Positions 1 through 64,000 of a stretch of 64,000 nucleotides of DNA are shown piece by piece. Each line of letters starts with the position of its first letter. Within the stretch, counting starts at the first letter, position 1. The notes under the pieces were generated by a model that worked only from the letters and a program-made list of their open reading frames with translations, was not told the DNA's origin and ran no database searches. Source of the stretch: Thermoplasmata archaeon (GTDB lineage: Archaea; Thermoplasmatota; Thermoplasmata; Lutacidiplasmatales; UBA184). A program made the translations under genes and the position numbers. The stretch covers positions 1-64,000 of the forward strand of contig JAKIWG010000008.1 of the NCBI GenBank assembly GCA_022750155.1, read 5' to 3'.

Positions 1-130
1 TCCCTTTGCCCCCCGTTCACACGGGGGATGTTACGGGGGGCCGAGTAGCATTCCCGGCCCGCCGGGCTCAGGGCAATCCTTGATAGACTTCTGGGCGCTT
101 CGCCCGCCAGAGCACTCCGTGGGGGGTTCT

Positions 131-331
131 ATGGCGTCGGGACCGACCATCCATCCGGAGTTTCTCTACACTTGGGGTCGCCTGCCAACCCCCCGACTCA
201 CCCGACGTGAGCAACTCGTGAGGGCAGCGATCATTGGGGCCGTGGTGATAGTGGGGGCTATGCTGGTTCTCTCCCTGTTCGGGGGGTACTGGGTACTGAG
301 TCCGCACATCGGCGGACCCTCCCACTACTGA
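131..331 (+). CDS. Small single-pass membrane protein, function unknown
   Basis: The 66-residue product has a polar N-terminal part with a Thr-Arg-Arg-Glu stretch, one hydrophobic segment at about residues 31-52, and a short Pro/Gly/His tail. The ATG at 131 is preferred over an in-frame ATG at 80 because the extra 17 residues look like non-coding sequence. No family is recognised. The gene stands alone: downstream is a non-coding gap and then the convergent cyclase gene. It could be a small membrane regulator or a chance reading frame; the clear helix with positive charge on one side favours a real gene. Confidence 0.4.
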   Translation: MASGPTIHPEFLYTWGRLPTPRLTRREQLVRAAIIGAVVIVGAMLVLSLFGGYWVLSPHIGGPSHY

Positions 332-656
332 GGTTACACTCCGAACCCCGAGGTTCTCGATTCGGATTCCCGATCTGAACGACATCAGCTCTAGCATCCC
401 TCATCACCTGGGGAGCGAGTATTCACCCCCAACAAGGAACGAATCCGCGCGGGGCCGCCAGGAGTCACCCGGTGCCCAAATCGGTCAAAAACCAGATGGT
501 TCTAAACCGTAATCGGCTCAAATCCTCCCGTGTCCATTAGCGCCAAGTTGCTGGTGGGTTCGTGCTCGCGCCCCCCGGCGGGCTGATTCCCCTAGGTCAC
601 CGGAACAGCGAACCATTCGATTCCATGGACCCCATCGGCCGACCTTCCGTAGCCCT
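332..656. other. Intergenic gap, no gene recognised
   Basis: This gap of about 325 bases lies between the small membrane protein gene and the 3' end of the cyclase gene. I see no convincing coding frame. A stretch near 455-540 superficially recalls a tRNA, but its arms do not pair (see rejected items). Confidence 0.5.
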
Positions 657-1979
657 TCACAGCACTGCGAACAGACGCCACTTTCCCGGCACGCCCTTCA
701 GCGAGTGTGCCCCACGTGCGTCGAACCGTAAGGGGGACCCTGAGACCAAGTCCTTGACGGTACTCGACACGAGGATCTCTCCCGGCGCGGCCTTCGCCAT
801 CACCCGCTGGGCGAGGTGAACTCCGACCCCCGCGACGTCCTCGCCGAGAATCTCGCACTCGCCGGTGTGGAGGCCGAACCGTAGAGAGATTCCGAGGCTC
901 GCGACACTTTCCCGGATCGCCCGGGCGCATTGGATGCCTCGGGCCGGCCCGTCGAACGTGGCGAGGAAGCCGTCCCCGGTGGTCTTCACCTCGCGCCCAT
1001 GGAAGCGGGCGAGCTCCTTTCGGACCAGCTCATTGTGGCGCACCAAGAGATCTCGCCAGGGCTTGTCTCCACCCGTTCCGGCCCGCTCGGTCGAGCCGAC
1101 GATATCGGTGAAGAGAACGGTCGTCAACCGTCGGTCGGTCGTGGCAATGGGCCGTGATCCGGTGAGGAACTCCTCGACTTCATCGAGAATCGAATCCATA
1201 TCTCCGGCCCACCACGCGTGGTCGTCGCCCGCCAGCTCGACGAGCTTCGCCCCGGCGATCGACCGGGCAAGGAACCGACCGTTCTCGAAGGACACGTCGC
1301 GGTCCCCCATGCGCTGAAGCACCAACGTGGGGACGTGGATCGAAGGGAGGAGCGAGCGGATGTCGATGTCCGTGTTCATGCGCGCGAGGGTCACCGCCGC
1401 CGAAGGGGTCGCGCTCACTCGGCAATAGGTGCCGTACCACTCCCGCGCGGCGGGGTCGTGAGCGATGGATGGCGCGATCGTCGACAGGTCCCCCCCGCCC
1501 CCCCACCCCGCTTCCAACGAGGTGATCCACTGCTCGCGTTCCTCTGGCGTCGGCGCCCACGGGTAGTCCTTGCTCCAGATTCGCTTGGCGAACGCGCCGT
1601 AGAGGATCAACGCCGTGGTCCGGTCCGGGTGGGTGGCCGCGAACAGCGCGCTCATCGACCCCCCCTCGCTGACCCCGAAAATCGCCGCGCGTTCCAGCCC
1701 GATGTGGTCCATGACCGCGCGGACATCCTCGGTTCTCTCCTCGAGTATCGGAAGCCCAGCGACACGGTCGGAGAGGCCCGTTCCCCGCTTGTCAAAGCAG
1801 ACCACGCGGGCAAAGGAAGCGAGACGCTCCAGGAAGCGCGCATGGACCGGGTCTTCCCACGCGTACTCGAGGTGCGAGACCCATCCCGGAACCAGGACCA
1901 GGTCGAGCGGCCCGCTCCCGAACCTCTGGTAGGCGATGTAGACCCCACCGCTCTTCGCATACCGGGTTTCGTGGATCAT
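657..1979 (-). CDS. Alpha/beta-hydrolase fused to class III adenylate/guanylate cyclase
   Basis: The 440-residue product has two domains. Residues 1-270 form an alpha/beta hydrolase with the nucleophile elbow GVSEGG (Ser104) and a late His254 in GDDHAWW. Residues 285-440 form a class III nucleotidyl cyclase domain with metal-binding Asp292 (FTDIVGST) and Asp336 (TTGDGF); Lys332 precedes the second Asp, as in ATP-preferring cyclases. The usual transition-state Asn in VNxAxR is His388, while Arg392 is kept. No signal peptide is seen, so it should be cytoplasmic, making cAMP or cGMP in response to a small ligand bound or hydrolysed by the first domain (inference). The ATG at 1979 starts directly before the conserved domain; an in-frame start at 2033 is possible. 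It is divergent from the glycine-rich protein gene. Confidence 0.85.
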   Translation of the reverse strand: MIHETRYAKSGGVYIAYQRFGSGPLDLVLVPGWVSHLEYAWEDPVHARFLERLASFARVVCFDKRGTGLSDRVAGLPILEERTEDVRAVMDHIGLERAAIFGVSEGGSMSALFAATHPDRTTALILYGAFAKRIWSKDYPWAPTPEEREQWITSLEAGWGGGGDLSTIAPSIAHDPAAREWYGTYCRVSATPSAAVTLARMNTDIDIRSLLPSIHVPTLVLQRMGDRDVSFENGRFLARSIAGAKLVELAGDDHAWWAGDMDSILDEVEEFLTGSRPIATTDRRLTTVLFTDIVGSTERAGTGGDKPWRDLLVRHNELVRKELARFHGREVKTTGDGFLATFDGPARGIQCARAIRESVASLGISLRFGLHTGECEILGEDVAGVGVHLAQRVMAKAAPGEILVSSTVKDLVSGSPLRFDARGAHSLKGVPGKWRLFAVL

Positions 1980-2242
1980 TCGGTCGACGTAGTCGGGAGC
2001 CGCCTTTCCCTTTGTGGTCGGGGAGCCTCCCACCCTTCCCGATGCGGGGACCGACGGACCGGGCCGTCACGATCCGGGTCGTTCCCCTCGATAGGCCCCA
2101 CGGGTCGAGCGGGCGGGCGTGTCCTGCCGGGCGTTCCCGAGTGATACTTCGCAGGCCCGGACAGGACCAATTTCGCTTCAGAAATCCACATTTCTCGGTC
2201 CTTCAAATAGCGGCAGTTCGATGGGGGCGACGGGCCACCGTG

Positions 2243-5140
2243 ATGGGTCGACCTACCAGTTGGACGCTTCGGACGGGGGGACCCCTTGCCGTCGCGCTCC
2301 TCCTGTTCGGATCGGCCTCCGCTCTTGGTGTAGGTGGAGCGGCTGCAGACCCGGGGCTCGCGGGGAGTTCCAGCCATTCCGGGGCCAGCTCCGTCGTCAG
2401 TACGTGCACCGAACACGCCCTCCGGGTGGCGATCATGGGGGGAGGAACGGTCACGTTCGCGGTCAGTTGTTCGAGCATCCCGTTCGCTATTCCCCTTACA
2501 ATCCCGTCCAACCTGACAGTGAACATCTCCTCGGGGGGGCACGCGGTCGTTCTATCGGGGAGCTCGACGAGCCGTCTGTTCGTCGTGCAGGGCGGTCACC
2601 TGACCATCACCGGGATCACCCTGATCAACGGGGCCGCCGTGGGCGCGCGTGGTCATGACGGAGCCAACGGCTCCTCCGGGGCGAACGGTACCACCGGCGG
2701 CAACGGCTACGCGGGGGGCGTCGGTCTGGCGGGAGGCCCCGGACAGAGCGGAACGAACGGCCAGGTCGGGAGTTCCGGCGCTGCGGGGACCAACGGGGGC
2801 ATTGGCGTAGGCGGGGCCATCTGGATCCAGAGCGGGGCCGTGGCGTTGACTTCAGACCTGCTCTCTTCCAATACGGCCTCGGGAGGTCCGGGCGGATCGG
2901 GGGGAATCGGCGGTGCCGGAGGGTACGGTGGCAACGGCGGGCTCGGGGGGGACGGAGGTACCGGGCCTAGCGGGACGTCGCTGGGACCCGGGGGCGCGGG
3001 CGGCTCTGGGGGATTGGGCGGAGGGGGTGGCGCAGCGGGCAACGGCGGAGCCGGCGGCAACGGCGGAGACGCCGAGGGCGGAGCCATCTACAACGCCGGA
3101 AATCTCCTCCTCGTCAACGACACGTTCACCGGGGGCGGCGTCTTCGGCGGTGCGGGCGGGAGCGGGAGCGTCGGCGGGGCCGGCGGTTCCGGCGCTCCGG
3201 GGGGCGACGGAGGCACCGGCGGTGGGGGCGGGTCCCCGTATGCGTCCGCGGGCGATGATGGGGCCAGCGCCGGAACGAACGGCGGAGGCGGCCGCGCGGG
3301 GGCCCCCGGGACCGGTGGCGGCGGTGGCACCGGGGGCGCGGCGCGGGGCGGCCAGCTCTACAACGCGGGCGCAATCACGATTCTCAACTGTTCCTTCGCC
3401 TCGTCTCTGGCGATCGGGGGAACCGGTGGCCCGGGGGCCGCTGGCGGCTTCGGCGGTGGCGGAGGGGACGGCAACACGGGAAGTCCGGTCGGCGGTTCCG
3501 GAGGCAGCGGAGGCTCTCCGCTGAAAGGAGGACCCGGTTACCCCGCAGGGGACGGGGTCGTAGGTCAAGGCGGAGCGGCCGGGGCTTCCGGCACGGCCGG
3601 CGGTGCGGGCGGTACCGGGGGGACCGGAGGACCGGGTGCGGGCGGCGCGATCTACAATTCGGGGTCGCTCTGGATCCAGAATTCGAGTTTCGATTCCGAC
3701 CTGGCAGCGGGAGGAACGGGGGGAAGCGGGGGTTCCGGAGCCTTCGGCGGATTCGGTGGCGCCGGAGGAGCCGGCGACCGGGGCGGCAGCGGGGGGCTCG
3801 GGGGGAGCGGGGCGTACTCCACGAAGAACCCGTCCGGCGGCCACGGAGGAAAGGCCGGGTCGAGCGCGCCGGGGTCCGCCGCAGGAGCCCCCGGCCGCTC
3901 GGGAGCCGGGGGCCTCGGGGGATCGGGAGGTGCGGGGGGGGAATCGTACGGCGGGGCCCTCGTCAACGATCCGCTCGCCGCACTCTATTTCGCGTCCGGG
4001 AGCGTCTCGAGGAGCTCCGCGACTGGAGGAGCCGGCGGCCTCGGGGGCGCCGGTGGGACCAGTCAGTCCGGTGGATCGGGCGGCGCCGGGGGCTCGGGAG
4101 GCCACGGCGGGAACGGGGGCTCTGGAGCGAGCAACAGTCGGAGCCTTCCGGAGACCGGCGGCCGGTCCTCCCCGGGTCGGACGGGGGCGAACGGCTTCGG
4201 TGGCGCCCCGTCCGGGTCGGCAGGTCCCGGGGGCCCCGGCGGCGCGGGCGGACTTTCGCTGGGAGGGGGACTCTTCAGTGCCGGGAGTTCGACCTTCGCC
4301 TCGTTGCAGTTCCAGAACGACTCGGCCACCGCCGGTTCCGGTGGTGGGGGGGGCGCGGGCGGAAGCGGGGCTCGAGGGGCGACCGGCGGGACCGGCGGTG
4401 ACGGGGGCATCGGCGGGGACGGCGGAGGCGGCAGTGCTACGGGCAGCGGCTCCCCGGGCGCCTTAGGAGGCCCAGGCGGCGCGGGCGGGCGAGGAGCCTC
4501 CGGGGCCGTCGGTGGAGCCGGTGGCGACGGGGGAGCGGGCGCACTCGCCCTCGGGGGCGGGGCCTACGTTTCCTGGGCATGGTCGATGGTCAACTCCACT
4601 TTCTCCTGGGACCAGGTGCACGGAGGAGCTGGAGCCGCGGGCGGCAGCGGAGGCCCCGGGGGAGTCGGGGGAGCGGGAGGAATCGGTGGCGCGGGCGGGA
4701 ACGGCGGTGGCGGCGGAGCGAGCGGGGGCTCCGGTGCCGTGGGGAACAATGGGGGAATCGCCGGGCCGGGCGGACACGGTGGAGCGGGCGGTGCGGCCGG
4801 CACCGGGGGGAACGGGGGGAATGCCTTCGGGGGCGGACTGTACAATGCGACCGTCGCGAGCACCTACAGGGGCAACTCGTTTGGCAACGATTCCGCGGCC
4901 GGCGGGCTCGGGGAGATCGGGAATTGCACGAGTCTCATCTCGTGTCCCGGTTCGGGCGGGGCCGGCGGAGGCGGTGGCACCGGAGGTACGTTCGGGTCCG
5001 GCGGATACGATGGGTCTGGCTCAACTCAGGCGGCGAACGGCACCAACGGCACGAACGGTACGACCGGTGCACTCGGTCGAACCGGTGCGTCGGGGACGAA
5101 CGGGACCGCGGGAGCGGGCAGGTACCCCGATCACCCGTAG
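2243..5140 (+). CDS. Giant secreted glycine-rich protein with beta-helix-like coils
   Basis: The 965-residue product opens with a likely signal peptide (hydrophobic run around residues 14-35 ending in an Ala-rich site). Residues of about 50-130 look like the cap and first rungs of a right-handed beta-helix. The rest alternates GGxGG tracts with about seven short non-glycine coils of the type GGAIYNAG-NLLLVN-DTF, also seen as IYNSG-SLWIQNSSF and LYNAG-AITILNCSF. Asn-X-Ser/Thr sequons lie in the coils. The layout recalls mycobacterial PE_PGRS and bacterial beta-helix surface proteins, but there is no PE domain and no C-terminal membrane anchor. The ATG at 2243 is chosen because upstream in-frame sequence runs antisense to the cyclase promoter region. 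An extracellular structural, adhesive or ice/surface-binding role is possible but unproven. Confidence 0.75.
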   Translation: MGRPTSWTLRTGGPLAVALLLFGSASALGVGGAAADPGLAGSSSHSGASSVVSTCTEHALRVAIMGGGTVTFAVSCSSIPFAIPLTIPSNLTVNISSGGHAVVLSGSSTSRLFVVQGGHLTITGITLINGAAVGARGHDGANGSSGANGTTGGNGYAGGVGLAGGPGQSGTNGQVGSSGAAGTNGGIGVGGAIWIQSGAVALTSDLLSSNTASGGPGGSGGIGGAGGYGGNGGLGGDGGTGPSGTSLGPGGAGGSGGLGGGGGAAGNGGAGGNGGDAEGGAIYNAGNLLLVNDTFTGGGVFGGAGGSGSVGGAGGSGAPGGDGGTGGGGGSPYASAGDDGASAGTNGGGGRAGAPGTGGGGGTGGAARGGQLYNAGAITILNCSFASSLAIGGTGGPGAAGGFGGGGGDGNTGSPVGGSGGSGGSPLKGGPGYPAGDGVVGQGGAAGASGTAGGAGGTGGTGGPGAGGAIYNSGSLWIQNSSFDSDLAAGGTGGSGGSGAFGGFGGAGGAGDRGGSGGLGGSGAYSTKNPSGGHGGKAGSSAPGSAAGAPGRSGAGGLGGSGGAGGESYGGALVNDPLAALYFASGSVSRSSATGGAGGLGGAGGTSQSGGSGGAGGSGGHGGNGGSGASNSRSLPETGGRSSPGRTGANGFGGAPSGSAGPGGPGGAGGLSLGGGLFSAGSSTFASLQFQNDSATAGSGGGGGAGGSGARGATGGTGGDGGIGGDGGGGSATGSGSPGALGGPGGAGGRGASGAVGGAGGDGGAGALALGGGAYVSWAWSMVNSTFSWDQVHGGAGAAGGSGGPGGVGGAGGIGGAGGNGGGGGASGGSGAVGNNGGIAGPGGHGGAGGAAGTGGNGGNAFGGGLYNATVASTYRGNSFGNDSAAGGLGEIGNCTSLISCPGSGGAGGGGGTGGTFGSGGYDGSGSTQAANGTNGTNGTTGALGRTGASGTNGTAGAGRYPDHP
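2640..5130 (+). repeat. Degenerate GGN-rich tandem repeat tract
   Basis: These bases encode the Gly-Gly-X tracts of the secreted beta-helix-like protein. The units are degenerate at DNA level (mixed ggc/ggg/gga/ggt codons) and are interrupted at roughly 300-base intervals by the non-glycine coils, for example near 3085, 3355, 3645, 3950, 4260, 4555 and 4840. The spacing suggests amplification of a coil-plus-spacer module followed by divergence. The tract produces long, spurious Pro/Ala-rich reading frames on the opposite strand. Confidence 0.75.
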
Positions 5141-5289
5141 CGGGGTCGCTGGCGCCGCGTGTCGACCGACCGGCCGATTCGGGTCGCCGACTAGGCAGCG
5201 GGATTTTCTCCGGAACCAGGGTCCACGTATTGGAGGGAGCGACTCTCCGATCGACGCGCAGGGCAACGCCCCGGGTGCACTGGCCGAAC

Positions 5290-7725
5290 TCAGGTCGACC
5301 GACGTGGTCGGTAGCGCACCCAGACCACTCCTGCCGCAAGGAGGGCGGCGGCGATGACGATTCCCCCGGTGAGGAGGACTCCCGCACCCGCGGCTCCAGT
5401 ACCGGAAGAGGCCGATCCCACGCTCGTGTTGAACCATCCCGGGGCAGAGTACCCGAGTGAGTCGTTGACCAGGACCCGGACCGAAACCTTCCCGGTCCCG
5501 GCGGGAGTGCACGCAAGCGAGGCCAAGGATGCGACATGACAGCCGGCCGGTAATGCACCCCAGGAGTAGTTCATCGGGCCGAGTCCCCCGACGACGAGCA
5601 CCCGCAGACTGACCGGCGCCCCGACCGACCACTCGCTGGGAGAGCTCTGCAGGGTCACGGAGAGCGGGCCCAGGACCTGAACGCCGATTTGGGACTGCGT
5701 GCTCCTCCCCGATCGGTCTGTAACGTTCAGGCTGGCGGTGAAGAACCCGGTCGCCGAGTATTCATGGGTCGCGTTCGGGGTCATTCCCGTCCCCCCGTCC
5801 CCGAACGTCCAGTACCACGAGTACGGAGGAGCCCCGCCCTGCGCGGTCCCGTTGAAGGAAGCCGACCAAGGGGCCTCCCCTGCCGGGAGCCTGACGGACG
5901 CCGCCGAGATCAGTGGGGCGACATACGGCGGTGCCCATCCGGTGACGAGAATCGGAATCTCCCCCGTGGACGGTCCGCGAGTCGTGGGGGAACTGACGTT
6001 GAGCGCGTACGTCCCGTTCGGGAGCGAAGGGAGGTTGGCCGTCACCGTATCGTTCATCGGCACGGGCAACGTCTCGGTTCCAAGGGTGACCGATGCGGCG
6101 CCGCTGCTCCCCGGAGCGGTCAGAAGCTCGACCCGAACGGCACCACGGATCAGCGCACCGGAGGACGGCGCCACGATGAATCGTCCGGACATCGGCACCG
6201 CCGGCCCACCCGACCGCAGGGACGCCGGCTCGGCCGATGAGCCGACCCCGTTCTTCGAGGTCCGGTTCTCAAACCACCCGGTGGTTTCTGCGAAAGAGGC
6301 CGATGGGGCCGAGTAGTTTCCTCGATCAAATCCGGTGGCATTGCGCCTCTCGGTCGAGGACAACCCCGCGCTGGCTCCGTCGATGGTCCAGGAGACCCCC
6401 CCGTGTTCGGTCCACATCGCGTTCTGTCCGTTACCGACGACCAGGGTGGAATTCGTCCAGTTCGACAGGTCCAGAATGTGGACCGCCCCCGTATTGTCGA
6501 CCCGGACGTCGAACACGGTCCGGCAGACGGAGACCTGCTGCATGGTGACGCTCTTGGAGACCAACCAGTCCACGGCGGTCGCCTCCGTGGCGAGGTCGAT
6601 CGTGCTCCCGGACGTATTCAGGTACTGCGACCAGTTGAGGTCGTACCGTTCCGAAGCGAAGGGTTCCGAGAAGCTCGCGAACGAGTGACCATCGATGACG
6701 GCCGTCCGTGAACCGAGGGTGCGGTTCACCCAGGACGCTCCACCGGTCGAGTCCCGGGCATCGCTCGCGTTCCATAGGAGCAACGCGAGTCCGATCTGCC
6801 AGGAGTTGGCATTGTCCACCACCGTGAGATTGTACCAGGGGGTCCGGTTGAGGAGCGCGACCCACGGGGACAGGTCGGCCGTGACGGCCGGGCGGGCCCC
6901 GGTGCCCGGTGCGGGAGTGCCGTTCCACTCCGCGAGATTGTCGATGCCTCCCAGGGCCCCACCGGAATTGATGAACGGGATCGGAAGCATCGCGACGACG
7001 GTCTGGTTGTCCCATTGCCAGAGGAGCTCACGGCTCGCGAACGGCTGAACGTACCAGAACTCGTCGGTCCCCTGGCCCTCCTGGAACAGGACGGCCTCCG
7101 CCCGCGAGTAGGTGCCCCGGACGTGTAGCGTACCGTTCACGGAGGGGGAGCTGCTGGTGAGGGTGGCGAATGGAACGACGGGGACGACGGCCGGCAACCC
7201 GGGCGGCGGTGGACCCGCGGTGAACCGGAAGGAGAGGACCCCGGACCAGCAGCCTGGGGCGAGCGCGCTGCACGCCGCGATCCAATTCGGCATCGCCTGC
7301 CACCACACGTGACCCGCTCCGGCGAACAGGCTCTCGTACTCTGTGACGTTGACCGAGAAGCGTTGGACAGGATTGTTCCCCGAGGTGTTTTCGAGCGTCG
7401 TGACGTCCATCAACGTCACATTGTTGAGGGCGACCCAGTCGACCCGGTCCCAAGGATCTCCGAAGTTGGTGAGGATGATCTCGAGGCGGATCGCCGAAAA
7501 CGGTCCGGTCGGCCAGACGACCGAATAGAAATCCGATGTCCAATTCGAGGCGGTGTCGCTCAGATTCACATACCGGTCGAGACCCGCGAGAGCACGCACC
7601 TCCGGAGCGGTGGAGCCAATCTGGGCGGAGGCCACCGGGGTCCACGGCCCCGCCGGGAGGAGCAGGAGGGCAGCCAACGACAGCGTCGCGGTCAGAGTCG
7701 CTATCGGGCGGGGCCGGGCCAGCAT
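5290..7725 (-). CDS. Secreted peptide N-glycanase A-like protein with PKD domain and C-terminal anchor
   Basis: The 811-residue product has a signal peptide at residues 1-36. Its N-terminal half resembles the peptide-N4-(N-acetyl-beta-glucosaminyl)asparagine amidase A family (GDPWDRVDWV, a beta-sandwich-like region and many Asn-X-Ser/Thr sites). A PKD domain follows (YWTFGDGGT and a Tyr-Ser-Ala-Thr-Gly-Phe-Phe turn), then another Ig-like repeat, and a single membrane helix near the C-terminus followed by Arg-rich residues. PNGase A enzymes remove N-glycans from glycopeptides. The ATG at 7725 is chosen because the signal peptide begins there; upstream in-frame sequence is low complexity. A cell-surface role in glycoprotein breakdown is inferred. 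The family match rests on motif memory, so the catalytic function is tentative. Confidence 0.6.
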   Translation of the reverse strand: MLARPRPIATLTATLSLAALLLLPAGPWTPVASAQIGSTAPEVRALAGLDRYVNLSDTASNWTSDFYSVVWPTGPFSAIRLEIILTNFGDPWDRVDWVALNNVTLMDVTTLENTSGNNPVQRFSVNVTEYESLFAGAGHVWWQAMPNWIAACSALAPGCWSGVLSFRFTAGPPPPGLPAVVPVVPFATLTSSSPSVNGTLHVRGTYSRAEAVLFQEGQGTDEFWYVQPFASRELLWQWDNQTVVAMLPIPFINSGGALGGIDNLAEWNGTPAPGTGARPAVTADLSPWVALLNRTPWYNLTVVDNANSWQIGLALLLWNASDARDSTGGASWVNRTLGSRTAVIDGHSFASFSEPFASERYDLNWSQYLNTSGSTIDLATEATAVDWLVSKSVTMQQVSVCRTVFDVRVDNTGAVHILDLSNWTNSTLVVGNGQNAMWTEHGGVSWTIDGASAGLSSTERRNATGFDRGNYSAPSASFAETTGWFENRTSKNGVGSSAEPASLRSGGPAVPMSGRFIVAPSSGALIRGAVRVELLTAPGSSGAASVTLGTETLPVPMNDTVTANLPSLPNGTYALNVSSPTTRGPSTGEIPILVTGWAPPYVAPLISAASVRLPAGEAPWSASFNGTAQGGAPPYSWYWTFGDGGTGMTPNATHEYSATGFFTASLNVTDRSGRSTQSQIGVQVLGPLSVTLQSSPSEWSVGAPVSLRVLVVGGLGPMNYSWGALPAGCHVASLASLACTPAGTGKVSVRVLVNDSLGYSAPGWFNTSVGSASSGTGAAGAGVLLTGGIVIAAALLAAGVVWVRYRPRRST

Positions 7726-7931
7726 GAATCGCGAGGTCACCGACGGCGGGATACTTACCGATGCCCGTGACCCTCCGGCAGGTCCGATCCCTCGAGCGTC
7801 GCCAGCTGGCCCGTCCTCCGGTGAGGATTCGGCCGAAGCAGGCCCGAGGCGGGCGGTTCGGGTGCGGCAGGACCCGACTGCCCCGGACAAAGCGATGGCT
7901 CCCGGGAGCGCCGGCGGCAGGTCGATCGCGC

Positions 7932-8264
7932 CTAGGACCGCATGTATTCTCGAGACTCCTTGGCGAGTCCGAGCCACCGGGCCTGCTTATCAAAACCTAT
8001 TGCGATGTATTCTTTCAACGGCGCTCCCGCGCCCGGATGCCACGGTGCCCCGACTCCTTTTGCGATCAACTCCTGGACCCGGGCGGGGGGCAGCTTAATC
8101 ACGAGGGCTCCGGACTCGTCGAGGACGCCGAACATTTTCCGGCCCACGAACATCGCCCCGGGGCCGAAGCCGGCCCGGAGGGGGGATTCGCCCGATTTCC
8201 CCCCCGTCAGCTGGGCTGCAAGTTTCGCGTACCGCGTGACGGACCGCTCCGGGATCGAGCTCAT
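7932..8264 (-). CDS. TfoX/Sxy N-terminal-domain family protein
   Basis: The 110-residue product matches the TfoX N-terminal domain pattern: MFGVLDESGALVIKLP, then a Val-Gln-Glu-Leu helix, a Gly-Ala-Pro-Trp-His-Pro loop, and a C-terminal LGLAKESREY helix. In Gammaproteobacteria the domain belongs to competence regulators; elsewhere it is a stand-alone small protein of unknown role, and competence cannot be inferred here. The ATG at 8264 gives the usual length of the domain alone; the longer upstream frame is compositionally odd. It is separated by about 200 bases from the glycanase-like gene on the same strand. Confidence 0.7.
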   Translation of the reverse strand: MSSIPERSVTRYAKLAAQLTGGKSGESPLRAGFGPGAMFVGRKMFGVLDESGALVIKLPPARVQELIAKGVGAPWHPGAGAPLKEYIAIGFDKQARWLGLAKESREYMRS

Positions 8265-8509
8265 TTCCTTATCCAGTGAGCACCAGCTCCTCCTCGAGAT
8301 AACCGTTCGGCCGACCTCCCCCGGGTGTCCGCGCGGAGGATTGGCCGCGCCCCCAGGGAAGATCGGTGTCCCGATCGTGAGCTCAGCAGTCCGAGAGGGG
8401 CCCGGATCGTCGGCGGGCCGGTTCTCCCACACCGAAACCTGGGGGATGCCGTGAGGGCGGGCGAGCCCGAGGTCCGTGGGGGGCGTGGGCAAGCCGACGC
8501 CGTCCGAGG

Positions 8510-9103
8510 TCAGGAGGATCTTGCCTCGGCCCACCTCGAGGCAGCCACGGGTGGTCCCGGGGTCTCCATGCACGGGGTTCGGGCCCGGAACCGGGCGGTG
8601 AACCGTGCAGGGTTGCCGATCGCGCCGCACTCGGGGCGAGCGTTGACGAGGAGTGCCAGGTACATGGCGAGGTACAGCGGTTGGGGGCCGATATCGGTGC
8701 CTCCCTGCATGACCGCGACCGAGCCGAGTTGCGTCAGCAACAAGACCGAATTGAACGATAAACCGACGACGCAGCCGAGACGCGTGGCTCGCCCGGTGAG
8801 AAAGGCCACGGCGAGGAACGCCGTGGTGCCGGCGATGAGCAGAGCGAACAGCGCGGAGTGGCCGGCGACGAACCGGGCGAGGCCGCCGCCTCCCACACTC
8901 GTCGGACCGAAGCCAGAGGCCGTGTCGGCAAACGTGGCGAAGAACGCGTTCGCGGGATCGAGGATGAAGACCAGGTTCAGCGCCCAGGCCACGCCGAGGG
9001 AAAGCCGGAGGACCGTGAAGGTGGACCGGTTTCCCCGGTCCGATTCGACCCTAGAGGGGGCGGGGAGATGGACGCCGCCAGCCGGCACGCTCCGGAGGCT
9101 CAT
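8510..9103 (-). CDS. DoxX/DoxD-like four-helix membrane protein
   Basis: The 197-residue product has a polar N-terminus, about four hydrophobic segments between residues 30 and 155, and a basic, Ala-rich tail. The first helix (VLRLSLGVAWALNLVFILDP), the FGPTSVGGGG loop and the overall spacing resemble DoxX/DoxD (thiosulfate:quinone oxidoreductase small-subunit-like) proteins. The substrate is unknown; many DoxX proteins are simply conserved membrane proteins in redox contexts. The start at 9103 is the first Met and may be too early by up to 25 residues. No partner gene (DoxA, SodA) is adjacent. Confidence 0.5.
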   Translation of the reverse strand: MSLRSVPAGGVHLPAPSRVESDRGNRSTFTVLRLSLGVAWALNLVFILDPANAFFATFADTASGFGPTSVGGGGLARFVAGHSALFALLIAGTTAFLAVAFLTGRATRLGCVVGLSFNSVLLLTQLGSVAVMQGGTDIGPQPLYLAMYLALLVNARPECGAIGNPARFTARFRARTPCMETPGPPVAASRWAEARSS

Positions 9104-9263
9104 CGCGGTCCACCATCCAGCGTGCCGCCATCAACCCCTGTGGTCGCAGCCGCCCACCACAGGAGGCCGGCTGCCCCTACGACCCCGGTCGAACGACATG
9201 GGAGAAGAACGCCCGATGACGGCACGGGACCCCCGTGCCACTCGGCTCACGGTTCCCGTGGGA

Positions 9264-11393
9264 TCACTCGAACCGTCCGACCCCGGTGGTCTGCTCCGAG
9301 GTCGGCCGGTCATAGCGACTCATCGGTCCCACCCGGGCGGCGATCCGCATGGCGACCTCCCTGTTGCGCACCACGACCCGGGTGAAGCCCGCGGACAGGA
9401 AGCCGCCCGCGGCAGCCTGCAGGGAGATATTCGCCACGCCGATCGTGTTCGCCGCCGCCGAAGCGACGGACTGCAGCACTGGAATCGCCGGCGGGGCCGC
9501 GAGCGTACTCGTCGGGAACGGTGGAGGCGGGGGAGGGAGGGTCGTCGTCCCGGTCGGGGAGACGGCGAGCTCCACGAGCACCGTCGCCACCGGGAAGGAG
9601 ATCGTGGTGGCCGAATCGTTCACGTCGGGGACGAACGAGGCCGAAGTGTACGTCCCGAACGCGGAGCCGCTTCCCGCGACCGCGCACGTAGAAGTGATGC
9701 ACGCATCGATCGGGACGGTCGCATACGGCGGCCCGGCCGCCACCACGTTGAACGAGGCGGTCCACAGGTCGCCCACGTACATCCGGTCGAGGGTGGCGTT
9801 CGTCGAGAAGTTCCAGCCGAGGGTGACGAGGTCCCCCAGGTGGAGGATCGATGCGTTCTGTTGGCACGAGGGAAGGGGCGCCCCTCCCCGGGTGCAGGCG
9901 GCGGTCGCCTGCGGGTTCGCGGCGACACGGATGTTGCCGAACGGCACGAATAGGAACATCGGACGGGCGGTCGGACCGGCGGCCTCCTGGTCGACGACCG
10001 GACCGAATCCCACGTGGCTCAAGGCCGAAAAGAGCGTCGGGTTCGAGAGCGTCGGGTTCGTCGAGGACCCGTGGAATACCGGCCCCAGACTACCGGGGGT
10101 GCCGTCCGGACACGTGTACCAGGTCGGACCGTCCCAGGTGCCGCCCGTAGCGCTCGCGAGGTCGCAACCGGCCTTGAGGATGTTGACGGCGTTCTCGTAG
10201 ACGATCGGCCCGTTCGGCCCCCCGTCCGTGCGGTTGACGGGCCACCCCACCGAACCCGGGTCGGTCGGGGTGTTCCAGAGGTCGATGGTGTCGACCGTGC
10301 AGACATGCCCGATCGAATCGATGCACGCCGGGGCGTGGTGGGCGAGCGCCGCGATCGAGTCGGCGCTGTTCCCGTCCGAGCTGTGGACCCAGCCTTCGCA
10401 GCGTGGGCTCAATCCGGTGGGGAACCCATACGCCGGTTCGCACATCTCCCCGTAGCAGGCGGTCCCGGCGAACTTCGTGGCGAGTTCGTGGGGGCTGACA
10501 CAGTAATTCTCGGGGTAGGAAGTGTCGCGGGGCGCCGTGGACCCGATCCAGACGATCACGTGGTGGGTGTCGTTGGCCCATGCGAGCCCGCTCCCGGTGA
10601 TGGTCCCGTAGAGGGCGGTGATCGAGGAGGAATGGAGGAAGTTGTCGGAAAGGTCCGAATCCGGATACGCGCCGGCCCCGTCGAGCACCTGACGCTGGAA
10701 CGAGTCGGTGACCGCCCCCCCGAACTCGGAGGCGGGGACGAACTGACGCACGTCCACGTGGTAGGGGAGGCCGTCGCCGTCGTCCCACGGGTAGCCCGCG
10801 GTGGAGAAGAAATCGACCAGGGCGAAGGAGACCTGAGAGTGGGGATTGGTCTGCTGGATGGCGTCGGCGATCGCTTGAGCATGCGAGGCGAAGTACGGCA
10901 CTCCGTTCGATTCTTCGCACAGGATCTTGCCCGAATAGCTCGGGGAAGCGCACCGGTCGGAGCCGGCCTCCCCTCCGTTCGGAGAGCTGTCGTAGACCCC
11001 GTCGTACGGGGTGGTCTCCAGGACGAAGGCGATCTGCACCGCGGGCCACGTCAGGTCGCCCCCACCGATCGCATCGGCGGACAGCGTGACCCTTGCGGTG
11101 CCGGTCCCGGCGGGGCACCCCGGGTCGGCTTCCGAGCAGATCGCCGAGGGACTCGACCGGATCGCGAGGCTGAGACCCGTGGACTGGGGGGTCACCGAGT
11201 ATGCCGGCAATGGGACGGCAAACCCCGGCGAGGCTTCGGGATGGGGGATCGAATGGGTAAGAGCCGGAGTCGAGTTGGGGGCGGCCGAGGCGAGCGACCA
11301 GGCCACGACGACCGCCGTGCCCAACCACAGGAGCACCATCGGGACGCTCGCCCGCCGTGCGCGACCTAGGTGACGGCGCGGGAGGTCGGTCAT
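9264..11393 (-). CDS. Large secreted protein with von Willebrand A-like region, function unknown
   Basis: The 709-residue product has a basic N-terminus, a membrane/signal segment at about residues 18-38, and a long extracellular region. Residues of about 115-260 contain hydrophobic strands and loops (QIAFVLETTPYDG, VSFALVDFF, HHVIVWIGS) that recall a von Willebrand A fold, but without a clean DxSxS metal site. About 14 cysteines suggest disulfides, unusual beside its neighbours. A Pro-rich linker (TTLPPPPPPFP) comes before a mildly hydrophobic stretch and a short Arg-rich end, which may be a C-terminal anchor. The ATG at 11393 is favoured over 11411. No enzyme family is recognised. It sits among other exported proteins. 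Confidence 0.6.
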   Translation of the reverse strand: MTDLPRRHLGRARRASVPMVLLWLGTAVVVAWSLASAAPNSTPALTHSIPHPEASPGFAVPLPAYSVTPQSTGLSLAIRSSPSAICSEADPGCPAGTGTARVTLSADAIGGGDLTWPAVQIAFVLETTPYDGVYDSSPNGGEAGSDRCASPSYSGKILCEESNGVPYFASHAQAIADAIQQTNPHSQVSFALVDFFSTAGYPWDDGDGLPYHVDVRQFVPASEFGGAVTDSFQRQVLDGAGAYPDSDLSDNFLHSSSITALYGTITGSGLAWANDTHHVIVWIGSTAPRDTSYPENYCVSPHELATKFAGTACYGEMCEPAYGFPTGLSPRCEGWVHSSDGNSADSIAALAHHAPACIDSIGHVCTVDTIDLWNTPTDPGSVGWPVNRTDGGPNGPIVYENAVNILKAGCDLASATGGTWDGPTWYTCPDGTPGSLGPVFHGSSTNPTLSNPTLFSALSHVGFGPVVDQEAAGPTARPMFLFVPFGNIRVAANPQATAACTRGGAPLPSCQQNASILHLGDLVTLGWNFSTNATLDRMYVGDLWTASFNVVAAGPPYATVPIDACITSTCAVAGSGSAFGTYTSASFVPDVNDSATTISFPVATVLVELAVSPTGTTTLPPPPPPFPTSTLAAPPAIPVLQSVASAAANTIGVANISLQAAAGGFLSAGFTRVVVRNREVAMRIAARVGPMSRYDRPTSEQTTGVGRFE

Positions 11394-11600
11394 CCGCCTC
11401 CCACGGCGCAAGCCGCGAGGGGAGGTTAAACCTTCGCGGCACTAATTCGAGGAGGTTTCGCTGAGACCCTGCCCCGCCCGGGAGTCGGAGATCGCCCTAT
11501 CGACCCTCCAACCCCCCAGCGTCGTCCGCGGCTTCGGGGTCCGCGTGCACTAGCCGGGGAGCCGCGAGCGGTCGCACTCTCTTCCACAAGAGGCTCTGGG

Positions 11601-11608
11601 TTTATGTA
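11601..11608 (+). promoter_or_regulatory. TATA-like box for the small gene pair
   Basis: TTTATGTA lies about 35 bases before the GTG at 11641. This spacing predicts transcription starting around 11630, after the ATG at 11608, which is why the GTG is chosen as start. Confidence 0.5.
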
Positions 11609-11640
11609 TGACAAGCGTCAGACAATTGGGCGGGTGGGTC

Positions 11641-11805
11641 GTGACCGACGAGAAGGACGAATGGGTGCCGCTGGCGGCCCTCGGCGCACCTGCTACCCCG
11701 GAGGACGAGGTCCCTGAAATTCCACTCGCGTACGTCCCCCGGATTCCCCAGGGGGTCAACGCCCGCGAGCTGATCGAACGCGCCGCAGGTTGGGGCCGAC
11801 GATGA
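11641..11805 (+). CDS. Small acidic protein, function unknown
   Basis: Starting at GTG the product has 54 residues. It is rich in acidic residues and Pro, with EWVPLAALG at the start and a helical end (GVNARELIERAAGWGRR). The alternative ATG at 11608 overlaps the TATA box and would need transcription to begin upstream of it. The stop overlaps the next start (ATGA), so the two small genes are probably translated together. No family is recognised. Confidence 0.55.
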   Translation: MTDEKDEWVPLAALGAPATPEDEVPEIPLAYVPRIPQGVNARELIERAAGWGRR

Positions 11806-12005
11806 GCGTACCCCCGGACCCGCTCGTCGATTCACCTTCGGCACCCCGCAAGCTGTTCCTGGGCAAGGGGAGCCCGCGCGGCTACGGATTCCGTCCGCGT
11901 CTCAGCCCGGAGGCCGCGGCGGCCTTCGCGACCTACGTCGACACGGCGCGCGCCCGTGCGGCGGTCGAAGGGCGTACGCTCGTCTACACCGTCCGCTGGA
12001 ACTAG
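11802..12005 (+). CDS. Small basic protein, function unknown
   Basis: The 67-residue product has a Pro-rich start, then KLFLGKGSPRGYGFRPRLS, a helix (PEAAAAFATYVDTARARAAVEG) and a closing strand (LVYTVRWN). Its ATG overlaps the stop of the upstream acidic protein gene by four bases, suggesting a two-gene unit making an acidic and a basic partner. The stop codon TAG lies in a CTAG shared with the convergent RNase HI stop. No family is recognised; two-strand-plus-helix architecture is all that can be said. Confidence 0.6.
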   Translation: MSVPPDPLVDSPSAPRKLFLGKGSPRGYGFRPRLSPEAAAAFATYVDTARARAAVEGRTLVYTVRWN

Positions 12006-12553
12006 GTCCCGCGAGGGGACGACTCCCCCGAATCCTCCACGTCGTCCTCGGGAGGCACTTCGACGGGTCCAGGGGGTCGGTGCCGGCCCGTCCCGGAGGC
12101 ATGGTCCTCGAACGCCTCCTTTGACAGTTCGTCCGCTCGGAGGTTCTGGCCCCGGGGAATCCAACGGAACTGGGTCTCGGGGAACTGGGAAGCGAGCTGC
12201 GCCAGACGCTCGTGATACGCCTTGAGATGCGGGGCGCGGACCTCGTACTCGCCGTTCATCTGTCGCACCACGAGCTGGCTGTCGCCGAGCAGGAGCACCG
12301 GACCGCGGTGTCGGTGCTCCACGAGCCACTCGAGGGCCCGGATGGCCGCCACGTACTCGGCGACGTTGTTCGTGGAGTGGACGCTCCACGGCGGCACGGC
12401 GAGCCCCTTCTCCTCGTCCTCGAACCCTTCCCCGTCGACCGTGAACCCGTAGGTGGCGATCCCTCCGCCCTTCGGGGGCTGGCACGCGCCGTCGAAATGC
12501 ACGGTCACCAGGTGGGGGAAGACGATCGTCGCCCTCGGAAGCTTCGCATCCAT
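12002..12553 (-). CDS. rnhA: Ribonuclease HI
   Basis: The 183-residue product cleaves the RNA strand of RNA-DNA hybrids. Motifs of the RNase H fold are present: first catalytic Asp in VHFDGAC, Glu in NNVAEY, second Asp in LLGDSQLVV, and a final Asp in NLRADELS. The last 35 residues are Pro/Glu-rich and outside the fold. The ATG at 12553 is used because it directly precedes the domain; sequence upstream belongs to the neighbouring gene. The enzyme overlaps the convergent small protein by four bases, sharing the CTAG stop. Its upstream neighbour on the same strand is a membrane zinc-ribbon gene 14 bases away, so the two probably form an operon. Confidence 0.9.
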   Translation of the reverse strand: MDAKLPRATIVFPHLVTVHFDGACQPPKGGGIATYGFTVDGEGFEDEEKGLAVPPWSVHSTNNVAEYVAAIRALEWLVEHRHRGPVLLLGDSQLVVRQMNGEYEVRAPHLKAYHERLAQLASQFPETQFRWIPRGQNLRADELSKEAFEDHASGTGRHRPPGPVEVPPEDDVEDSGESSPRGT

Positions 12554-12567
12554 GTCGCGCCTTCCCC

Positions 12568-13080
12568 CTATCGGCGTCCGGTGCGGTGGACCGGACTCGC
12601 TCGGGCGACCCGCTTGACGCGTGGACAGCTGCAATAGATCTCCTCCCTCCCGCATCGCACGCACCGCACCACCCCGTTGACCACGGTGAGCCCGGTCCCG
12701 CAGCTCCGGCACGGTCTCTCCTTCCCGCACCTTAAGCAAGCGAGCGACTCCGGCGGGATGGCCGTGTAGCACTGCACGCAGTTGATCGTTTCCCGAGGGC
12801 TCGGGATGAACCGCGCCTCACGGGGGGCCTGCTTGCGCTCCTCCCACTGACGGACGAGATCCTCGTCGGGATTCCCGAACACACCCCCCACCGTCGTGAC
12901 GGACGGATCGGGGCTCGCGGCGCCCCACAGGATGACGGTGAGGCCGACCGGCAGGATGAAGATCCCCGCCTCGACCTCGGAATCGAGCTCCTCGGCGCCG
13001 TTCAGCACGAGGGGGTAGAGGATGAACCCGATCGCAATGAGGAGCACGACGAGGCCGAGGACCGTGATGTGACGGTTCAT
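12568..13080 (-). CDS. Two-helix membrane protein with C-terminal zinc ribbons
   Basis: The 170-residue product has two hydrophobic helices at about residues 5-25 and 40-55, then a soluble part with several Cys pairs: CVQC, CLRC, CRSC, CVRC and a final CSC. These should fold as two or three zinc ribbons facing the cytoplasm. The role is unknown; such layouts occur in small membrane-tethered regulators or quality-control factors. A strong TATA box 50 bases upstream supports the ATG at 13080. It precedes rnhA by 14 bases on the same strand. Confidence 0.7.
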   Translation of the reverse strand: MNRHITVLGLVVLLIAIGFILYPLVLNGAEELDSEVEAGIFILPVGLTVILWGAASPDPSVTTVGGVFGNPDEDLVRQWEERKQAPREARFIPSPRETINCVQCYTAIPPESLACLRCGKERPCRSCGTGLTVVNGVVRCVRCGREEIYCSCPRVKRVARASPVHRTGRR

Positions 13081-13126
13081 TTCGAGTCCCGACCGCGGCA
13101 GTCCCTGCCAAAACATCGATGCTCGT

Positions 13127-13134
13127 CTATAAAG
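13127..13134 (-). promoter_or_regulatory. TATA box of the zinc-ribbon / rnhA unit
   Basis: Read on the minus strand the box is CTTTATAG, about 47-54 bases before the ATG at 13080, predicting a leader of roughly 25 bases. Confidence 0.65.
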
Positions 13135-13366
13135 CCCGGCACGCGCGGGTTCGGACACGGGAAGGCCCTACCGGCACCAGTCTCCCGCGACCGGAAACCT
13201 ACCGGGGAGTCACGTCCTGGAGCCCGTGGGCCGATCGCGGCTCCTCGGGGACCCACCCGGCCCGGGGCCCCCGGATGTACGCGCGGCCGCCACAGTACGG
13301 TCTCTCGGTAGCCCTTCGCGCAGACCGCAAGATTTTTCGTCCCGGGCCCCGGTGGCCGGAACTGGA

Positions 13367-13753
13367 ATGTCCGGGGCTACCGGTGCCTACCGACCGACCC
13401 TGCCGCTGGGGGTGGCCATCATCTCCATCGTCATCGGATTGTTTGCGTTCCTGATCCTGATCGCGGGGGTGGTCGTCCTCGCCTTCTCCGCCGTCGGAGT
13501 GGGCCTCGACGGGTTCCACTACTTCGGCGAGGGGTTCCTCGGCGGGCTCCTGCTCATCGTCTTCGCCGTCGTCCTGTTCGTGGTCGCGGTGGGGCTGTGG
13601 GGCCGGGAGCTCTGGGCGCTCGCCCTATGCGTGATCGTGGTCGGGGTCCTGTGGCTCTCCGACGTGCTGCAGGGCGGGGTTTTCTCTTTCGGAGCCATCA
13701 TCCTGCTCCTGTTGCTCGTCTACCTCGTCCTCGTCCGGCATCATTTCCGCTAG
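13367..13753 (+). CDS. Four-helix membrane protein, function unknown
   Basis: The 128-residue product is almost entirely hydrophobic, with helices at about residues 14-40, 47-68, 72-90 and 100-122, short loops and a basic His-His-Phe-Arg end. No charged catalytic residues stand out. The ATG at 13367 is preferred over 13226 because the extra residues have no hydrophobic pattern and overlap the likely promoter zone. It lies 51 bases before the cyclophilin gene on the same strand but a separate TATA-like stretch precedes that gene. Confidence 0.65.
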   Translation: MSGATGAYRPTLPLGVAIISIVIGLFAFLILIAGVVVLAFSAVGVGLDGFHYFGEGFLGGLLLIVFAVVLFVVAVGLWGRELWALALCVIVVGVLWLSDVLQGGVFSFGAIILLLLLVYLVLVRHHFR

Positions 13754-13804
13754 GCGTTCGCGCGTCGGCAAGGCGTTTTACGCGGGCCCGGTTAGCCTGC
13801 GAAC

Positions 13805-14269
13805 ATGGCGAACCCGACGGTGACGCTCGAGACGTCGATGGGAGAGATCCGTGCCGAGATCTTCGAGGACAAGGTCCCTAAGACCGCCGGGAACTTCCTC
13901 ACCCTCGTCAAGAAGGGTTTCTACAATGGCCTCACGTTCCACCGGATCATCCCGGGGTTCATGATCCAGGGCGGGTGCCCGCGGGGCGACGGGACGGGAG
14001 GGCCCGGCTACGACATCCCGGACGAGTTCCACCCGAGCCTCAAGCACACCGGAACCGGGATCTTTTCGATGGCCAACGCGGGACCGAACACCGGGGGCAG
14101 TCAGTTCTTCATCACCCTCGCCCCGACCTCTTGGCTCGACGGCAAGCACGCCGTCTTCGGCAAGGTGACGAAGGGCCAGGACGTGGTCGACAAGATCGCC
14201 GGCGTGGCGCGCGACGGTTCGGACCGCCCCCGCACTCCAGTCAAGATCGTCAAGGCGACGGTCGGGTAG
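13805..14269 (+). CDS. ppiA: Cyclophilin-type peptidyl-prolyl cis-trans isomerase
   Basis: The 154-residue product is a single cyclophilin domain that speeds up isomerisation of X-Pro bonds. Visible motifs are the active-site [13 protein letters not shown] (catalytic Arg), [13 protein letters not shown], the [12 protein letters not shown] strand with the drug-binding Trp, and a standard C-terminal strand. There is no signal peptide, so it acts in the cytoplasm. Start, length and motif order are typical. A GTTTTACG stretch about 35 bases upstream may be its TATA box. Confidence 0.95.
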
Positions 14270-14285
14270 GCCGACCGACCGCCCC

Positions 14286-14762
14286 TCAGGCGGGGTAGTC
14301 GAACGGGAGGCGCTCTCCGGGGTGCTGGACGTCCTCGACGGTCGTGGTCACCGCGGCGGCCAGGTTGAGCATGGGAACGACGACCAGCAGTAGGAACACC
14401 GTCCCGTAGGTCAGGGTGACGGTCGCGTCGTGCGACTGGATCATCGCCGAGGCGTTGCGGCTGATGAAGTACAGATAGGCGAGCCCGAACGCCGAGCCCG
14501 CGATGCTGACGGGTCCGTAGGCGCGGGTCGGTTTGAGGATGTGCCGGGCGACCGCGAACCCGGTGATCACGACGCCCGCCCCGACCACGGTCGTGGCGGC
14601 GAGCGGGGTGATGATCCCGAAGCCGGAGAGGCGGGTGAGGAGCTCGAACGGGACGATGACGATGAACACGAGGAGCGCCACCGCGATGAGCGCGGCGACC
14701 ACGAGCCTGCGGGCGAGGCTCGGGATCCGGTAGGTGCTCGGGTCCGGTCCCTCGGTCGTCAC
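14286..14762 (-). CDS. Four-helix membrane protein coupled to the Asn-linker protein
   Basis: The 158-residue product has four hydrophobic segments at roughly residues 18-40, 46-70, 80-100 and 115-140. No family is recognised. The GTG at 14762 overlaps the stop of the upstream gene (GTGA), so it should be translated with that secreted-domain protein, hinting that both act together in the membrane. The earlier in-frame Met would lie far inside the upstream gene. Confidence 0.7.
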   Translation of the reverse strand: MTTEGPDPSTYRIPSLARRLVVAALIAVALLVFIVIVPFELLTRLSGFGIITPLAATTVVGAGVVITGFAVARHILKPTRAYGPVSIAGSAFGLAYLYFISRNASAMIQSHDATVTLTYGTVFLLLVVVPMLNLAAAVTTTVEDVQHPGERLPFDYPA

Positions 14763-15640
14763 GGGATCGGCTCCGCGGGCAGGGCGATCTGCAGCTGCGG
14801 TCCCTGGAACGACAGGAGCACCGAACCCCCGGAGGGGTTGCAACTGGGAGAGATGTACAGGGTCTGGCTCTGGTTGAACGACTGCCCGTTCGGGACGTTC
14901 AGCGAGAGCGAGGGGGTGGCGCAGACCTGCCCCGAGGAGGACCGGATCGAGGCGGTGATCGTCCCCACATCGGAGAACTTGGCGTGGTTCTGGAAGGAGA
15001 CCGTCAGAGGAAGCGCGACCGTCCCGTTACCCTCGGGGGTCGGCGTGCCGACGGTGGCGTTGAGCCCGGCGAACGGGGCGCCCCAGGAAAAGTTCGAGGT
15101 CATGTTGACGGCGACGCCGAACACCGAGGCGTACGTCACGTTGATCCAGAACGCCATCGGGAGCACGGCATCATGGGTGACGAGGAGCGCCGCCGGGCCG
15201 CTCGCCGACAGCGGAGGAAGCGTGAAGGATATCGGGATGGCCTGCGTCGCTCCGGGGGCGATCGACATCGCGGGGGAACCGCCCCTCGCGAGGACCGGGC
15301 CCCCGGGCATCGTGACCACCGCGGTCACCTGGATCGAATTGATGGGGAGGAAACCGGGGTTGGTCAGGTTGACCGAGGTCGAGTAGATCAACGAGTCGTT
15401 CGGGCCGACAGTGGTCGTCCCGCCGTTCCCGTTCCCGTTGTTGTTGTTGTTATTCCCGTTGTTGTTGCCGTTGTTGTTGCCGTGGTTGCCCGAGCCCATC
15501 GAGTTTCCGGAGCCGCGAAGTTTGCTCGCCGAGTAGACCGCGACCCCGACGTAGACGAAGATCACCACGAGGGCCACGATGGCCGTGACCCGGAACGCGC
15601 GGGCTACGCGACTCAATGGAGGGCGACGGCCGGCGAGCAC
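14759..15640 (-). CDS. Membrane-anchored extracellular protein with Asn/Gly linker
   Basis: The 293-residue product has a basic N-terminus, one membrane helix at about residues 18-38, an Asn/Gly-rich linker at about 42-75, and an extracellular beta-rich domain of about 200 residues with many Asn-X-Ser/Thr sites (DSLIYSTSVNLTNPGF, NVTYASVFG). The GTG at 15640 is chosen because a TATA box lies 25 bases upstream, making the message leaderless; the much longer upstream frame runs antisense to the S66 peptidase gene and is not credible. The domain resembles immunoglobulin-like archaeal surface modules, but no family is named. It is coupled to the four-helix protein downstream. Confidence 0.7.
   Translation of the reverse strand: MLAGRRPPLSRVARAFRVTAIVALVVIFVYVGVAVYSASKLRGSGNSMGSGNHGNNNGNNNGNNNNNNGNGNGGTTTVGPNDSLIYSTSVNLTNPGFLPINSIQVTAVVTMPGGPVLARGGSPAMSIAPGATQAIPISFTLPPLSASGPAALLVTHDAVLPMAFWINVTYASVFGVAVNMTSNFSWGAPFAGLNATVGTPTPEGNGTVALPLTVSFQNHAKFSDVGTITASIRSSSGQVCATPSLSLNVPNGQSFNQSQTLYISPSCNPSGGSVLLSFQGPQLQIALPAEPIP
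15424..15490 (-). repeat. AAC/GGC triplet microsatellite encoding the Asn-rich linker
   Basis: The plus strand shows runs of gtt/ttg triplets broken by ccg and ccc; on the coding strand these are AAC-rich with GGC. They encode the (Asn)n-Gly linker. The tract is strikingly AT-richer than its surroundings and could vary in length by slippage. Confidence 0.8.
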
Positions 15641-15664
15641 ACGACGTATCTGCGTCGGTCCCCT

Positions 15665-15672
15665 CCTTAAAC
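15665..15672 (-). promoter_or_regulatory. TATA box for leaderless GTG start
   Basis: On the minus strand the box reads GTTTAAGG, about 25-32 bases before the GTG at 15640, the usual distance to an archaeal transcription start. Confidence 0.6.
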
Positions 15673-15745
15673 CAACCGTCGGCCGCGAACGTTCCGACCG
15701 GTCCCGAGACGAAAGCGTATTTGCGACACCGAAGCTGGGAGATCT

Positions 15746-16786
15746 GTGAGGGCTGTCCGGCCGCCGAGGCTTCGGGCCGGGGAGACCGTCGCCGTGCTCT
15801 CCCCCTCGTGGGGCGGACCGAGCCTGTTCCCCCACGTCTTCGACCGCGGAGTCTCCGAGCTCGAACGGCGATTCCAGATCAAGGTACGAGAGTTCCCCTC
15901 GACCCGGGCGGACCCGGAAACCCTCTGGCGGAACCCCGAGCTCCGTGCGGCGGACGTGAACGCGGCGTTCGCGGACCCCGAGGTCCGCGCGATCGTCTCC
16001 TCGATCGGCGGGGACGACTCGTGCCGGATCCTCCCGCACTTGGACGCCGACACGATCCGGGCGAATCCCAAAGTCCTGCTCGGCTTCTCCGATACCACGA
16101 CCCTGCTGACGTTCGTCCGCTCGCTGGGGATGGTAACCTTCCACGGGCCGAGCATCATGGCCGGATTCTCCCAGGCCTCGGCGGTCCCGCCCGAATTCGA
16201 GCGCCACCTCCGGGAGATCCTGTTCGACGCGGAACGCTCCCACGAGTACGTCCCGTTCGGCCAGTACTCCGACGGGTACCCGCGGTGGGAGGACCCCGAG
16301 ACGGTCGGTCAGGTCTCGAGACCGCACGAAGACTCGGGATGGCATTGGGTCCAGGGTGCCGGGCGCGCTCGGGGGGAACTATGGGGCGGATGCCTCGAGG
16401 TCCTCGAGTTCCTCAAAGGGACCGAGTACTGGCCCCGGCCGTCCTTCTTTCGGGGGAAGGTACTCTTCCTGGAGGGCTCCGAAGCCGCCCCTACTCCGGT
16501 ACAGGTGAAGTGGATGCTTCGAAACTACGGGATGCAGGGGGTGTTCGAGGGCATCCGTGGGCTCCTGATCGGGCGCGCACGGGGATACGGGGAGGACGAG
16601 AAGCGGCAACTCGACGACGCGGTGCGCTCCGTCGTCGCCGAGGAGTTCGGCAAGCCGGACCTACCCATCGTAACCAACATGGACTTCGGGCACACCGACC
16701 CGCAGTTCCCTTTGCCTCTCGGGGTCCGGTGCCTGATCGACTTCGGAGATCGACGATTCCGGCTCACGGAAGCCGCCGTTTCGTAG
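15746..16786 (+). CDS. S66-family serine peptidase (LD-carboxypeptidase / MccF-like)
   Basis: The 346-residue product belongs to family S66, enzymes that cleave LD-peptide bonds of murein peptides or the acyl-sulfamoyl/peptide part of microcin C-type compounds. Ser115 sits in the nucleophile motif GFSDTT; a Glu lies in LWGGCLEVLEFL and another in LFLEGSE; the catalytic His is in FGHTDPQFPLP. Since archaea lack murein, a role in resistance to peptide-nucleotide toxins or in recycling foreign peptides is more likely (inference). The GTG at 15746 gives the standard start. No signal peptide is visible, so it is cytoplasmic. Confidence 0.88.
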   Translation: MRAVRPPRLRAGETVAVLSPSWGGPSLFPHVFDRGVSELERRFQIKVREFPSTRADPETLWRNPELRAADVNAAFADPEVRAIVSSIGGDDSCRILPHLDADTIRANPKVLLGFSDTTTLLTFVRSLGMVTFHGPSIMAGFSQASAVPPEFERHLREILFDAERSHEYVPFGQYSDGYPRWEDPETVGQVSRPHEDSGWHWVQGAGRARGELWGGCLEVLEFLKGTEYWPRPSFFRGKVLFLEGSEAAPTPVQVKWMLRNYGMQGVFEGIRGLLIGRARGYGEDEKRQLDDAVRSVVAEEFGKPDLPIVTNMDFGHTDPQFPLPLGVRCLIDFGDRRFRLTEAAVS

Positions 16787-16832
16787 AGGCCCCCCCCCCG
16801 CGGGGTCGGTCGTCAGGCCCGGGGGCCCCGAT

Positions 16833-18476
16833 TCAACGGAGCCCCACGACGCGTCCGTCCTCGGTGAGGTCGATGGATTCCGCGAGCGGATGGGCCGGGA
16901 GGCCCGGCATGGTGTTGATCGTGCCCAGCCGGACGACCCAGAATCCGGCCCCTGCGCTCCACTCCACGCGATCGACCCGGATCCGGAATTCTTTGGGACG
17001 TCCCCGGCGGGTCGGGTCATCGCTCAGGGACAGCGGGGTCTTTGCCATGCAGACCGAGGCGGAGGGGTCGCCACGGGCCGCGAGCTCCTCGAGATTTGTT
17101 CGCGCAGCCGGGGTGAACTCCGCACCGAGCGCCCCGTAGAGCGTCGTCGCGATCCGTTCGACCTTCCGTTCGAGCGGGTCCGTCGGTGAATAGATCGGGC
17201 GGGCCGTGGGGGGGTCGTTCGACGTCAATTCGACCCTTCGGGCGAGCGCCTCCGCCCCGCTCCCACCGTCCCGGAAGCCGGTCGTCTCCGCCCAGGGGAT
17301 GGAGCGGGCATCCAGGTAGGCGGTGACAATGGCGATCTCCTCGTCGCTGTCATCAGGGAACCGGTTGATGGCTACGACGACTGCCAGGTGGAGGGCGGAG
17401 AGATTCGCGAGGTGCTGCTCCAGGTTCGGCAGGCCCAACCCCACGGCGCCCGGATCCGGCCGGTCGAGCACCTCGCGCGCAGCGCCTCCGTGGTGCCGGA
17501 GCGCACGCACGCTCGCGACCAGCACGGCCACATTGGGCTGGAACCCGCACATTGGTCCGACGAGGTCGACGAATTTTTCTGCCCCGAGCTCGCTCGAGAA
17601 GCCGGCCTCCACGACACTGTACTCTGCGGTCGCCAGCCCTAGTTCGATGGCGAGCCGGCTCGCGGTGCCGTGGGCGATGTTGGCGAACGGTCCCCCGTGG
17701 ATCAGGGCCGGGCCGCCCTCGGCCGTGGTCACGAGGTTGGGGGCGAGGGCTTGTCGGAGCAGCACCGCCATCGACCCGGCGGCACCCACCTGCCGGGCCG
17801 TGACCGGTTCGCCACGGACGTCGAGCGCCACGACGATCCGGCCCAGACGGGCCTTGAGGTCGACGTAGTCCCGCGAGAGACCCAGGACGGCCATGACCTC
17901 GGAAGCCGCGGTGATGACATAGCGCGAGGGCCGGCTCGGCGGCTCGCCGGGCTTGCCGGAACTCACTCGGATCGACCGCAGCGACCGGTCCTCCACATCG
18001 ACCGCGCGCGGCCAGAGGATCCGCTCGGGGTCGATCTCCCGCGCGTTTCCATGGAACAGGTGATTGTCGATCATCGCCGACAGCAGATTGTGGGCGGCCC
18101 CGACGGCCTCAATGTCACCATTGAGACCGAGGTTGATGGTGGCGTACGGCTCGACCGTGGCTCGCCCACCTCCGGCCGCTCCACCTTTGACCCCGAACAC
18201 GGGTCCAAGCGATGGTTGTCGAAGGATCACCACCGAGCGGCGCCCAATGCGGCGCAGGCCCATCGCGAGACCGATGGCCACGACGGTCTTTCCCTCCCCG
18301 AAGGGGGTCGGGTTCATCGCCGTGACGAGAACGAGCCGGCCCCGCTGGGCCGAATTGTCGGTCCGAGACCGTACGACGGAGACCGGGACCTTCAAGACTC
18401 CGGGAACGGAGGCCAGGATCTCGGCAGGGTCCAAACCCAGTTCGACGGCGGCTGAGTGGACGGAAAGCTCGGTCAT
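16833..18476 (-). CDS. fhs: Formate--tetrahydrofolate ligase
   Basis: The 547-residue product makes 10-formyl-tetrahydrofolate from formate, THF and ATP. The P-loop TPFGEGKTVVAIGLAMGL, the preceding LVLVTAMNP strand and the GGAAGGGRATVEP region are characteristic, and the length is close to the family norm of about 555. The ATG at 18476 matches the usual start; an upstream ATG at 18494 would add six residues. It stands alone on this strand, but a FolD-like enzyme is encoded about 5.5 kb away, so THF-linked one-carbon metabolism is present. That FolD has altered catalytic positions, which bears on how 10-formyl-THF is reduced here. Confidence 0.95.
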   Translation of the reverse strand: MTELSVHSAAVELGLDPAEILASVPGVLKVPVSVVRSRTDNSAQRGRLVLVTAMNPTPFGEGKTVVAIGLAMGLRRIGRRSVVILRQPSLGPVFGVKGGAAGGGRATVEPYATINLGLNGDIEAVGAAHNLLSAMIDNHLFHGNAREIDPERILWPRAVDVEDRSLRSIRVSSGKPGEPPSRPSRYVITAASEVMAVLGLSRDYVDLKARLGRIVVALDVRGEPVTARQVGAAGSMAVLLRQALAPNLVTTAEGGPALIHGGPFANIAHGTASRLAIELGLATAEYSVVEAGFSSELGAEKFVDLVGPMCGFQPNVAVLVASVRALRHHGGAAREVLDRPDPGAVGLGLPNLEQHLANLSALHLAVVVAINRFPDDSDEEIAIVTAYLDARSIPWAETTGFRDGGSGAEALARRVELTSNDPPTARPIYSPTDPLERKVERIATTLYGALGAEFTPAARTNLEELAARGDPSASVCMAKTPLSLSDDPTRRGRPKEFRIRVDRVEWSAGAGFWVVRLGTINTMPGLPAHPLAESIDLTEDGRVVGLR

Positions 18477-18494
18477 CCGAGGTGACCGAGGCAA

Positions 18495-18809
18495 CCGACC
18501 GCTTTGAACTCGACGGACCTCAAGCCCCGACCGCCCGCCGGGGGTGCTTCCCCCGCCGCCCCCGGGAATCGGTCACCTGGGCGAATCACCCTCCTGAACC
18601 CCTCGGGGCAGTCGGCCAGCCAGTGGGGGGCCCCCACTGAAGATTCTAGACTCGACCCTGGGGCGCGCCCAAGTTCCTCGTGTCGCTCTACCCTGTCCCC
18701 GCGATCAGTACCCGCAGGCTCGCGCGACCCGTGCGCTCACCCCCCCTCCAGGTTGCAAACGGCTCGCTGGCTCTCCATCCAGTGGCGCGAGTCAGGAACG
18801 CGGAGTCAT
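18495..18809. other. Intergenic gap with a GC-rich palindrome
   Basis: No gene is seen between the fhs start and the SET-protein stop. A near-perfect palindrome, AGTGGGGG-G-CCCCCACT, lies at 18622-18638, and a GGGGG/CCCCC hairpin at about 18540-18556. Either could be a protein-binding site or transcript end, but nothing confirms it. Confidence 0.4.
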
Positions 18810-19382
18810 TCAGTCAGCATCGGGTTTTGCCGTGAGATTGAGCGATTGGATCTCGTTTCGGAATCGTTTCTTGAACGGGCCGTCCAACAAGGGCAGATAC
18901 CTCCGTTGAATCTCTCGGGGGAGTGTAAAGTAGTTTCCCTGAATCACTCTCCGGCATTTCTCCGCACCGCAGTGACATGGCACGGGACCAATCCACTCCG
19001 CCCAGATGTTGAGTGCGTAATCCCAGGTGAGCTCCTCCCCCACCCGGATGTCCCTCAGCGCCCGTGTCCGGCGGACGCCACTTCTCATGTCGGTCACCAC
19101 GTAGGCATTGGGCTCGCACGAATGGTTGATGAACCGCTCGGGCGACTTCATCCACGTGGTCTTCTGAGTTCCGTCGCTCGCGACGAACACATCGATGAAT
19201 ATCTCCTGCTCGGGGGTCAATTTGCTTCGATCGACGACGGGGTCGGAGTCGTCAATCGCTAAGATTGGCTCGCCTTTGAGGAACCCCTTCCTGGCGATGA
19301 CCCCTTGGCCATGAATCCTGGACTCCCTGACCGAGACGTCCGCCGGATTGCGTTTCCGCTCACCTTTGATCATCCATCGCAC
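18810..19382 (-). CDS. SET-domain protein lysine methyltransferase with post-SET cysteines
   Basis: The 190-residue product is a compact SET domain that should transfer methyl groups from SAM to protein lysines. Residues 22-35 carry the first motif (RIHGQGVIA), residues 84-93 the RFINHSCEPN core, and residues 119-122 the TWDY motif with the catalytic Tyr122. A post-SET Cys cluster follows (C136, C138, C143), which with Cys89 can bind zinc next to the SAM/substrate channel. This is the eukaryote-style SET/post-SET layout. Local sequence is slightly AT-richer than its neighbours, compatible with horizontal gain. Substrates are unknown; archaeal chromatin or ribosomal proteins are candidates. 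The start could also be the ATG at 19373. Confidence 0.88.
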   Translation of the reverse strand: MRWMIKGERKRNPADVSVRESRIHGQGVIARKGFLKGEPILAIDDSDPVVDRSKLTPEQEIFIDVFVASDGTQKTTWMKSPERFINHSCEPNAYVVTDMRSGVRRTRALRDIRVGEELTWDYALNIWAEWIGPVPCHCGAEKCRRVIQGNYFTLPREIQRRYLPLLDGPFKKRFRNEIQSLNLTAKPDAD

Positions 19383-19576
19383 CAGACCTTGGATCCGACC
19401 TCGTTGGCATCTCCCAGCCGGCCTAGCCCTTCAAGGGTTTCCGCCACCCACCTTGGTGAACCCCGTGGTCGTTAGTCTCGCCATCCCCGCCCTGTTCCCG
19501 CTCAGAACCCTTGGGATACCCTGCCGTGCCGCAGCCGACCCACGGAAGAAGCAATGAGTGCGGGGAGGAGCCAAAC

Positions 19577-19649
19577 AGCCACTGGAGGGATTTGAACCCC
19601 CGACCTGCTGATTACGAATCAGCCGCTCTGCCTGCTGAGCTACAGTGGC
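19577..19649 (-). tRNA. tRNA-Thr(CGT)
   Basis: The 73-base tRNA folds into a full cloverleaf: acceptor GCCACTG/CAGTGGC, D arm GCTC...GAGC, anticodon arm GCTGA-TTCGTAA-TCAGC with anticodon CGT, and T arm GGGGG-TTCAAAT-CCCTC. The discriminator is U73, as in archaeal threonine tRNAs. CCA is not encoded and there is no intron. Confidence 0.95.
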
Positions 19650-19674
19650 GTCGGGCGAGCGGACGGGCCCCTCG

Positions 19675-19682
19675 GTATAAAT
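19675..19682 (-). promoter_or_regulatory. TATA box of tRNA-Thr
   Basis: The minus-strand box ATTTATAC is centred about 29 bases before the tRNA 5' end, the expected archaeal spacing. Confidence 0.75.
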
Positions 19683-19724
19683 CGGACACGACTCGGACGA
19701 ACTCAGGAAGCCGGCGTGACGCCC

Positions 19725-20939
19725 TCATACCGCGGCCAGCGCCTCGCTCAGGTCCCGGAGGAGGTCGTCGGCGTCCTCCACTCCGAGGGAGAGGCGAACG
19801 AGTCCGGGCACGATTCCGCGGCGAGCCAACTCCTCGCTCGAAAGATGCCGGTGGGACGTCTCCGCGGGGACGCTGGCGAGGCTCTCGACGCCGCCGAAGC
19901 TCGATGCCACATGGACGAGCCGCAGCTGACGAAGAAAGCGTTGGGCTCCCTCGGAGCCGTTTCGGACGACGAGGGAAACCACTCCGCCGCGACCCGACAT
20001 CTGACGCCGGGCGGTCTCGTCCTCCGAGGCGGGGCCGGATCCCGGATAATAGACGCGTTCGACCTTCGGATGGCCCGCGAGCTCCGCGGCGACCCGGAGA
20101 CCGTTCGCGTTCTGACGCCCTACCCGCAATTCGAGGGTGCGCATGCCCCGAGCGAGGAGGAATGCCGCGAATGGGTCGAGGGCCGCTCCGATCGTCGTGT
20201 GAACGGGGTCCACGCGTTCGAGGAGCTGGGGGGAGCCGACCACCGCCCCCGCCACGAGATCCGAGTGACCGCCGAGGTACTTGGTCGCGCTGTGGACGAC
20301 GAGGTCGGCTCCCAACGAAAGTGGGCGCTGGTTGATCGGCGTGGCGAACGTGTTGTCCACCACCAGCAGCGCCCCCACGCGGTCGGCCGCCTCGGCCCAG
20401 GATCGGATGTCGTGGACTCGGAGTAGCGGGCTGCTCGGGGTCTCGAGCCAGACGACCCGGGTCTTCGGCGACACCGCCGCCGTGGGATCGGTGGACTCGT
20501 CGGGCGACACCCAGCGGGTGGTCACCCCGAATCGCGGGAGCGTGTCCCGAAGGAGGTCGATCGTCCCGCCGTATAGGTCGTGGAGGGCGACCACCTCGTC
20601 CCCTTCCCTCAGGAATGCAAGGAGCACGGTACTGCACGCGCCCATGCCCGAGGCGAACACGCGCGCGCCGCCCGCCCCTTCCAGGCCTCGGATCAACTCC
20701 GCCGCGACCTCCTGGGTCGGGTTGTCCATCCGGGTGTACAGGTGAACGTCGCCGGAGCCGGCCGCCTCGGAGAACGACGCGGGGTAGTGGTAGGTCGAGG
20801 TCTGATAGATCGGCGGCACGACCGCCCCGGCGTTGCGTTCCGGACGCCGACCGCCGTGCTGCAGCCATGTGGCGGGGTGAACCCATTCCGGCAATGGGTC
20901 GAACCGCCGGCGCGGGGCCACGGCCGGGGCTTCGGTCAC
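19725..20939 (-). CDS. Cys/Met metabolism PLP-dependent enzyme (cystathionine gamma-synthase/lyase family)
   Basis: The 404-residue product is a fold-type I PLP enzyme of the Cys/Met family. Visible features are YTRMDNPT (phosphate-binding Tyr/Arg), FASGMGACSTVLLAFL, the VVDNTFATP Asp that holds the pyridine nitrogen, and the Schiff-base lysine in SATKYLGGHSD. The C-terminal SLGVEDADDLL motif is also typical. Whether it is a cystathionine gamma-synthase, gamma-lyase or methionine gamma-lyase cannot be told from sequence alone. The GTG at 20939 overlaps the nadM stop (GTGA), placing it last in the lonB operon. Confidence 0.9.
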   Translation of the reverse strand: MTEAPAVAPRRRFDPLPEWVHPATWLQHGGRRPERNAGAVVPPIYQTSTYHYPASFSEAAGSGDVHLYTRMDNPTQEVAAELIRGLEGAGGARVFASGMGACSTVLLAFLREGDEVVALHDLYGGTIDLLRDTLPRFGVTTRWVSPDESTDPTAAVSPKTRVVWLETPSSPLLRVHDIRSWAEAADRVGALLVVDNTFATPINQRPLSLGADLVVHSATKYLGGHSDLVAGAVVGSPQLLERVDPVHTTIGAALDPFAAFLLARGMRTLELRVGRQNANGLRVAAELAGHPKVERVYYPGSGPASEDETARRQMSGRGGVVSLVVRNGSEGAQRFLRQLRLVHVASSFGGVESLASVPAETSHRHLSSEELARRGIVPGLVRLSLGVEDADDLLRDLSEALAAV

Positions 20940-21475
20940 CGGGAGACCCCGACGGCCCCGGAGGCGTCGTGCAGGGCGAGCAGACGGAGCCGCTCGGGGC
21001 CGTGGATCTCCCGCAGGTACGTGGCGACCGCCGTCGGAACGCACTCCCTCCACGTGTCTCCGGAGACCATCGACCGGCGGACCGAGGTCCCTTCGAACCG
21101 GACGCGATCGACGAGCGCCGGGGCCTCGACCCGGAACCCTGCGTCCTCGAAGAGGACGCGGGTGAGCGGGTTGTTCGTATAGACGAGGTCGAACGGGGGA
21201 AGGATCGAGGTGAGGTGGGCCACCCAGACGGCGTGGCGATCGATGTCGAACAGCGGCACCGGTTCGCAATGATCGACCCCGGCCTCGGCGAGCGCCCTGG
21301 AGATCATCTCGAACCGTTCACCGGCGGTGAATGGATTGTCGGCGGTGTGGGACGCCTGCGCACTCCCGATCCCCAGGATCAACGGGGCGTCGGCTCGCTG
21401 GGCACGGATCGTTCGGACCACGGAGAGGTGGCCCAGATGGAACGGCTGGAACCGGCCGACCAGCAGCCCGCGCAC
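20936..21475 (-). CDS. nadM: Nicotinamide-nucleotide adenylyltransferase
   Basis: The 179-residue product joins NMN and ATP to form NAD+. It has the archaeal NadM signature GRFQPFHLGH at the N-terminus, a TAGERFEM helix, and the RFEGTSVRRSM motif near residue 130 that corresponds to ISGTxIR of the nucleotidyltransferase superfamily. Length and start are standard. It lies 18 bases after the small Cys protein gene and overlaps the PLP enzyme gene by four bases. Confidence 0.95.
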   Translation of the reverse strand: MRGLLVGRFQPFHLGHLSVVRTIRAQRADAPLILGIGSAQASHTADNPFTAGERFEMISRALAEAGVDHCEPVPLFDIDRHAVWVAHLTSILPPFDLVYTNNPLTRVLFEDAGFRVEAPALVDRVRFEGTSVRRSMVSGDTWRECVPTAVATYLREIHGPERLRLLALHDASGAVGVSR

Positions 21476-21493
21476 GCTTCGGCCCCCGGGGTC

Positions 21494-21733
21494 CTATTCG
21501 GGGCTGAGGTCCTCGACGTCGTCCAGGAACTCGTCGATGTGCGGGCACTGGGCCGTCAGGTAGAAGCGGCAGTGGGCGCACCGTGTGTCGTTCAGGCTCA
21601 TCCTCAGCGACGGATTGAACACGTAGCAGGGACGGCCGATGAATCGGTCCTCGTCCTCCTCCGCACCCGTCTCCCGTCCCAGGTCGCGCCCGGGCATCGG
21701 GTGGTGGGCGGGGATCCGCACCGAGCCTCTCAC
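21494..21733 (-). CDS. Small four-cysteine protein coupled to LonB
   Basis: The 79-residue product has a Pro/His-rich start, an acidic patch, four cysteines (C36, C52, C55, C63) in RPCYVF and [15 protein letters not shown], and an acidic C-terminus ([11 protein letters not shown]). The spacing suggests a single zinc or Fe-S site. The GTG at 21733 overlaps the LonB stop (GTGA), so it is translated with the protease; an adaptor or redox-sensing role is conceivable but not shown. No known family is recognised. Confidence 0.7.
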
Positions 21734-23748
21734 GAACCCGCCGGACGCGCCGGGGGCGCGGGGACGGAGACCGCCCCGGGGTCGGTCCGGCTCGTGGCGT
21801 GCACCATGGCGGCGAGCCGCTCGAGGAGCGTCTCCTTCTGAGTCCCCTGGCTCACCAGGGCGTACTTCAGCACGTCGCGCAGCGTGCGGACCGGGATGAC
21901 CTCGATCATTCCGCGGTATCGGGCCTCGAGGACGAGGTCGTCCATGTTGTCCTCGGGGATCAGCACGCGGTGAAGGCCGGAATCGGCGGCGGCCTCGACC
22001 TTGGCGGTGACCCCGCCGACGGGCAGCACCTGTCCGCGGACCGAGAGCGAACCGGTCATCGCGACCCCCTGGTCGACGGGTACGCCTTCGAGGGCGCTGA
22101 TGACGGCGGTCGCGATGGACACCGAGGCGCTGTCCCCCTCCACCCCGTCCGAGGTTCCGACGAACTGGATGTGGATGTCGTAGCGGGAGATGTCCTCCCC
22201 CGTGTACTTCTTGATGAGCGCGGTGACGTTCTGCACCGCTTCCCGGGCGATCTCCCCGAGCTTGCCGGTCGCGACCACGACCCCTCCGTCGCGCGTCTGC
22301 GCGGGCGTCACCTCGGCCACGATCGGGAGCACGATGCCGGAGAACTCCGACATGCCGGACTGCGCGTTGATCGCCGCGAGGCCGTTGACGATCCCGACGG
22401 CCGCCCCGCTGGTCGAGAAGATGCGATACTCCTTGCGCCGCTCGATGTACCGGTCCGCGATCTGCTGCTCGAGCGACCGGCTGCTCCGCTTGGCGCGGAT
22501 GACGTGCTCGGCCGTCACGACGCGGGCCCCCTCGGTGTTCGCGATGTCTCCCGCCACCCGAACCAGTCCCCCGAGCTCACGGAGCCGCAGGGTCAACTGG
22601 CCGGAACGGCCGGAGCGGCGCTGGGCCTCCCGGATGATCTCGACGACCGCTCCCATGTCGAAGTGGGAGATCTTCTTGTCCTTGGCGACCTCCTGGGCGA
22701 CGAATCGGACGATCTTCATCCGGTTCTCGACGGTGTCGCCCATCGTCGTCTTGACGTAGAGCTCGTAGCCGTAGCCACGGATCCTCGAGCGGAGCGCCGG
22801 GTGCATCGCCTGCACGCTGTCGATGTTGCCGGCGGCGACCAGGATGAAGTCGGCCGGGACCGGTTCCGTCTTGACCATCGCCCCGGCCGAGCGCTCCGAC
22901 TGCCCGACGATCGGGAAGCGGCGCTCCTGCAGCGCCGTCAACAGGGAGTGCTGGCTCTCGATCTTGAGCAGGTTGATCTCGTCGACGAACAGGACCCCGC
23001 CGTTCGCTTTGTGGATCGCCCCGACCTCGACGCGCTCGTGGGGAGGGGTTTCGAGACCGCCGGACTGGAATGGGTCGTGCTTGACGTCCCCCAGGAGGGC
23101 CCCCGCGTGGGCGCCCGTGGCGTCGATGAACGGAGGCCGCTCATCGGGGGTGTGCGAGACGAGGAGCTTGGCGACGCCCGCTCCGCCCTCCGAGCGTCCG
23201 CCCGTCAGTCGGATGGCCGCGTACAGCAGGACGATCAGGAGCAGCCCGATTAGGATGGCGGTGAAGTCGTGGCTCGGGGTGGCGAGCGCGATGTAGAAGG
23301 CGAAGCCGATGATCGCGATCGCACCGATGAAGAACAGGATCATGCGCTGCTCCTTGCGCTGCGCCGCCTCGAGCTTCTGGGCCGCGACGATCTCCTTGCC
23401 CTTCCCCGCGGGAACGACCCGGATCTTCGGCTCGTTCGGGTCGTCGGTGTTCGGGTAGGCGAGGATGTCCTGGAGCTGCTCCTTGGGGAGGAAGTCGACC
23501 ATCGCCCGCGCGAGCATGCTCTTGCCCGTGCCGGGTTCGCCGATCAGGATCATGTGCCGCTTCTGGGTCGCCGCCTTCTTGGCGACCTCGACGGCGTCGT
23601 CCTGGCCGATGACCTGGTCCAGGAGCCGGGGAGGTACCTCCACCTGAGCGGTGGTCTGGTACGGCAGGGCGGCACCCCACGAGTCCAGCTCCTGCGCAGG
23701 GGTGGTGTCGGTGCTGTCCCCGTTCGCGCTGGACGTAACTGCCCCCAT
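21730..23748 (-). CDS. lonB: Archaeal membrane-bound Lon protease
   Basis: The 672-residue product is an ATP-dependent membrane protease. Residues 70-77 are the Walker A motif (GEPGTGKS); two membrane helices lie between about residues 130 and 185 inside the AAA+ domain, the LonB hallmark; Walker B is [10 protein letters not shown]. The C-terminal protease domain has the catalytic Ser in [11 protein letters not shown] and the Lys in [10 protein letters not shown]. It degrades unfolded and membrane proteins. The ATG at 23748 is preferred over 23871, since the longer start lies upstream of the TATA box. It heads an operon with the four-Cys protein, nadM and the PLP enzyme. Confidence 0.96.
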
Positions 23749-23804
23749 GAGGCTCGGCCGCAGGTCCCGCGGCCCGTTCTCGAGAGAAAACAGAGCGGTC
23801 CTCC

Positions 23805-23812
23805 GTATAAAG
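23805..23812 (-). promoter_or_regulatory. TATA box of the lonB operon
   Basis: The minus-strand box CTTTATAC stands about 57-64 bases before the LonB ATG, predicting a leader of some 30 bases. Confidence 0.7.
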
Positions 23813-23943
23813 CATTTAGCGGGCAAGTTATTCATCAAGTTCCTTTCAGACAGGGTCGCGGCGCGTCGCACGGCCGCGCGTCTACCTGCACTCCCGCGCG
23901 CGGGCCGAGACCGGGTTATCTATGGCCTTCATCTCCCGCGCAC

Positions 23944-24843
23944 GTGACCTCCACCCGGAGCCTCGACGGGCGCCCCGTCGCACAAGCGCTGCTATCGGAC
24001 GCTCGCAAACGGTCGGACGAAGGGGCCCGGTTGGGCCGACGACGGCCGTCGCTGGTCAGCGTCCATCGCGCGGTCGCCTCTCCGTTCGCCTTCTACCTCC
24101 GCCGGCAGGCCCATAACGCCGAGCAGGCCGGGGTGACGTTCCACGACGAGCCCCTCGCCGATGGCGCCTCGGCGTCCACCGTACGCCACCGACTCGGGTC
24201 GTTGAACGCCGATGGTTCGGTAGACGCCGTGCTCCTGGAGCATCCTCTGCCCGAGGCGCTTGACTTCCGAGCGGCGGTGCGGGCGCTGCGGCCCGAGAAG
24301 GACGTCGACGGGGTCTCCACCGAGAACCTCGGCCACCTCGTCCAGGGAGCCCCGGTTCAGGCTCCGGCGGTCGCTCTCGGAGCGCTCGCGATGATCCATT
24401 TCCATCAAGTTCCCATCGTGGGGCGTCGCGTCGCCGTGATCGGCCGATCGGACACCGTGGGACTTCCCCTCGCGTTGCTCCTCCTCGCGAGGAACGAAGG
24501 GGCGAACGCGACGGTGACGGTCGTGCACTCGAGGTCGGGGGGCCTCGCAAAGGCCCTCGCATCGGCCGAAGTGGTGGTCAGTTGCGTCGGGCACCCCGGA
24601 CTGCTGACCCGGGCCGTCGTCCCCGAGGGCGCCGCCGTGATCGACGTCGGACTGAGCTCGGTCCCCGACCCGAGTCGCCCGGGAGGGCAGCGGGCCGCCG
24701 GCGATGCCGACGCGACCTCGCTCGAGGGGTGGGCCTCCGCGCTCACCCCGGTCCCCGGCGGGACCGGACCGGTCACCGTCGCGCAACTGATGGCGAACAC
24801 CGTCCACGCGTGGGAGCTCCTGGGGCGAGGCGAGCCCTCATGA
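23944..24843 (+). CDS. folD: FolD-like methylenetetrahydrofolate dehydrogenase with altered cyclohydrolase site
   Basis: The 299-residue product belongs to the FolD family, which interconverts 5,10-methylene-, 5,10-methenyl- and 10-formyl-THF. Conserved are KDVDGV with Asp122, the dinucleotide loop IGRSDTVGLP, VVHSRSGG, SCVGHPG, VIDVGLS, and the C-terminal TPVPGGTGPVTVAQL. Aligned by eye to E. coli FolD, the catalytic Lys of YVxxK is Gln55 (YLRRQ) and the Gln of VQLPLP is Glu99 (LLEHPLP). Known mutation of this Lys to Gln in the human enzyme removes cyclohydrolase but not dehydrogenase activity. The PCTP motif is also changed (QAPAV). The GTG at 23944 fits a TATA-like GGTTATCTAT about 25 bases upstream. 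It overlaps the next gene (ATGA). Confidence 0.88.
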   Translation: MTSTRSLDGRPVAQALLSDARKRSDEGARLGRRRPSLVSVHRAVASPFAFYLRRQAHNAEQAGVTFHDEPLADGASASTVRHRLGSLNADGSVDAVLLEHPLPEALDFRAAVRALRPEKDVDGVSTENLGHLVQGAPVQAPAVALGALAMIHFHQVPIVGRRVAVIGRSDTVGLPLALLLLARNEGANATVTVVHSRSGGLAKALASAEVVVSCVGHPGLLTRAVVPEGAAVIDVGLSSVPDPSRPGGQRAAGDADATSLEGWASALTPVPGGTGPVTVAQLMANTVHAWELLGRGEPS

Positions 24844-25229
24844 CCGAACCCGTGGAACCGGTCCCGACTGTCCCGATGGAAGCGTCTCCGACGTCCCCCA
24901 CCAAGCGCGAGCCGCTCCGCTGCCGGGACTGCCCGATGTGGTACGGAGCCGAGGACGACGGGTGGGGTCCGTGCTCGATCAAGCACCGGCGCGGCGACGA
25001 CCGGTACCTGACCTTCGGAGGGCACGCCTGCGACGAGGGCTACGTGCCCCCGCCGCCGCCTCCGTCCGCCGGGAATGCCGCGGAGTTGAGCGGCGCCCGC
25101 TCGACTTCCAAGGCATCGGCGGTCGGATACTCCTCGACCTCCCAGGCCGGAAAACGGAGCCTGCCGGCCACGCGGCGCAGAGGCTCGGCGCCCAGTTCCA
25201 CCCGCCGTCGAGCGAAGTCCACCCGATAG
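24840..25229 (+). CDS. Small four-cysteine protein coupled to FolD
   Basis: The product has 129 residues. Residues 26-68 form the recognisable part: LRCRDCPMWYG (C28, C31), GWGPCSIKH (C45) and FGGHACDEGY (C64), likely one metal site. From residue 69 on it is Pro-, Ser- and Arg-rich, and this section is antisense to the 3' end of the convergent radical SAM gene, so the true stop may have been lost and read-through residues added. The ATG overlaps the folD stop. No function is recognised; a metal-binding partner of FolD or of the radical SAM protein is a guess. Confidence 0.6.
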   Translation: MTEPVEPVPTVPMEASPTSPTKREPLRCRDCPMWYGAEDDGWGPCSIKHRRGDDRYLTFGGHACDEGYVPPPPPPSAGNAAELSGARSTSKASAVGYSSTSQAGKRSLPATRRRGSAPSSTRRRAKSTR

Positions 25230-26191
25230 CCGTCGGCGCCCACGCCGGCGAGCTCTCCGACCCGCCGACCGAGGCGCGCGAGGTCGACCGACGGCTTCGC
25301 CTCGACGACGCCGTAGACGACCGTCCCGTCCCCCGTGCGTTCGGCGAATGCGGGGGCGGTCCGCTCGGCGCGGCGCAGCAGGCGTTGCTTGAGCTGGACC
25401 CCGTCCTTGAACCGGGAGGAGCAGTAGTGGACCGGGACGGTGAGCCGCATCTCTCGGACCACCCGCTGGGCCACGGCCCGGCTCCCCCGGACCCCCCAGC
25501 CATTGCTGGGGTCGAGTTCGTAGGCGCGCCCGTGCAGATGATCCTCGTTCGTCTCGGAGAACTCCATCTCGTTCAGGTTCACGAAGTCGACGCCGATCTC
25601 GTCCAGCGTCGTCAGCAGCCTCCGGAGCTCGGCCTCCTTCTCCGGAAGCACCGGGATTTCCACCCCCCGTCGGATCCCCCACGCGGGCGCGTCCTCGAGC
25701 ACGGACCGGTAGGCTCCGCCGGAGGCGGCGAGCGGCCCCCACAGGTAGTGCGGGATGTGGAGGCGGAATTCGTCCAACCCCGAGCGGGCGAGCCGCTGGA
25801 GCTTCTCCGGATTCGGTTCATGGGTGTAGAGGTGGATGTGGTGCTCCGCACCGAACTCCCCCTTGAGCAATCGCACGTAGTGGTCGGTACGGTCGATGAC
25901 CCCGAGCGGGTCCCCGCCCGTGATGCCCGTGCCGGCGGCGCCGATCGAGCGGGCCTCCTCGAGGACGTCCTCGTCGCGGAGCACGCGCCGCTCGTTCGCG
26001 TAGACCACGTCCTTTTGGTTGCGTCGCTCGGAGACGGGGCAGTAGAAACAACGGAACCGGCACAGCCCCGTTACGAACAGGACCATCTTCTTCCCCTCGG
26101 CGCATTGCTGGCACGCCGGCGAGAGCTCGCCCCGGTAGCTCGACGCCATCGGGAGCAGGTGGAGGGGAGCGGGCTCCATCGTCGGCGCCAC
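25040..26191 (-). CDS. Radical SAM protein (COG2108-like, PflA-related)
   Basis: The 383-residue product carries the radical SAM cluster motif CRFRCFYC (C44, C48, C51), preceded by a second pair ACQQC (C27, C30). The TGITGGDPL motif binds SAM. The layout agrees with the archaeal group COG2108, related to pyruvate formate-lyase activating enzymes, of unknown substrate. The C-terminal residues are Gly-rich. It overlaps the FolD-linked Cys protein by 190 bases on the opposite strand, an unusually deep convergent overlap. The start could also be the Met at residue 15. Confidence 0.85.
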   Translation of the reverse strand: MAPTMEPAPLHLLPMASSYRGELSPACQQCAEGKKMVLFVTGLCRFRCFYCPVSERRNQKDVVYANERRVLRDEDVLEEARSIGAAGTGITGGDPLGVIDRTDHYVRLLKGEFGAEHHIHLYTHEPNPEKLQRLARSGLDEFRLHIPHYLWGPLAASGGAYRSVLEDAPAWGIRRGVEIPVLPEKEAELRRLLTTLDEIGVDFVNLNEMEFSETNEDHLHGRAYELDPSNGWGVRGSRAVAQRVVREMRLTVPVHYCSSRFKDGVQLKQRLLRRAERTAPAFAERTGDGTVVYGVVEAKPSVDLARLGRRVGELAGVGADGYRVDFARRRVELGAEPLRRVAGRLRFPAWEVEEYPTADALEVERAPLNSAAFPADGGGGGGT

Positions 26192-26337
26192 GACGGGTGG
26201 CGGGTATAGCCTTACCGGGGGCCGGAGGTACCGGCGAGGTATCGGCCGTTCACCAAGTGGGGCTGAGGGAAGAAGAGAGGGCTACGCTCAAATCCCCCCC
26301 GTCGCTCCCCCGCCTCACTTTCGGGGGCAACGACTCG

Positions 26338-27096
26338 ATGGAGATGCAGCCGGGCCAGATGGCCTACGACCGCGCCAGCACCGTCTTCTCGCCGGATGGA
26401 CGCCTGTTCCAGGTGGAGTACGCCCTCCAGGCGATCCAGATGGGCGGGACGGCGGTGGCCGTCACGTACAACGCGGGCGTCGTCTTCGTCGCGTACCGGA
26501 ACCTGCCGGTGAGCTCGCTCGCCGAGGCGGGATCGATCGAGAAGAGCTTCGCGATCGACGCCGGTCTCGGATGCGTCACCGCCGGGCTCATCGCCGACTC
26601 GCGCGTGCTCGTCGAATTCCTTCGACTCGAGGCGCAGCGCCACCGGATCACCTTCGGGGAGGTCGCACCGTACCCGCTCCTCGCCCACGCCCTCGGGACC
26701 CACCTGCAGCAGTTCACGCAGTTCGGGGGGACCCGCCCGTTCGCGGTCTCGCTGCTCCTCGGTGGGTTCACCGGAAACGTTCCCGGCCTCGTCGAGCTCG
26801 ACCCGAGCGGCGCGACGATCGGCTGGAAGGCGTACGCCATCGGGCGGAACCGGCGCGCCGTGGCCGATTTCTTAGAAGAGAAGATCGCCGGCGACCGGAC
26901 CGAGGAACAGGCGTTCAAGCTCGCCGTCCAGGCCGTCGCCGAGGGCTCTCCGACCCCGTTCCCGGCCGAGGCGCTCGACGTGGCGATCCTGGAGCCGGAG
27001 GTCGAGCTGCGCCGGATCCCGGTCTCCGAGGTCGCCAAGCGCGTCCAGGGGATGCCGTTCATCGGCACACCCGATCGCGCCCGCAACTCGAAGTGA
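26338..27096 (+). CDS. psmA: 20S proteasome alpha subunit
   Basis: The 252-residue product forms the outer rings of the 20S proteasome. It begins with the gate motif QMAYDRASTVFSPDGRLFQVEYA, which includes the conserved Tyr-Asp-Arg, and continues with GLIADSRVLVEF and QFGGTRPFAVSLL, closely following the Thermoplasma alpha subunit. The ATG at 26338 is preferred to 26197 because the extra residues do not belong to the family. It is far from the beta-subunit gene at 59.3 kb. Its end lies 16 bases from the convergent uvrC stop. Confidence 0.96.
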   Translation: MEMQPGQMAYDRASTVFSPDGRLFQVEYALQAIQMGGTAVAVTYNAGVVFVAYRNLPVSSLAEAGSIEKSFAIDAGLGCVTAGLIADSRVLVEFLRLEAQRHRITFGEVAPYPLLAHALGTHLQQFTQFGGTRPFAVSLLLGGFTGNVPGLVELDPSGATIGWKAYAIGRNRRAVADFLEEKIAGDRTEEQAFKLAVQAVAEGSPTPFPAEALDVAILEPEVELRRIPVSEVAKRVQGMPFIGTPDRARNSK

Positions 27097-27112
27097 GCGA
27101 TCCCCGGGTCCG

Positions 27113-28834
27113 CTAGAGGGCCCGGCCCGTCCTCGTCGTCGGCACCTGGTCGACCTCTTCCTTGAGGCGGATCCGCCGACGGGTCCGGTGGTAGGTCACC
27201 GCGAATCGGTGGGCCTCGTCCCGGACCGCGCGCAGCAGCAACATCGCCGGCGCGTTCGGGCTCGGGCGGAGCGGGAGCGCTCGGTCCTCGACGTAGACCT
27301 CCTCCTCGCGTTTGGCGAGCCCGATGGCGGTCACCCGCTCCTCCAGGTGGAGCTCGGCCAGCACCGCCTGGGCGGCGGAGAGCTGCCCTCGACCCCCGTC
27401 GATCAGCAACAGATCCGGCAGCGGTTCCTGCTCGGCCACCTGCCGAGCGTACCGACGTCGCACGACCTCGGCGACCATGGCGAAGTCGTTCATCCCGTCG
27501 ACCCCGCGGATCCGGAACCGTCGGTACTCCGATTTCGCCGGCGTCCCCCCCTGGAACACCACGAGCGAACCTACCCCCTCGTACCCCTGGATGATCGAGA
27601 TGTCCACGCCCTCGATCCGGTTCGGGATGGTCGGAAGGGTGAGCAGGTTCTGGAGCGCGACGAGCACCTCGCGGGGGGGCTTTCGGACGACCACCTGGTC
27701 GACGTGGGACCGAGCGAGCCGCTCGGCGAGATGCGCCTGGGAGGCGATGCGTCCCGTGGGTCGGAACCGCACCTCCACCCCGCGCTCCCCCTCGAGCCAG
27801 TCGACGGTCTCCTCCATCCCGGCCGGTCGGGGGCCGGCGATGTAGACCCGCGCCGGCAGCTCCATCACGCTGCCGTAGTATTGCGTCAGGAAGTGGCGGA
27901 GCGCCTCGCCCGGCTCCGGCGGGTCGTCGGCGGGGAACGCGAGCAGGTGGGGTTCGGTCCGCTGGACCTCCCCCTGGTCGAGCTTCAGGACCCCGACCGC
28001 CACGCGCAGCGTGCCCGGGTCGGTGGGGAACGCCATCGCGAGCACGTCGGCGCGCCCTTCGCCCGGCCCGACCACGTTCTGTCGTTCGGTCAGGGCGGCG
28101 AGGCCGGCCATGGCGTCGCGCAGCAACGCGGCCCGCTCGAACTCCTGCCGCCCCGCGGCCGTCCTCATCTCCGACTCCAGCGAGGGCCGAAGGCTCTCGC
28201 CGTGACCGCGCAGCACCGTGATCGCCCGGTCGACCTGGCTACGGTAGGCGTCGTCGGAGACCGCCCCGATGCACGGGGCCGTGCAGGTCTTCAGATGGTA
28301 GTACAGGCACGCCTTCTTCGGCAGTCGCACGCACCGGCGGATCTGGAAGGTCTCGGAGAGCAGGTTGGCGACGCTGCGGGCCTCCCTCGCACTCGTGTAC
28401 GGGCCGAACAGCACGCTGCCGCTCCCCTTCTTCGGGCGTCGCACGAACAGGACCCGGGGGTACTGCTCGCCGAGGGTGACGGCGAGGTACGGGTAGCTGC
28501 GGTCGTCCTTCAGGAGGGTGTTGTACGGGGGCTGGTACTGCTTGATCAGCGTGGCCTCGAGCAGAAGGGCCTCGCGCTCCGTCGACGTCGGGACGAACTC
28601 CACCGAGGAGCTCTGGGCGAGGATCGTCCCGTCCTTTTCGACGCGCACGTGCAGGTGGTCGAGGACGCGGCGCCTCAGCCTTCGGGATTTGCCGACGTAG
28701 ACGACCTCGCCGCGCCGGGAGCGGAACAGGTAGACGCCCGGCGCGTTCGGCCCGGGCCGGAACCCCTCGCCCGAATCGCCGAGGAGCTGGCTCGCCGGGA
28801 CGAACGCGGGAAGGCCCGTCTCGCCGCCCTTCAT
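27113..28834 (-). CDS. uvrC: Excinuclease ABC subunit C, lacking the C-terminal HhH domain
   Basis: The 573-residue product makes the two incisions in nucleotide excision repair. The GIY-YIG domain is at about residues 28-110 (GVYLFRSRRGEVVYVGKS), a Cys-rich stretch follows, then a UVR motif (EFERAALLRDAM) and the RNase H-like nuclease domain (EGVDISIIQGYEGVGSL, LLLIDGGRGQLSAA). In most UvrC proteins a tandem helix-hairpin-helix (IPGIGPKR) follows the DEAHRFAVTYHR helix; here the protein stops about 25 residues later with no such domain. Only 16 bases separate the stop from psmA, so no lost exon-like remainder exists. The ATG overlaps the uvrA stop (ATGA). Confidence 0.92.
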   Translation of the reverse strand: MKGGETGLPAFVPASQLLGDSGEGFRPGPNAPGVYLFRSRRGEVVYVGKSRRLRRRVLDHLHVRVEKDGTILAQSSSVEFVPTSTEREALLLEATLIKQYQPPYNTLLKDDRSYPYLAVTLGEQYPRVLFVRRPKKGSGSVLFGPYTSAREARSVANLLSETFQIRRCVRLPKKACLYYHLKTCTAPCIGAVSDDAYRSQVDRAITVLRGHGESLRPSLESEMRTAAGRQEFERAALLRDAMAGLAALTERQNVVGPGEGRADVLAMAFPTDPGTLRVAVGVLKLDQGEVQRTEPHLLAFPADDPPEPGEALRHFLTQYYGSVMELPARVYIAGPRPAGMEETVDWLEGERGVEVRFRPTGRIASQAHLAERLARSHVDQVVVRKPPREVLVALQNLLTLPTIPNRIEGVDISIIQGYEGVGSLVVFQGGTPAKSEYRRFRIRGVDGMNDFAMVAEVVRRRYARQVAEQEPLPDLLLIDGGRGQLSAAQAVLAELHLEERVTAIGLAKREEEVYVEDRALPLRPSPNAPAMLLLRAVRDEAHRFAVTYHRTRRRIRLKEEVDQVPTTRTGRAL

Positions 28835-31689
28835 CGGCCCGCGATCGACCGCGGAGCGGTCGGCGGCGCGAGGAGCGGCGCGAGGTAGCGGCCCGTGTGG
28901 GAGCGCGGGACCCGCGCCACCTCCTCCGGGGTCCCGGAGGCCACGACGTGTCCTCCGGCGTCGCCGCCCTCGGGGCCGAGGTCGACCAGCCAGTCGGCGC
29001 ACTTCAGCACATCGAGATGGTGCTCGATCACGATCACGGTGTTGCCGCTTTCGCGCAGTCGGTAGAGCACCTCGAGGAGCCGGTCGACGTCCTGGAAGTG
29101 GAGACCGGTCGTCGGCTCGTCGAGGAGGTAGAGGGTCCGGCCGGTGGGATTCTTCGACAGTTCGAAGGCGATCTTGATCCGCTGGGCCTCGCCCCCCGAG
29201 AGGGTCGTCGCGGCCTGTCCCAACTGGATGTACCCTAGGCCGACGTCGGAGAGGAGCTGGAGACGGCTCTGGATCCGGCGATGGTTCTGGAAGAAGCCGA
29301 GGGCCTCCTCGACCGTCATCGACAGGACGTCGGCGATGTGCTTGCCCTTGAACGTCACCAGGAGCGTCTCGGAATTGAACCGCTTGCCGTGGCACTCCTC
29401 GCAGACGACGTAGACGTCGGGAAGGAAATGCATCTCGTAGCGGAGTACCCCGTCGCCCTCGCACGCCTCGCACCGGCCCCCGGCCACGTTGAAGCTGAAC
29501 CGGCCCGGGCCGAACCCTCGCGCCTTCGCCTCCGGGAGGCTGGCGAACAACTCGCGGATCGGCGTCATCAGCCCGGTGTAGGTCGCCGGATTGCTCCGCG
29601 GGGTCCGACCGATCGGGGCCTGGTCGATGAACAGCACCCGGTCGACCTGGTCGATCCCTTCGACGTAGTCGTGCTTGCCCGGGAGCTCGCGGCCGAGGCC
29701 GAGGTGGCGGCGGACGGTCTTGTACAGGATCTCCTGGAGGAAGGTGGACTTGCCCGACCCGCTCACGCCCGAGAGCGCGGTGAGCGTGCCGAGCGGGATC
29801 CGGATGTCCTCGCCCTTGAGGTTGTTCTCGCGCGGGCCGTGCACCGTCAGCCAGCGCCGGCCCGGGTCCTGCCGACGCGTCGGGAGCGCGATCGAGCGGC
29901 GGCCGGAGAGGAACTCGCCGGTGATCGACCGGCGGGACCGAAGGATCTCGGCGGGGGTCCCGGCGAACAGCACCTCGCCGCCGTGGACCCCGGCCCCCGG
30001 CCCGAGGTCGACGATCCAGTCGGCGTCGCGCATCGTCATCTCGTCGTGCTCGACGACCAATAGGGTGTTGCCGAGGTCCCGGAGCGTCTTCAACGTCGCG
30101 AGGAGCCGCGCGTGGTCCCTCGGATGGAGACCGATCGACGGCTCGTCGAGGATGTAGAGGACGCCCACCAGACCCGAGCCGATCTGGGTGGCGAGGGCGA
30201 TCCGCTCGGCCTCCCCCCCGCTGAGGGAGGCCGAGGAGCGCTCGAGGGTGAGGTAGGTGAGTCCGACGTTCTCCAGAAAGCCGAGGCGCGCCCGGATCTC
30301 CTTGACGACCTGGCCCACGATCTTTTCGTCGCGCTCGACCAGCGTCAGGTCTCGGAACAACGCTGCGGCCTTGTCGACGGTCATCGAGGCGACGTCGGCG
30401 ATGGAATGGCCGAGGACCGTCACGGCGAGGCTCTCGGGCTTGAGGCGACGACCTTTGCAGCGCCGGCACGGGGTGAAGGTCATGAATCCCATGTAGTACT
30501 CCTTCGCGCCCTCGCTCTTCGTCGCCTTCCAACGGCGCTCCACGGCCGCCACGAGGCCCTCGCGGAACCAGCCGCCGCCCCACCAGTGCGCTCCGTGGTG
30601 GCCGCCGAGGCCGAGCGAGCGGTCGCTCCCGTAGAACAGCGCCTTCCAACCCTTCTCCGAGAGCTCGCTGACCGGACGGTCCGCGTCGTACTCGAAGAGC
30701 GCCGCGAAGCGGTCGAGGGCATCGCGCTCGGGCGTGAGACCCCAGACGGAGATCGCCTTGGCGAGCGGCTTCGCCTTGTCCGGGATGATCAGCGTGGGAT
30801 CCGCGTGGAGCGTCGCCCCGATGCCGGAACACTCCGGGCACGCGCCGAACGGGCTGTTGAACGAGAACATCCGGGGGGTGAGCTCTTCGATCGAGAACCC
30901 GCACTTCGGGCACGCCCTCCGGCTCGAGAACAGCGTCCGCTTTCCGCGACCCATCCGCAGGACCACGAGGCCATCGCCCAGGTCCCTCGCCAGCCCGACG
31001 GCCTCGGCGAGGCGGGTGGCCTCGGCCGGCGTGGCCTCGAGCGAATCGACGACGACCTCGATCGAGTGCTGCTTCTTCTTGTCGAGCTTGACCTCGGAAC
31101 CGGGGAGGCGGACCTCGACGCCGTCGATGACGAAGCGCCGGTAGCCCTGCTTGCGCAGCGCCTCCAGCACCTCGCGGTGCTCCCCTTTGGCCGACCGCAC
31201 CGCCGGGGCGAGGATGTCGACCCGGCCACCGTCCGCCTGGGCTTCGATCGCCTCGACGATCCGGTCCACGGACTGGGGAGCGATCTCCTCCCCGTCGTTC
31301 GGACAGTGCGGGGTCCCGATCCGGGCGTAGAGCAGGCGCAGGAAGTCGTAGATCTCGGTCACCGTGCCCACCGTCGACCTCGGGTTGCGGCTGCCCGCCC
31401 TCTGCTCGATCGCGATCGCCGGCGAGAGCCCCTCGATCGAGTCGACGTCCGGTTTGTCCATTTGGCCCAGGAACTGGCGGGCGTACGACGAGAGGCTCTC
31501 GATGTAGCGACGCTGGCCCTCGGCGTACAGCGTATCGAACGCGAGCGAGGACTTCCCCGACCCGCTCACCCCGGTGATGACGATGAACCGATTCCTCGGC
31601 AGGTCGAGCGAGACGTTCTTCAGGTTGTGCTGGCGCGCGCCGCGGATGCGGATCACGGAGGATGTGGAGGGGATCACGGGAATCGACAC
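28831..31689 (-). CDS. uvrA: Excinuclease ABC subunit A
   Basis: The 952-residue product is the damage-recognition ATPase of nucleotide excision repair. Both ABC modules are seen: Walker A TGVSGSGKSSLAFDTLYAEG and SGVSGSGKSTFL, signature motifs SLSGGEAERI and TLSGGEAQRI, and Walker B YILDEPSIGLHPRD and YLLDEPTTGLHFQD. Zinc sites are CPKC...CPEC and CEAC...CEEC. Length is standard. The GTG at 31689 follows directly on the stop of the creatininase gene. uvrA and uvrC form one transcription unit; uvrB is not in the window. UvrABC in archaea is usually explained by transfer from bacteria. Confidence 0.97.
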   Translation of the reverse strand: MSIPVIPSTSSVIRIRGARQHNLKNVSLDLPRNRFIVITGVSGSGKSSLAFDTLYAEGQRRYIESLSSYARQFLGQMDKPDVDSIEGLSPAIAIEQRAGSRNPRSTVGTVTEIYDFLRLLYARIGTPHCPNDGEEIAPQSVDRIVEAIEAQADGGRVDILAPAVRSAKGEHREVLEALRKQGYRRFVIDGVEVRLPGSEVKLDKKKQHSIEVVVDSLEATPAEATRLAEAVGLARDLGDGLVVLRMGRGKRTLFSSRRACPKCGFSIEELTPRMFSFNSPFGACPECSGIGATLHADPTLIIPDKAKPLAKAISVWGLTPERDALDRFAALFEYDADRPVSELSEKGWKALFYGSDRSLGLGGHHGAHWWGGGWFREGLVAAVERRWKATKSEGAKEYYMGFMTFTPCRRCKGRRLKPESLAVTVLGHSIADVASMTVDKAAALFRDLTLVERDEKIVGQVVKEIRARLGFLENVGLTYLTLERSSASLSGGEAERIALATQIGSGLVGVLYILDEPSIGLHPRDHARLLATLKTLRDLGNTLLVVEHDEMTMRDADWIVDLGPGAGVHGGEVLFAGTPAEILRSRRSITGEFLSGRRSIALPTRRQDPGRRWLTVHGPRENNLKGEDIRIPLGTLTALSGVSGSGKSTFLQEILYKTVRRHLGLGRELPGKHDYVEGIDQVDRVLFIDQAPIGRTPRSNPATYTGLMTPIRELFASLPEAKARGFGPGRFSFNVAGGRCEACEGDGVLRYEMHFLPDVYVVCEECHGKRFNSETLLVTFKGKHIADVLSMTVEEALGFFQNHRRIQSRLQLLSDVGLGYIQLGQAATTLSGGEAQRIKIAFELSKNPTGRTLYLLDEPTTGLHFQDVDRLLEVLYRLRESGNTVIVIEHHLDVLKCADWLVDLGPEGGDAGGHVVASGTPEEVARVPRSHTGRYLAPLLAPPTAPRSIAGR

Positions 31690-32415
31690 CTACTCCGGAA
31701 GGAGCGAGCGGACGGTCGCCTCCAGCCGCTCGAGCACATAGCTCTGCAGCCGGCTCCCCAGCTCGGCCGACGCCGTTCGGGTATCCCCCTGAACGCTCTC
31801 CGGCCACTCGTCGACCGAGGGGGAGCCCGGGACGAACGGGGAGCCTCGGTGTTCCACGACCGGTCGCGCCGCTCCCACCGTCTCCGGGGCGACCGCCATC
31901 ACACGGGACGTCTCGAGGAGGCCCCCATGCCCGTCACCGGCCGGGGCATCGAGCCCCCGGCGTTCGTACACGAAATCGTAGTCGGAGAGCACGACGACGC
32001 GCAGCGTCGGGCAGGCGGCCCGCGCCCGTTCTCCGGCCTCCCGAAGGGCCGCCATGTGACCCCGCTCGGCGTGGCCCGAGAGCACGAGGATCCGGGTGAA
32101 ACCCATTCGGCCGTACTCCTCCAGAATCTCGCGGGCCATCGTCGTGAGGGCCGAAAGGGAGATGGAGACGGTCCCCGGGAATCGCCGGGTGCCCGGGCAG
32201 GCGCCGTACGGCAAGGTGGGGGCGACGAGGGCATCGACCTTCTCGGCGAGTGCCGTAGCCGTGGCCTCGGCCTGGAACTGGTCGGCGCCGAGCGGCAGGT
32301 GCGGTCCGTGCGCCTCCAGCGCTCCCACCGGCAGGATCAGCAACGGGGGATGGGCCAGCGACCGCTCCAGACCCCTCGAATCGATCTCGAGCAGCAACCG
32401 GGACCGCTTCCCCAC
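31690..32415 (-). CDS. Creatininase-family metal-dependent amidohydrolase
   Basis: The 241-residue product has the creatininase/ArfB pattern: LPVGALEAHGPHLPLGAD with metal ligands Glu, His and Asp, a LSGHAERGH motif, and DGHGGLLETS with a Glu ligand. In archaea one member (ArfB) deformylates a pyrimidine in F420/riboflavin synthesis; others open lactams. The exact substrate cannot be set here. It is leaderless by position of its TATA box and is followed without gap by uvrA, so it shares that transcript, although a role in repair is not implied. Confidence 0.82.
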   Translation of the reverse strand: MGKRSRLLLEIDSRGLERSLAHPPLLILPVGALEAHGPHLPLGADQFQAEATATALAEKVDALVAPTLPYGACPGTRRFPGTVSISLSALTTMAREILEEYGRMGFTRILVLSGHAERGHMAALREAGERARAACPTLRVVVLSDYDFVYERRGLDAPAGDGHGGLLETSRVMAVAPETVGAARPVVEHRGSPFVPGSPSVDEWPESVQGDTRTASAELGSRLQSYVLERLEATVRSLLPE

Positions 32416-32435
32416 GCCGTTGCGATTCGGACTCG

Positions 32436-32444
32436 CTATTTAAC
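32436..32444 (-). promoter_or_regulatory. TATA box of the creatininase-uvrA-uvrC unit
   Basis: The minus-strand GTTAAATAG lies 21-29 bases before the ATG at 32415, so the transcript probably begins at or next to the start codon. Confidence 0.7.
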
Positions 32445-32611
32445 GCGCCACCGAGGGTGATGAAACGGCATCGGCCCGTCGTGGTCCGCCGAGGGCGCTC
32501 GCGGGCCACGATCGATGCGTGCCGGGCCCCTCCCGCGCCCGAGAGCATGGCGCAGGAAAGACCTACAGGACCCGAACCGCGCGACGCCGGCGAGGGGAGC
32601 GTTCGCTCGCG

Positions 32612-35125
32612 CTAGGGCGGGGCGCCGGATTCCGCCACGGCGGGGGCCACCGCGGGCTCGCCGACCGCGGCCTTCCGCCTCGGAGCCCGCTTCTTCGGGG
32701 GCGGCCTGGCCGCGGCCTCACCCGCGTCGGTAGGAGGAGCTGCCGCGGCCGCGGGCACGGCGGGCGGCTTGACCGCCGTAGTCCGACGGGGCTTCGCCCG
32801 CGACGTGCCCTTCTTGGCGGCGCCGGTCGGTGCCGGTGCCTCGGTCTTGGCGGCGCGCGTCGGGCAGGACGGATTGATGCACAGGGTCCAGGGCCTTCGC
32901 CCGGCCTCGATCGCGGTGACGACCGGAGCGTGGCAGACCGGGCACGGCGGGTGGTCCTTGTCGAGCTTGCCGCGTTGAGGGAGCGGATAGGTCTGGCGGC
33001 AGTTCGGGTACCCCGAACAGCCTACGAACCGCTTGCCCATGAACGAATAGCGGATCTGCAGGGGCGAGTTGCACAGCGGGCACTCGCCGATCCGGAACGC
33101 CTTGTGGTGCTCGGGGCACTCCGGGTTGATGCAGTACAGGTCCGGGCGCTGGCCCCGGAAGACGATCCGTACCCTCGGCACCTTGCACGTCGCGCAGAGG
33201 AACTCCGGTGCCGGCTCGATGAACCCCGCCGCGGGGAGGGCGTAGGTGGCGGTGCACGAGGCCGGATTGTTGACGCACTGGACCCAGCGGGCCCCCCGCG
33301 GGCTGCGGGCCATCTGGAGGGCGCCCCCGCACTTCGCGCACGGCCCGACGAAATGCTGCCGGTCCAATGCCCCGGTGAGCGTCTTCCGGACGCCCTCGGC
33401 GTTGCGGGCCAGCAGCTCGTACGCCTCCCGGAGCATCTCGCGGGATTCCGCGAGGACCTCGGCCTTCGGTTTCTTCGACTGGGCGACGAGCTCCATGTCC
33501 TCTTCCAGCCGATGGGTCATCTCCGGACGCGTGATCACCGGAGCGTGGGCGCGCAGCGCCTCGGTGACCGCGATGCCGGTCCCCGTCGGCTCGAGCATCT
33601 TCTGGGTCACATAGTGGCGGTCGAACAGTTTCTGAAGGACGTCGTGGCGCGTGGACTTCGTGCCGAGGCCGAGCCGCTCCATCTCCTGGATGAGCGTCCC
33701 CTGCGTGAACCGGCGCGGGGGCTTGGTATGGTCCTCGCGGAGGTCGATGCGCCGGATCTCGACCTTCTGCCCGGCGGTGAGGACCGGCATCGCCGACTCC
33801 TCCGGGTGCGAGTATGGATAGACCTTGTACCATCCGAGGTCGGTGACCATCGCCCCCTTGCCGTCGAACTTCTCGGCCCGGATCTCCACCTTGACCGTGC
33901 GCGAGATCCCCGTCGAGTCGGGCGCGACCGTCGCGAGGAACCGGCGGACGACGAGCTCGTAGACCTTCGCGTGGTCCGGCTTGAGCTTCTTCGGGTCGGT
34001 GACCTGCGTCGGATAGATCGGCGGGTGGTCGGTCGTCTCGGAGCGGCCGCGGGTGGCGCGGAACGACGGTTGGGCGAGGATGTACTCCGCCTCGGCGCGG
34101 AACGGGCTCTCCACGAACTTCTCGACGAGGGTCCGCAGCCCGAGCCCCCGGGGGTAGACCGTGTTGTCCGTCCTGGGGTAGCTGATCAGTCCCTGGGTGT
34201 ACAGGTCCTCGGCGATCCGCATGGCGGCCGCCGCGCCCAACCCCTGGCGGACCGCCTCGGCCACGAACAGCGTGGTGCTGAACGGGATCGGGGGCCGCCG
34301 TCTCGTCTCCTCCTGGACAAAGGTCAGGACCGTCCCTTCCTTCGCGCCCTCCACCTTCCGATAGACCCCCTCGGCCTCACCGTGGTCGGTGTAGCTCCCG
34401 TGCTCGTGGGCGAGCTGGAACGCCTCTCCCTCGTGGCTCCCCTCGGCCTCCAGGACCCAGAACGGGGTCGGCACGAACTCCTTGATCGCCTGATCCCGTT
34501 CGACGAGGAGGGCGAGCGTCGGGGTCTGGACCCGGCCGACGGACAGGAAGCCCCGACCGCGGAGCTGGGCGGTGAGCGAGAGGTACCGGGTGAGGAGCGC
34601 ACCCCAGACGAGGTCGATCTCCTGGCGGGACTCGGCGGCCTCGGCGAGGGCGTGGTCGAGCTCCTTGAGGTTCGCGAAGCTCTCCTCGATCTCCCCGCGG
34701 GTGAGCGCGCTGTAGTGGGCACGCTTGACCTCGATCGTCGGGTGGACCTTCAGGAGCAGTTCGAGGCACTCGAGCCCGATCAACTCCCCCTCCCGGTCGA
34801 AGTCCGTCGCGATGATCACCCGGTCGAACTCCCGGACCATGTCCTGGAGGGTGCCGACGATGCCCGTCTCGGTGACCTTCTTCAGCGGCTCCGTCTCGAG
34901 GAGCTTCGGGAGGGTCGCGAGATCCCAGTTGGCCAGCTCCGGGGGGTAGTCGAGCTCGACGATGTGCCCTCGAAGCCCGACGACCGCGTATTCCCCGTCG
35001 GGCCGCTCGAATCGAAAGACGTTCGTCCCACCCACCCGCGAGCGCTTCATCCGGCCGTCGGACAGGACGACGGCGATCCGCAGCGCGGTGTTGAACTTCT
35101 CCGCGACGACCAGAGTTCGGGTCAC
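32612..35125 (-). CDS. topA: DNA topoisomerase I (type IA) with C-terminal zinc ribbons
   Basis: The 837-residue product relaxes negative supercoils by passing a single strand. A TOPRIM domain at about residues 106-114 has IIATDFDREGE, the catalytic Tyr is Y316 in LISYPRTDN, and four Cys-rich zinc ribbons follow after about residue 600 (CAKCGG, CATC, CPLC, CPVC). The last 80 residues are Lys/Ala/Pro-rich and probably disordered, perhaps binding DNA. The GTG at 35125 is chosen over 35164 because the TATA box is about 26-35 bases upstream, making the message leaderless, and because the domain begins with TRTLVVAEK. It stands alone. Confidence 0.95.
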   Translation of the reverse strand: MTRTLVVAEKFNTALRIAVVLSDGRMKRSRVGGTNVFRFERPDGEYAVVGLRGHIVELDYPPELANWDLATLPKLLETEPLKKVTETGIVGTLQDMVREFDRVIIATDFDREGELIGLECLELLLKVHPTIEVKRAHYSALTRGEIEESFANLKELDHALAEAAESRQEIDLVWGALLTRYLSLTAQLRGRGFLSVGRVQTPTLALLVERDQAIKEFVPTPFWVLEAEGSHEGEAFQLAHEHGSYTDHGEAEGVYRKVEGAKEGTVLTFVQEETRRRPPIPFSTTLFVAEAVRQGLGAAAAMRIAEDLYTQGLISYPRTDNTVYPRGLGLRTLVEKFVESPFRAEAEYILAQPSFRATRGRSETTDHPPIYPTQVTDPKKLKPDHAKVYELVVRRFLATVAPDSTGISRTVKVEIRAEKFDGKGAMVTDLGWYKVYPYSHPEESAMPVLTAGQKVEIRRIDLREDHTKPPRRFTQGTLIQEMERLGLGTKSTRHDVLQKLFDRHYVTQKMLEPTGTGIAVTEALRAHAPVITRPEMTHRLEEDMELVAQSKKPKAEVLAESREMLREAYELLARNAEGVRKTLTGALDRQHFVGPCAKCGGALQMARSPRGARWVQCVNNPASCTATYALPAAGFIEPAPEFLCATCKVPRVRIVFRGQRPDLYCINPECPEHHKAFRIGECPLCNSPLQIRYSFMGKRFVGCSGYPNCRQTYPLPQRGKLDKDHPPCPVCHAPVVTAIEAGRRPWTLCINPSCPTRAAKTEAPAPTGAAKKGTSRAKPRRTTAVKPPAVPAAAAAPPTDAGEAAARPPPKKRAPRRKAAVGEPAVAPAVAESGAPP

Positions 35126-35150
35126 TGTGCCTCGCTCATGGCCTGCGGGA

Positions 35151-35160
35151 TTAGATAAAC
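35151..35160 (-). promoter_or_regulatory. TATA box of topA
   Basis: Read on the minus strand the box is GTTTATCTAA, 26-35 bases upstream of the GTG at 35125. It overlaps the upstream in-frame ATG at 35164 region, arguing against that start. Confidence 0.7.
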
Positions 35161-35294
35161 TCACACGCCGGCCCGGCGATGAATCGTGGACTGAACGCGA
35201 GCGCGCGCGTCCGGGCCCCGCCCTCTCCGGGCCGGCTCACCCCCCCCTGACCGGGGGTGCCCGAATCGACTCGGGGCGCGCGGCGCGACAGGGC

Positions 35295-35302
35295 CTTTAT
35301 AC
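35295..35302 (+). promoter_or_regulatory. TATA box of tRNA-Phe
   Basis: CTTTATAC lies 28-35 bases before the tRNA 5' end, the expected spacing. Confidence 0.75.
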
Positions 35303-35329
35303 CGGCCGGCCGTCGCTCGGCCCGGATGC

Positions 35330-35402
35330 GCTGCGGTAACTCAGTTGGGAGAGTGCAAGACTGAAGATCTTGAAGTCGCCGGTTCAAGTCCGGCCCGCGG
35401 CA
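35330..35402 (+). tRNA. tRNA-Phe(GAA)
   Basis: The 73-base tRNA has acceptor GCTGCGG/CCGCGGC (one G-T pair), D arm ACTC...GAGT, anticodon arm CAAGA-CTGAAGA-TCTTG with anticodon GAA, T arm GCCGG-TTCAAGT-CCGGC and discriminator A. No intron and no encoded CCA. Confidence 0.96.
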
Positions 35403-35505
35403 TAAGGACCGGCCCCCACCGCAGGGGATCCCACCCCTGCGGCTCCCGGACGCGGCGGTTCCGCCCAAACCCCTTTAGCCCGTGATTCCTCGGCCTGGAT
35501 GACCC

Positions 35506-35994
35506 ATGACGCACCACGTCCGGCCGATCCGAGAGGGCTACCATACCGCCGTACCGGGAATCGTCGTGCGAAACGCGGCCAAGGCCGTCGCGTTCTACCA
35601 GGCGGCACTGGGCGCGGTCGAGTCGAACCGCATGCACGGACCCGACGGCAAGAGCATCATCCATTCGGAGCTGCAGATCGGCGACTCGAAGGTCTTTCTC
35701 GCCGACGAGGGGGAGGGGATGTCCACGAAGTCCCCCGAGACGCTTCACGGGACCACGGGCTCGATCCATCTCAACGTCGAGGACACCGATGCGGCGTTTC
35801 AGCGCGCGATCAAGGCCGGAGCCAAGCCGATCATGCCCCCGATGGACATGTTCTGGGGAGACCGGTACGCCCAGGTCTCCGACCCGTTCGGCCATGTCTG
35901 GGGACTCGGCACCCACCAAGAGGACCTGACCCCGGAAGAGATGGAGAAGCGGGCGGCGGCATTCTACCAGAAGATGGCGGCCCAGCCCCGATAG
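35506..35994 (+). CDS. VOC-superfamily (glyoxalase/PhnB-like) protein
   Basis: The 162-residue product has two beta-alpha-beta-beta-beta halves: residues 15-75 (VPGIVVRNAAKAVAFYQAAL) and residues 85-140 (GSIHLNVEDTDAAF, VSDPFGHVWGLGTH). The second half matches the PhnB/YecM-like group, often called glyoxalase or bleomycin-resistance-related proteins. A metal site of His/Glu residues is possible (HSELQ and HVWGLGTH), but substrate and reaction are unknown. A TATA-like CCTTTAGCC about 30 bases upstream supports the ATG at 35506. It stands alone downstream of tRNA-Phe. Confidence 0.85.
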   Translation: MTHHVRPIREGYHTAVPGIVVRNAAKAVAFYQAALGAVESNRMHGPDGKSIIHSELQIGDSKVFLADEGEGMSTKSPETLHGTTGSIHLNVEDTDAAFQRAIKAGAKPIMPPMDMFWGDRYAQVSDPFGHVWGLGTHQEDLTPEEMEKRAAAFYQKMAAQPR

Positions 35995-36096
35995 GACCGG
36001 CGCGCAGCGAGAGGGGTCGCGGACCCCGACAGTCGGGCCCGGTCATCTCTCGCCAATCGAATTCGTCCGCGGGTCCGCCCGGGCTCGGACGTCTCC

Positions 36097-38091
36097 CTAT
36101 CGCGGTCCGAGCTGACGAGCGAGGGAGCGCAACGCCCCACGTATCTCCTCGACGGAGGCGCCGTCCTCGAGCGTCGTGAGGTCCCCCACATCCGCCCGGC
36201 CTTCCGCCACCGCCTTCACCACGCGCCGCATGATCTTGCCGCTCCGGGTCTTCGGGATCGAGCGGACGATGTGTACTTCCTCGGGCCGCGCGATCTTGCC
36301 GATCCGCTGGGCCACGTGCTCCCGGAGGTCGTCGGGGAGTCCCGGCTCTGCGACGGTCCCGTCGCGTAGGACGACGAACGCCACGGGGACCTCGCCGCGC
36401 AGCTCGTCGGCGCGTCCGCAGACGGCCGCTTCGGCGACCCCCGGGTAACTGAGCAATGCGTCCTCGATCTCGATCGTGCCGAGCCGGTGCCCGGCGACCT
36501 TCAGCACCTCGTCGGCTCGCCCCAGGAACCAGAAGTACCCGTCCGAGTCGCGGTAGGCGTAGTCCCCGGGATAGTACGACCCGGGAAAGCGCGTCCAGTA
36601 GGCCGACCGGTATCGTTCGTCGTTCCCCTGGATGCGGAGGAGCATGCCGGGCCAGGGTTGGCGGATCACGACGAATCCCTTCTCACCGGGGGCTGTCGGT
36701 TCGCCCTGCTCGTTCACGACCCCGGCGTCGATCCCCGGCAGGGGCCACGCCGCCGAGCCCGGCTTGTGGGGGATCGCCGCGAGTCCGGTCGCCGAGGAGA
36801 TCATGATCCCGCCGGTCTCCGTCTGCCACCATGTGTCGACGATCGGGCACCGTCCCCCCCCGACCTCCCGGTGGTACCACTCCCACACGTCCGGATTGAT
36901 CGCTTCCCCGACGGTGCCGAGGAGCCGCAGCGAGGAGCGGTCGTGGGTCCGCAGGGCGGCCTCGCCCGCCCTCCGGAGGCCCCGAAGCGCCGTCGGGGAT
37001 GTGTAGAGGATGCTCACCCTGTAGCGCTCGACCATCTCCCACATCCGGGAGGGGCTGGGGTGGTCGAACGCCCCTTCGTACAGGACGCCCGTGAGGCCGG
37101 CCGAGAGTGGTCCGAAGATGATGTAGCTGTGACCGGTGACCCACCCCACGTCCGCCGCGCACCAGAAGACGTCGGAGGGCTGCGGGTCGAACACCCAGCG
37201 AGTCGTGGCAGTGACGTGGACCATGTATCCGCCCGTCCCGTGGGCGATCGCCTTCGGGCTCCCCGTCGTGCCGGAGGAGTAGAGCAGGTAGAGGAGGTGG
37301 TCGGAGGCCGCGGCGTACGGAGGGTGGTAGTTCGAACCGGTCTCGAGGAGCGTGGTCCAATCGACGTCCCGGGTCGGGTGCTTAGGCACCTCCTCCCCGG
37401 TCCGGCGTACCACCACGACGGTGTCGACCGACGGCGCGTTCGACACCGCCTCCTCTGCGACCGCCTTCAACGGGACGACGCGGCCCCGCCGATACCCGCC
37501 GTCGGCGGTGAAGAGCACCCGGGCCCCGAGGTCGCGGATGCGGTCGCCCAGCGCCTGGGCGCTGAATCCGCTGAACACCGTGGTGAACGGGATCCCAAGG
37601 CGGGCGAGCGCGAGCATGGTCACCGGGAGCTCGGGGACCATCGGGAGGTAGATCGCCGCCATGTCGCTCGGGGAGAAGCCGCGCAGGGCGAGCGCGCTCG
37701 CCAGCCGGTTGACGTCCTGGTAGAGCTCGTCATAGGTGATCGCTCGGCGCTCTCCGGACTCTCCTTCCCAGTAGAACGCCACACGATGCCGGTTCGGGCC
37801 CTCGATGTGCCGGTCGAGGCAGTTGTCCGATGCGTTCAGCCGGCCATCGGGGAACCATCGGGCGTACGGAGGCTTCCAATCGAGGACCTCTGTGAACGGG
37901 TGCATCCACCGGACCTCCCGTCGGGCCACGGGCTCCCAGAACGCGCGGATATCCCGGACCGACTCGGCGAGATGCTGACGGTACCGTTCGACCGTCCAGC
38001 CGCCTGGCGGGACGTCGGCGCTCCGTGACCCGGTGGGGGGGACGGGACCGCCGGCGGCCCGCTCGGGCGGCCGCCGGCTCCCGTCGTCCAT
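36097..38091 (-). CDS. acs: Acetyl-CoA synthetase (AMP-forming) or related short-chain acyl-CoA synthetase
   Basis: The 664-residue product activates acetate or another short acid to acyl-CoA via acyl-AMP. The P-loop YSSGTTGSPKAIAH, the WWQTETGG motif, YYPGDYAYRDSDGYFWFLGR and the acylatable Lys in PKTRSGKIMRR are all present, and the length is typical. It follows the DUF35 protein by four bases, so it is the last gene of a three-gene unit with the thiolase-like pair. The company suggests a CoA-ester pathway more specific than acetate assimilation, for example activation of a short-chain acid that is then built up or cleaved by the thiolase-fold partner. Confidence 0.92.
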   Translation of the reverse strand: MDDGSRRPPERAAGGPVPPTGSRSADVPPGGWTVERYRQHLAESVRDIRAFWEPVARREVRWMHPFTEVLDWKPPYARWFPDGRLNASDNCLDRHIEGPNRHRVAFYWEGESGERRAITYDELYQDVNRLASALALRGFSPSDMAAIYLPMVPELPVTMLALARLGIPFTTVFSGFSAQALGDRIRDLGARVLFTADGGYRRGRVVPLKAVAEEAVSNAPSVDTVVVVRRTGEEVPKHPTRDVDWTTLLETGSNYHPPYAAASDHLLYLLYSSGTTGSPKAIAHGTGGYMVHVTATTRWVFDPQPSDVFWCAADVGWVTGHSYIIFGPLSAGLTGVLYEGAFDHPSPSRMWEMVERYRVSILYTSPTALRGLRRAGEAALRTHDRSSLRLLGTVGEAINPDVWEWYHREVGGGRCPIVDTWWQTETGGIMISSATGLAAIPHKPGSAAWPLPGIDAGVVNEQGEPTAPGEKGFVVIRQPWPGMLLRIQGNDERYRSAYWTRFPGSYYPGDYAYRDSDGYFWFLGRADEVLKVAGHRLGTIEIEDALLSYPGVAEAAVCGRADELRGEVPVAFVVLRDGTVAEPGLPDDLREHVAQRIGKIARPEEVHIVRSIPKTRSGKIMRRVVKAVAEGRADVGDLTTLEDGASVEEIRGALRSLARQLGPR

Positions 38092-38095
38092 CGCC

Positions 38096-38650
38096 TCAGC
38101 CCCGGCGGGGTTTCTCCGAAGCCGCGGCCGGCTTCGGGACGAACCAGATGTCGGTGATCGAGTACTTCGGCTTCGGCTCGAAGCGCGCCTCGACGGGCAT
38201 TCCGATGTAGATCTCCGACTCGGTGCACTCCTTGAGCCGGACCAATAGGAGGCTGCCGACGCCGTCGAACTCGACCATCGCGAGGTTGTAGGGGGTCTCC
38301 TTCAGGAACGCTTCCCCCCCGAAGTGGCAGGTCGTCCACGAGTGGATGCGGCCTTCCTTGGGCAGCTCGATCCAGGTCGTGGGGCTCCCGCAGACCATGC
38401 AGTGGCCGCGTGGGGTCCCGTAGACGAACCCGCAGCTCGCCTTCGAGCACTTCGAGCCCCGCAACACCCCCGAGGCGAGCCCGAGGAAGAAGGCGGAGTC
38501 TTCCGCGTAGCTGTGGATGTAGTGGATGGTGTACGGGCTGTGGATGATGAGGCTCTCCACTCCCTCCTTGTCGACGAAGAGGGCGGCCCCGTTCTTGTCG
38601 ATCTCCGCCTGCACCTCGCGGAACTTGGTGAACTTCCTCGGTGCCGGCAT
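38096..38650 (-). CDS. DUF35 zinc-ribbon/OB-fold partner of a thiolase-like protein
   Basis: The 184-residue product has an N-terminal helical part, four cysteines in CSKASCGFVYG and CMVCGSP, and a C-terminal OB-fold (TYNLAMVEF-like strand, then GMPVEARFEPKP). DUF35 proteins bind a thiolase-superfamily enzyme and shuttle CoA intermediates, as in archaeal HMG-CoA synthase/thiolase complexes and in the ChsH2-Ltp2 aldolase. It is translated immediately after the thiolase-like gene (one base between), fitting a stable complex. Zinc binding is expected from the Cys pairs. Confidence 0.9.
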   Translation of the reverse strand: MPAPRKFTKFREVQAEIDKNGAALFVDKEGVESLIIHSPYTIHYIHSYAEDSAFFLGLASGVLRGSKCSKASCGFVYGTPRGHCMVCGSPTTWIELPKEGRIHSWTTCHFGGEAFLKETPYNLAMVEFDGVGSLLLVRLKECTESEIYIGMPVEARFEPKPKYSITDIWFVPKPAAASEKPRRG

Positions 38651-38651
38651 C

Positions 38652-40049
38652 TCAGAACCCCCGCTTCAGGATCGAGACCGTGACCGCGGAACCGGTCCCG
38701 GCGTGGCTGTGGATCGCCCCGAGCTTGGCGTCCGCGATCTGGAGCGTCGGGTCGTGGAAATGCTCGGCGATCGTCCCCTGGAGCTGCCAGTGGGCGAAGA
38801 CCGCCTGCATGAGTCCGGTGGCTCCCACGGGGTGGCCGCACGCGATGAGACCGCCCGAGGGATTGACGGGGATCGCCCCCGCCTTGGGCGTGGGGAAGGG
38901 GTACTTCACCTGCGTGAGGAACGGGTCCCCGCGCTCGGTGAACTCGTACCCCTCGCCGTACTTGCATAGCCCGAGGTCCTCGTAGGTCTGGATCTCGCTC
39001 GACGAGTAGGCGTCGTGGAGCTCGATGAAGTCGAGCTCCTCGTTCGGGTCCTCGATCCCCGCCATCCGGTAGGCTTCGAGGCCGGCCGATCGTCCCGCGC
39101 GGAACGAGTGGATCCCCGGGTAGGGGAGGTGGGTGTAGTCGCTCGCCTTCTCCCGGGGCATCAGGGGGACCTTGCCGAAGGGACGGTCGGAGAGCCGCAT
39201 CGTGTCGGTCCCGGTTCCGACCCCGATCACCTCGACCGGACGGTCGGTGAACTCCTTGGCCCGCTCCTCGTCGCACAGGATCGCCACTGCCGCTCCGTCG
39301 CTCATGGTGCAGATCTGCTCGCGCGTGAGCGGGTAGCTGATCATCTCGGAATTGAGCGCGTCCTGCACCGAGAGCTGCTTCGGGTACTGGGCGTACGGAT
39401 TGTGCAATGCATTGACGTGGTTCTTCACCGATACGAGCGCCATGACGCGGGTCCCCTCGGCGATCGCCATCCGCTGGGCCTGCCGCTCGTCCTTGATATG
39501 GGCGAACTTGCGGAGCCGGATGTACTCGTAGATGTGGCGCTGGACCATCAGGGCGTAGTAGCCGGTATAGAAGCCTCCGAGCGGAAAGTCGAAGTTCGTG
39601 TCGGAGGCGAGGGCGATGAACTCGTTCCCCTTCCAGGTCGCCACCCGGCTCATCGTCTCGTAGCCGGCCGCCAGGCAGACGTCCATCCGTCCGCTCGCCA
39701 CGGCCTCGAACGCCGCCTGGAAGCACTCCCCTCCCGTCGCGCCCCCCCACTCGATCCGCACCGAGCCTTTCGGGTTCAGCCCGAGGTAGTCCTGCACCAT
39801 GCTCGCGGCCTTGAGCTGCCTCGAAAAGTGGTCGGAGAAGTACGAGACGCGGCTGCCGTCGATCCGGTCCGTCGTCAGTTCGGGCACCTCGGCGAGCGCC
39901 GCATCGTACGCCCGCTTGACCATCAGGCGGAAGTCCATCGCCGGGTGGGCCTTCGCGAACTTCGTGACCCCGCCGGCGACCATGTAGACTCGGCGGGACG
40001 GGCGGTGCCGCCTCGGTGGGGCGGGCTCGGACTTTGCTCGGCTCGGCAT
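38652..40049 (-). CDS. Thiolase-superfamily protein without the catalytic cysteine
   Basis: The 465-residue product resembles SCP2-type thiolases in the ELHDAYSSSEIQTYEDLGLC region, the NPSGGLIACGHPVGATG motif and the C-terminal HSHAGTGSAVTV. At the nucleophile position, where thiolases have NCSTG or ACATG, it has W-G-G-A-T-G, so the Cys is Gly103; Cys109 lies six residues on. Thiolase-fold proteins without this Cys include the steroid side-chain aldolase Ltp2, which pairs with a DUF35 domain, as here. A retro-aldol role on a CoA ester is therefore possible; a scaffold role is the alternative. The start at 40049 fits a TATA-like GGATTATCC about 35 bases upstream; 39983 is the other option. 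Confidence 0.8.
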   Translation of the reverse strand: MPSRAKSEPAPPRRHRPSRRVYMVAGGVTKFAKAHPAMDFRLMVKRAYDAALAEVPELTTDRIDGSRVSYFSDHFSRQLKAASMVQDYLGLNPKGSVRIEWGGATGGECFQAAFEAVASGRMDVCLAAGYETMSRVATWKGNEFIALASDTNFDFPLGGFYTGYYALMVQRHIYEYIRLRKFAHIKDERQAQRMAIAEGTRVMALVSVKNHVNALHNPYAQYPKQLSVQDALNSEMISYPLTREQICTMSDGAAVAILCDEERAKEFTDRPVEVIGVGTGTDTMRLSDRPFGKVPLMPREKASDYTHLPYPGIHSFRAGRSAGLEAYRMAGIEDPNEELDFIELHDAYSSSEIQTYEDLGLCKYGEGYEFTERGDPFLTQVKYPFPTPKAGAIPVNPSGGLIACGHPVGATGLMQAVFAHWQLQGTIAEHFHDPTLQIADAKLGAIHSHAGTGSAVTVSILKRGF

Positions 40050-40160
40050 GATATCCCTGGGCGCGGCGAAAGACGACGGGTGGATAATCCCTACGGAAAG
40101 TCGGCCGGCTGTCCCGGAGGCGGCCGAACGCTTTTCTGCCCTGCGTCGCTCCGGCCGCCG

Positions 40161-41147
40161 ATGAGCGGAGTTCCGCCGAAGCGCGACCTGCTGTCGTTGG
40201 CGGACCTCGCCGAGGATCTGCCGGCCCTTCTGAAGCGCGCCCTCGCGATGAAGCAGGCGCGCGCCCGCGGGGACCTATCGACGACGCTCCAAGGAACGAA
40301 CGTCGCCATGATCTTCGAGAAGCCCTCGACGCGCACGCGCACGTCCTTCGAGGTCGCCATCAACGACCTCGGCGGGCACGCGCTCTACCTCTCCCCCAAG
40401 GACATGCAGCTCGGCCGCGGGGAGACGATCGCCGACACGGCCCGGGTCCTCTCCCGGTACGTCGACGCGATCGTCTACCGAGCCTTCCGACACCAGGACA
40501 TGGCCGAACTGGCCCGTCACGCGACGGTCCCCGTCATCAACGCCCTCGACGACCGGGAGCATCCCTGCCAGATCGTCGCCGACCTCCTCACGCTCTACGA
40601 GCGGTGGGGGGGATCGTGGAAGGGCCGGAAGCTCGCCTACGTCGGCGACGGCAACAACGTGCTCAACTCGCTGATGCTCGGTTCGGCGATCGTCGGCCTC
40701 CACCTGACGTCGGCCATCCCGGCGGCGTATCGGCCGCCGGCGGCCACCGTCGAGCGCGCCGAGGCGTTGGCGCGGCACACCGGGGCCCAGATCCGATTCA
40801 ACGAGAGCCCGATCGAGGCGGCGAGGGGGGCCGACGCCCTCTACACCGATGTCTGGGTCTCGATGGGAGACGAAGCCGAGCAGGGCGCCCGCGAGAAGGC
40901 GTTCGCCGGCTACCAGATCAATGACGAGCTCGTGGCGGTCGCGAAACCGGACGTGTGGGTCCTCCACGACCTCCCGGCCCACCGGGGCCAGGAGATCACC
41001 GACTCGGTGATGGACGGACCCCGGGCCGCGATCTGGGACCAGGCGGAGAACCGCCTCCACGCCCAGAAGGCGATCCTCGAGCTCCTCCTGGGAGCCCACC
41101 GGGGCCCGCTCGGAAGCGCCAGCGGTGGGACGGAGCGTCCCGGATGA
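40161..41147 (+). CDS. argF: Ornithine carbamoyltransferase
   Basis: The 328-residue product forms citrulline from ornithine and carbamoyl phosphate. Visible are the carbamoyl phosphate motif STRTRTSFE at about residues 56-64, HPCQ at 134-137 and the SMG loop at 234-236. The usual HCLP ornithine-binding motif reads HDLP (Asp270 instead of Cys). Length is normal for the family. No other arginine genes lie nearby. Its stop overlaps the start of the next small membrane protein gene (ATGA), so the two are co-transcribed. Confidence 0.93.
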   Translation: MSGVPPKRDLLSLADLAEDLPALLKRALAMKQARARGDLSTTLQGTNVAMIFEKPSTRTRTSFEVAINDLGGHALYLSPKDMQLGRGETIADTARVLSRYVDAIVYRAFRHQDMAELARHATVPVINALDDREHPCQIVADLLTLYERWGGSWKGRKLAYVGDGNNVLNSLMLGSAIVGLHLTSAIPAAYRPPAATVERAEALARHTGAQIRFNESPIEAARGADALYTDVWVSMGDEAEQGAREKAFAGYQINDELVAVAKPDVWVLHDLPAHRGQEITDSVMDGPRAAIWDQAENRLHAQKAILELLLGAHRGPLGSASGGTERPG

Positions 41148-41521
41148 CCGAGCCGCTGTTCTCGCACCGGGACCGCCGGGTGCATCGCGACCTGGGGCGA
41201 CTCTCCGCGGGGCTGCTGGCCGCCCTCGCCATCGCGATCCCTCTCGCCGTCCTATCCCCGTGGCCGCAGCTCGGGGTGGCGGCGATCCTCGCGCTCGCCG
41301 GCTCGGGCGCGCTGTTCATCGCCCGGGCGGGGGCGATGGGAGGAGAGTACGCCGACGACCTCGAACGGGTCGCCGCCGGCACCCCGGCCTCGAGATGGGT
41401 CCACGTCGAGGTCCACAGCCGTGTCGGCCTCTCGCGCCCTGTCGGTCTCCCGACGGAGCGATCCCCGAACGTTCGTCCCCCGTCCCGACCGGTCGGGCCG
41501 TCCTCCGGGCCCGCGGGCTAA
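41144..41521 (+). CDS. Small two-helix membrane protein coupled to argF
   Basis: The 125-residue product has two hydrophobic helices at about residues 20-40 and 43-62, then an acidic turn (GGEYADDLERV) and a Pro/Ser-rich tail. No family is recognised. The ATG overlaps the argF stop. The gene end overlaps the convergent mbf1 stop by four bases (CTAA), each strand using part of the same bases as a stop codon. Confidence 0.6.
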   Translation: MTEPLFSHRDRRVHRDLGRLSAGLLAALAIAIPLAVLSPWPQLGVAAILALAGSGALFIARAGAMGGEYADDLERVAAGTPASRWVHVEVHSRVGLSRPVGLPTERSPNVRPPSRPVGPSSGPAG

Positions 41522-42006
41522 TTCCCCGCGGCGGCCGTCGCGGCTTCCGGTTCCGCGCGCAGCCGGATCTTCAGCAGGTGCTCGATCTTCCGGATCATCG
41601 CATCCGGAGGTCGGAACCCGGCCGATTCCATCTTCAGCACGACGGATTTCTTCTCGTTGAGCTTCTTCGCGAGTTCCTCCGGGGTCCACGCGAGCTTCTC
41701 GCGGGCGGCACGGATGCGCTTCATCCAATCCGGGGCGAGCTCCATCTCGGGAAGCTCCCGGTACAGGTCTCGCTCCTCCAGGCGACGGCGGCCGGCCGAG
41801 AGGCGGTCCCCCATGGAGACCGGGACGGATGCGCCGGTCACGGGTCGGGTCGGTTGGAACGCCGTATCCGAAACGGGCGCGGGTGTTGCCGGAGGGTCGA
41901 TCGCCACGCCGAAGCGCGCACACGACGGGCAGACCGAGAGGACCGACCCTTCGATCTTGACCCGGTTCGTCGACTCGACTTCGGTCCCGCACATCTCACA
42001 CAGCAT
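41518..42006 (-). CDS. mbf1: Archaeal multiprotein bridging factor Mbf1
   Basis: The 162-residue product has an N-terminal zinc ribbon (C3, C6, C26, C29), a Pro-rich linker, and a helix-turn-helix at about residues 95-150 (RIRAAREKLAWTPEELAKKLNEKKSVV), the layout of archaeal Mbf1. In eukaryotes MBF1 bridges activators and TBP; in archaea it associates with ribosomes or the transcription machinery. A short inverted repeat lies about 100 bases upstream. It overlaps the small membrane protein gene at its stop. Confidence 0.92.
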   Translation of the reverse strand: MLCEMCGTEVESTNRVKIEGSVLSVCPSCARFGVAIDPPATPAPVSDTAFQPTRPVTGASVPVSMGDRLSAGRRRLEERDLYRELPEMELAPDWMKRIRAAREKLAWTPEELAKKLNEKKSVVLKMESAGFRPPDAMIRKIEHLLKIRLRAEPEAATAAAGN

Positions 42007-42106
42007 GTTTGTTCCTCCGTTCCTCCGCCCGAGGGCCCGACCCCATCGGCGTGAGCGTTCGCCCGATACCCTCGACGGTCCGGGGCGGCGCTTCGGCCAA
42101 TGAGTA

Positions 42107-42119
42107 TCCCTTCAAGGGA
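42107..42119. promoter_or_regulatory. Inverted repeat upstream of mbf1
   Basis: TCCCTT-C-AAGGGA is a perfect 6-base inverted repeat with one centre base, about 100 bases before the mbf1 ATG and 45 bases after the methyltransferase stop. It could be an operator; no binding protein is known. Confidence 0.3.
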
Positions 42120-42163
42120 ACGGCGAGCCCGAGCCGTTCTCACCTTCCGGAGGGGAGCCGTTC

Positions 42164-42760
42164 CTATAGTCGTTTCTGGAGGAGCGCCGCTCCACGCCGC
42201 GGGCGGGAGACGAGACCGACCCCAGCCTGCTCCCACCGCTCGATATCCCCCTCCCGGCGCCAGGGCGGAATCCCAAAGACGAGCCATCCGCCGGGGCGCA
42301 ACGCCCGGGTCGTCTCGGCGATCGCGGCGGGCACCGAGCCTTCGGCCATGCAACAGAGCACCCCGAGGGAGAGGACGACGTCCGCGCTCCCGTCCCGGAG
42401 CGGGAGGGCGGCCGCGTCTCCCACGATCAGCGCCCACGGGCCCTCCGGGGTCGGCGGGCGAGCGAGGTTCCGTCGGGCCTGGGCCAGCATCTCCGGCTGG
42501 GGGTCGAGCAGGACCCACCGGCCGACCTGACCCCGGGGGAGGAGACGGGCGAGCTCCTCCGCGTCGTACCCCGGCCCCGAACCCACATCCAGAATCGTGC
42601 TCCCGCTCGCCACGTGCGGAACGACCGAGCGCAGAATCCGGCGGATCCGCCAGCGTCGCAACCCGGTGCCGAGAAGCCACGCCCATCGGGGTCGCCCCGG
42701 CAGCGGGATCCGGCCCCGTACCGAATCCGGCGGTCGCGACCGGGACGGACGGTCACCCAT
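42164..42760 (-). CDS. Class I SAM-dependent methyltransferase
   Basis: The 198-residue product has a basic N-terminal helix, the SAM-binding motif I ILDVGSGPGYD at about residues 56-66, motif II LLDPQPEML, an acidic VVLSLGVL after GDAAALPLRDGSADVV, and LRPGGWLVFG as motif IV. The target is unknown; the UbiE/Coq5-like arrangement suggests a small molecule or lipid. It sits upstream of mbf1 on the same strand and is divergent from the EF-1alpha gene. Confidence 0.82.
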   Translation of the reverse strand: MGDRPSRSRPPDSVRGRIPLPGRPRWAWLLGTGLRRWRIRRILRSVVPHVASGSTILDVGSGPGYDAEELARLLPRGQVGRWVLLDPQPEMLAQARRNLARPPTPEGPWALIVGDAAALPLRDGSADVVLSLGVLCCMAEGSVPAAIAETTRALRPGGWLVFGIPPWRREGDIERWEQAGVGLVSRPRRGAALLQKRL

Positions 42761-42873
42761 CGGTCCACCCTTGCGTTCGATCGGTTCGCAACGGAGCTCC
42801 GCACGCGTCCGGAACCCTGAAACTTCCGGTTTGCGCCTGCACCTCGCTCACCGGCGGTCCCGGGGCAACAATG

Positions 42874-42883
42874 CCTATATAGG
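42874..42883 (+). promoter_or_regulatory. Strong TATA box of EF-1alpha
   Basis: The palindromic CCTATATAGG lies 33-42 bases before the ATG. It is one of the clearest promoters in the window, in keeping with a highly expressed gene. Confidence 0.8.
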
Positions 42884-42915
42884 GGCACCTTTTGGGCGCG
42901 CCCGGAGCCCCTCGC

Positions 42916-44196
42916 ATGGCACAGAAACCCCACCTCAACATCGTGTTCATCGGCCACGTCGACCACGGGAAGTCGACCACCGTCGGTCGCCTGCTGCTCG
43001 ACACCGGCTACATCCGCCAGGAAGAGATTGACAAGTTCCGTGCGGAAGCCGAGGCGAAGGGGAAGGCGACGTTCGAGTTCGCGTGGGTGATGGATGACCT
43101 CAAGGAGGAGCGGGAGCGCGGGGTCACGATCGACATCGCCCACCGGCGGTTTGACACCCAGAAGTACTACTTCACCATCATCGACGCGCCCGGCCACCGG
43201 GACTTCGTCAAGAACATGATCACCGGCACGAGCCAGGCCGATGCCGCGGTACTGGTCTGCTCCGCCGCCGAGGGCGTGCAGGAACAGACCCGCGAGCACA
43301 TCTTCCTGTCGCGGACGCTCGGCGTGAGCCAGCTGGTCTGCGCCATCAACAAGATGGACCGGCAAGAGGTCCAGTACTCCGAGAAGAAGTTCGAAGAGGT
43401 CAAGGAGGACCTTACCAAGCTCCTCAAGAACGTAGGGTTCAAGGTCGACACGCAGATCGTCTTCCTGCCGATCTCCGCCTTCAAGGACGACAACATCAAC
43501 AAGCCCTCCCCCAACATGCCCTGGTTCAAGGGCCCGACCCTGCTGCAGGCGCTCGACAACCTCAAGGTCCCCGAGAAGCCGACGGGCAAGCCGCTGCGGC
43601 TCCCGATCCAGGACGTCTACACGATCACCGGCATCGGCACGGTCCCCGTGGGACGCGTCGAGACCGGGACGCTCAAGATCGGCGACAAGGTCATCTTCCT
43701 GCCGGGTGGGAAATCCGGTGAGGTCAAGTCCATCGAGATGCACCACGAGCAGGTCCAGGAGGCGATTCCCGGCGACAACGTCGGCTTCAACGTCCGCGGG
43801 ATCGACAAGAACGACATCCGCCGGGGAGAGGTCGCCGGCCCCGTCTCCAACCCCCCGACGGTCGTGGAGAGCTTCACGGCCAACATCCAGGTCCTCAACC
43901 ACCCCTCGGTGATCACGGCGGGATACACCCCGGTCTTCCACTGCCACACCGCGCAGGTCGCGTGCGAGTTCACCGAACTGCTCAAGCGCCTCGACCCGAA
44001 GACGGGCCAGACCGCCGAGGAGAACCCCCAGACGCTCAAGACCGGGGACGCGGCCGTCGTCCGCATCACCCCGAAGCGTCCCCTCGTCATCGAGAAGTAC
44101 AAAGAGTTCCCCCAACTCGGCCGGTTCGCGGTGCGGGACATGGGTCAAACCGTCGCGGCGGGCGTCGTCGTCGACGTCAAGAAGCGCGAGGCGTAA
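42916..44196 (+). CDS. tef1A: Translation elongation factor 1-alpha
   Basis: The 426-residue GTPase carries aminoacyl-tRNA to the ribosome. G1 is [10 protein letters not shown]2 is in [10 protein letters not shown]3 is DAPGHRDF, G4 is NKMD, and the C-terminal two beta-barrels follow ([23 protein letters not shown]). Length and motif order are standard. A strong TATA box lies just upstream, and the S10 gene follows after 40 bases, the classical archaeal order. Confidence 0.98.
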
Positions 44197-44236
44197 GCGC
44201 CCCCTTTCCCCTCGGAGACCGGGAGCGAGTTCGACC

Positions 44237-44548
44237 ATGCCGCAGAAAGCCCGAATCTCGTTGAGCGGCGTCGACGCGAAGAAGGTCGACTCGGTCTGCC
44301 GACAGATCCGCGAGATCTCCTCGAAGACGGGCGTGGCGATCGCGGGTCCGATTCCGCTCCCGACCAAGCATCTCAAGGTCCCGGTCCGGAAGGGACCGGA
44401 CGGGGGCGGCTCGAGCACTATCGACCACTGGGAGATGCGGATCCACAAGCGCCTGATCGACATCGACGCCGACGAACGGGCGCTGCGTCAGGTGATGCGC
44501 ATCCAGGTTCCGGACGGCGTCAACATCGAGATCGTCCTGAAGTCGTAA
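44237..44548 (+). CDS. rps10: 30S ribosomal protein S10
   Basis: The 103-residue product is an S10 of archaeal type: [17 protein letters not shown] start, [14 protein letters not shown] loop that reaches into the small subunit, and the [12 protein letters not shown] and [14 protein letters not shown]-terminal strands. It follows EF-1alpha and is followed after seven bases by the lipid decarboxylase gene. Confidence 0.97.
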
Positions 44549-44555
44549 CGCGATC

Positions 44556-45182
44556 GTGTTCGCCCCCGGGTCGGGCCGCTACCTCGGGTCGGGACTTCTG
44601 GTTCTCCTCGCCCTTTTGATACTCGCGTTCGCCGTTCCGCACTCTGGGCAGCTCCCGCTCGCCGTCGCGTTCGTCGTCGGCGCGATGCTGTGGGCCTTCT
44701 TCGCCTGGTTCTTCCGAGATCCGGAGCGGGCCGCCGGTGAGGCGATCGTCTCGGCCGCCGACGGGAGAGTGCAGGGCGTGACCGTCGAGGGCGAGCGGCT
44801 ACGCATCGCGGTGTTCATGAACGTCACCGACGTCCACGTCAACCGCTTCCCTTTGGACGCCTCGGTGCGATCGATCGAGACCGCCGGTTCCGGGTTCCGC
44901 CCGGCGTACGCTCCGGAAGCCCACCATAACCTGCGCCGCCATTACCTGCTCCAGAGTGCGCTCGGTGAGGTCGAGGTCGTCCAGATGACCGGGATCGTGG
45001 CCCGTCGGCTCGTCTCCCTGGTCCATGCCGACGAATCGCACCGCAAGTCCGACCGGCTCGGCATGATCCTCCTCGGCTCCCGGGTCGATGTGCTCCTTCC
45101 CCGGGCGCGCGTGGAGGCCCAGGTCCGCGTGGGGGACCGGGTGCGCGCGGGCGTCACGACGATCGCCCGGGAGCGACCGTGA
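44556..45182 (+). CDS. asd: Archaetidylserine decarboxylase (pyruvoyl PSD-like)
   Basis: The 208-residue product is a short-form phosphatidylserine decarboxylase. An N-terminal stretch has two hydrophobic helices (residues 10-50), then FFRDPER, NVTDVHVNR, and HADESHRKSDRLGMILLGSR. Cleavage between Gly174 and Ser175 in LGSR would create the pyruvoyl group, so the enzyme is an alpha/beta pair made from one chain. It converts archaetidylserine to archaetidylethanolamine. The GTG at 44556 is the only credible start. The stop overlaps the pssA start (GTGA). Confidence 0.93.
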   Translation: MFAPGSGRYLGSGLLVLLALLILAFAVPHSGQLPLAVAFVVGAMLWAFFAWFFRDPERAAGEAIVSAADGRVQGVTVEGERLRIAVFMNVTDVHVNRFPLDASVRSIETAGSGFRPAYAPEAHHNLRRHYLLQSALGEVEVVQMTGIVARRLVSLVHADESHRKSDRLGMILLGSRVDVLLPRARVEAQVRVGDRVRAGVTTIARERP

Positions 45183-45946
45183 CCTCCCGGGGGCGGGTCT
45201 ACGCCAATCTGGCGACCCTCGCGAACGGCCTGGTGGGCGTGGGAGCCGTGGCGTACATCCTCGCCGGGAACAAGCTCTGGGCGATGCTCCTGATCGTCGC
45301 CGGCCTCGGCTTCGACGGTCTGGATGGGCTGTTGTCACGGCGTAGCGGCGTCCCGGGAGGCTGGTTCGGACGGGTCGCCGACTCGGTGTCGGATTCCGTC
45401 ACCTTCGGGGTCGCCCCCGCGGTGTTGGTGATCGTGCACACCGACCATCCGCTCCTGTGGGCCCCGTGGGGATGGGCGACGCTTTCGGTGGGGATCGCCC
45501 TGGCCATCCTGGCCGTCGCCCGCCTGGTCTACTTCACGCTTCGGGCCCATCACCTCCCCTACTTCCTGGGGGCCCCGACGCCCCAGACGGCCCTCGCCGT
45601 GATCGCGTTCGTCCTGTTCGGAGACGTTCCCGGATTCTGGGGGACCGACCCGCTCCTCGTGGTCGTCGGGACCGCGGTGGTCGCGATCCTGATGGTCGTC
45701 CCGGTCCGGTTCCCCAAGATACGACGAGGCAACCGTCTCCGAACGGCGATGACCGTGACCGCCGTCGCGCTGGTGGTCGCGATCCTCCCGCTCCAGTTCC
45801 GCCCGTCCGCGGGGAGCCCCCTCTACCTGCTGGCGCTCGCGGCCTCCCTGGTCGGCGCCGCCGGCATCGCCCTCTATTACCTCGCCGGACCGTGGAGCCT
45901 CCCGGCGCCGGCGACGCCGGCGCCTCCACCGGGAGACGTCCGGTGA
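45179..45946 (+). CDS. pssA: CDP-archaeol L-serine transferase (archaetidylserine synthase)
   Basis: The 255-residue membrane enzyme has the CDP-alcohol phosphotransferase motif DGLDGLLSRR...FGRVADSVSD (the usual DxxDGxxAR...GxxxDxxxD with Ser for Ala). About eight hydrophobic segments follow. Placed between asd and a pterin gene with GTGA overlaps on both sides, it should make archaetidylserine that Asd then decarboxylates. The GTG start at 45179 is set by the overlap. The C-terminus is Pro/Ala-rich. Confidence 0.92.
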   Translation: MTSRGRVYANLATLANGLVGVGAVAYILAGNKLWAMLLIVAGLGFDGLDGLLSRRSGVPGGWFGRVADSVSDSVTFGVAPAVLVIVHTDHPLLWAPWGWATLSVGIALAILAVARLVYFTLRAHHLPYFLGAPTPQTALAVIAFVLFGDVPGFWGTDPLLVVVGTAVVAILMVVPVRFPKIRRGNRLRTAMTVTAVALVVAILPLQFRPSAGSPLYLLALAASLVGAAGIALYYLAGPWSLPAPATPAPPPGDVR

Positions 45947-46359
45947 CGAGACCCTCTACCCGGGAACCGCCCTCGGCCCTCACCCCGCGCGAGGAGCTCC
46001 TGTTCGAGGCCGGGATCAAGCTCGGCGGGATCTTCCACCAATACCTCGGAACCCCGGTGTCGTCGCGCACCGCGAACGGGCTCGCCACCGCGATCGCCGA
46101 GGCGGTCGCCCTCCAGCCGTACGTCCATCGCGCGACCGTCGGGATCGACGTCACCGTCGGGGGGCCAGTCGGTCCCGGTCGCTTCGCCTACCACTACCTG
46201 CGGCCGGAGATGCTCTCGGTGCGCGTGGAGCTGCGGAACGGCGCGGTCCGGGTGGTGGCCGAGATGAGCTACCGGAAGGACCTCCGATACCCCTTGATGC
46301 ACGTCGTGTCGTCGCACCCGCCCGCGAAACGCGGGCCGACGCGCCGCCCTCGGTCCTAG
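45943..46359 (+). CDS. mptD: Archaeal dihydroneopterin aldolase MptD-like protein
   Basis: The 138-residue product has the MptD pattern: LLFEAGIKLGGIFHQYLGTPVS, then AIAEAVALQPYVHRATVGID and the YLRPEMLSVRVEL strands. In methanogens MptD cleaves dihydroneopterin to 6-hydroxymethyldihydropterin, the precursor of tetrahydromethanopterin or folate. Here, with Fhs and FolD present, the product may feed folate. GTG at 45943 overlaps the pssA stop (GTGA), and the stop lies in a CTAG shared with the convergent citrate synthase gene. Family assignment is by eye. Confidence 0.82.
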   Translation: MTRPSTREPPSALTPREELLFEAGIKLGGIFHQYLGTPVSSRTANGLATAIAEAVALQPYVHRATVGIDVTVGGPVGPGRFAYHYLRPEMLSVRVELRNGAVRVVAEMSYRKDLRYPLMHVVSSHPPAKRGPTRRPRS

Positions 46360-47483
46360 GAACGCTCCCCGATCGGCGTGTACCTCAGGTCCGTCGGACC
46401 GATGTACGCCGCCGTCGGGCGGATCAGGCGGAGGTCCTCGTACTCCTCGAGAACGTGGGCGGTCCACCCGGCGACGCGGCTCGCCGCGAAGATGGGGGTG
46501 AACAGGTCCTTGGGGATGCCGAGGAGCGTGTAGATCGAGCCCGAGTACAGGTCGACGTTCGGGTACAGCCCCTTCTCGCGCCGAACGACCTCCTCCTCCC
46601 GGCGCAGCAGGTCGTAGTAGCGGAGATTTCCCTTCGCCTCCCCCAGGCGATGCGACCACTCCCGCAGGATCGTGGCGCGCGGGTCCTCGACCTTGTAGAC
46701 CCGGTGGCCGAAGCCCATGATCCGCTCGTGGCGGGAGAGCTTCTCGCTCACGACGGTCTCCACGCGCCCGACGCTGCCGATCTCCTCCAACAGCTCCATC
46801 GCCCGCTCGTTCGCCCCCCCGTGCAGCGGGCCCTTCAACGTGCCGATGGCGCTCGTGACGGCCGAGTAGAGGTCGCTCAGCGTCGACGCGGTGACGCGCG
46901 CGGCGAACGTCGATGCGTTGAGCTCGTGGTCGGCGTGTAGGATCAGCGCGACGTCGAGCGCGCGGGTCTCGAGCTCGGTACCGGTCGCATCGCAGAGAGC
47001 GTAAAGCAGGTACGCCGCGTGGTCGAGCTCCGGCCGGGCCTGGAGCGGGGCCAGGCCGCGGCGCCGGCGGTGGAAGTAGCCGAGGATGGATGGGAGGACG
47101 GCGGTCAGCCGCTGCGCTCCCCCGATCGAACTCGCCCCCGGCCGGGTCTCTCCGGGTTCGAACACCGCGAGCGCCGAGACGGCGGTCCTCAGCACGTCCA
47201 TCGGCGAGCTCTCCGAGGGGATCTGGTCGAGCACCTGCACGACCCCCTTCGGCAGCTCCCTCAGGGTGACGAGGCGGCTCTTCAGCTCCGCGAGCTCCGC
47301 ACGGGCGGGAAGGCGTCCGTACCAGAGCAGGTAGGCGACCTCCTCGAAGTTGGATCGCTCGGCCAGGTCGCGGATGTCATACCCCTGGTAGATCAGTCGG
47401 CCGCCGCGCCCGTCGATGAAGCAGATGCGCGATTCGAGGGCGACGACGTCCTCGAGCCCCTTCTGCACGGACGTGTCGGCCAT
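46356..47483 (-). CDS. gltA: Citrate synthase
   Basis: The 375-residue product condenses oxaloacetate and acetyl-CoA. Catalytic and CoA-binding motifs are seen: HADHELNASTFAARV (His), GPLHGGANERAM (His), MGFGHRVYK and the C-terminal RPTAAYIGP. Short dimeric archaeal/Gram-positive-type length. A 2-methylcitrate synthase activity is also found in this family. The ATG at 47483 (MADTSV) is preferred to 47495. It overlaps mptD by four bases at CTAG. The transporter gene upstream on the same strand is 37 bases away. Confidence 0.95.
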   Translation of the reverse strand: MADTSVQKGLEDVVALESRICFIDGRGGRLIYQGYDIRDLAERSNFEEVAYLLWYGRLPARAELAELKSRLVTLRELPKGVVQVLDQIPSESSPMDVLRTAVSALAVFEPGETRPGASSIGGAQRLTAVLPSILGYFHRRRRGLAPLQARPELDHAAYLLYALCDATGTELETRALDVALILHADHELNASTFAARVTASTLSDLYSAVTSAIGTLKGPLHGGANERAMELLEEIGSVGRVETVVSEKLSRHERIMGFGHRVYKVEDPRATILREWSHRLGEAKGNLRYYDLLRREEEVVRREKGLYPNVDLYSGSIYTLLGIPKDLFTPIFAASRVAGWTAHVLEEYEDLRLIRPTAAYIGPTDLRYTPIGERS

Positions 47484-47520
47484 GGTGACCCCCAAATTCG
47501 CGGGGCGACCGAGCGGACGC

Positions 47521-48921
47521 TTAACCCGTTTGCGCCGACGCGGCGTCGCGAACGAGCTCCGGGGGGCCGCCGCCGGGGTCTGGGGTCGTGCCGGGGGCCC
47601 TCGTCCGGCGGAGATAGGCGACGTACGCCGCGGTCCACAGCGGGAGGGACGCGAGGAGGGCCCCGGCCGAGACGAGGAATGTGAGCCGGTAGCTGCCGAC
47701 GAGCGAGAGGACCCCGGAGAGCGCCGCCCCCATGACCGCCGCGAGGCCCCCGAGGGCTCCGCTCAGCCCGATGAGCCGTCCGGAGTCCCGCCCCGGGAGC
47801 GCGCGGAACAGGATCATGGACGAGGAGGTCGAGTAGAACGCGATCGCGGCTCCGAGGAGACCGAAGGCGATCACGTTGAGACCGAAGGCCCCCCGCCCCA
47901 CCGCGGGAGCGAAGGTGAACCCGGCGACGGCGAGGTAGCCGACGGCGCGCACGTAGGTCGCGCGCGCCACGAGCCGGTCCGGTCCGATCCGGCCGGTCAG
48001 GTTCCCCGACGCGGGGAAGGAGAACGACTGGGCGAAATTGTTCGAGAAGTTCACGAGGAAGATCGCCGCGGCCCCGACGCCGACCGAGTAGAGGTACGGA
48101 GTGTAGGAGATGTTGAACAGGTTCGAGCTCAGGTTGAACAGGAATCCCGCGGCGAGGATCAACGGCAGCTCGTGGTGGAGCTCCTCACGAGCCCAGCGCC
48201 GGAACCGGACGAAGCCCTGCCGGCTGATCCGGGGGTGGGTGGGGAAGAACGGGAAGGCGAGGTGAAAGGGCGGAGCGTGCCGCAGCCTCGCCACGAGGCT
48301 CTCCGGGTGGCGGGCCACGTCCCGTGTGGACGCCGGTTTCGCCACGTCCCGGATCCCGATCCACACCGCGAGGGCCGAGACGATCGACAGGAGCCCGAGG
48401 ACGTAGAGGAGGGGGGGCAGCGGCTCGTGTCCCGTCAGCCAGAAATATCCCACGAGGAGCCCGCCGAGCGAACCCAGGATGCTCATCTCCTGGAACGACG
48501 CGAACGCCGTCGGCCGTTCCTTCTCGCTGAACTGTTCGAGGATGAGGAGGTTCGACGCGTTCCCCCCCGCCGGTGCCAGGATCCCGACGAGGGTGTAGAA
48601 GACGTAGAGGAGCAACAGGCTGGTCGTGCCGGCGATCAGGAGAAAGAGGACGCCGAACCCGACGAAGTTCAGCAATAGGAGGCGGCGGCGGCTCGGGTAT
48701 CGGTCCGCCACGTACCCCCAACCGATCGAGGAAAGGATCACGGCCGCGTTGAACAAGGTGGCCGCCAGCGCGACGTCGACCCACGCTCCCCGGTAGGTGA
48801 TCAGGATGAGCAGCGGCAGCGCGACCCCGAACGCGGAGGTCGCCGCATTCACCGGAACGAACGCGAGAAGCCAGGGTCGGGCGACCAGGCGCGTCGGGAA
48901 CGTGGAGACCCACCGATGCAT
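47521..48921 (-). CDS. Major facilitator superfamily transporter
   Basis: The 466-residue product has about twelve membrane helices with an R-rich central loop and the characteristic motif after helix 2 (GWGYVADRYPSRRRL). The gene's position beside citrate synthase might suggest a carboxylate, but the sequence does not set the substrate. The start at 48921 is the first Met of the first helix region. A divergent intergenic space separates it from the AsnC-like gene. Confidence 0.85.
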   Translation of the reverse strand: MHRWVSTFPTRLVARPWLLAFVPVNAATSAFGVALPLLILITYRGAWVDVALAATLFNAAVILSSIGWGYVADRYPSRRRLLLLNFVGFGVLFLLIAGTTSLLLLYVFYTLVGILAPAGGNASNLLILEQFSEKERPTAFASFQEMSILGSLGGLLVGYFWLTGHEPLPPLLYVLGLLSIVSALAVWIGIRDVAKPASTRDVARHPESLVARLRHAPPFHLAFPFFPTHPRISRQGFVRFRRWAREELHHELPLILAAGFLFNLSSNLFNISYTPYLYSVGVGAAAIFLVNFSNNFAQSFSFPASGNLTGRIGPDRLVARATYVRAVGYLAVAGFTFAPAVGRGAFGLNVIAFGLLGAAIAFYSTSSSMILFRALPGRDSGRLIGLSGALGGLAAVMGAALSGVLSLVGSYRLTFLVSAGALLASLPLWTAAYVAYLRRTRAPGTTPDPGGGPPELVRDAASAQTG

Positions 48922-49000
48922 GGCCGGCCGACCGGTTTCCTATCGGGAGCCCATTTAAGACGGGCCGAGCGCAGTGGGCGCGGCGGCGACGCGCCTCAAC

Positions 49001-49011
49001 GCTTATTAAGC
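49001..49011 (+). promoter_or_regulatory. Palindromic TATA box of the AsnC-like gene
   Basis: GCTTATTAAGC is an interrupted palindrome containing the TATA-like TTATTAA, about 41-51 bases before the GTG at 49052. A repressor could bind the same bases. Confidence 0.55.
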
Positions 49012-49051
49012 GGGGCTGGTGTCGCGCCTCCGTTCACCAGAGGTTGGCTCG

Positions 49052-49285
49052 GTGGCGATTGGATTCGTCCTCATCAGCACGGCCCCCGCAAAGGAGCACG
49101 AGGTCTATACCGAGTTGCTCCGGGTCAAGGGGATCGTGGAATTGCACCCTCTCTTCGGCGAGTACGACCTGATTGCCAAGGTCGAGGCCGAGGACTTCAA
49201 TGCCCTCGGCCAGCTGGTCGTTGACAAGATCCGCTCCGTCTCCGGGGTCATCGACACGAAGACGCTCACGGGAATTAAGTTCTGA
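49052..49285 (+). CDS. Stand-alone Lrp/AsnC effector (RAM) domain protein
   Basis: The 77-residue product is a RAM ligand-binding domain without DNA-binding part: AIGFVLISTAPAKEHEVYTELLRV, EYDLIAKVEAEDFNAL and a final VIDTKTLTG. Such domains bind amino acids and multimerise; alone they may alter full-length Lrp proteins. The GTG at 49052 is used because the longer start at 49019 lies before the predicted transcript start. It is followed by a membrane protein gene after 17 bases. Confidence 0.85.
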   Translation: MAIGFVLISTAPAKEHEVYTELLRVKGIVELHPLFGEYDLIAKVEAEDFNALGQLVVDKIRSVSGVIDTKTLTGIKF

Positions 49286-49302
49286 AGGGGTTCGATAACA
49301 AC

Positions 49303-49626
49303 ATGCTTGATCTGGTAACGGCGACCGAGGCACTGACCGTCGGGGCGTGGCAGTTCGTCACGATCCTCCTGCTGATCTTCGGCCTGTTCCTCATCCTCGC
49401 GGGGCTGTTCACGGCCTACTTCGGCAGTGGGAAGAGCCGGACCATCGGCGTCGTCCTCCTCGTCGTGGGGATCGTCGTCGGCATCCTGATCAGCTACTCG
49501 TACAGCCGCGTCCTCGACCACGCGCTCACGGCGCTCGTCTGGGAGGCGTTCCTCGTGATCATCGCCGCCGTCATCGGCGCCCTCGCCGCGATCGCGATCT
49601 TCCTGGTCGCGATCATGAAGTCATAG
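49303..49626 (+). CDS. Three-helix membrane protein, function unknown
   Basis: The 107-residue product has three hydrophobic helices at about residues 18-40, 48-68 and 80-104, joined by short loops (FGSGKSRT, SYSRVLDHAL). No catalytic motif or family is recognised. It lies 17 bases after the RAM protein gene and 42 bases before the SAM adenosyltransferase gene, probably in one transcript. Confidence 0.7.
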   Translation: MLDLVTATEALTVGAWQFVTILLLIFGLFLILAGLFTAYFGSGKSRTIGVVLLVVGIVVGILISYSYSRVLDHALTALVWEAFLVIIAAVIGALAAIAIFLVAIMKS

Positions 49627-49668
49627 GCGGGCGGACCCCACCGCGCCGTCGCCCGACGGACGCCCCAC

Positions 49669-50499
49669 GTGCCGATGGCGCGACGTCGACTGCTGACGAT
49701 CTCCTCGGACGTCGGCGCGCTATACTCCGCCCAGATCAAGGGGGTCTTGCTCCACTTCGTCGCCCCCGACGCGCTGGTCGAGCTCACCCACGAGCTGCCG
49801 GCCCACCAGGTGGTCGAGGGGGCGTTCCTGTTCCGCCAGATGGTCGAGCGGTTCCCGGCGAGGGCAGTCCACCTGGCGATCGTCGACCCGGGAGTCGGAG
49901 GGCCGCGTGCCCCGATCGCCATCTCGTGCGAGAACGGGGCGGTGCTCGTCGGGCCGGACAACGGACTGCTGATCCCGGCGCGGGACCGCTGGGGTGGAGG
50001 GACCGCCGTACGCCTCGACCCTCGCCGGGTCGGAGCGGTGGGGGAGATCAGTGCCACGTTCGAGGGCCGGGACCTGTTCGCTCCCGCTGCGGGCCGGATC
50101 GCGACGGGGGTCCGCCCGTCGGCACTCGGTGCCCCGTGGGAGCCGATGAACCTGACCCTGCCCGAAGCGACCCGGCGATCCGGAACGGTCGACGGAGAGG
50201 TCGCGCACATCGACCGGTTCGGGAACCTGATCACGAATGTTCCCACGGAGTGGATCCCCCTCGATGCCGGGAGGATGCGCCTCACCTTGGCGGGGTCCCG
50301 GGGGGGAGTCATACGACGGGTTCGGACCTATGCGGAGCTCGACGAGGACGAACTCGGCGTCCTCGGCTCGAGCTTCGGGACCCTCGAGATCTCCGTCCGG
50401 GAGGGCCGCGCCGTGGAGCGGGGCCACCCGAAGGTCGGCGCCCGGGTCCGGCTCTGGACGGCGCCTGGGGGTTCGCGAAGCCCGAAAGCCCCTAAATAG
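49669..50499 (+). CDS. SAM hydroxide adenosyltransferase (DUF62 family)
   Basis: The 276-residue product matches the DUF62 family, which hydrolyses SAM to adenosine and methionine, related to fluorinases. Motifs are the N-terminal [17 protein letters not shown], the [10 protein letters not shown] loop, VGPDNGLL, and [11 protein letters not shown] in the C-terminal domain. The role in archaea is unclear; SAM turnover or repair is suggested. GTG at 49669 and ATG at 49675 are both possible. The dnaJ TATA box overlaps its stop. Confidence 0.88.
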
Positions 50500-50500
50500 A
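50491..50500 (+). promoter_or_regulatory. TATA box of dnaJ
   Basis: CCTAAATAGA overlaps the upstream stop codon and lies 55-64 bases before the dnaJ ATG, leaving a leader of about 30 bases. Confidence 0.6.
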
Positions 50501-50554
50501 AAAGTCGGTTCGATACGGCGACGCGGACCGAATCCGCGTCGTTCGGTGGAACGG

Positions 50555-51715
50555 ATGGCCAAGCGCGATTACTACGACGTCCTCGGGGTTCCGAAGACGG
50601 CGAGTCCGGACGAGGTGAAGAGTGCCTACCGGCGCCTCGCCCGCCAGTACCACCCGGACATGAACAAGGACAACACCAAGGTGGCCGAGGAGAAGTTCAA
50701 GGAGCTCTCCGAGGCGTACGAGGTGCTGGCGGACACGGACAAGCGCCAGAAGTACGACCAGTTCGGTCACGCCGGGGTCCAGACGGATTTCGGCCCGCAG
50801 GGCTTCACGTGGCAGAACTTCACCCACGTCGGGGACCTGGAGGACCTCCTCGGCAGCAACCCGTTCTTCGAGCAGCTGTTCCGCCAGGGGTTCGGGAACG
50901 ACCTGTTCGGCGAGACCCGCAGCCGGCGCAGCGGGGTCCCCTACCGGGGAAGCGACATCGAGGTCGCCGTTCGCCTGCCGCTGTCGGCCGCGGTGAGCGG
51001 CGCGCAGCCCACGCTCGAGGTCCCCCACTCCGGTCGGTGCGAGGAGTGCAAGGGCACCGGGGCCCGGGCCGGGACGGCGCTCGAGACCTGCCCGGAGTGC
51101 GAGGGCCGCGGTCAGCTCCGCCGCGCGCAGAGCCGTGGGCCGGCCCAGCTCATCACGATCACCGAATGCCCGATGTGCCACGGTGCGGGCCGACGGATCC
51201 GGGACCCGTGCCCGCACTGCGAGGGGACCGGGATCATCCGGCACACCCGCAAGATCCAGGTCACCATCCCCCCCGGGGTCGAGGACGGCGCCGTGCTTCG
51301 GCTCGCCCGACAGGGGGAAGCGACCGGACGCGGGATGATCCCCGGCGACCTGTTCGTGCAGGTGATGTTCGACCCCTCCGACACGATCCGACGGGACGGT
51401 CGGGACGCGTACACGGACGTGCAGGTACCCCTCAACACCGCCCTCTTCGGGGGCGAGGTCCGAGCCTCGACGGTCACCGGGGAGGCGGTCGTGAAGATCC
51501 CCCCCTCCACGCAGCCCGAGAGCCAGTTCCGACTGAGGGGCGAAGGGTTCCCCCGGTTCCGGGGCTCGGACCGCGGGGACCTGTTCGTCACGGTCCACGT
51601 CGAGCTTCCGAAGTCGATCACCGCCCACCAGAAGGAGCTCCTACGGGAAGCGTTCGGCGACCCGGCCACGACGCACCCCGCCCGTTCCCGTGGCCTGTTC
51701 GGACGGCGGCCGTAA
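50555..51715 (+). CDS. dnaJ: Chaperone protein DnaJ (type I)
   Basis: The 386-residue co-chaperone stimulates DnaK. The J domain spans residues 3-70 with HPD at 33-35, a Gly/Phe-rich stretch follows to about residue 120, then four CxxCxGxG zinc repeats ([32 protein letters not shown]) and the two-part substrate-binding domain. The length is typical. dnaK and grpE are not in this window. The methyltransferase gene follows after three bases. Confidence 0.97.
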
Positions 51716-51718
51716 GCG

Positions 51719-52363
51719 ATGGACCCGGACGACGACGTCGCACCGGACCACTATTTCTCCCCGCGCCCCGCGTCGGCCTCCCAGCCCAAGGAGCGCCGGT
51801 TCCTCTACAAGGGCCAGATCCTGACGTTCGTGGTCGACCGGGGCGTGTTCGGCTCCCACGGGCTCGACCCGGGCACGGCCCTCCTGATCGAGGCGCTCGA
51901 CGTCCGCCCCACGGACGAGGTCCTCGACCTGGGGTGCGGCTGGGGCGCGGTGGGCATCGCTGCGGCGAAGTCGGCCGCCCAGGGCCAGGTCGTGATGACC
52001 GACGTGAACCGTCGGGCCGTCTACCTGTCGAGAGGGAACGCTCGCCGCAACGGGATCACCAACGTGACCGTCCGCTCCGGAAAACTGTTCGATCCGGTCG
52101 GGGAGACGCGCTTCGATGTCGTGGCCACCAACCCCCCGTACCACGCCGGCCGGCCCCTCGTCCTCGAACTGCTCGCCCAGGTGCCGGTCCACCTCAAGCC
52201 CGGTGGCCGGTTCCTCATCGTCGGCAAGGGAAGCCAGGGGATCAAGTTCTACCAGGAGTGGATGGAGCAGGCCTGGGGGAGCGTCGAGGTGCGATGCCGC
52301 GGGAGCGGTTACCGGGTGCTCGAGGCCCGGCCCGAGACGCGTCCGGATGCCCGCCAGACGTAG
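51719..52363 (+). CDS. RsmC-like class I methyltransferase
   Basis: The 214-residue product has SAM motif I LDLGCGWGAVGIA, motif II MTDVNRRAV and the NPPYHAGR motif of N-methyltransferases acting on nucleic acid exocyclic amines. The architecture agrees with RsmC-type rRNA guanine N2-methyltransferases. The target is not set. It follows dnaJ by three bases, and its end overlaps the convergent glycosyltransferase gene by 55 bases. Confidence 0.88.
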   Translation: MDPDDDVAPDHYFSPRPASASQPKERRFLYKGQILTFVVDRGVFGSHGLDPGTALLIEALDVRPTDEVLDLGCGWGAVGIAAAKSAAQGQVVMTDVNRRAVYLSRGNARRNGITNVTVRSGKLFDPVGETRFDVVATNPPYHAGRPLVLELLAQVPVHLKPGGRFLIVGKGSQGIKFYQEWMEQAWGSVEVRCRGSGYRVLEARPETRPDARQT

Positions 52364-53037
52364 AGCCGCCACAGGTGGCGGATGAACCCGCCGATCTGCC
52401 GGCGGTCGAGTTTGCTGTTCCCCGCGACCCGGGACTCAAAACAGAACGGGACCTCGACGAGCGGCCCGGGGCGACACTTGACCAGCACTTCCAGGGCGAT
52501 CTTGAACCCGAGCGGGGTCAGTCGCGCCCGGTCGAGGACCGGTCTCGCGACGGCGAAAAAGCCGGACATGGGGTCGCTGACCGAAGTGAGGGGCCGGGCG
52601 AGGGAGCTCGCGATCCAGGAGATCGCCTTGCGGGTGCCCCGGAGCCCCGGGGAGCTCCCTCCAGGGAGCTTGCGGCTGGCCAGGACGAACTCGGCGTCTC
52701 CGGAGAGGATCGGCTCCACGAGCGATGGGATCGTCTCCGGAGGGTGGCTGCCGTCCGCGTCCATGACGACGAGGACGCGTCCTCGGGCCTTGCTGAACCC
52801 TTCCAGCACCGCCGACGCGAGTCCCAGGCGTCCGGGTCGTCGCAGGCGCCGGAACGGCCCGCTGTGGGCGAGCTCTTCCACGAGCGCCCCCGTGCCGTCG
52901 GGCGAATCGTCGTCGACCACGAGGATCTCGCTCGAGTAGGGGGTCAGGGCCGCCAGGAGCCGCGGCGCGAGGAGCCGGAGGGACTCCCGTTCGTTGTACG
53001 TCGGCAGGATTACGGAGACCGCCGGCGCCGATTGCAC
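52309..53037 (-). CDS. DPM1-like glycosyltransferase family 2
   Basis: The 242-residue product has the GT-A fold: VILPTYNERESL near the start, VDDDSPDGT with metal/nucleotide-binding Asp, and MDADGSHPPE as the DXD site; the RHLWRLYVW C-terminus follows. It resembles dolichol-phosphate mannosyltransferase, which makes polyprenyl-phosphate sugars, donors for N-glycosylation. No membrane helix is obvious. The many Asn-X-Ser/Thr sites in the exported proteins here fit a glycosylating cell. It overlaps the methyltransferase 3' end by 55 bases. Confidence 0.87.
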   Translation of the reverse strand: MQSAPAVSVILPTYNERESLRLLAPRLLAALTPYSSEILVVDDDSPDGTGALVEELAHSGPFRRLRRPGRLGLASAVLEGFSKARGRVLVVMDADGSHPPETIPSLVEPILSGDAEFVLASRKLPGGSSPGLRGTRKAISWIASSLARPLTSVSDPMSGFFAVARPVLDRARLTPLGFKIALEVLVKCRPGPLVEVPFCFESRVAGNSKLDRRQIGGFIRHLWRLYVWRASGRVSGRASSTR

Positions 53038-53191
53038 GGCCCCCCCACTCCGAGGGGGGTAATGGGCCTGATGGACTCGTTACGGCCCGCCGCGATCCGC
53101 ATTCTTCCCCCGGTCGGACCGGCGGGCCGATGCGTGCGAAAGCGCGACGGGACGGGCCGGCTCGGCGAAGAATCGTTCGCGCGGCCGAAGT

Positions 53192-53201
53192 CCTTAAAAG
53201 G
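53192..53201 (+). promoter_or_regulatory. TATA box of the rps13-rpoD operon
   Basis: CCTTAAAAGG, a palindromic A/T core, lies about 99 bases before the GTG of rps13. A start around 53222 leaves an unusual leader of about 75-80 bases, while most genes here have leaders under 35 bases. Confidence 0.55.
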
Positions 53202-53299
53202 AATGGTTTTCTCGGCGGCCGCACTCGCGACGGCCCGTCCTGCGGCGGGGGTTTCCCTCGACCGGTCCGGCTGGCGTGGGGCACCGATCCTAGGGGAGA

Positions 53300-54130
53300 G
53301 TGAGCATCGCGCCGAAGAATCCGAGCGACGCGGAAGCCACCCCCGCCGCGTCGGCGGCAAAGGCCCCGGAGGCCCCGGAAGGCGACAAGCCCAAGAAGGA
53401 GAAGGGAGGCAAGGGCCGGGACGGTAAGGACGGCAAGGATTCCAAGGACGGCAAAGAGGCGAAGGGGAAATCCGGCAAGGGCGGCCCCCCCGGCGCCAAG
53501 AAGAAGACCAAGGTCGCGCCCGACAACCCCAACTTTCGATACATCGTCCGCGTCGCCGGGACCGACCTCGACGGACTGCGACCCGCCGCGCTGGCCCTCA
53601 CCGGGGTTCGTGGCGTCGGGCTGCGGATCGCCGAGGTGGCGTGCCGGATGGCGAGCGTGAACGCCAAGGAGATGATCGGCAATCTCCCCGAGCCGACCGT
53701 GGACGGCATCGAGGCCGCCCTCTCCCAGCTTCCCACCAAGCTTCCTCCCTGGATGCTCAACCATCCCTCCGACCGGACGACCGGCGAGGTCCACCACTTT
53801 TTCGGCCCGGAGCTCGAGACCTCCCGCCGAGACGACGTCAACCAGATGAAGATGATTCGATCCTACCGTGGCGTCCGCCACGAACGCGGGCAGAAGGTCC
53901 GCGGACAGCGGACCCGGTCCAACGGGCGCACGGGAATGGCCGCGGGCGTCATCAAGAAGACCGCCAAGGAGGCGGCCGCCGCCGCGGGCAAGACCGAGAA
54001 GTCCGGTGGTGGCGGCGCCGCCGCACCGGCGGCACCCGCTGCGGCCACTCCGGCGGCCGCACCGGCTGGCGAAAAGAAGGCCGGCACCACCGAGAAGAAG
54101 GCCGCCCCTGCCGCCGAGAAGAAGGGGTAG
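53300..54130 (+). CDS. rps13: 30S ribosomal protein S13 with long charged tails
   Basis: The 276-residue product contains an S13 core at about residues 75-225 (NFRYIVRVAGTDLDGLR, LTGVRGVGLRIAEVAC, the C-terminal SYRGVRHERGQKVRGQRTRS). In addition it has an N-terminal tail of about 74 residues with Lys-Asp-Gly repeats and a C-terminal tail of about 50 residues rich in Ala, Lys and Pro. Most archaeal S13 proteins are near 150-170 residues. The GTG at 53300 is the only start in frame near the leader. The tails are low complexity and probably flexible, perhaps binding rRNA or tRNA. Confidence 0.93.
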   Translation: MSIAPKNPSDAEATPAASAAKAPEAPEGDKPKKEKGGKGRDGKDGKDSKDGKEAKGKSGKGGPPGAKKKTKVAPDNPNFRYIVRVAGTDLDGLRPAALALTGVRGVGLRIAEVACRMASVNAKEMIGNLPEPTVDGIEAALSQLPTKLPPWMLNHPSDRTTGEVHHFFGPELETSRRDDVNQMKMIRSYRGVRHERGQKVRGQRTRSNGRTGMAAGVIKKTAKEAAAAAGKTEKSGGGGAAAPAAPAAATPAAAPAGEKKAGTTEKKAAPAAEKKG

Positions 54131-54136
54131 GCATCG

Positions 54137-54727
54137 ATGGGCGACCCGAAATTCCTGCGGCGGACCTACGATACTCCCAAGCACCCTTGGGAAGCCACTC
54201 GCATGGCGGAGGAACGCAAGTTCCTCACCAAGTACGGCCTGAAGAACAAGCGCGAGCTATGGAAGGCCCAGTCCATCCTCCGTGGGTTCCGGCGCCAGGC
54301 CCGCGACCTGCAGGCCCGCCTTCGGGCCGGCGAGGAGCAGGCGAAGCGGGAGACCGAAGGGCTCCTGGGGCGCCTCACGCGCGCCGGGATCCTGGGAGGC
54401 GGCAGCCCTTCGCTCGATGACGTCCTGGCGCTCGGCATCGATGACGTGCTCGGCCGCCGATACGAGTGGATCGTCTTCCGACGGGGCCTCGCGCCGACTC
54501 CGAAAGGCGCCCGCCAGCTGATCGTGCACGGTCACGTCTCCATCGGGGAGCACCGCGTCACGCGACCGGGCTACCTCGTGCCCGCAGCCGAAGAGACGAT
54601 GATCATCTACTCGCCGAACAGCCCGGTCTCCGGCGACGAGCACCCGTTGCGCGTCGCATTGCGCGAACGCCTCCAGACCAAGGCCCCCGAAGGCCCCCCT
54701 ACCGCCGTGCCGAGCGGAGGGGCCTAG
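54137..54727 (+). CDS. rps4: 30S ribosomal protein S4
   Basis: The 196-residue product is archaeal S4: N-terminal DPKFLRRTYDTPKHPWE, the KYGLKNKRELWKAQ helix and the S4 RNA-binding domain near residues 105-165 (RRYEWIVFRRGLAPTPKGARQLIVHGHVSIG). It follows rps13 by six bases and precedes rps11 by three. Confidence 0.97.
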   Translation: MGDPKFLRRTYDTPKHPWEATRMAEERKFLTKYGLKNKRELWKAQSILRGFRRQARDLQARLRAGEEQAKRETEGLLGRLTRAGILGGGSPSLDDVLALGIDDVLGRRYEWIVFRRGLAPTPKGARQLIVHGHVSIGEHRVTRPGYLVPAAEETMIIYSPNSPVSGDEHPLRVALRERLQTKAPEGPPTAVPSGGA

Positions 54728-54730
54728 AGG

Positions 54731-55114
54731 ATGGCGAAGATCGGGATCGCGCACATCTTCGCCTCGTACAACAACATCCACATCACCGTGACCGACATCA
54801 CCGGCGCCGAGACGCTCACCAAGGCGACCGGCGGAATGGTCGTCAAGGCGGCGCGTGACGAGTCGAGCCCCTACGCCGCGATGAAGGCCGCCGACCAGGT
54901 CGCGGCCACCATGCGAGAGAAGGGCTACGATACCGTCCACGTGAGGGTCCGCGCCCCCGGTGGCAACCGTTCCCGCTCCCCGGGACCGGGCGCCCAGGCG
55001 GCGATCCGCGCCCTGGCGCGCGCCGGCATCAAGATCAGCCGGATCGAGGACGTCACCCCCATCCCGCACGACGGCACGAAGGCGAAGGGCGGACGGCGCG
55101 GCCGGAGGGTCTGA
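54731..55114 (+). CDS. rps11: 30S ribosomal protein S11
   Basis: The 127-residue product is S11: [20 protein letters not shown] at the start, [16 protein letters not shown], the [20 protein letters not shown] loop and a basic end (GGRRGRRV). It lies one base before the rpoD start, in the normal archaeal order. Confidence 0.97.
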
Positions 55115-55115
55115 G

Positions 55116-55961
55116 ATGGACGCGGCCATCCTGGAGCTCAAACCCCGATTCGTCAAGATCGAGTTCTCCAACACCACCGCCTCGCAGGTCAACTCCATCC
55201 GTCGGACGCTGCTCTCGGACATCCCGAAGCTGGCCATCGACGACGTCGAGTTCCACCTCGGACCGATCCGGGACGAGGCGACCGGAAAGGACTACGACTC
55301 CTCCACGAGCATGTTCGACGAGGCGATCGCGCTACGCCTCGGGTTACTGCCGATCCCGACGGACCTCGGCCAGTTCCGTCGGAAGTCCGAGTGCACGTGC
55401 GAGGGCGCCGGATGCGTGCACTGCCAGGCGATGTACTCCATCGACAAGAAGGGCCCGTGCACCGTCTACGCCAAGGACGTCGTGCCGCTCGGGGACACCA
55501 CCCTCGCGATCCTCGAGCCGGAGGTCCCCCTCGTCCGCCTGGGGGCCCGTCAGGCGCTCCTGGTCTACGCTACGGCGGTCGTCGGCACGGCCCGCGAGCA
55601 CGCGAAGTGGCAAGTGACCCAGGCCGTCGGAGCGAGCCCGCACCCGCACATCAAGATCCAAAAGCACGCCGGGTGCACCGATGCCTGCCTGAAGCGGGCC
55701 GCCGGCAGCTGCCCGGTCAACATCCTCGAGTACTCCTCGGGGAAGGTCACCGTCACCGACGAGTCGAAGTGCATCCTGTGCTGGGCGTGCGAAAAGTCGT
55801 GCGAGCACGGCTCGATCAAGGTCGAGCCGGACGAGACCAAGCACTACCTGCAGTACGAGACGGACGGCAGCCTGACCGCGCGCGAAGCGCTGCGGTACGC
55901 CCTCAAGGACCTCAAGCGCCGGTTCGAGGAGCTCCGCGAGGCCGTCCAGGCGATCCCTTAG
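55116..55961 (+). CDS. rpo3: RNA polymerase subunit D (RpoD)
   Basis: The 281-residue product is the archaeal homologue of bacterial alpha and of eukaryotic Rpb3/AC40. The N-terminal assembly domain begins FVKIEFSNTTASQVNSIRRTLLSD. A zinc-binding-like loop (CTCEGAGCVHC) follows, then a domain with cysteines CTDAC, CPVN and CILCWACEKSCEHG, a ferredoxin-like Fe-S motif found in some archaeal RpoD. After rpoD the usual L18e, L13, S9 genes are missing; Pelota is encoded on the other strand with a four-base overlap at the stop (TTAG). Confidence 0.96.
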   Translation: MDAAILELKPRFVKIEFSNTTASQVNSIRRTLLSDIPKLAIDDVEFHLGPIRDEATGKDYDSSTSMFDEAIALRLGLLPIPTDLGQFRRKSECTCEGAGCVHCQAMYSIDKKGPCTVYAKDVVPLGDTTLAILEPEVPLVRLGARQALLVYATAVVGTAREHAKWQVTQAVGASPHPHIKIQKHAGCTDACLKRAAGSCPVNILEYSSGKVTVTDESKCILCWACEKSCEHGSIKVEPDETKHYLQYETDGSLTAREALRYALKDLKRRFEELREAVQAIP

Positions 55962-57037
55962 GGGACGCCCCGCCGCCCGCCCCGGGGCGTCGTCGGACCC
56001 CAGTCGAACCGCAACAGGGCTCCGACCCTACCGAGGGCGGCGAGGCGCTTTCCGGCCTCCCCCTCGTCCCGGACGATGAACACGCGGACCCGACTCCCCC
56101 GGGTGCGTTCGAGGATCGCGGCGACCTTCGGGTCGAGCAGCATCGATTCCGAGACGAGCAGCGTTTCGATGGCCCCGCCGTAGGACGATTCGTCCACCTC
56201 CTCCGGGCCCACGGCCGCGCGCTTGCCGCCCCCCACGGCGGTCACGAGCCGCTCGACGAGGTCCGCCTCCTCGGCCGCGACCGAGCCGACGAGCACGGCC
56301 GCCGCCTTGCCCGAGCGCATCAGCTCGTCGACGCCCGCGCGTCCGCTCTCCGCGGTCGCGATCACCGATACCTTGCGGGCCACCCCGGCCTCGGAGAGAC
56401 GCTTGGCGAGCTGCTCCTTGAGGAACCCGGGACCGGCGAGGACGAATGCGGTGGCCGTCGGTAGCTCGCGGTGGATGAGACCGAGAAGCTCCTCCACGTA
56501 CGCCGAACGGTCCTTCTCACCTTGGCCGCCCGGGTAGCGTTTCCCCGCGATCGTCCGGTGCACTTCGGCGACCGGCTCGACGACCCGGCCACGGAGCCGC
56601 ACGATCGACGAGTCCCCCCAATCGACCGACGCGACCAGCACGCTCGCCTCCCCTTTCGCCGAGGTCCCTTCCTCGATGAGGGCCCGGTCGGCGGCCGGCA
56701 GGGTCTCCTTCTGGACGGTGAAGTCGTCCCCCTCGCCGAGGTCGAGCGTGTGGTGGCGTCCGACGTCGAACGGTCCCTCGATGATCGGACCGGTGACCCG
56801 AACGTGACGGGTGAACCCGTGGAACTCCACCTGCTCCGCACGCACCACGAGCCAGACCCGACGACGGCTCCGCTGGGCCCCCGGCACGTCCTCGGGAGCC
56901 TCCGGATCCCGACGCGTCGTCGAGGCCCCGATGTGCTCCCCCGGGTGCAGCAGGAGGGCGGTCCTCCACAGGTCGCTCGGGGTCTCCAACCGGAGCCGAA
57001 GAAGGCCGGTCGAGGGGTCCTGGTGAAGAAGTCGCAC
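55958..57037 (-). CDS. pelA: Pelota (Dom34) ribosome-rescue factor
   Basis: The 359-residue product recognises stalled ribosomes with an aEF1A or ABCE1-type partner. It has the N-terminal SPO-fold domain (residues 1-130), the central domain with YVEELLGLIHRELP, and the C-terminal L7Ae-like domain with GGGKRAAVGPEEVDESSYGGAIETLLVSE. It overlaps rpoD by four bases, sharing a stop sequence. The N-terminus after GEHIGAS is unusually Pro/Arg-rich. Confidence 0.94.
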   Translation of the reverse strand: MRLLHQDPSTGLLRLRLETPSDLWRTALLLHPGEHIGASTTRRDPEAPEDVPGAQRSRRRVWLVVRAEQVEFHGFTRHVRVTGPIIEGPFDVGRHHTLDLGEGDDFTVQKETLPAADRALIEEGTSAKGEASVLVASVDWGDSSIVRLRGRVVEPVAEVHRTIAGKRYPGGQGEKDRSAYVEELLGLIHRELPTATAFVLAGPGFLKEQLAKRLSEAGVARKVSVIATAESGRAGVDELMRSGKAAAVLVGSVAAEEADLVERLVTAVGGGKRAAVGPEEVDESSYGGAIETLLVSESMLLDPKVAAILERTRGSRVRVFIVRDEGEAGKRLAALGRVGALLRFDWGPTTPRGGRRGVP

Positions 57038-57126
57038 GGACCCTCGCCGAGGTGCCGGAGACCCGACCGGGCTACATAGACCCTTTCGGGGACGGGACGG
57101 GCCCGGGGGGCTCCGCCAGAAGTCTT

Positions 57127-58542
57127 ATGGCGCAGACCCCCGCTCGACCGGAACGCGGGGCGGGGCGTACGAGCAGCTATCGCGCACTCCTCGGCCGGGA
57201 CTCGCTACGTCGATTCATCCTGGCGGGCGCGTTCGCCTTTGCCGCGCCCACGGCCGTGCTGGTGGCCCTGATCTGGGCGATGGCCACCGCCTACCCCGGG
57301 CTTCCCCCCAGCCAGCAGGTCGAGTACGGGGCCCTCTCGCTCGCCCTCATCGGTCTTTCGGCGACCATCCCGACCCTCCTCTCCGCGGTCTTCTCCGGGA
57401 CGTTGGCGGACCGGGTGGAGCGGCGACGCCTGATGCTCGTCGTCTCCCTCGTTTCGCTCGCGGCGACGTTCGGGTTGATGGTCGACCTGACCGTGTCGCC
57501 CAGCTCCCACGTCGGACTCCCCGGCGTCGCCGGGTACTACCTGCCGCTCTGGGCGATCCCCGTGTTCCCCCTGTGGGCGACGATCACGACGGCGACCACG
57601 ATCTACCGGCCCGCGTTCAACGCGTCCCTCCCGCGGCTCGTCTCCACCGCCGAGCTCGGCACCGCCAACGGTCTGGTCTACGCCAGCGCGATCGCGGTGA
57701 GCGTGGTGGCCACGCTGCTTACCCCCGCCCTGTTCCCCTACGTCGGGGTCGGCCTGGCGCTCGGGGTCCCCCTGCTCCTCTTCCTGTTCGGGGCGCTGTA
57801 CCTGGTCCTCCTCGACGAGAACCTGAGTCCGGCACGCACCGGGGAGCCCCGGCGGTTCCTCCCGGAGGCGCTCGAGGGGTACCGATACCTCTGGCGCCGA
57901 AAGGCGCTCCTCGAGATCACGCTCGCCGCCCTCCTCATCAACTTCTTCTCGGCGGTGGCGTTCGTCGAGCTCGGCCTGTACGTCCGCACCTGGCTCAACC
58001 TTGGGACCGGCCTGTACGTCGGCGCCCTGCTGGCCGGCGCGAGCCTGGGCAGCGGGGCCGGCACGCTGCTGATCGCGCGGTTCCGCTTCGAACGTCATGC
58101 CGGCCGCTACTTGATCGCGCTCACCGCGTTCCAGGGCCTCGCCGTCCTCGGACTGGCATTCGTCCATACGGTCTGGTTGGCGCTGCCCGACATGTTCCTG
58201 TTCGGCGTCCTTCCGGGGATGTTCATGACCGTCTTCCTCTCGACCGTCCAGGCCACGGTCCCCAACGAGAAGCTCGGGCGGGTCTTAGCCGCCGACGAGG
58301 TGGGCAGCTACGCGCTCGTCCCCATCGGCCAGTACGTGGGAGGATTGTTGACCCTCGCGGGGGGGATCCAGGTCACCTACATCATTGCCGGGCTCGGTAC
58401 CACCACCATCGGGGTGCTAATGTTAGGGTTCCGCGAGCTCCGGCGTCTCGGATTCGACCCCCAACACCCGCCCCCCGAGCGGGCCGAACCGACCTCCTCC
58501 TTGCGGTCGGTGGGCACGGAGCCTCTGGCTACCGATGCCTAG
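57127..58542 (+). CDS. Major facilitator superfamily exporter (MFS_3-like)
   Basis: The 471-residue product has about twelve membrane helices; motif A between helices 2 and 3 is GTLADRVERRRLM. The overall shape resembles EntS-like exporters of drugs or siderophores. The ATG at 57127 is used because upstream in-frame sequence lacks hydrophobicity; a TATA-like TACATAGA is about 50 bases upstream. Substrate is not known. A MOSC gene converges ten bases after its stop. Confidence 0.87.
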   Translation: MAQTPARPERGAGRTSSYRALLGRDSLRRFILAGAFAFAAPTAVLVALIWAMATAYPGLPPSQQVEYGALSLALIGLSATIPTLLSAVFSGTLADRVERRRLMLVVSLVSLAATFGLMVDLTVSPSSHVGLPGVAGYYLPLWAIPVFPLWATITTATTIYRPAFNASLPRLVSTAELGTANGLVYASAIAVSVVATLLTPALFPYVGVGLALGVPLLLFLFGALYLVLLDENLSPARTGEPRRFLPEALEGYRYLWRRKALLEITLAALLINFFSAVAFVELGLYVRTWLNLGTGLYVGALLAGASLGSGAGTLLIARFRFERHAGRYLIALTAFQGLAVLGLAFVHTVWLALPDMFLFGVLPGMFMTVFLSTVQATVPNEKLGRVLAADEVGSYALVPIGQYVGGLLTLAGGIQVTYIIAGLGTTTIGVLMLGFRELRRLGFDPQHPPPERAEPTSSLRSVGTEPLATDA

Positions 58543-58551
58543 GGCGACCCC

Positions 58552-59142
58552 TCACTCGGACCCGGACCCCGCGACCGACAGCGACGGGTCCGGCCGGAGC
58601 CTGCCTCGGGCGACCTCCTCCACCGAGGGCCCACCCCCCGTCGGGGAGAGGCGATGAATCTCGCAGCCCCGCTCTAGGATCCCTTCTTCCAGCACCGTCA
58701 GGTAGAAGCCGGTGCGCAGCGACTCCCCGAACCGCCTCAGCATGTCGTCGCGCTGGAACCTCACGTTGAGCTTCCGGCACGGCAGGCGAGGCTGCGTCAC
58801 CTCCAACAGCGCCGTCCCTACGCGCAACCGGTCGCCGATATGCGTCGTGCGCTCGGAGAATCCGTCGATGGTCAGATTCTCCCCGAAGCTCCCGGGAGGC
58901 AGGTCGACCCCGGGCAACTCCCCTTTCCAGAACGGATAGTGCTCCGAGGGATAGGCGTACACGGCCTTCCGTGGCGCTCCATGGACCTCGGGGTCGGCCT
59001 GCTCGTCCCCCGCCACGCCCCCACGGGAGACCGCGACGGCTCCATTCACCGGCCGCTTGATGAACGCGGTGACGGTGGTCGTCCCTTTCCAGGCGAGGGG
59101 GCGCGCGACCCCGACATTCACCGAAAGGACCCGCCCCGCCAC
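58552..59142 (-). CDS. MOSC-domain protein
   Basis: The 196-residue product is a stand-alone MOSC domain of the YiiM type: GGVAGDEQADPEVHGAPRKAV at about residues 42-62, LPPGSFGENLTIDG, and VTQPRLPCRKLNVRF with the conserved Cys. MOSC domains carry sulfur or process molybdopterin; YiiM reduces hydroxylated bases. The reaction here is open. It overlaps no gene and lies between the exporter and the proteasome beta gene. Confidence 0.88.
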   Translation of the reverse strand: MAGRVLSVNVGVARPLAWKGTTTVTAFIKRPVNGAVAVSRGGVAGDEQADPEVHGAPRKAVYAYPSEHYPFWKGELPGVDLPPGSFGENLTIDGFSERTTHIGDRLRVGTALLEVTQPRLPCRKLNVRFQRDDMLRRFGESLRTGFYLTVLEEGILERGCEIHRLSPTGGGPSVEEVARGRLRPDPSLSVAGSGSE

Positions 59143-59240
59143 GTCGGCCGAATGCCCCGGAGGTGGATACGATTTGGTCTACGACGATACCCCCGCTCCC
59201 ACGGCTGGGAGAGGGCGTCCTGCCTACCCTGACGCCTGCG

Positions 59241-59257
59241 GGTTACGCCGCGTAACC
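59241..59257. promoter_or_regulatory. Palindrome immediately upstream of the psmB TATA box
   Basis: GGTTACG-CCG-CGTAACC has two perfect seven-base arms with three bases between. It ends 15 bases before the TATA box, covering where TFB and upstream regulators sit. It is a candidate operator or activator site for proteasome expression. Confidence 0.5.
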
Positions 59258-59271
59258 AGGGCGGTGGGCAG

Positions 59272-59279
59272 GTTTATAC
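59272..59279 (+). promoter_or_regulatory. TATA box of psmB
   Basis: GTTTATAC lies about 35-42 bases before the TTG start, predicting a leader of about 12 bases. Confidence 0.75.
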
Positions 59280-59313
59280 CCGTGAGGGAGTCGGCTGCGC
59301 GGAGACCATCACG

Positions 59314-59994
59314 TTGGAGGCGGAACTCGGGGCCCTGGAACAGCGGGAGACGCGCCTGCGGACGGGCACGACGACGATCGGACTCGTCTGCAAGGACGGG
59401 GTCGTCATGGCCTCGGAACGACGGGCGACCGACGGGAATTTTATCGCCAATAAGGCGACGGTGAAGGTCTTCCGACTGGACTCGACCCTCGCCGCGACCG
59501 TGGCCGGGGGCGTCGGAGACGCCCAGGCGCTCATCCGGTACCTTCGGGCCGAGGTCGCCCTGTACCGGCTCCGGCGCGGGACGATCCTTCCGGTGGAGGG
59601 CGCGGCCACGATGCTCGCCAATATCCTCAGCGGGAGCCGATACTACCCCTACTATGCCTGGATGATCGTCGGGGGAGTGGACGCACGCGGACCCCACGTC
59701 TTCTCGGTCGACCCGGCCGGCGGCTGCATGGAGGACCGCTACGTCTCCGTCGGGAGCGGCTCCCCGTTCGCCTACGGGGTCCTCGAAGAGAACTACGCCC
59801 GGGAGCAATCGGTCGCCGACGGCGTGGACATCGCCATCCGCGCGCTCACCTCGTCGATGAAGCGCGACTCCGCGTCCGGCGACGGGTACATCATCCACAC
59901 GATCACGCCCAAGGAGTATCGCGAGTTCACCGACGAGGAGATCGCTCGACGCCTCAAGGCGTTGAAGATTCCCCTGCCGCCCGCCCTTCCCTAG
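59314..59994 (+). CDS. psmB: 20S proteasome beta subunit
   Basis: The 226-residue precursor is processed at Gly18-Thr19 to expose the catalytic Thr (mature Thr1, TTTIGLVCKDG). Mature Glu17 (in ASERRA) and Lys33 complete the active site; Glu17 also occurs in Thermoplasma, whereas many other archaea have Asp. The SGSRYYPYYAWMIVGG and SVGSGSPFAYGVLEENY regions follow the Thermoplasma beta subunit. The start codon is TTG, unusual, but the short propeptide and the TATA spacing fix it. A palindrome precedes the promoter. Confidence 0.96.
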   Translation: MEAELGALEQRETRLRTGTTTIGLVCKDGVVMASERRATDGNFIANKATVKVFRLDSTLAATVAGGVGDAQALIRYLRAEVALYRLRRGTILPVEGAATMLANILSGSRYYPYYAWMIVGGVDARGPHVFSVDPAGGCMEDRYVSVGSGSPFAYGVLEENYAREQSVADGVDIAIRALTSSMKRDSASGDGYIIHTITPKEYREFTDEEIARRLKALKIPLPPALP

Positions 59995-60146
59995 CGTGCG
60001 GATTCGCTCGGAGCGAGCGCCGGCACGGCCTCCCGCAAGTCTCCGCAAGAGCACGTACCGGGGGGCGGACCGGCCCCCACCGTGAGAAGCCGGCAACGGC
60101 GGGGCCGCCCACCGTTATCTGGGGGTCTGCCCATCCCGCCCCGACC

Positions 60147-62666
60147 ATGTCGTTTTTTCGTGGCTGGCAGACTCTGTTAGTCCTCGCGATCGCGGCTCTG
60201 GTGGTCGCGCCGGCCGCACGGGTCGCGGCGGGGCCACTCGCTCCATCGCTCCCGTCGGCACGCCCCCAAGCGCCCGCCTCCCCATCCCTCGTCGGCCTAA
60301 CCTCAACCGCCATGACGGTGCTGACGGCCTTGCACCGCGACCACGTCCCGATGAGGGACGTGTTCCTCCCGAACCTCAACGCCCGGCCGTCCACCTCGGG
60401 AGGATTCGTCCACCCGGGGTACACCTCCGCCCCCGCGCCGATGGGGCTCGGCGACTTCGGGGTCCAGGACCTCCACGGGCACGACCAGGGACTGATCACC
60501 TACACCCGGAGCGTCGAGGGGTCGGTGACGCTGAACAGTGTGGCCCCACTCTACCTGCCTTCCTCCTCCCCGGACATCTTCACGATGCAGCTCAACACCG
60601 TCCTCACGAACGTGGACGTGGCGAACAACTCGAGCGGGGTGTACTGGATCCAGAACGTCCCCATCTACTCCGCCCAGAACCAGACCCTCGGCATCGAGGA
60701 CAACATCTGGAACTTCTCCGCCGCCGGCGCGGGCATGCCGACGAGCACCCTCTACAGTTACGGGGGGACCGTCGTCGCCCCGGTGTTCTACTACGCGGTC
60801 GGCCCGACCTGGCACATGCCGACCCCGTTCACCATTCGGCTCTACAACAACGCCTCCGTGTTCAACAACCGCCCGACGATCTGGTTCAACTACTCGATCA
60901 CCGCGGCGAATGGGACCGTCCTGACCGGTTCCTTCGACCGAGTCGAGTTCAACTCGACGGGCAACACCGTCCCGACATCTCCCGCTCCCAAACCGACGTT
61001 CCAGATCAATGGGAAACAGACCAACGCGTTCGGCCTGCTGAACGACGCCGAGCTCATGCTGGGCGGTCCGGGGGGCGGATCCACGACGACCCTCTTCGGC
61101 ATCAACGCCACGATGGCCCTGTGGACCCTCCCGAACGGGACGGTCACCTACGCCAACGTTCCGGCCGCGTACAGTTTCGGGACCGATACCGGGGAGACCT
61201 CCGAGGGGATCGCCGAGTGGACGAATGGAGGCGCCAGCCCGGTCGCCGAACTCGGGCCGGGCCCGTCGCTGCTTCACCCTCTCTGGGGTCTGGTGGGAGC
61301 CCGGTCGGGTTTCATTCGCGAAATGCTCAACGTGACTCCCAGCAACGCGTTCATCTTCGCCTCGACCGGCAAGCTGTTCTATGCGAATTCCGCGGCCTGG
61401 GGACCCTCGGCGGTGTCCGCCCCGTCGGTCTACCTGATGTCGCCGGGCACCTACTCGTTCAAGTTCCTGCTCAGCGACCGGGCCCCCCGGATCGTGACGG
61501 TGAACGCGTCGACGACGCTGAACATCACCCTCTCCGGGGACCGCGCCCTCGGGGTCTATACCCCGCTCTGGGCGTGGGATGACGCCCAGCTCCGTGCGAT
61601 CAGCCAGAACGGGGGGAAGGGAACGGTCGCGAGCCCGCTGGTCCTGCTCCACAACGCGGTCGGCCCCGTCGACCCGCTCTTCGGCGAGTTCAATGACTAC
61701 TATTATTTCGTATTCCCGGGAGTCTTCCTCGCCAACACGGATGATTACGTTTCCGTTTCGAACGCCCCCTCGTTTCCGGTCTCGTACAGCCTGCCGGTCG
61801 AGGGCGCGTTCAGCGCGATGTTCGGGACCCCGTTCTCGAACAACCTGCAGCTCGAATTCTACCACACGGTGCACGTTTCGCTGGTCGACACCGCGCAGGT
61901 CACCGGTTGGGCGTTCTCCCAGGACCCGTACATGTCGAGCGTCCTGTTCTGGGACTCGAGCTACGCGCTCGTAGCGAACGACCAGTTCCAGGTCGAGAGT
62001 ACCGGGCTTATCCTGTTCGGCGGCACCCACAACACGATCTGGGGCAACACGTTCACAAGCGCGACCGCCGGCGCGAAGACCCCCGGAACGATCCTGAACG
62101 CCGCGAACCAGAACGCGTTGCAACTCTACGAGTCTGGCGACCTGACGTACAACAATGTCTTCGACACGCCCGTGACGGCGATGACCCCGCCGTTCGACCT
62201 CTACACGGGCGCCTTCCGGCCCTGGTCCGACCGGTGGAACATTCCCCCGTTGGCGGCCTCGGGATGGCGCACCATCGACGGCTACAACCTGACCGGGAAC
62301 ATTCTCGGCCTATCGACCCAGGGCGGGAACGCCTGGAGCAATTACGGTTCGGCGACCGACCCGTTCGGGGTAAGGCCGTACAACAACGGCGGGTCCATCA
62401 CCTCGGGGGGCGACTACGCGCCGCTCCTCGCGTTCCCGATCTACCGGGTGGTCATCCACTCGGTCGGGCTACCGATCCGGACGATCTGGTCCGTGACCAT
62501 CGGCGGCTACACGCAGAGCACCAATGGGAGCTCGCTCACCTTCTGGGAGCCGAACGGCACCTACGCATACTCCGTAGGTTCGATCACGGGGTTCACGGCC
62601 CACCCCGCGGTGGGAGGCGTCGTGGTCAAGGGGACGTTCGCCGTGGCCTGGGTGCACTGGACCTGA
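60147..62666 (+). CDS. Thermopsin-family acid protease
   Basis: The 839-residue exported product has a signal peptide (residues 1-29), then the thermopsin domain: PAPMGLGDFGV near residue 95, QLNTVLTNVDVANNSSGVYW, NVPIYSAQNQTLGIEDNIWN and many Asn-X-Ser/Thr sites. Family A5 thermopsins are acid proteases of Sulfolobales and Thermoplasmatales. The C-terminal third is beta-rich. No C-terminal anchor is plain. A TATA-like CCGTTATCT is about 30 bases upstream. It suggests life in an acid environment and scavenging of external protein. Confidence 0.93.
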   Translation: MSFFRGWQTLLVLAIAALVVAPAARVAAGPLAPSLPSARPQAPASPSLVGLTSTAMTVLTALHRDHVPMRDVFLPNLNARPSTSGGFVHPGYTSAPAPMGLGDFGVQDLHGHDQGLITYTRSVEGSVTLNSVAPLYLPSSSPDIFTMQLNTVLTNVDVANNSSGVYWIQNVPIYSAQNQTLGIEDNIWNFSAAGAGMPTSTLYSYGGTVVAPVFYYAVGPTWHMPTPFTIRLYNNASVFNNRPTIWFNYSITAANGTVLTGSFDRVEFNSTGNTVPTSPAPKPTFQINGKQTNAFGLLNDAELMLGGPGGGSTTTLFGINATMALWTLPNGTVTYANVPAAYSFGTDTGETSEGIAEWTNGGASPVAELGPGPSLLHPLWGLVGARSGFIREMLNVTPSNAFIFASTGKLFYANSAAWGPSAVSAPSVYLMSPGTYSFKFLLSDRAPRIVTVNASTTLNITLSGDRALGVYTPLWAWDDAQLRAISQNGGKGTVASPLVLLHNAVGPVDPLFGEFNDYYYFVFPGVFLANTDDYVSVSNAPSFPVSYSLPVEGAFSAMFGTPFSNNLQLEFYHTVHVSLVDTAQVTGWAFSQDPYMSSVLFWDSSYALVANDQFQVESTGLILFGGTHNTIWGNTFTSATAGAKTPGTILNAANQNALQLYESGDLTYNNVFDTPVTAMTPPFDLYTGAFRPWSDRWNIPPLAASGWRTIDGYNLTGNILGLSTQGGNAWSNYGSATDPFGVRPYNNGGSITSGGDYAPLLAFPIYRVVIHSVGLPIRTIWSVTIGGYTQSTNGSSLTFWEPNGTYAYSVGSITGFTAHPAVGGVVVKGTFAVAWVHWT

Positions 62667-62766
62667 AAGGACCGGGAGCACCCTCCCGCTTGCGGGGAAG
62701 GGTTCCCTCCCTGCCTGGACGGGGGGCGACCGCTCTCCCCTTATTCCCATCCCCCGTCCGCCCTCC

Positions 62767-63207
62767 ATGGCCCTGCTCGCCAAGGACATCATGGACCCGG
62801 CGGTGCTCACTGTGGACGAAGAGATCGACGCGCTCAGCTGCGCGCGAACGATGGTGGAGCGACGCAAGGGGTACGCCGTCCTCGTCCGCGGGGGGACGAC
62901 GATCACCGGCATCGTCACCGAGTGGGATTATCTTGAAAAAGTAGTGGCGCCGGGCGCGGACCCGGCAAAGGTCCGCATGCGCGAGATCGGGACGAAGGTG
63001 ATCCATTCGTGCTCCCCGGACACGCCCACCGATGAGGTGGTCGCACGGATGGCGAACCTGGGGATCCGGCGAATGATCGTTCGATCCGGGGAGAAGGTCG
63101 TAGGGATCATCACCGTGCGTAACGTTCTCGCCAACTTCCGGGAGTACATCGACCGACTCTCCGCGTCGATCGCCGGTAATCAGCCCTCGGCCGGCACGCT
63201 GGGATGA
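62767..63207 (+). CDS. CBS-domain pair protein
   Basis: The 146-residue product consists of two CBS motifs: residues 8-65 (IMDPAVLTVDEEIDALSCAR, GIVTEWDYL) and 75-130 (SCSPDTPTDEVVARMANLGI, GIITVRNVL). CBS pairs bind adenosine nucleotides and regulate partner proteins. No partner is adjacent except the thermopsin gene upstream. A TATA-like CCTTATTCC is about 25 bases upstream. Confidence 0.92.
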   Translation: MALLAKDIMDPAVLTVDEEIDALSCARTMVERRKGYAVLVRGGTTITGIVTEWDYLEKVVAPGADPAKVRMREIGTKVIHSCSPDTPTDEVVARMANLGIRRMIVRSGEKVVGIITVRNVLANFREYIDRLSASIAGNQPSAGTLG

Positions 63208-63335
63208 TGGCCGGACCTTCCGGTCGACAGGACGCCCCGTCAGTCTCCCCCCTCGGCGTGTCGAAGGTTCCCACCCGGTTGCGGACCGAACCCGTGGCCC
63301 ACTAGGCGATTCGCCGATCCACCCCGCGGTGACCT

Positions 63336-64000
63336 GTGCAGTACAAGTGGCTCGTTCTCTCGAACACGACCGTGGCCACCCTCATGGCGGCCATCGACAC
63401 CAACATCGTGCTGATCTCCCTCCCGACGATCGGCCGGGAGCTCCCGGGGACCAGCACCCCGCTCCTACTGTGGATCCTTCTCGGCTACTCGCTCGTCACC
63501 GCGATCGTGCTCCTCAACTTCGGTCGCCTGAGCGACCTGTTCGGCCGCGTCCGCCTGTATGTCCTGGGGTTCGCGGTCTTCACGCTCGGTTCGCTGCTCT
63601 GCGGATTCTCGCAGAACGGCTCGGAGCTCGTGGTCTTCCGGCTCCTGCAGGCGCTGGGGGCGGGGTTCCTGTTCTCGAACTCCGCGGCGATCATCACCGA
63701 CGCCTTCCCCCCGAATGAGCGCGGGCGCGCCCTGGGGATCAACCAGGTATCGATCGTCGCGGGCGCCGTCGCCGGCCTGATCATCGGCGGAATCATCACC
63801 TCCACGATCGGATGGAGATGGATCTTCTTCGTGAACGTCCCGATCGGGATCGTCGCTACGATCCGAGCCCACGCCGACCTGAAGGAGATCGTGACCCGCG
63901 ACCCGCACCCCCAGATCGACTGGATGGGCAATGTGGTGTTCGGGGCGGGCCTGACCTCCCTGCTCGTCGGCGTCACCCTCGGTGCGCTCGGGGTCATTCC
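63336..64000 (+). CDS. DHA2-type MFS drug exporter, 5' part (runs off the window)
   Basis: The GTG at 63336 begins a frame of at least 221 residues still open at the window end. It starts with a helix (WLVLSNTTVATLMAAIDTNIV), where the Asp in helix 1 is typical of 14-helix DHA2 exporters of the EmrB/QacA type. Motif A is NFGRLSDLFGRVRLY, and motif C (GAVAGLIIGGIITS, helix 5) marks drug:proton antiporters. The C-terminal half lies beyond the window. Substrates could be antibiotics or metabolic products. Confidence 0.87.
   Translation, partial: MQYKWLVLSNTTVATLMAAIDTNIVLISLPTIGRELPGTSTPLLLWILLGYSLVTAIVLLNFGRLSDLFGRVRLYVLGFAVFTLGSLLCGFSQNGSELVVFRLLQALGAGFLFSNSAAIITDAFPPNERGRALGINQVSIVAGAVAGLIIGGIITSTIGWRWIFFVNVPIGIVATIRAHADLKEIVTRDPHPQIDWMGNVVFGAGLTSLLVGVTLGALGVI

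Follow-up and report, generated by a model that had tools for sequence, protein, structure and literature searches.

A FolD lacking the catalytic lysine across an order of Thermoplasmata: a predicted methylene-tetrahydrofolate dehydrogenase whose cyclohydrolase step may be carried out by an FTCD domain

Bifunctional FolD proteins, such as E. coli FolD, the DC domain of human MTHFD1 and MTHFD2, combine the dehydrogenation of methylene-tetrahydrofolate (methylene-H4F) with the cyclohydrolysis of methenyl-H4F. In the human enzyme, the change of Lys56 to Gln reportedly abolishes the cyclohydrolase. The two activities are said to be divided in Clostridium perfringens, where FolD is described as a dehydrogenase only that works beside a separate FchA cyclohydrolase and Fhs, an observation credited to Aluri et al. 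2016. That paper (Microbiology 162:145) is reference 20 of PMC7219735. In Pseudomonas FolD, the lysine has been described as the general acid/base and a glutamine as its positioner (PMC3338484). Mutants of the E. coli enzyme have been assayed: K54N retains about 19% of the dehydrogenase activity and no measurable cyclohydrolase, deletion of K54-R55 also leaves cyclohydrolase undetectable, and Q98H retains about 1% of the cyclohydrolase and about 8% of the dehydrogenase (PMC5688156).

How does the FolD of an archaeal locus compare with these enzymes? The window, which is the whole stretch of DNA analysed here (64,000 nucleotides from a Thermoplasmata archaeon whose genome is called G000 below), contains the following features.

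23944-24843, plus strand: folD, a complete open reading frame of 299 residues with a GTG start; predicted 5,10-methylene-H4F dehydrogenase without cyclohydrolase activity
24106-24108, plus strand: codon CAG for Gln55, at the position of the catalytic Lys54 (E. coli) or Lys56 (human)
24238-24240, plus strand: codon GAG for Glu99, which aligns with Gln98 (E. coli) or Gln100 (human)
24307-24309, plus strand: codon GAC for Asp122, the pterin-binding Asp (E. coli Asp121), which is kept
24840-25229, plus strand: small cysteine-rich open reading frame; its ATG start shares bases with the stop codon of folD (ATGA); spacing C-x2-C-x13-C-x18-C
16833-18494, minus strand: fhs, encoding formate-tetrahydrofolate ligase, which makes 10-formyl-H4F from formate; Pfam FTHFS, 638.7 bits

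The window protein belongs to the FolD family. Both Pfam domains are found in order and above their gathering scores (THF_DHG_CYH, 59.8 against 32.8 bits; THF_DHG_CYH_C, 152.8 against 27 bits). Its AlphaFold model, built from a 35-sequence alignment, has a mean pLDDT of 93.6 and matches FolD/MTHFD structures in Foldseek with a TM of about 0.9 and E values down to 2.7e-28. The best NCBIfam match scores 206.6 bits, below the 438-bit cut-off of the bifunctional FolD equivalog. Like the bifunctional enzymes, the protein has the two-domain fold, the active-site Tyr and Asp and the NADP motifs; unlike them, it has Gln for the catalytic Lys, Glu for the Gln that positions this Lys, and further changes on the folate side. 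The alignment with solved FolD/MTHFD chains runs without gaps through the catalytic helix, where Tyr51 (TAC) is kept and the YxxxK motif reads Y51-x3-Q55. This alignment and the codons confirm every residue named in the earlier note, namely Gln55 for Lys54, Glu99 for Gln98, and the retention of the Asp and of the NAD(P) motifs. E. coli numbering, used below for comparisons, follows a reference sequence whose Y50, K54, Q98 and D121 agree with PMC3338484 and PMC5688156. The FolD of Thermoplasma acidophilum (PDB 3ngl/3ngx), from the same phylum, also has Glu98 (in the 3ngl sequence), and several of its relatives carry fchA beside fhs; unlike the window protein, it keeps Lys54 and was deposited as bifunctional.

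The earlier note had treated the changed FolD as a local oddity, a view that does not hold: the change extends through the whole clade and is seen again in other lineages. The family to which the window belongs is, as counted here, the order of UBA184, the soil archaea Ca. Lutacidiplasmatales, in which UBA184 has been placed (PMC9287336). The nearest named relatives of the window FolD come from Thermoplasmata archaeon MAGs including UBA184 and from isolates AcS/SubAcS, records that appear to stem from the study of PMC9287336. Of the FolDs from this family, 39 were scored, and every one has Gln at position 54. The same residue is present in 35 of 35 UBA184-type loci that were retrieved separately under that name, from genomes that partly overlap with the family set. 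Position 98 is Glu in 35 of the 39 and Gln in the other four; Y50 (with one F) and D121 are conserved. Since Gln98 is kept in four members and Lys54 in none, Lys54 probably changed to Gln before Gln98 changed to Glu in this family, which is the simplest sequence of events. Folate-side changes in the UBA184-type loci are mostly S47F, F123V, H124G, T142V and P143A, and the Rossmann/NADP motifs are kept despite them. FolD proteins of this group share about 50-63% identity, and within the group folD has a dN of 0.31-0.41 against a dS of 0.86-1.22, which indicates purifying selection. A sequencing error or a pseudogene is ruled out by the fixation of the substitutions in the family together with the low dN.

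Given the mutant data from E. coli and the mechanism described for Pseudomonas, loss of the cyclohydrolase is the expected effect of these substitutions and the dehydrogenase is expected to stay. For the window protein, loss of the cyclohydrolase is likely, a prediction held with high confidence and well supported by analogy with K54N. Retention, in part or in full, of dehydrogenase activity on H4F is likely too, with only slightly less confidence, and the enzyme would presumably prefer NADP. Residue logic and the published mutants K54N and Q98H thus give good support to the earlier prediction of a dehydrogenase-only FolD.

Which protein would then convert methenyl-H4F to 10-formyl-H4F? The earlier note had anticipated a separate cyclohydrolase, to be sought in the genome as FchA or a second FolD. 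A whole-genome search of G000 found a single FolD match, and a second FolD as the replacement was rejected. The search found one FTCD_C/FchA-family (PF04961) domain above the cut-off (G000:C34:17790-18278), which makes a candidate for the anticipated enzyme with its conserved residues intact. This domain is the C-terminal part of a fusion with glutamate formiminotransferase:

G000:C34:17727-19232, minus strand: fused FTCD of 501 residues, with FTCD_N, FTCD and FTCD_C all above cut-off

The fused protein aligns nearly full length to FTCD (PDB 1tt9, residues 1-506), and its C-terminal domain aligns to PDB 7vg4 and 1o5h. In the window's family, FTCD_C keeps nearly all of the strongly conserved residues (PGGG, D, P, D, N, N). 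However, when it is compared with known FTCD (1tt9) and FchA (7vg4/7vg5), the C-terminal domain of the G000 protein is divergent, and its 61.4 bits against the NCBIfam FchA equivalog NF045657 are far below the cut-off of 275 bits. It may function like FchA though it is not classed as FchA. Because it is divergent and fused to a formiminotransferase, the protein may instead be a cyclodeaminase only. G000 encodes a urocanase as well, so histidine breakdown alone could account for the FTCD, which may serve that pathway in addition or solely. That the FTCD is a working cyclohydrolase in this genome is plausible, with the balance tipped slightly in its favour. A RibD C-terminal-domain reductase gene (L039:5057-5716, minus strand) immediately adjoins the FTCD gene and probably belongs to archaeal riboflavin synthesis.

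The reading favoured here, which we consider reasonably probable, is that the window FolD is an NADP-linked methylene-H4F dehydrogenase without cyclohydrolase, and that the missing step is taken by the FTCD domain. With Gln55 in place of the general acid/base Lys and Glu99 in place of its positioner, the methenyl-H4F cyclohydrolase step would be lost from FolD, and methenyl-H4F would most likely reach 10-formyl-H4F through the FTCD_C domain of the fusion. This step would join the methylene- and methenyl-H4F pool to the 10-formyl-H4F that Fhs produces and PurH/PurN consume, and the same fused protein would also yield methenyl-H4F from the breakdown of histidine.

The distribution of the two families across Thermoplasmatota is consistent with such an arrangement. 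FolD was scored at positions 50, 54, 98 and 121 in about 200 Thermoplasmatota genomes, of which 171 listed as at least 90% complete were used for co-occurrence, with FolD called altered when K54 or Q98 was changed. FTCD_C is present in 65 of 68 genomes with an altered FolD and in 57 of 103 with a canonical one. At the family level it is found in 11 of 11 altered against 14 of 25 canonical families (Fisher p 0.015, with related genomes taken as independent). As FTCD_C also co-occurs with canonical FolD, its presence would permit the loss but not force it. The three altered-FolD genomes of at least 90% completeness in which FTCD_C is absent are G208, from the window's own family, G146 and G212. 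A search for the whole FTCD protein in these three and in incomplete relatives found none, and they stay as exceptions or gaps; an assembly gap is likely for G212, which also lacks the Fhs whose gene adjoins fchA in its relatives. G065, in which FTCD_C gave no match, carries a tandem folD pair at L133 (G065:C57:31000-34000), one copy with I54 and one with canonical K54/Q98. The idea that Fhs marks the loss was rejected, since 150 of 170 genomes have Fhs, by inspection regardless of whether FolD is canonical or altered.

Has Lys54 been lost more than once? Parsimony on the FolD trees gives 11-12 changes at this position, a count that depends on weak branches, and points to several losses. In the FastTree phylogeny the window FolD groups with bacterial FolDs that lack the lysine, with moderate support and long branches. 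A mixture-model tree brings together only some of the lysine-less FolDs, and its deep branching is weakly supported. Tree-based independent-pair tests yielded too few supported pairs, and relatives share ancestry.

A similar association is seen in bacteria. The bacterial loci were picked by similarity to the window FolD, and one search peptide began at Gln55, so that their rates are not those of bacteria at large: eight lacked Lys54, one had Lys54 with Glu98 and 34 were canonical. FTCD_C immediately precedes folD in three lysine-less loci (L276, L282 and L310); in L289 it is located about 0.5 kb upstream of folD, and in L290 about 1.3 kb downstream; near folD in the canonical bacterial loci, none was found. 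Genome-wide, the domain is present in 9 of 9 altered genomes against 1 of the 21 canonical ones searched (Fisher p 7e-7, kinship ignored, in a small non-random sample). In two of the nine altered genomes the FTCD_C frames are 564 and 580 residues long, a length that by itself suggests a fusion there; the confirmed fusion is that of G000. The pairing of a lysine-less FolD with a separate FTCD_C-family protein resembles a lasting split of the two activities, of a kind reportedly already known in bacteria.

The neighbours of fhs follow the state of FolD. In this comparison "non-canonical" means any change at position 50, 54, 98 or 121, which is wider than the K54/Q98 definition, and genomes of the same family are not independent. 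In 24 genomes no more than 160 bases separate the matches to fchA (FTCD_C) and fhs, and FolD is non-canonical in all 23 of these that were scored, with Glu98, with Arg54 and Glu121, or with Glu121 with or without Phe50. Conversely, folD itself is close to fhs in 12 genomes, and FolD is canonical in 11 of 11 scored; one of these is G152, a genome with 8% contamination in which a second, altered FolD occurs. An FTCD gene beside fhs was not found in the window's family. Another kind of altered site occurs in f25 and f39 genomes (e.g., L227 and L164), in which Lys54 and Gln98 are intact and Asp121 is replaced by Glu, together with Tyr50 by Phe in f25; fchA adjoins fhs in several of them.

The strongest alternative is a split one-carbon pool, in which FolD has the dehydrogenase activity alone and methenyl-H4F is not linked to 10-formyl-H4F by any enzyme. 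Fhs and formate would supply the 10-formyl-H4F for purines, while serine, glycine and histidine would feed a methylene/methenyl pool balanced by FolD; the FTCD would act as a cyclodeaminase only and slow spontaneous hydrolysis would cover the remainder. Fhs is encoded in the window, the urocanase and the fused FTCD point to histidine breakdown, and histidine degradation has been reported for the order (PMC9287336). Carolacton-resistant K54 mutants of E. coli survive without cyclohydrolase, for which spontaneous hydrolysis was invoked, but E. coli without cyclohydrolase grows slowly (PMC5688156). The case of G208, a 93% complete member of the window's family in which a lysine-less FolD and Fhs are present and FTCD_C was not found, also fits a split pool. 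However, in many other lineages fchA adjoins fhs or lies near folD, as would be expected if an enzymatic link is kept, and Fhs, which is common with or without an altered FolD, does not by itself track the loss. On balance, a split pool is unlikely, but it deserves more weight than any other alternative.

Could the window FolD still be bifunctional, with Gln55, Glu99 and the other pocket changes bringing in a different acid/base group? A modelling study of MTHFD2 left the role of the lysine as a base unsettled (PMC9173628), and several pocket residues have changed together, which could be compensation. By contrast, neither K54N nor the K54-R55 deletion leaves detectable cyclohydrolase in E. 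coli (PMC5688156). Across the sample, position 54 is found as R, N, V, M or I and position 98 as E, D, H, N or M, with 121 sometimes changed, a drift more suggestive of relaxed constraint than of one new mechanism. Continued bifunctionality would also leave the correlation with FTCD_C without a reason and is improbable. Least probable of all is a dehydrogenase redirected to another pterin or C1 carrier in the manner of MtdA or MtdB: the changes at S47, F123, H124, T142 and P143 across the genus, with NADP motifs kept, leave some room for the other pterin that the earlier note had raised, but D121 and Y50 are unchanged, G000 gives no FolD match besides this one, the H4F enzymes identified by family in G000 include PurH, a Formyl_trans_N protein and Fhs besides the FTCD, and no match to an H4MPT-type cyclohydrolase (MCH) was found there. 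MTHFR gave a sub-threshold match in the same genome (G000:C43:151341-151622, 21.1 against 24 bits).

For the preferred reading, in which FTCD takes over from FolD, the combination of a monofunctional FolD with FchA is reportedly familiar from bacteria; the present analysis adds an archaeal case that spans a clade and in which a fused FTCD is the sole candidate, and the pattern of residues and gene neighbours across the phylum. C. perfringens reportedly has a standalone FchA, whereas in G000 the one FchA-family domain that the search found is fused to a formiminotransferase. A broader proposal is tentative, with chances somewhat short of even: FTCD may now be the general methenyl-H4F cyclohydrolase in this order of archaea and in certain lineages elsewhere, freeing FolD of its second activity, and the state of K54 and Q98 could then predict when FTCD_C acts as a cyclohydrolase. 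The routine annotation of FolD genes as bifunctional carries into models of archaeal one-carbon metabolism. Residues 54, 98 and 121, together with the neighbour of fhs, split the scored genomes into those with a bifunctional FolD and those with a changed-site FolD and an FchA-family domain. If assays agree, a simple residue check could sort genomes, and the cyclohydrolase role of fused FTCD enzymes becomes directly testable.

The small cysteine-rich reading frame directly 3' of folD is found at this place in 29 of 30 related loci. It is HiPIP-like, with 20.0 bits just under the 22-bit Pfam cut-off, and its product is a possible redox or metal-binding partner of FolD; it is outside the core claim on FolD.

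The antibacterial carolacton binds E. coli FolD at the same lysine (PMC5688156), and natural FolDs that lack Lys54 may, by analogy, not bind it. Natural FolDs with E121, H98 or an N54/N98 pair are encoded at L051 and L052 (f9), L046 and L044 (f11) and the f15 loci L058, L190 and L185; N54 and H98 in natural FolDs are the same changes as K54N and Q98H, which confer carolacton resistance in E. coli.
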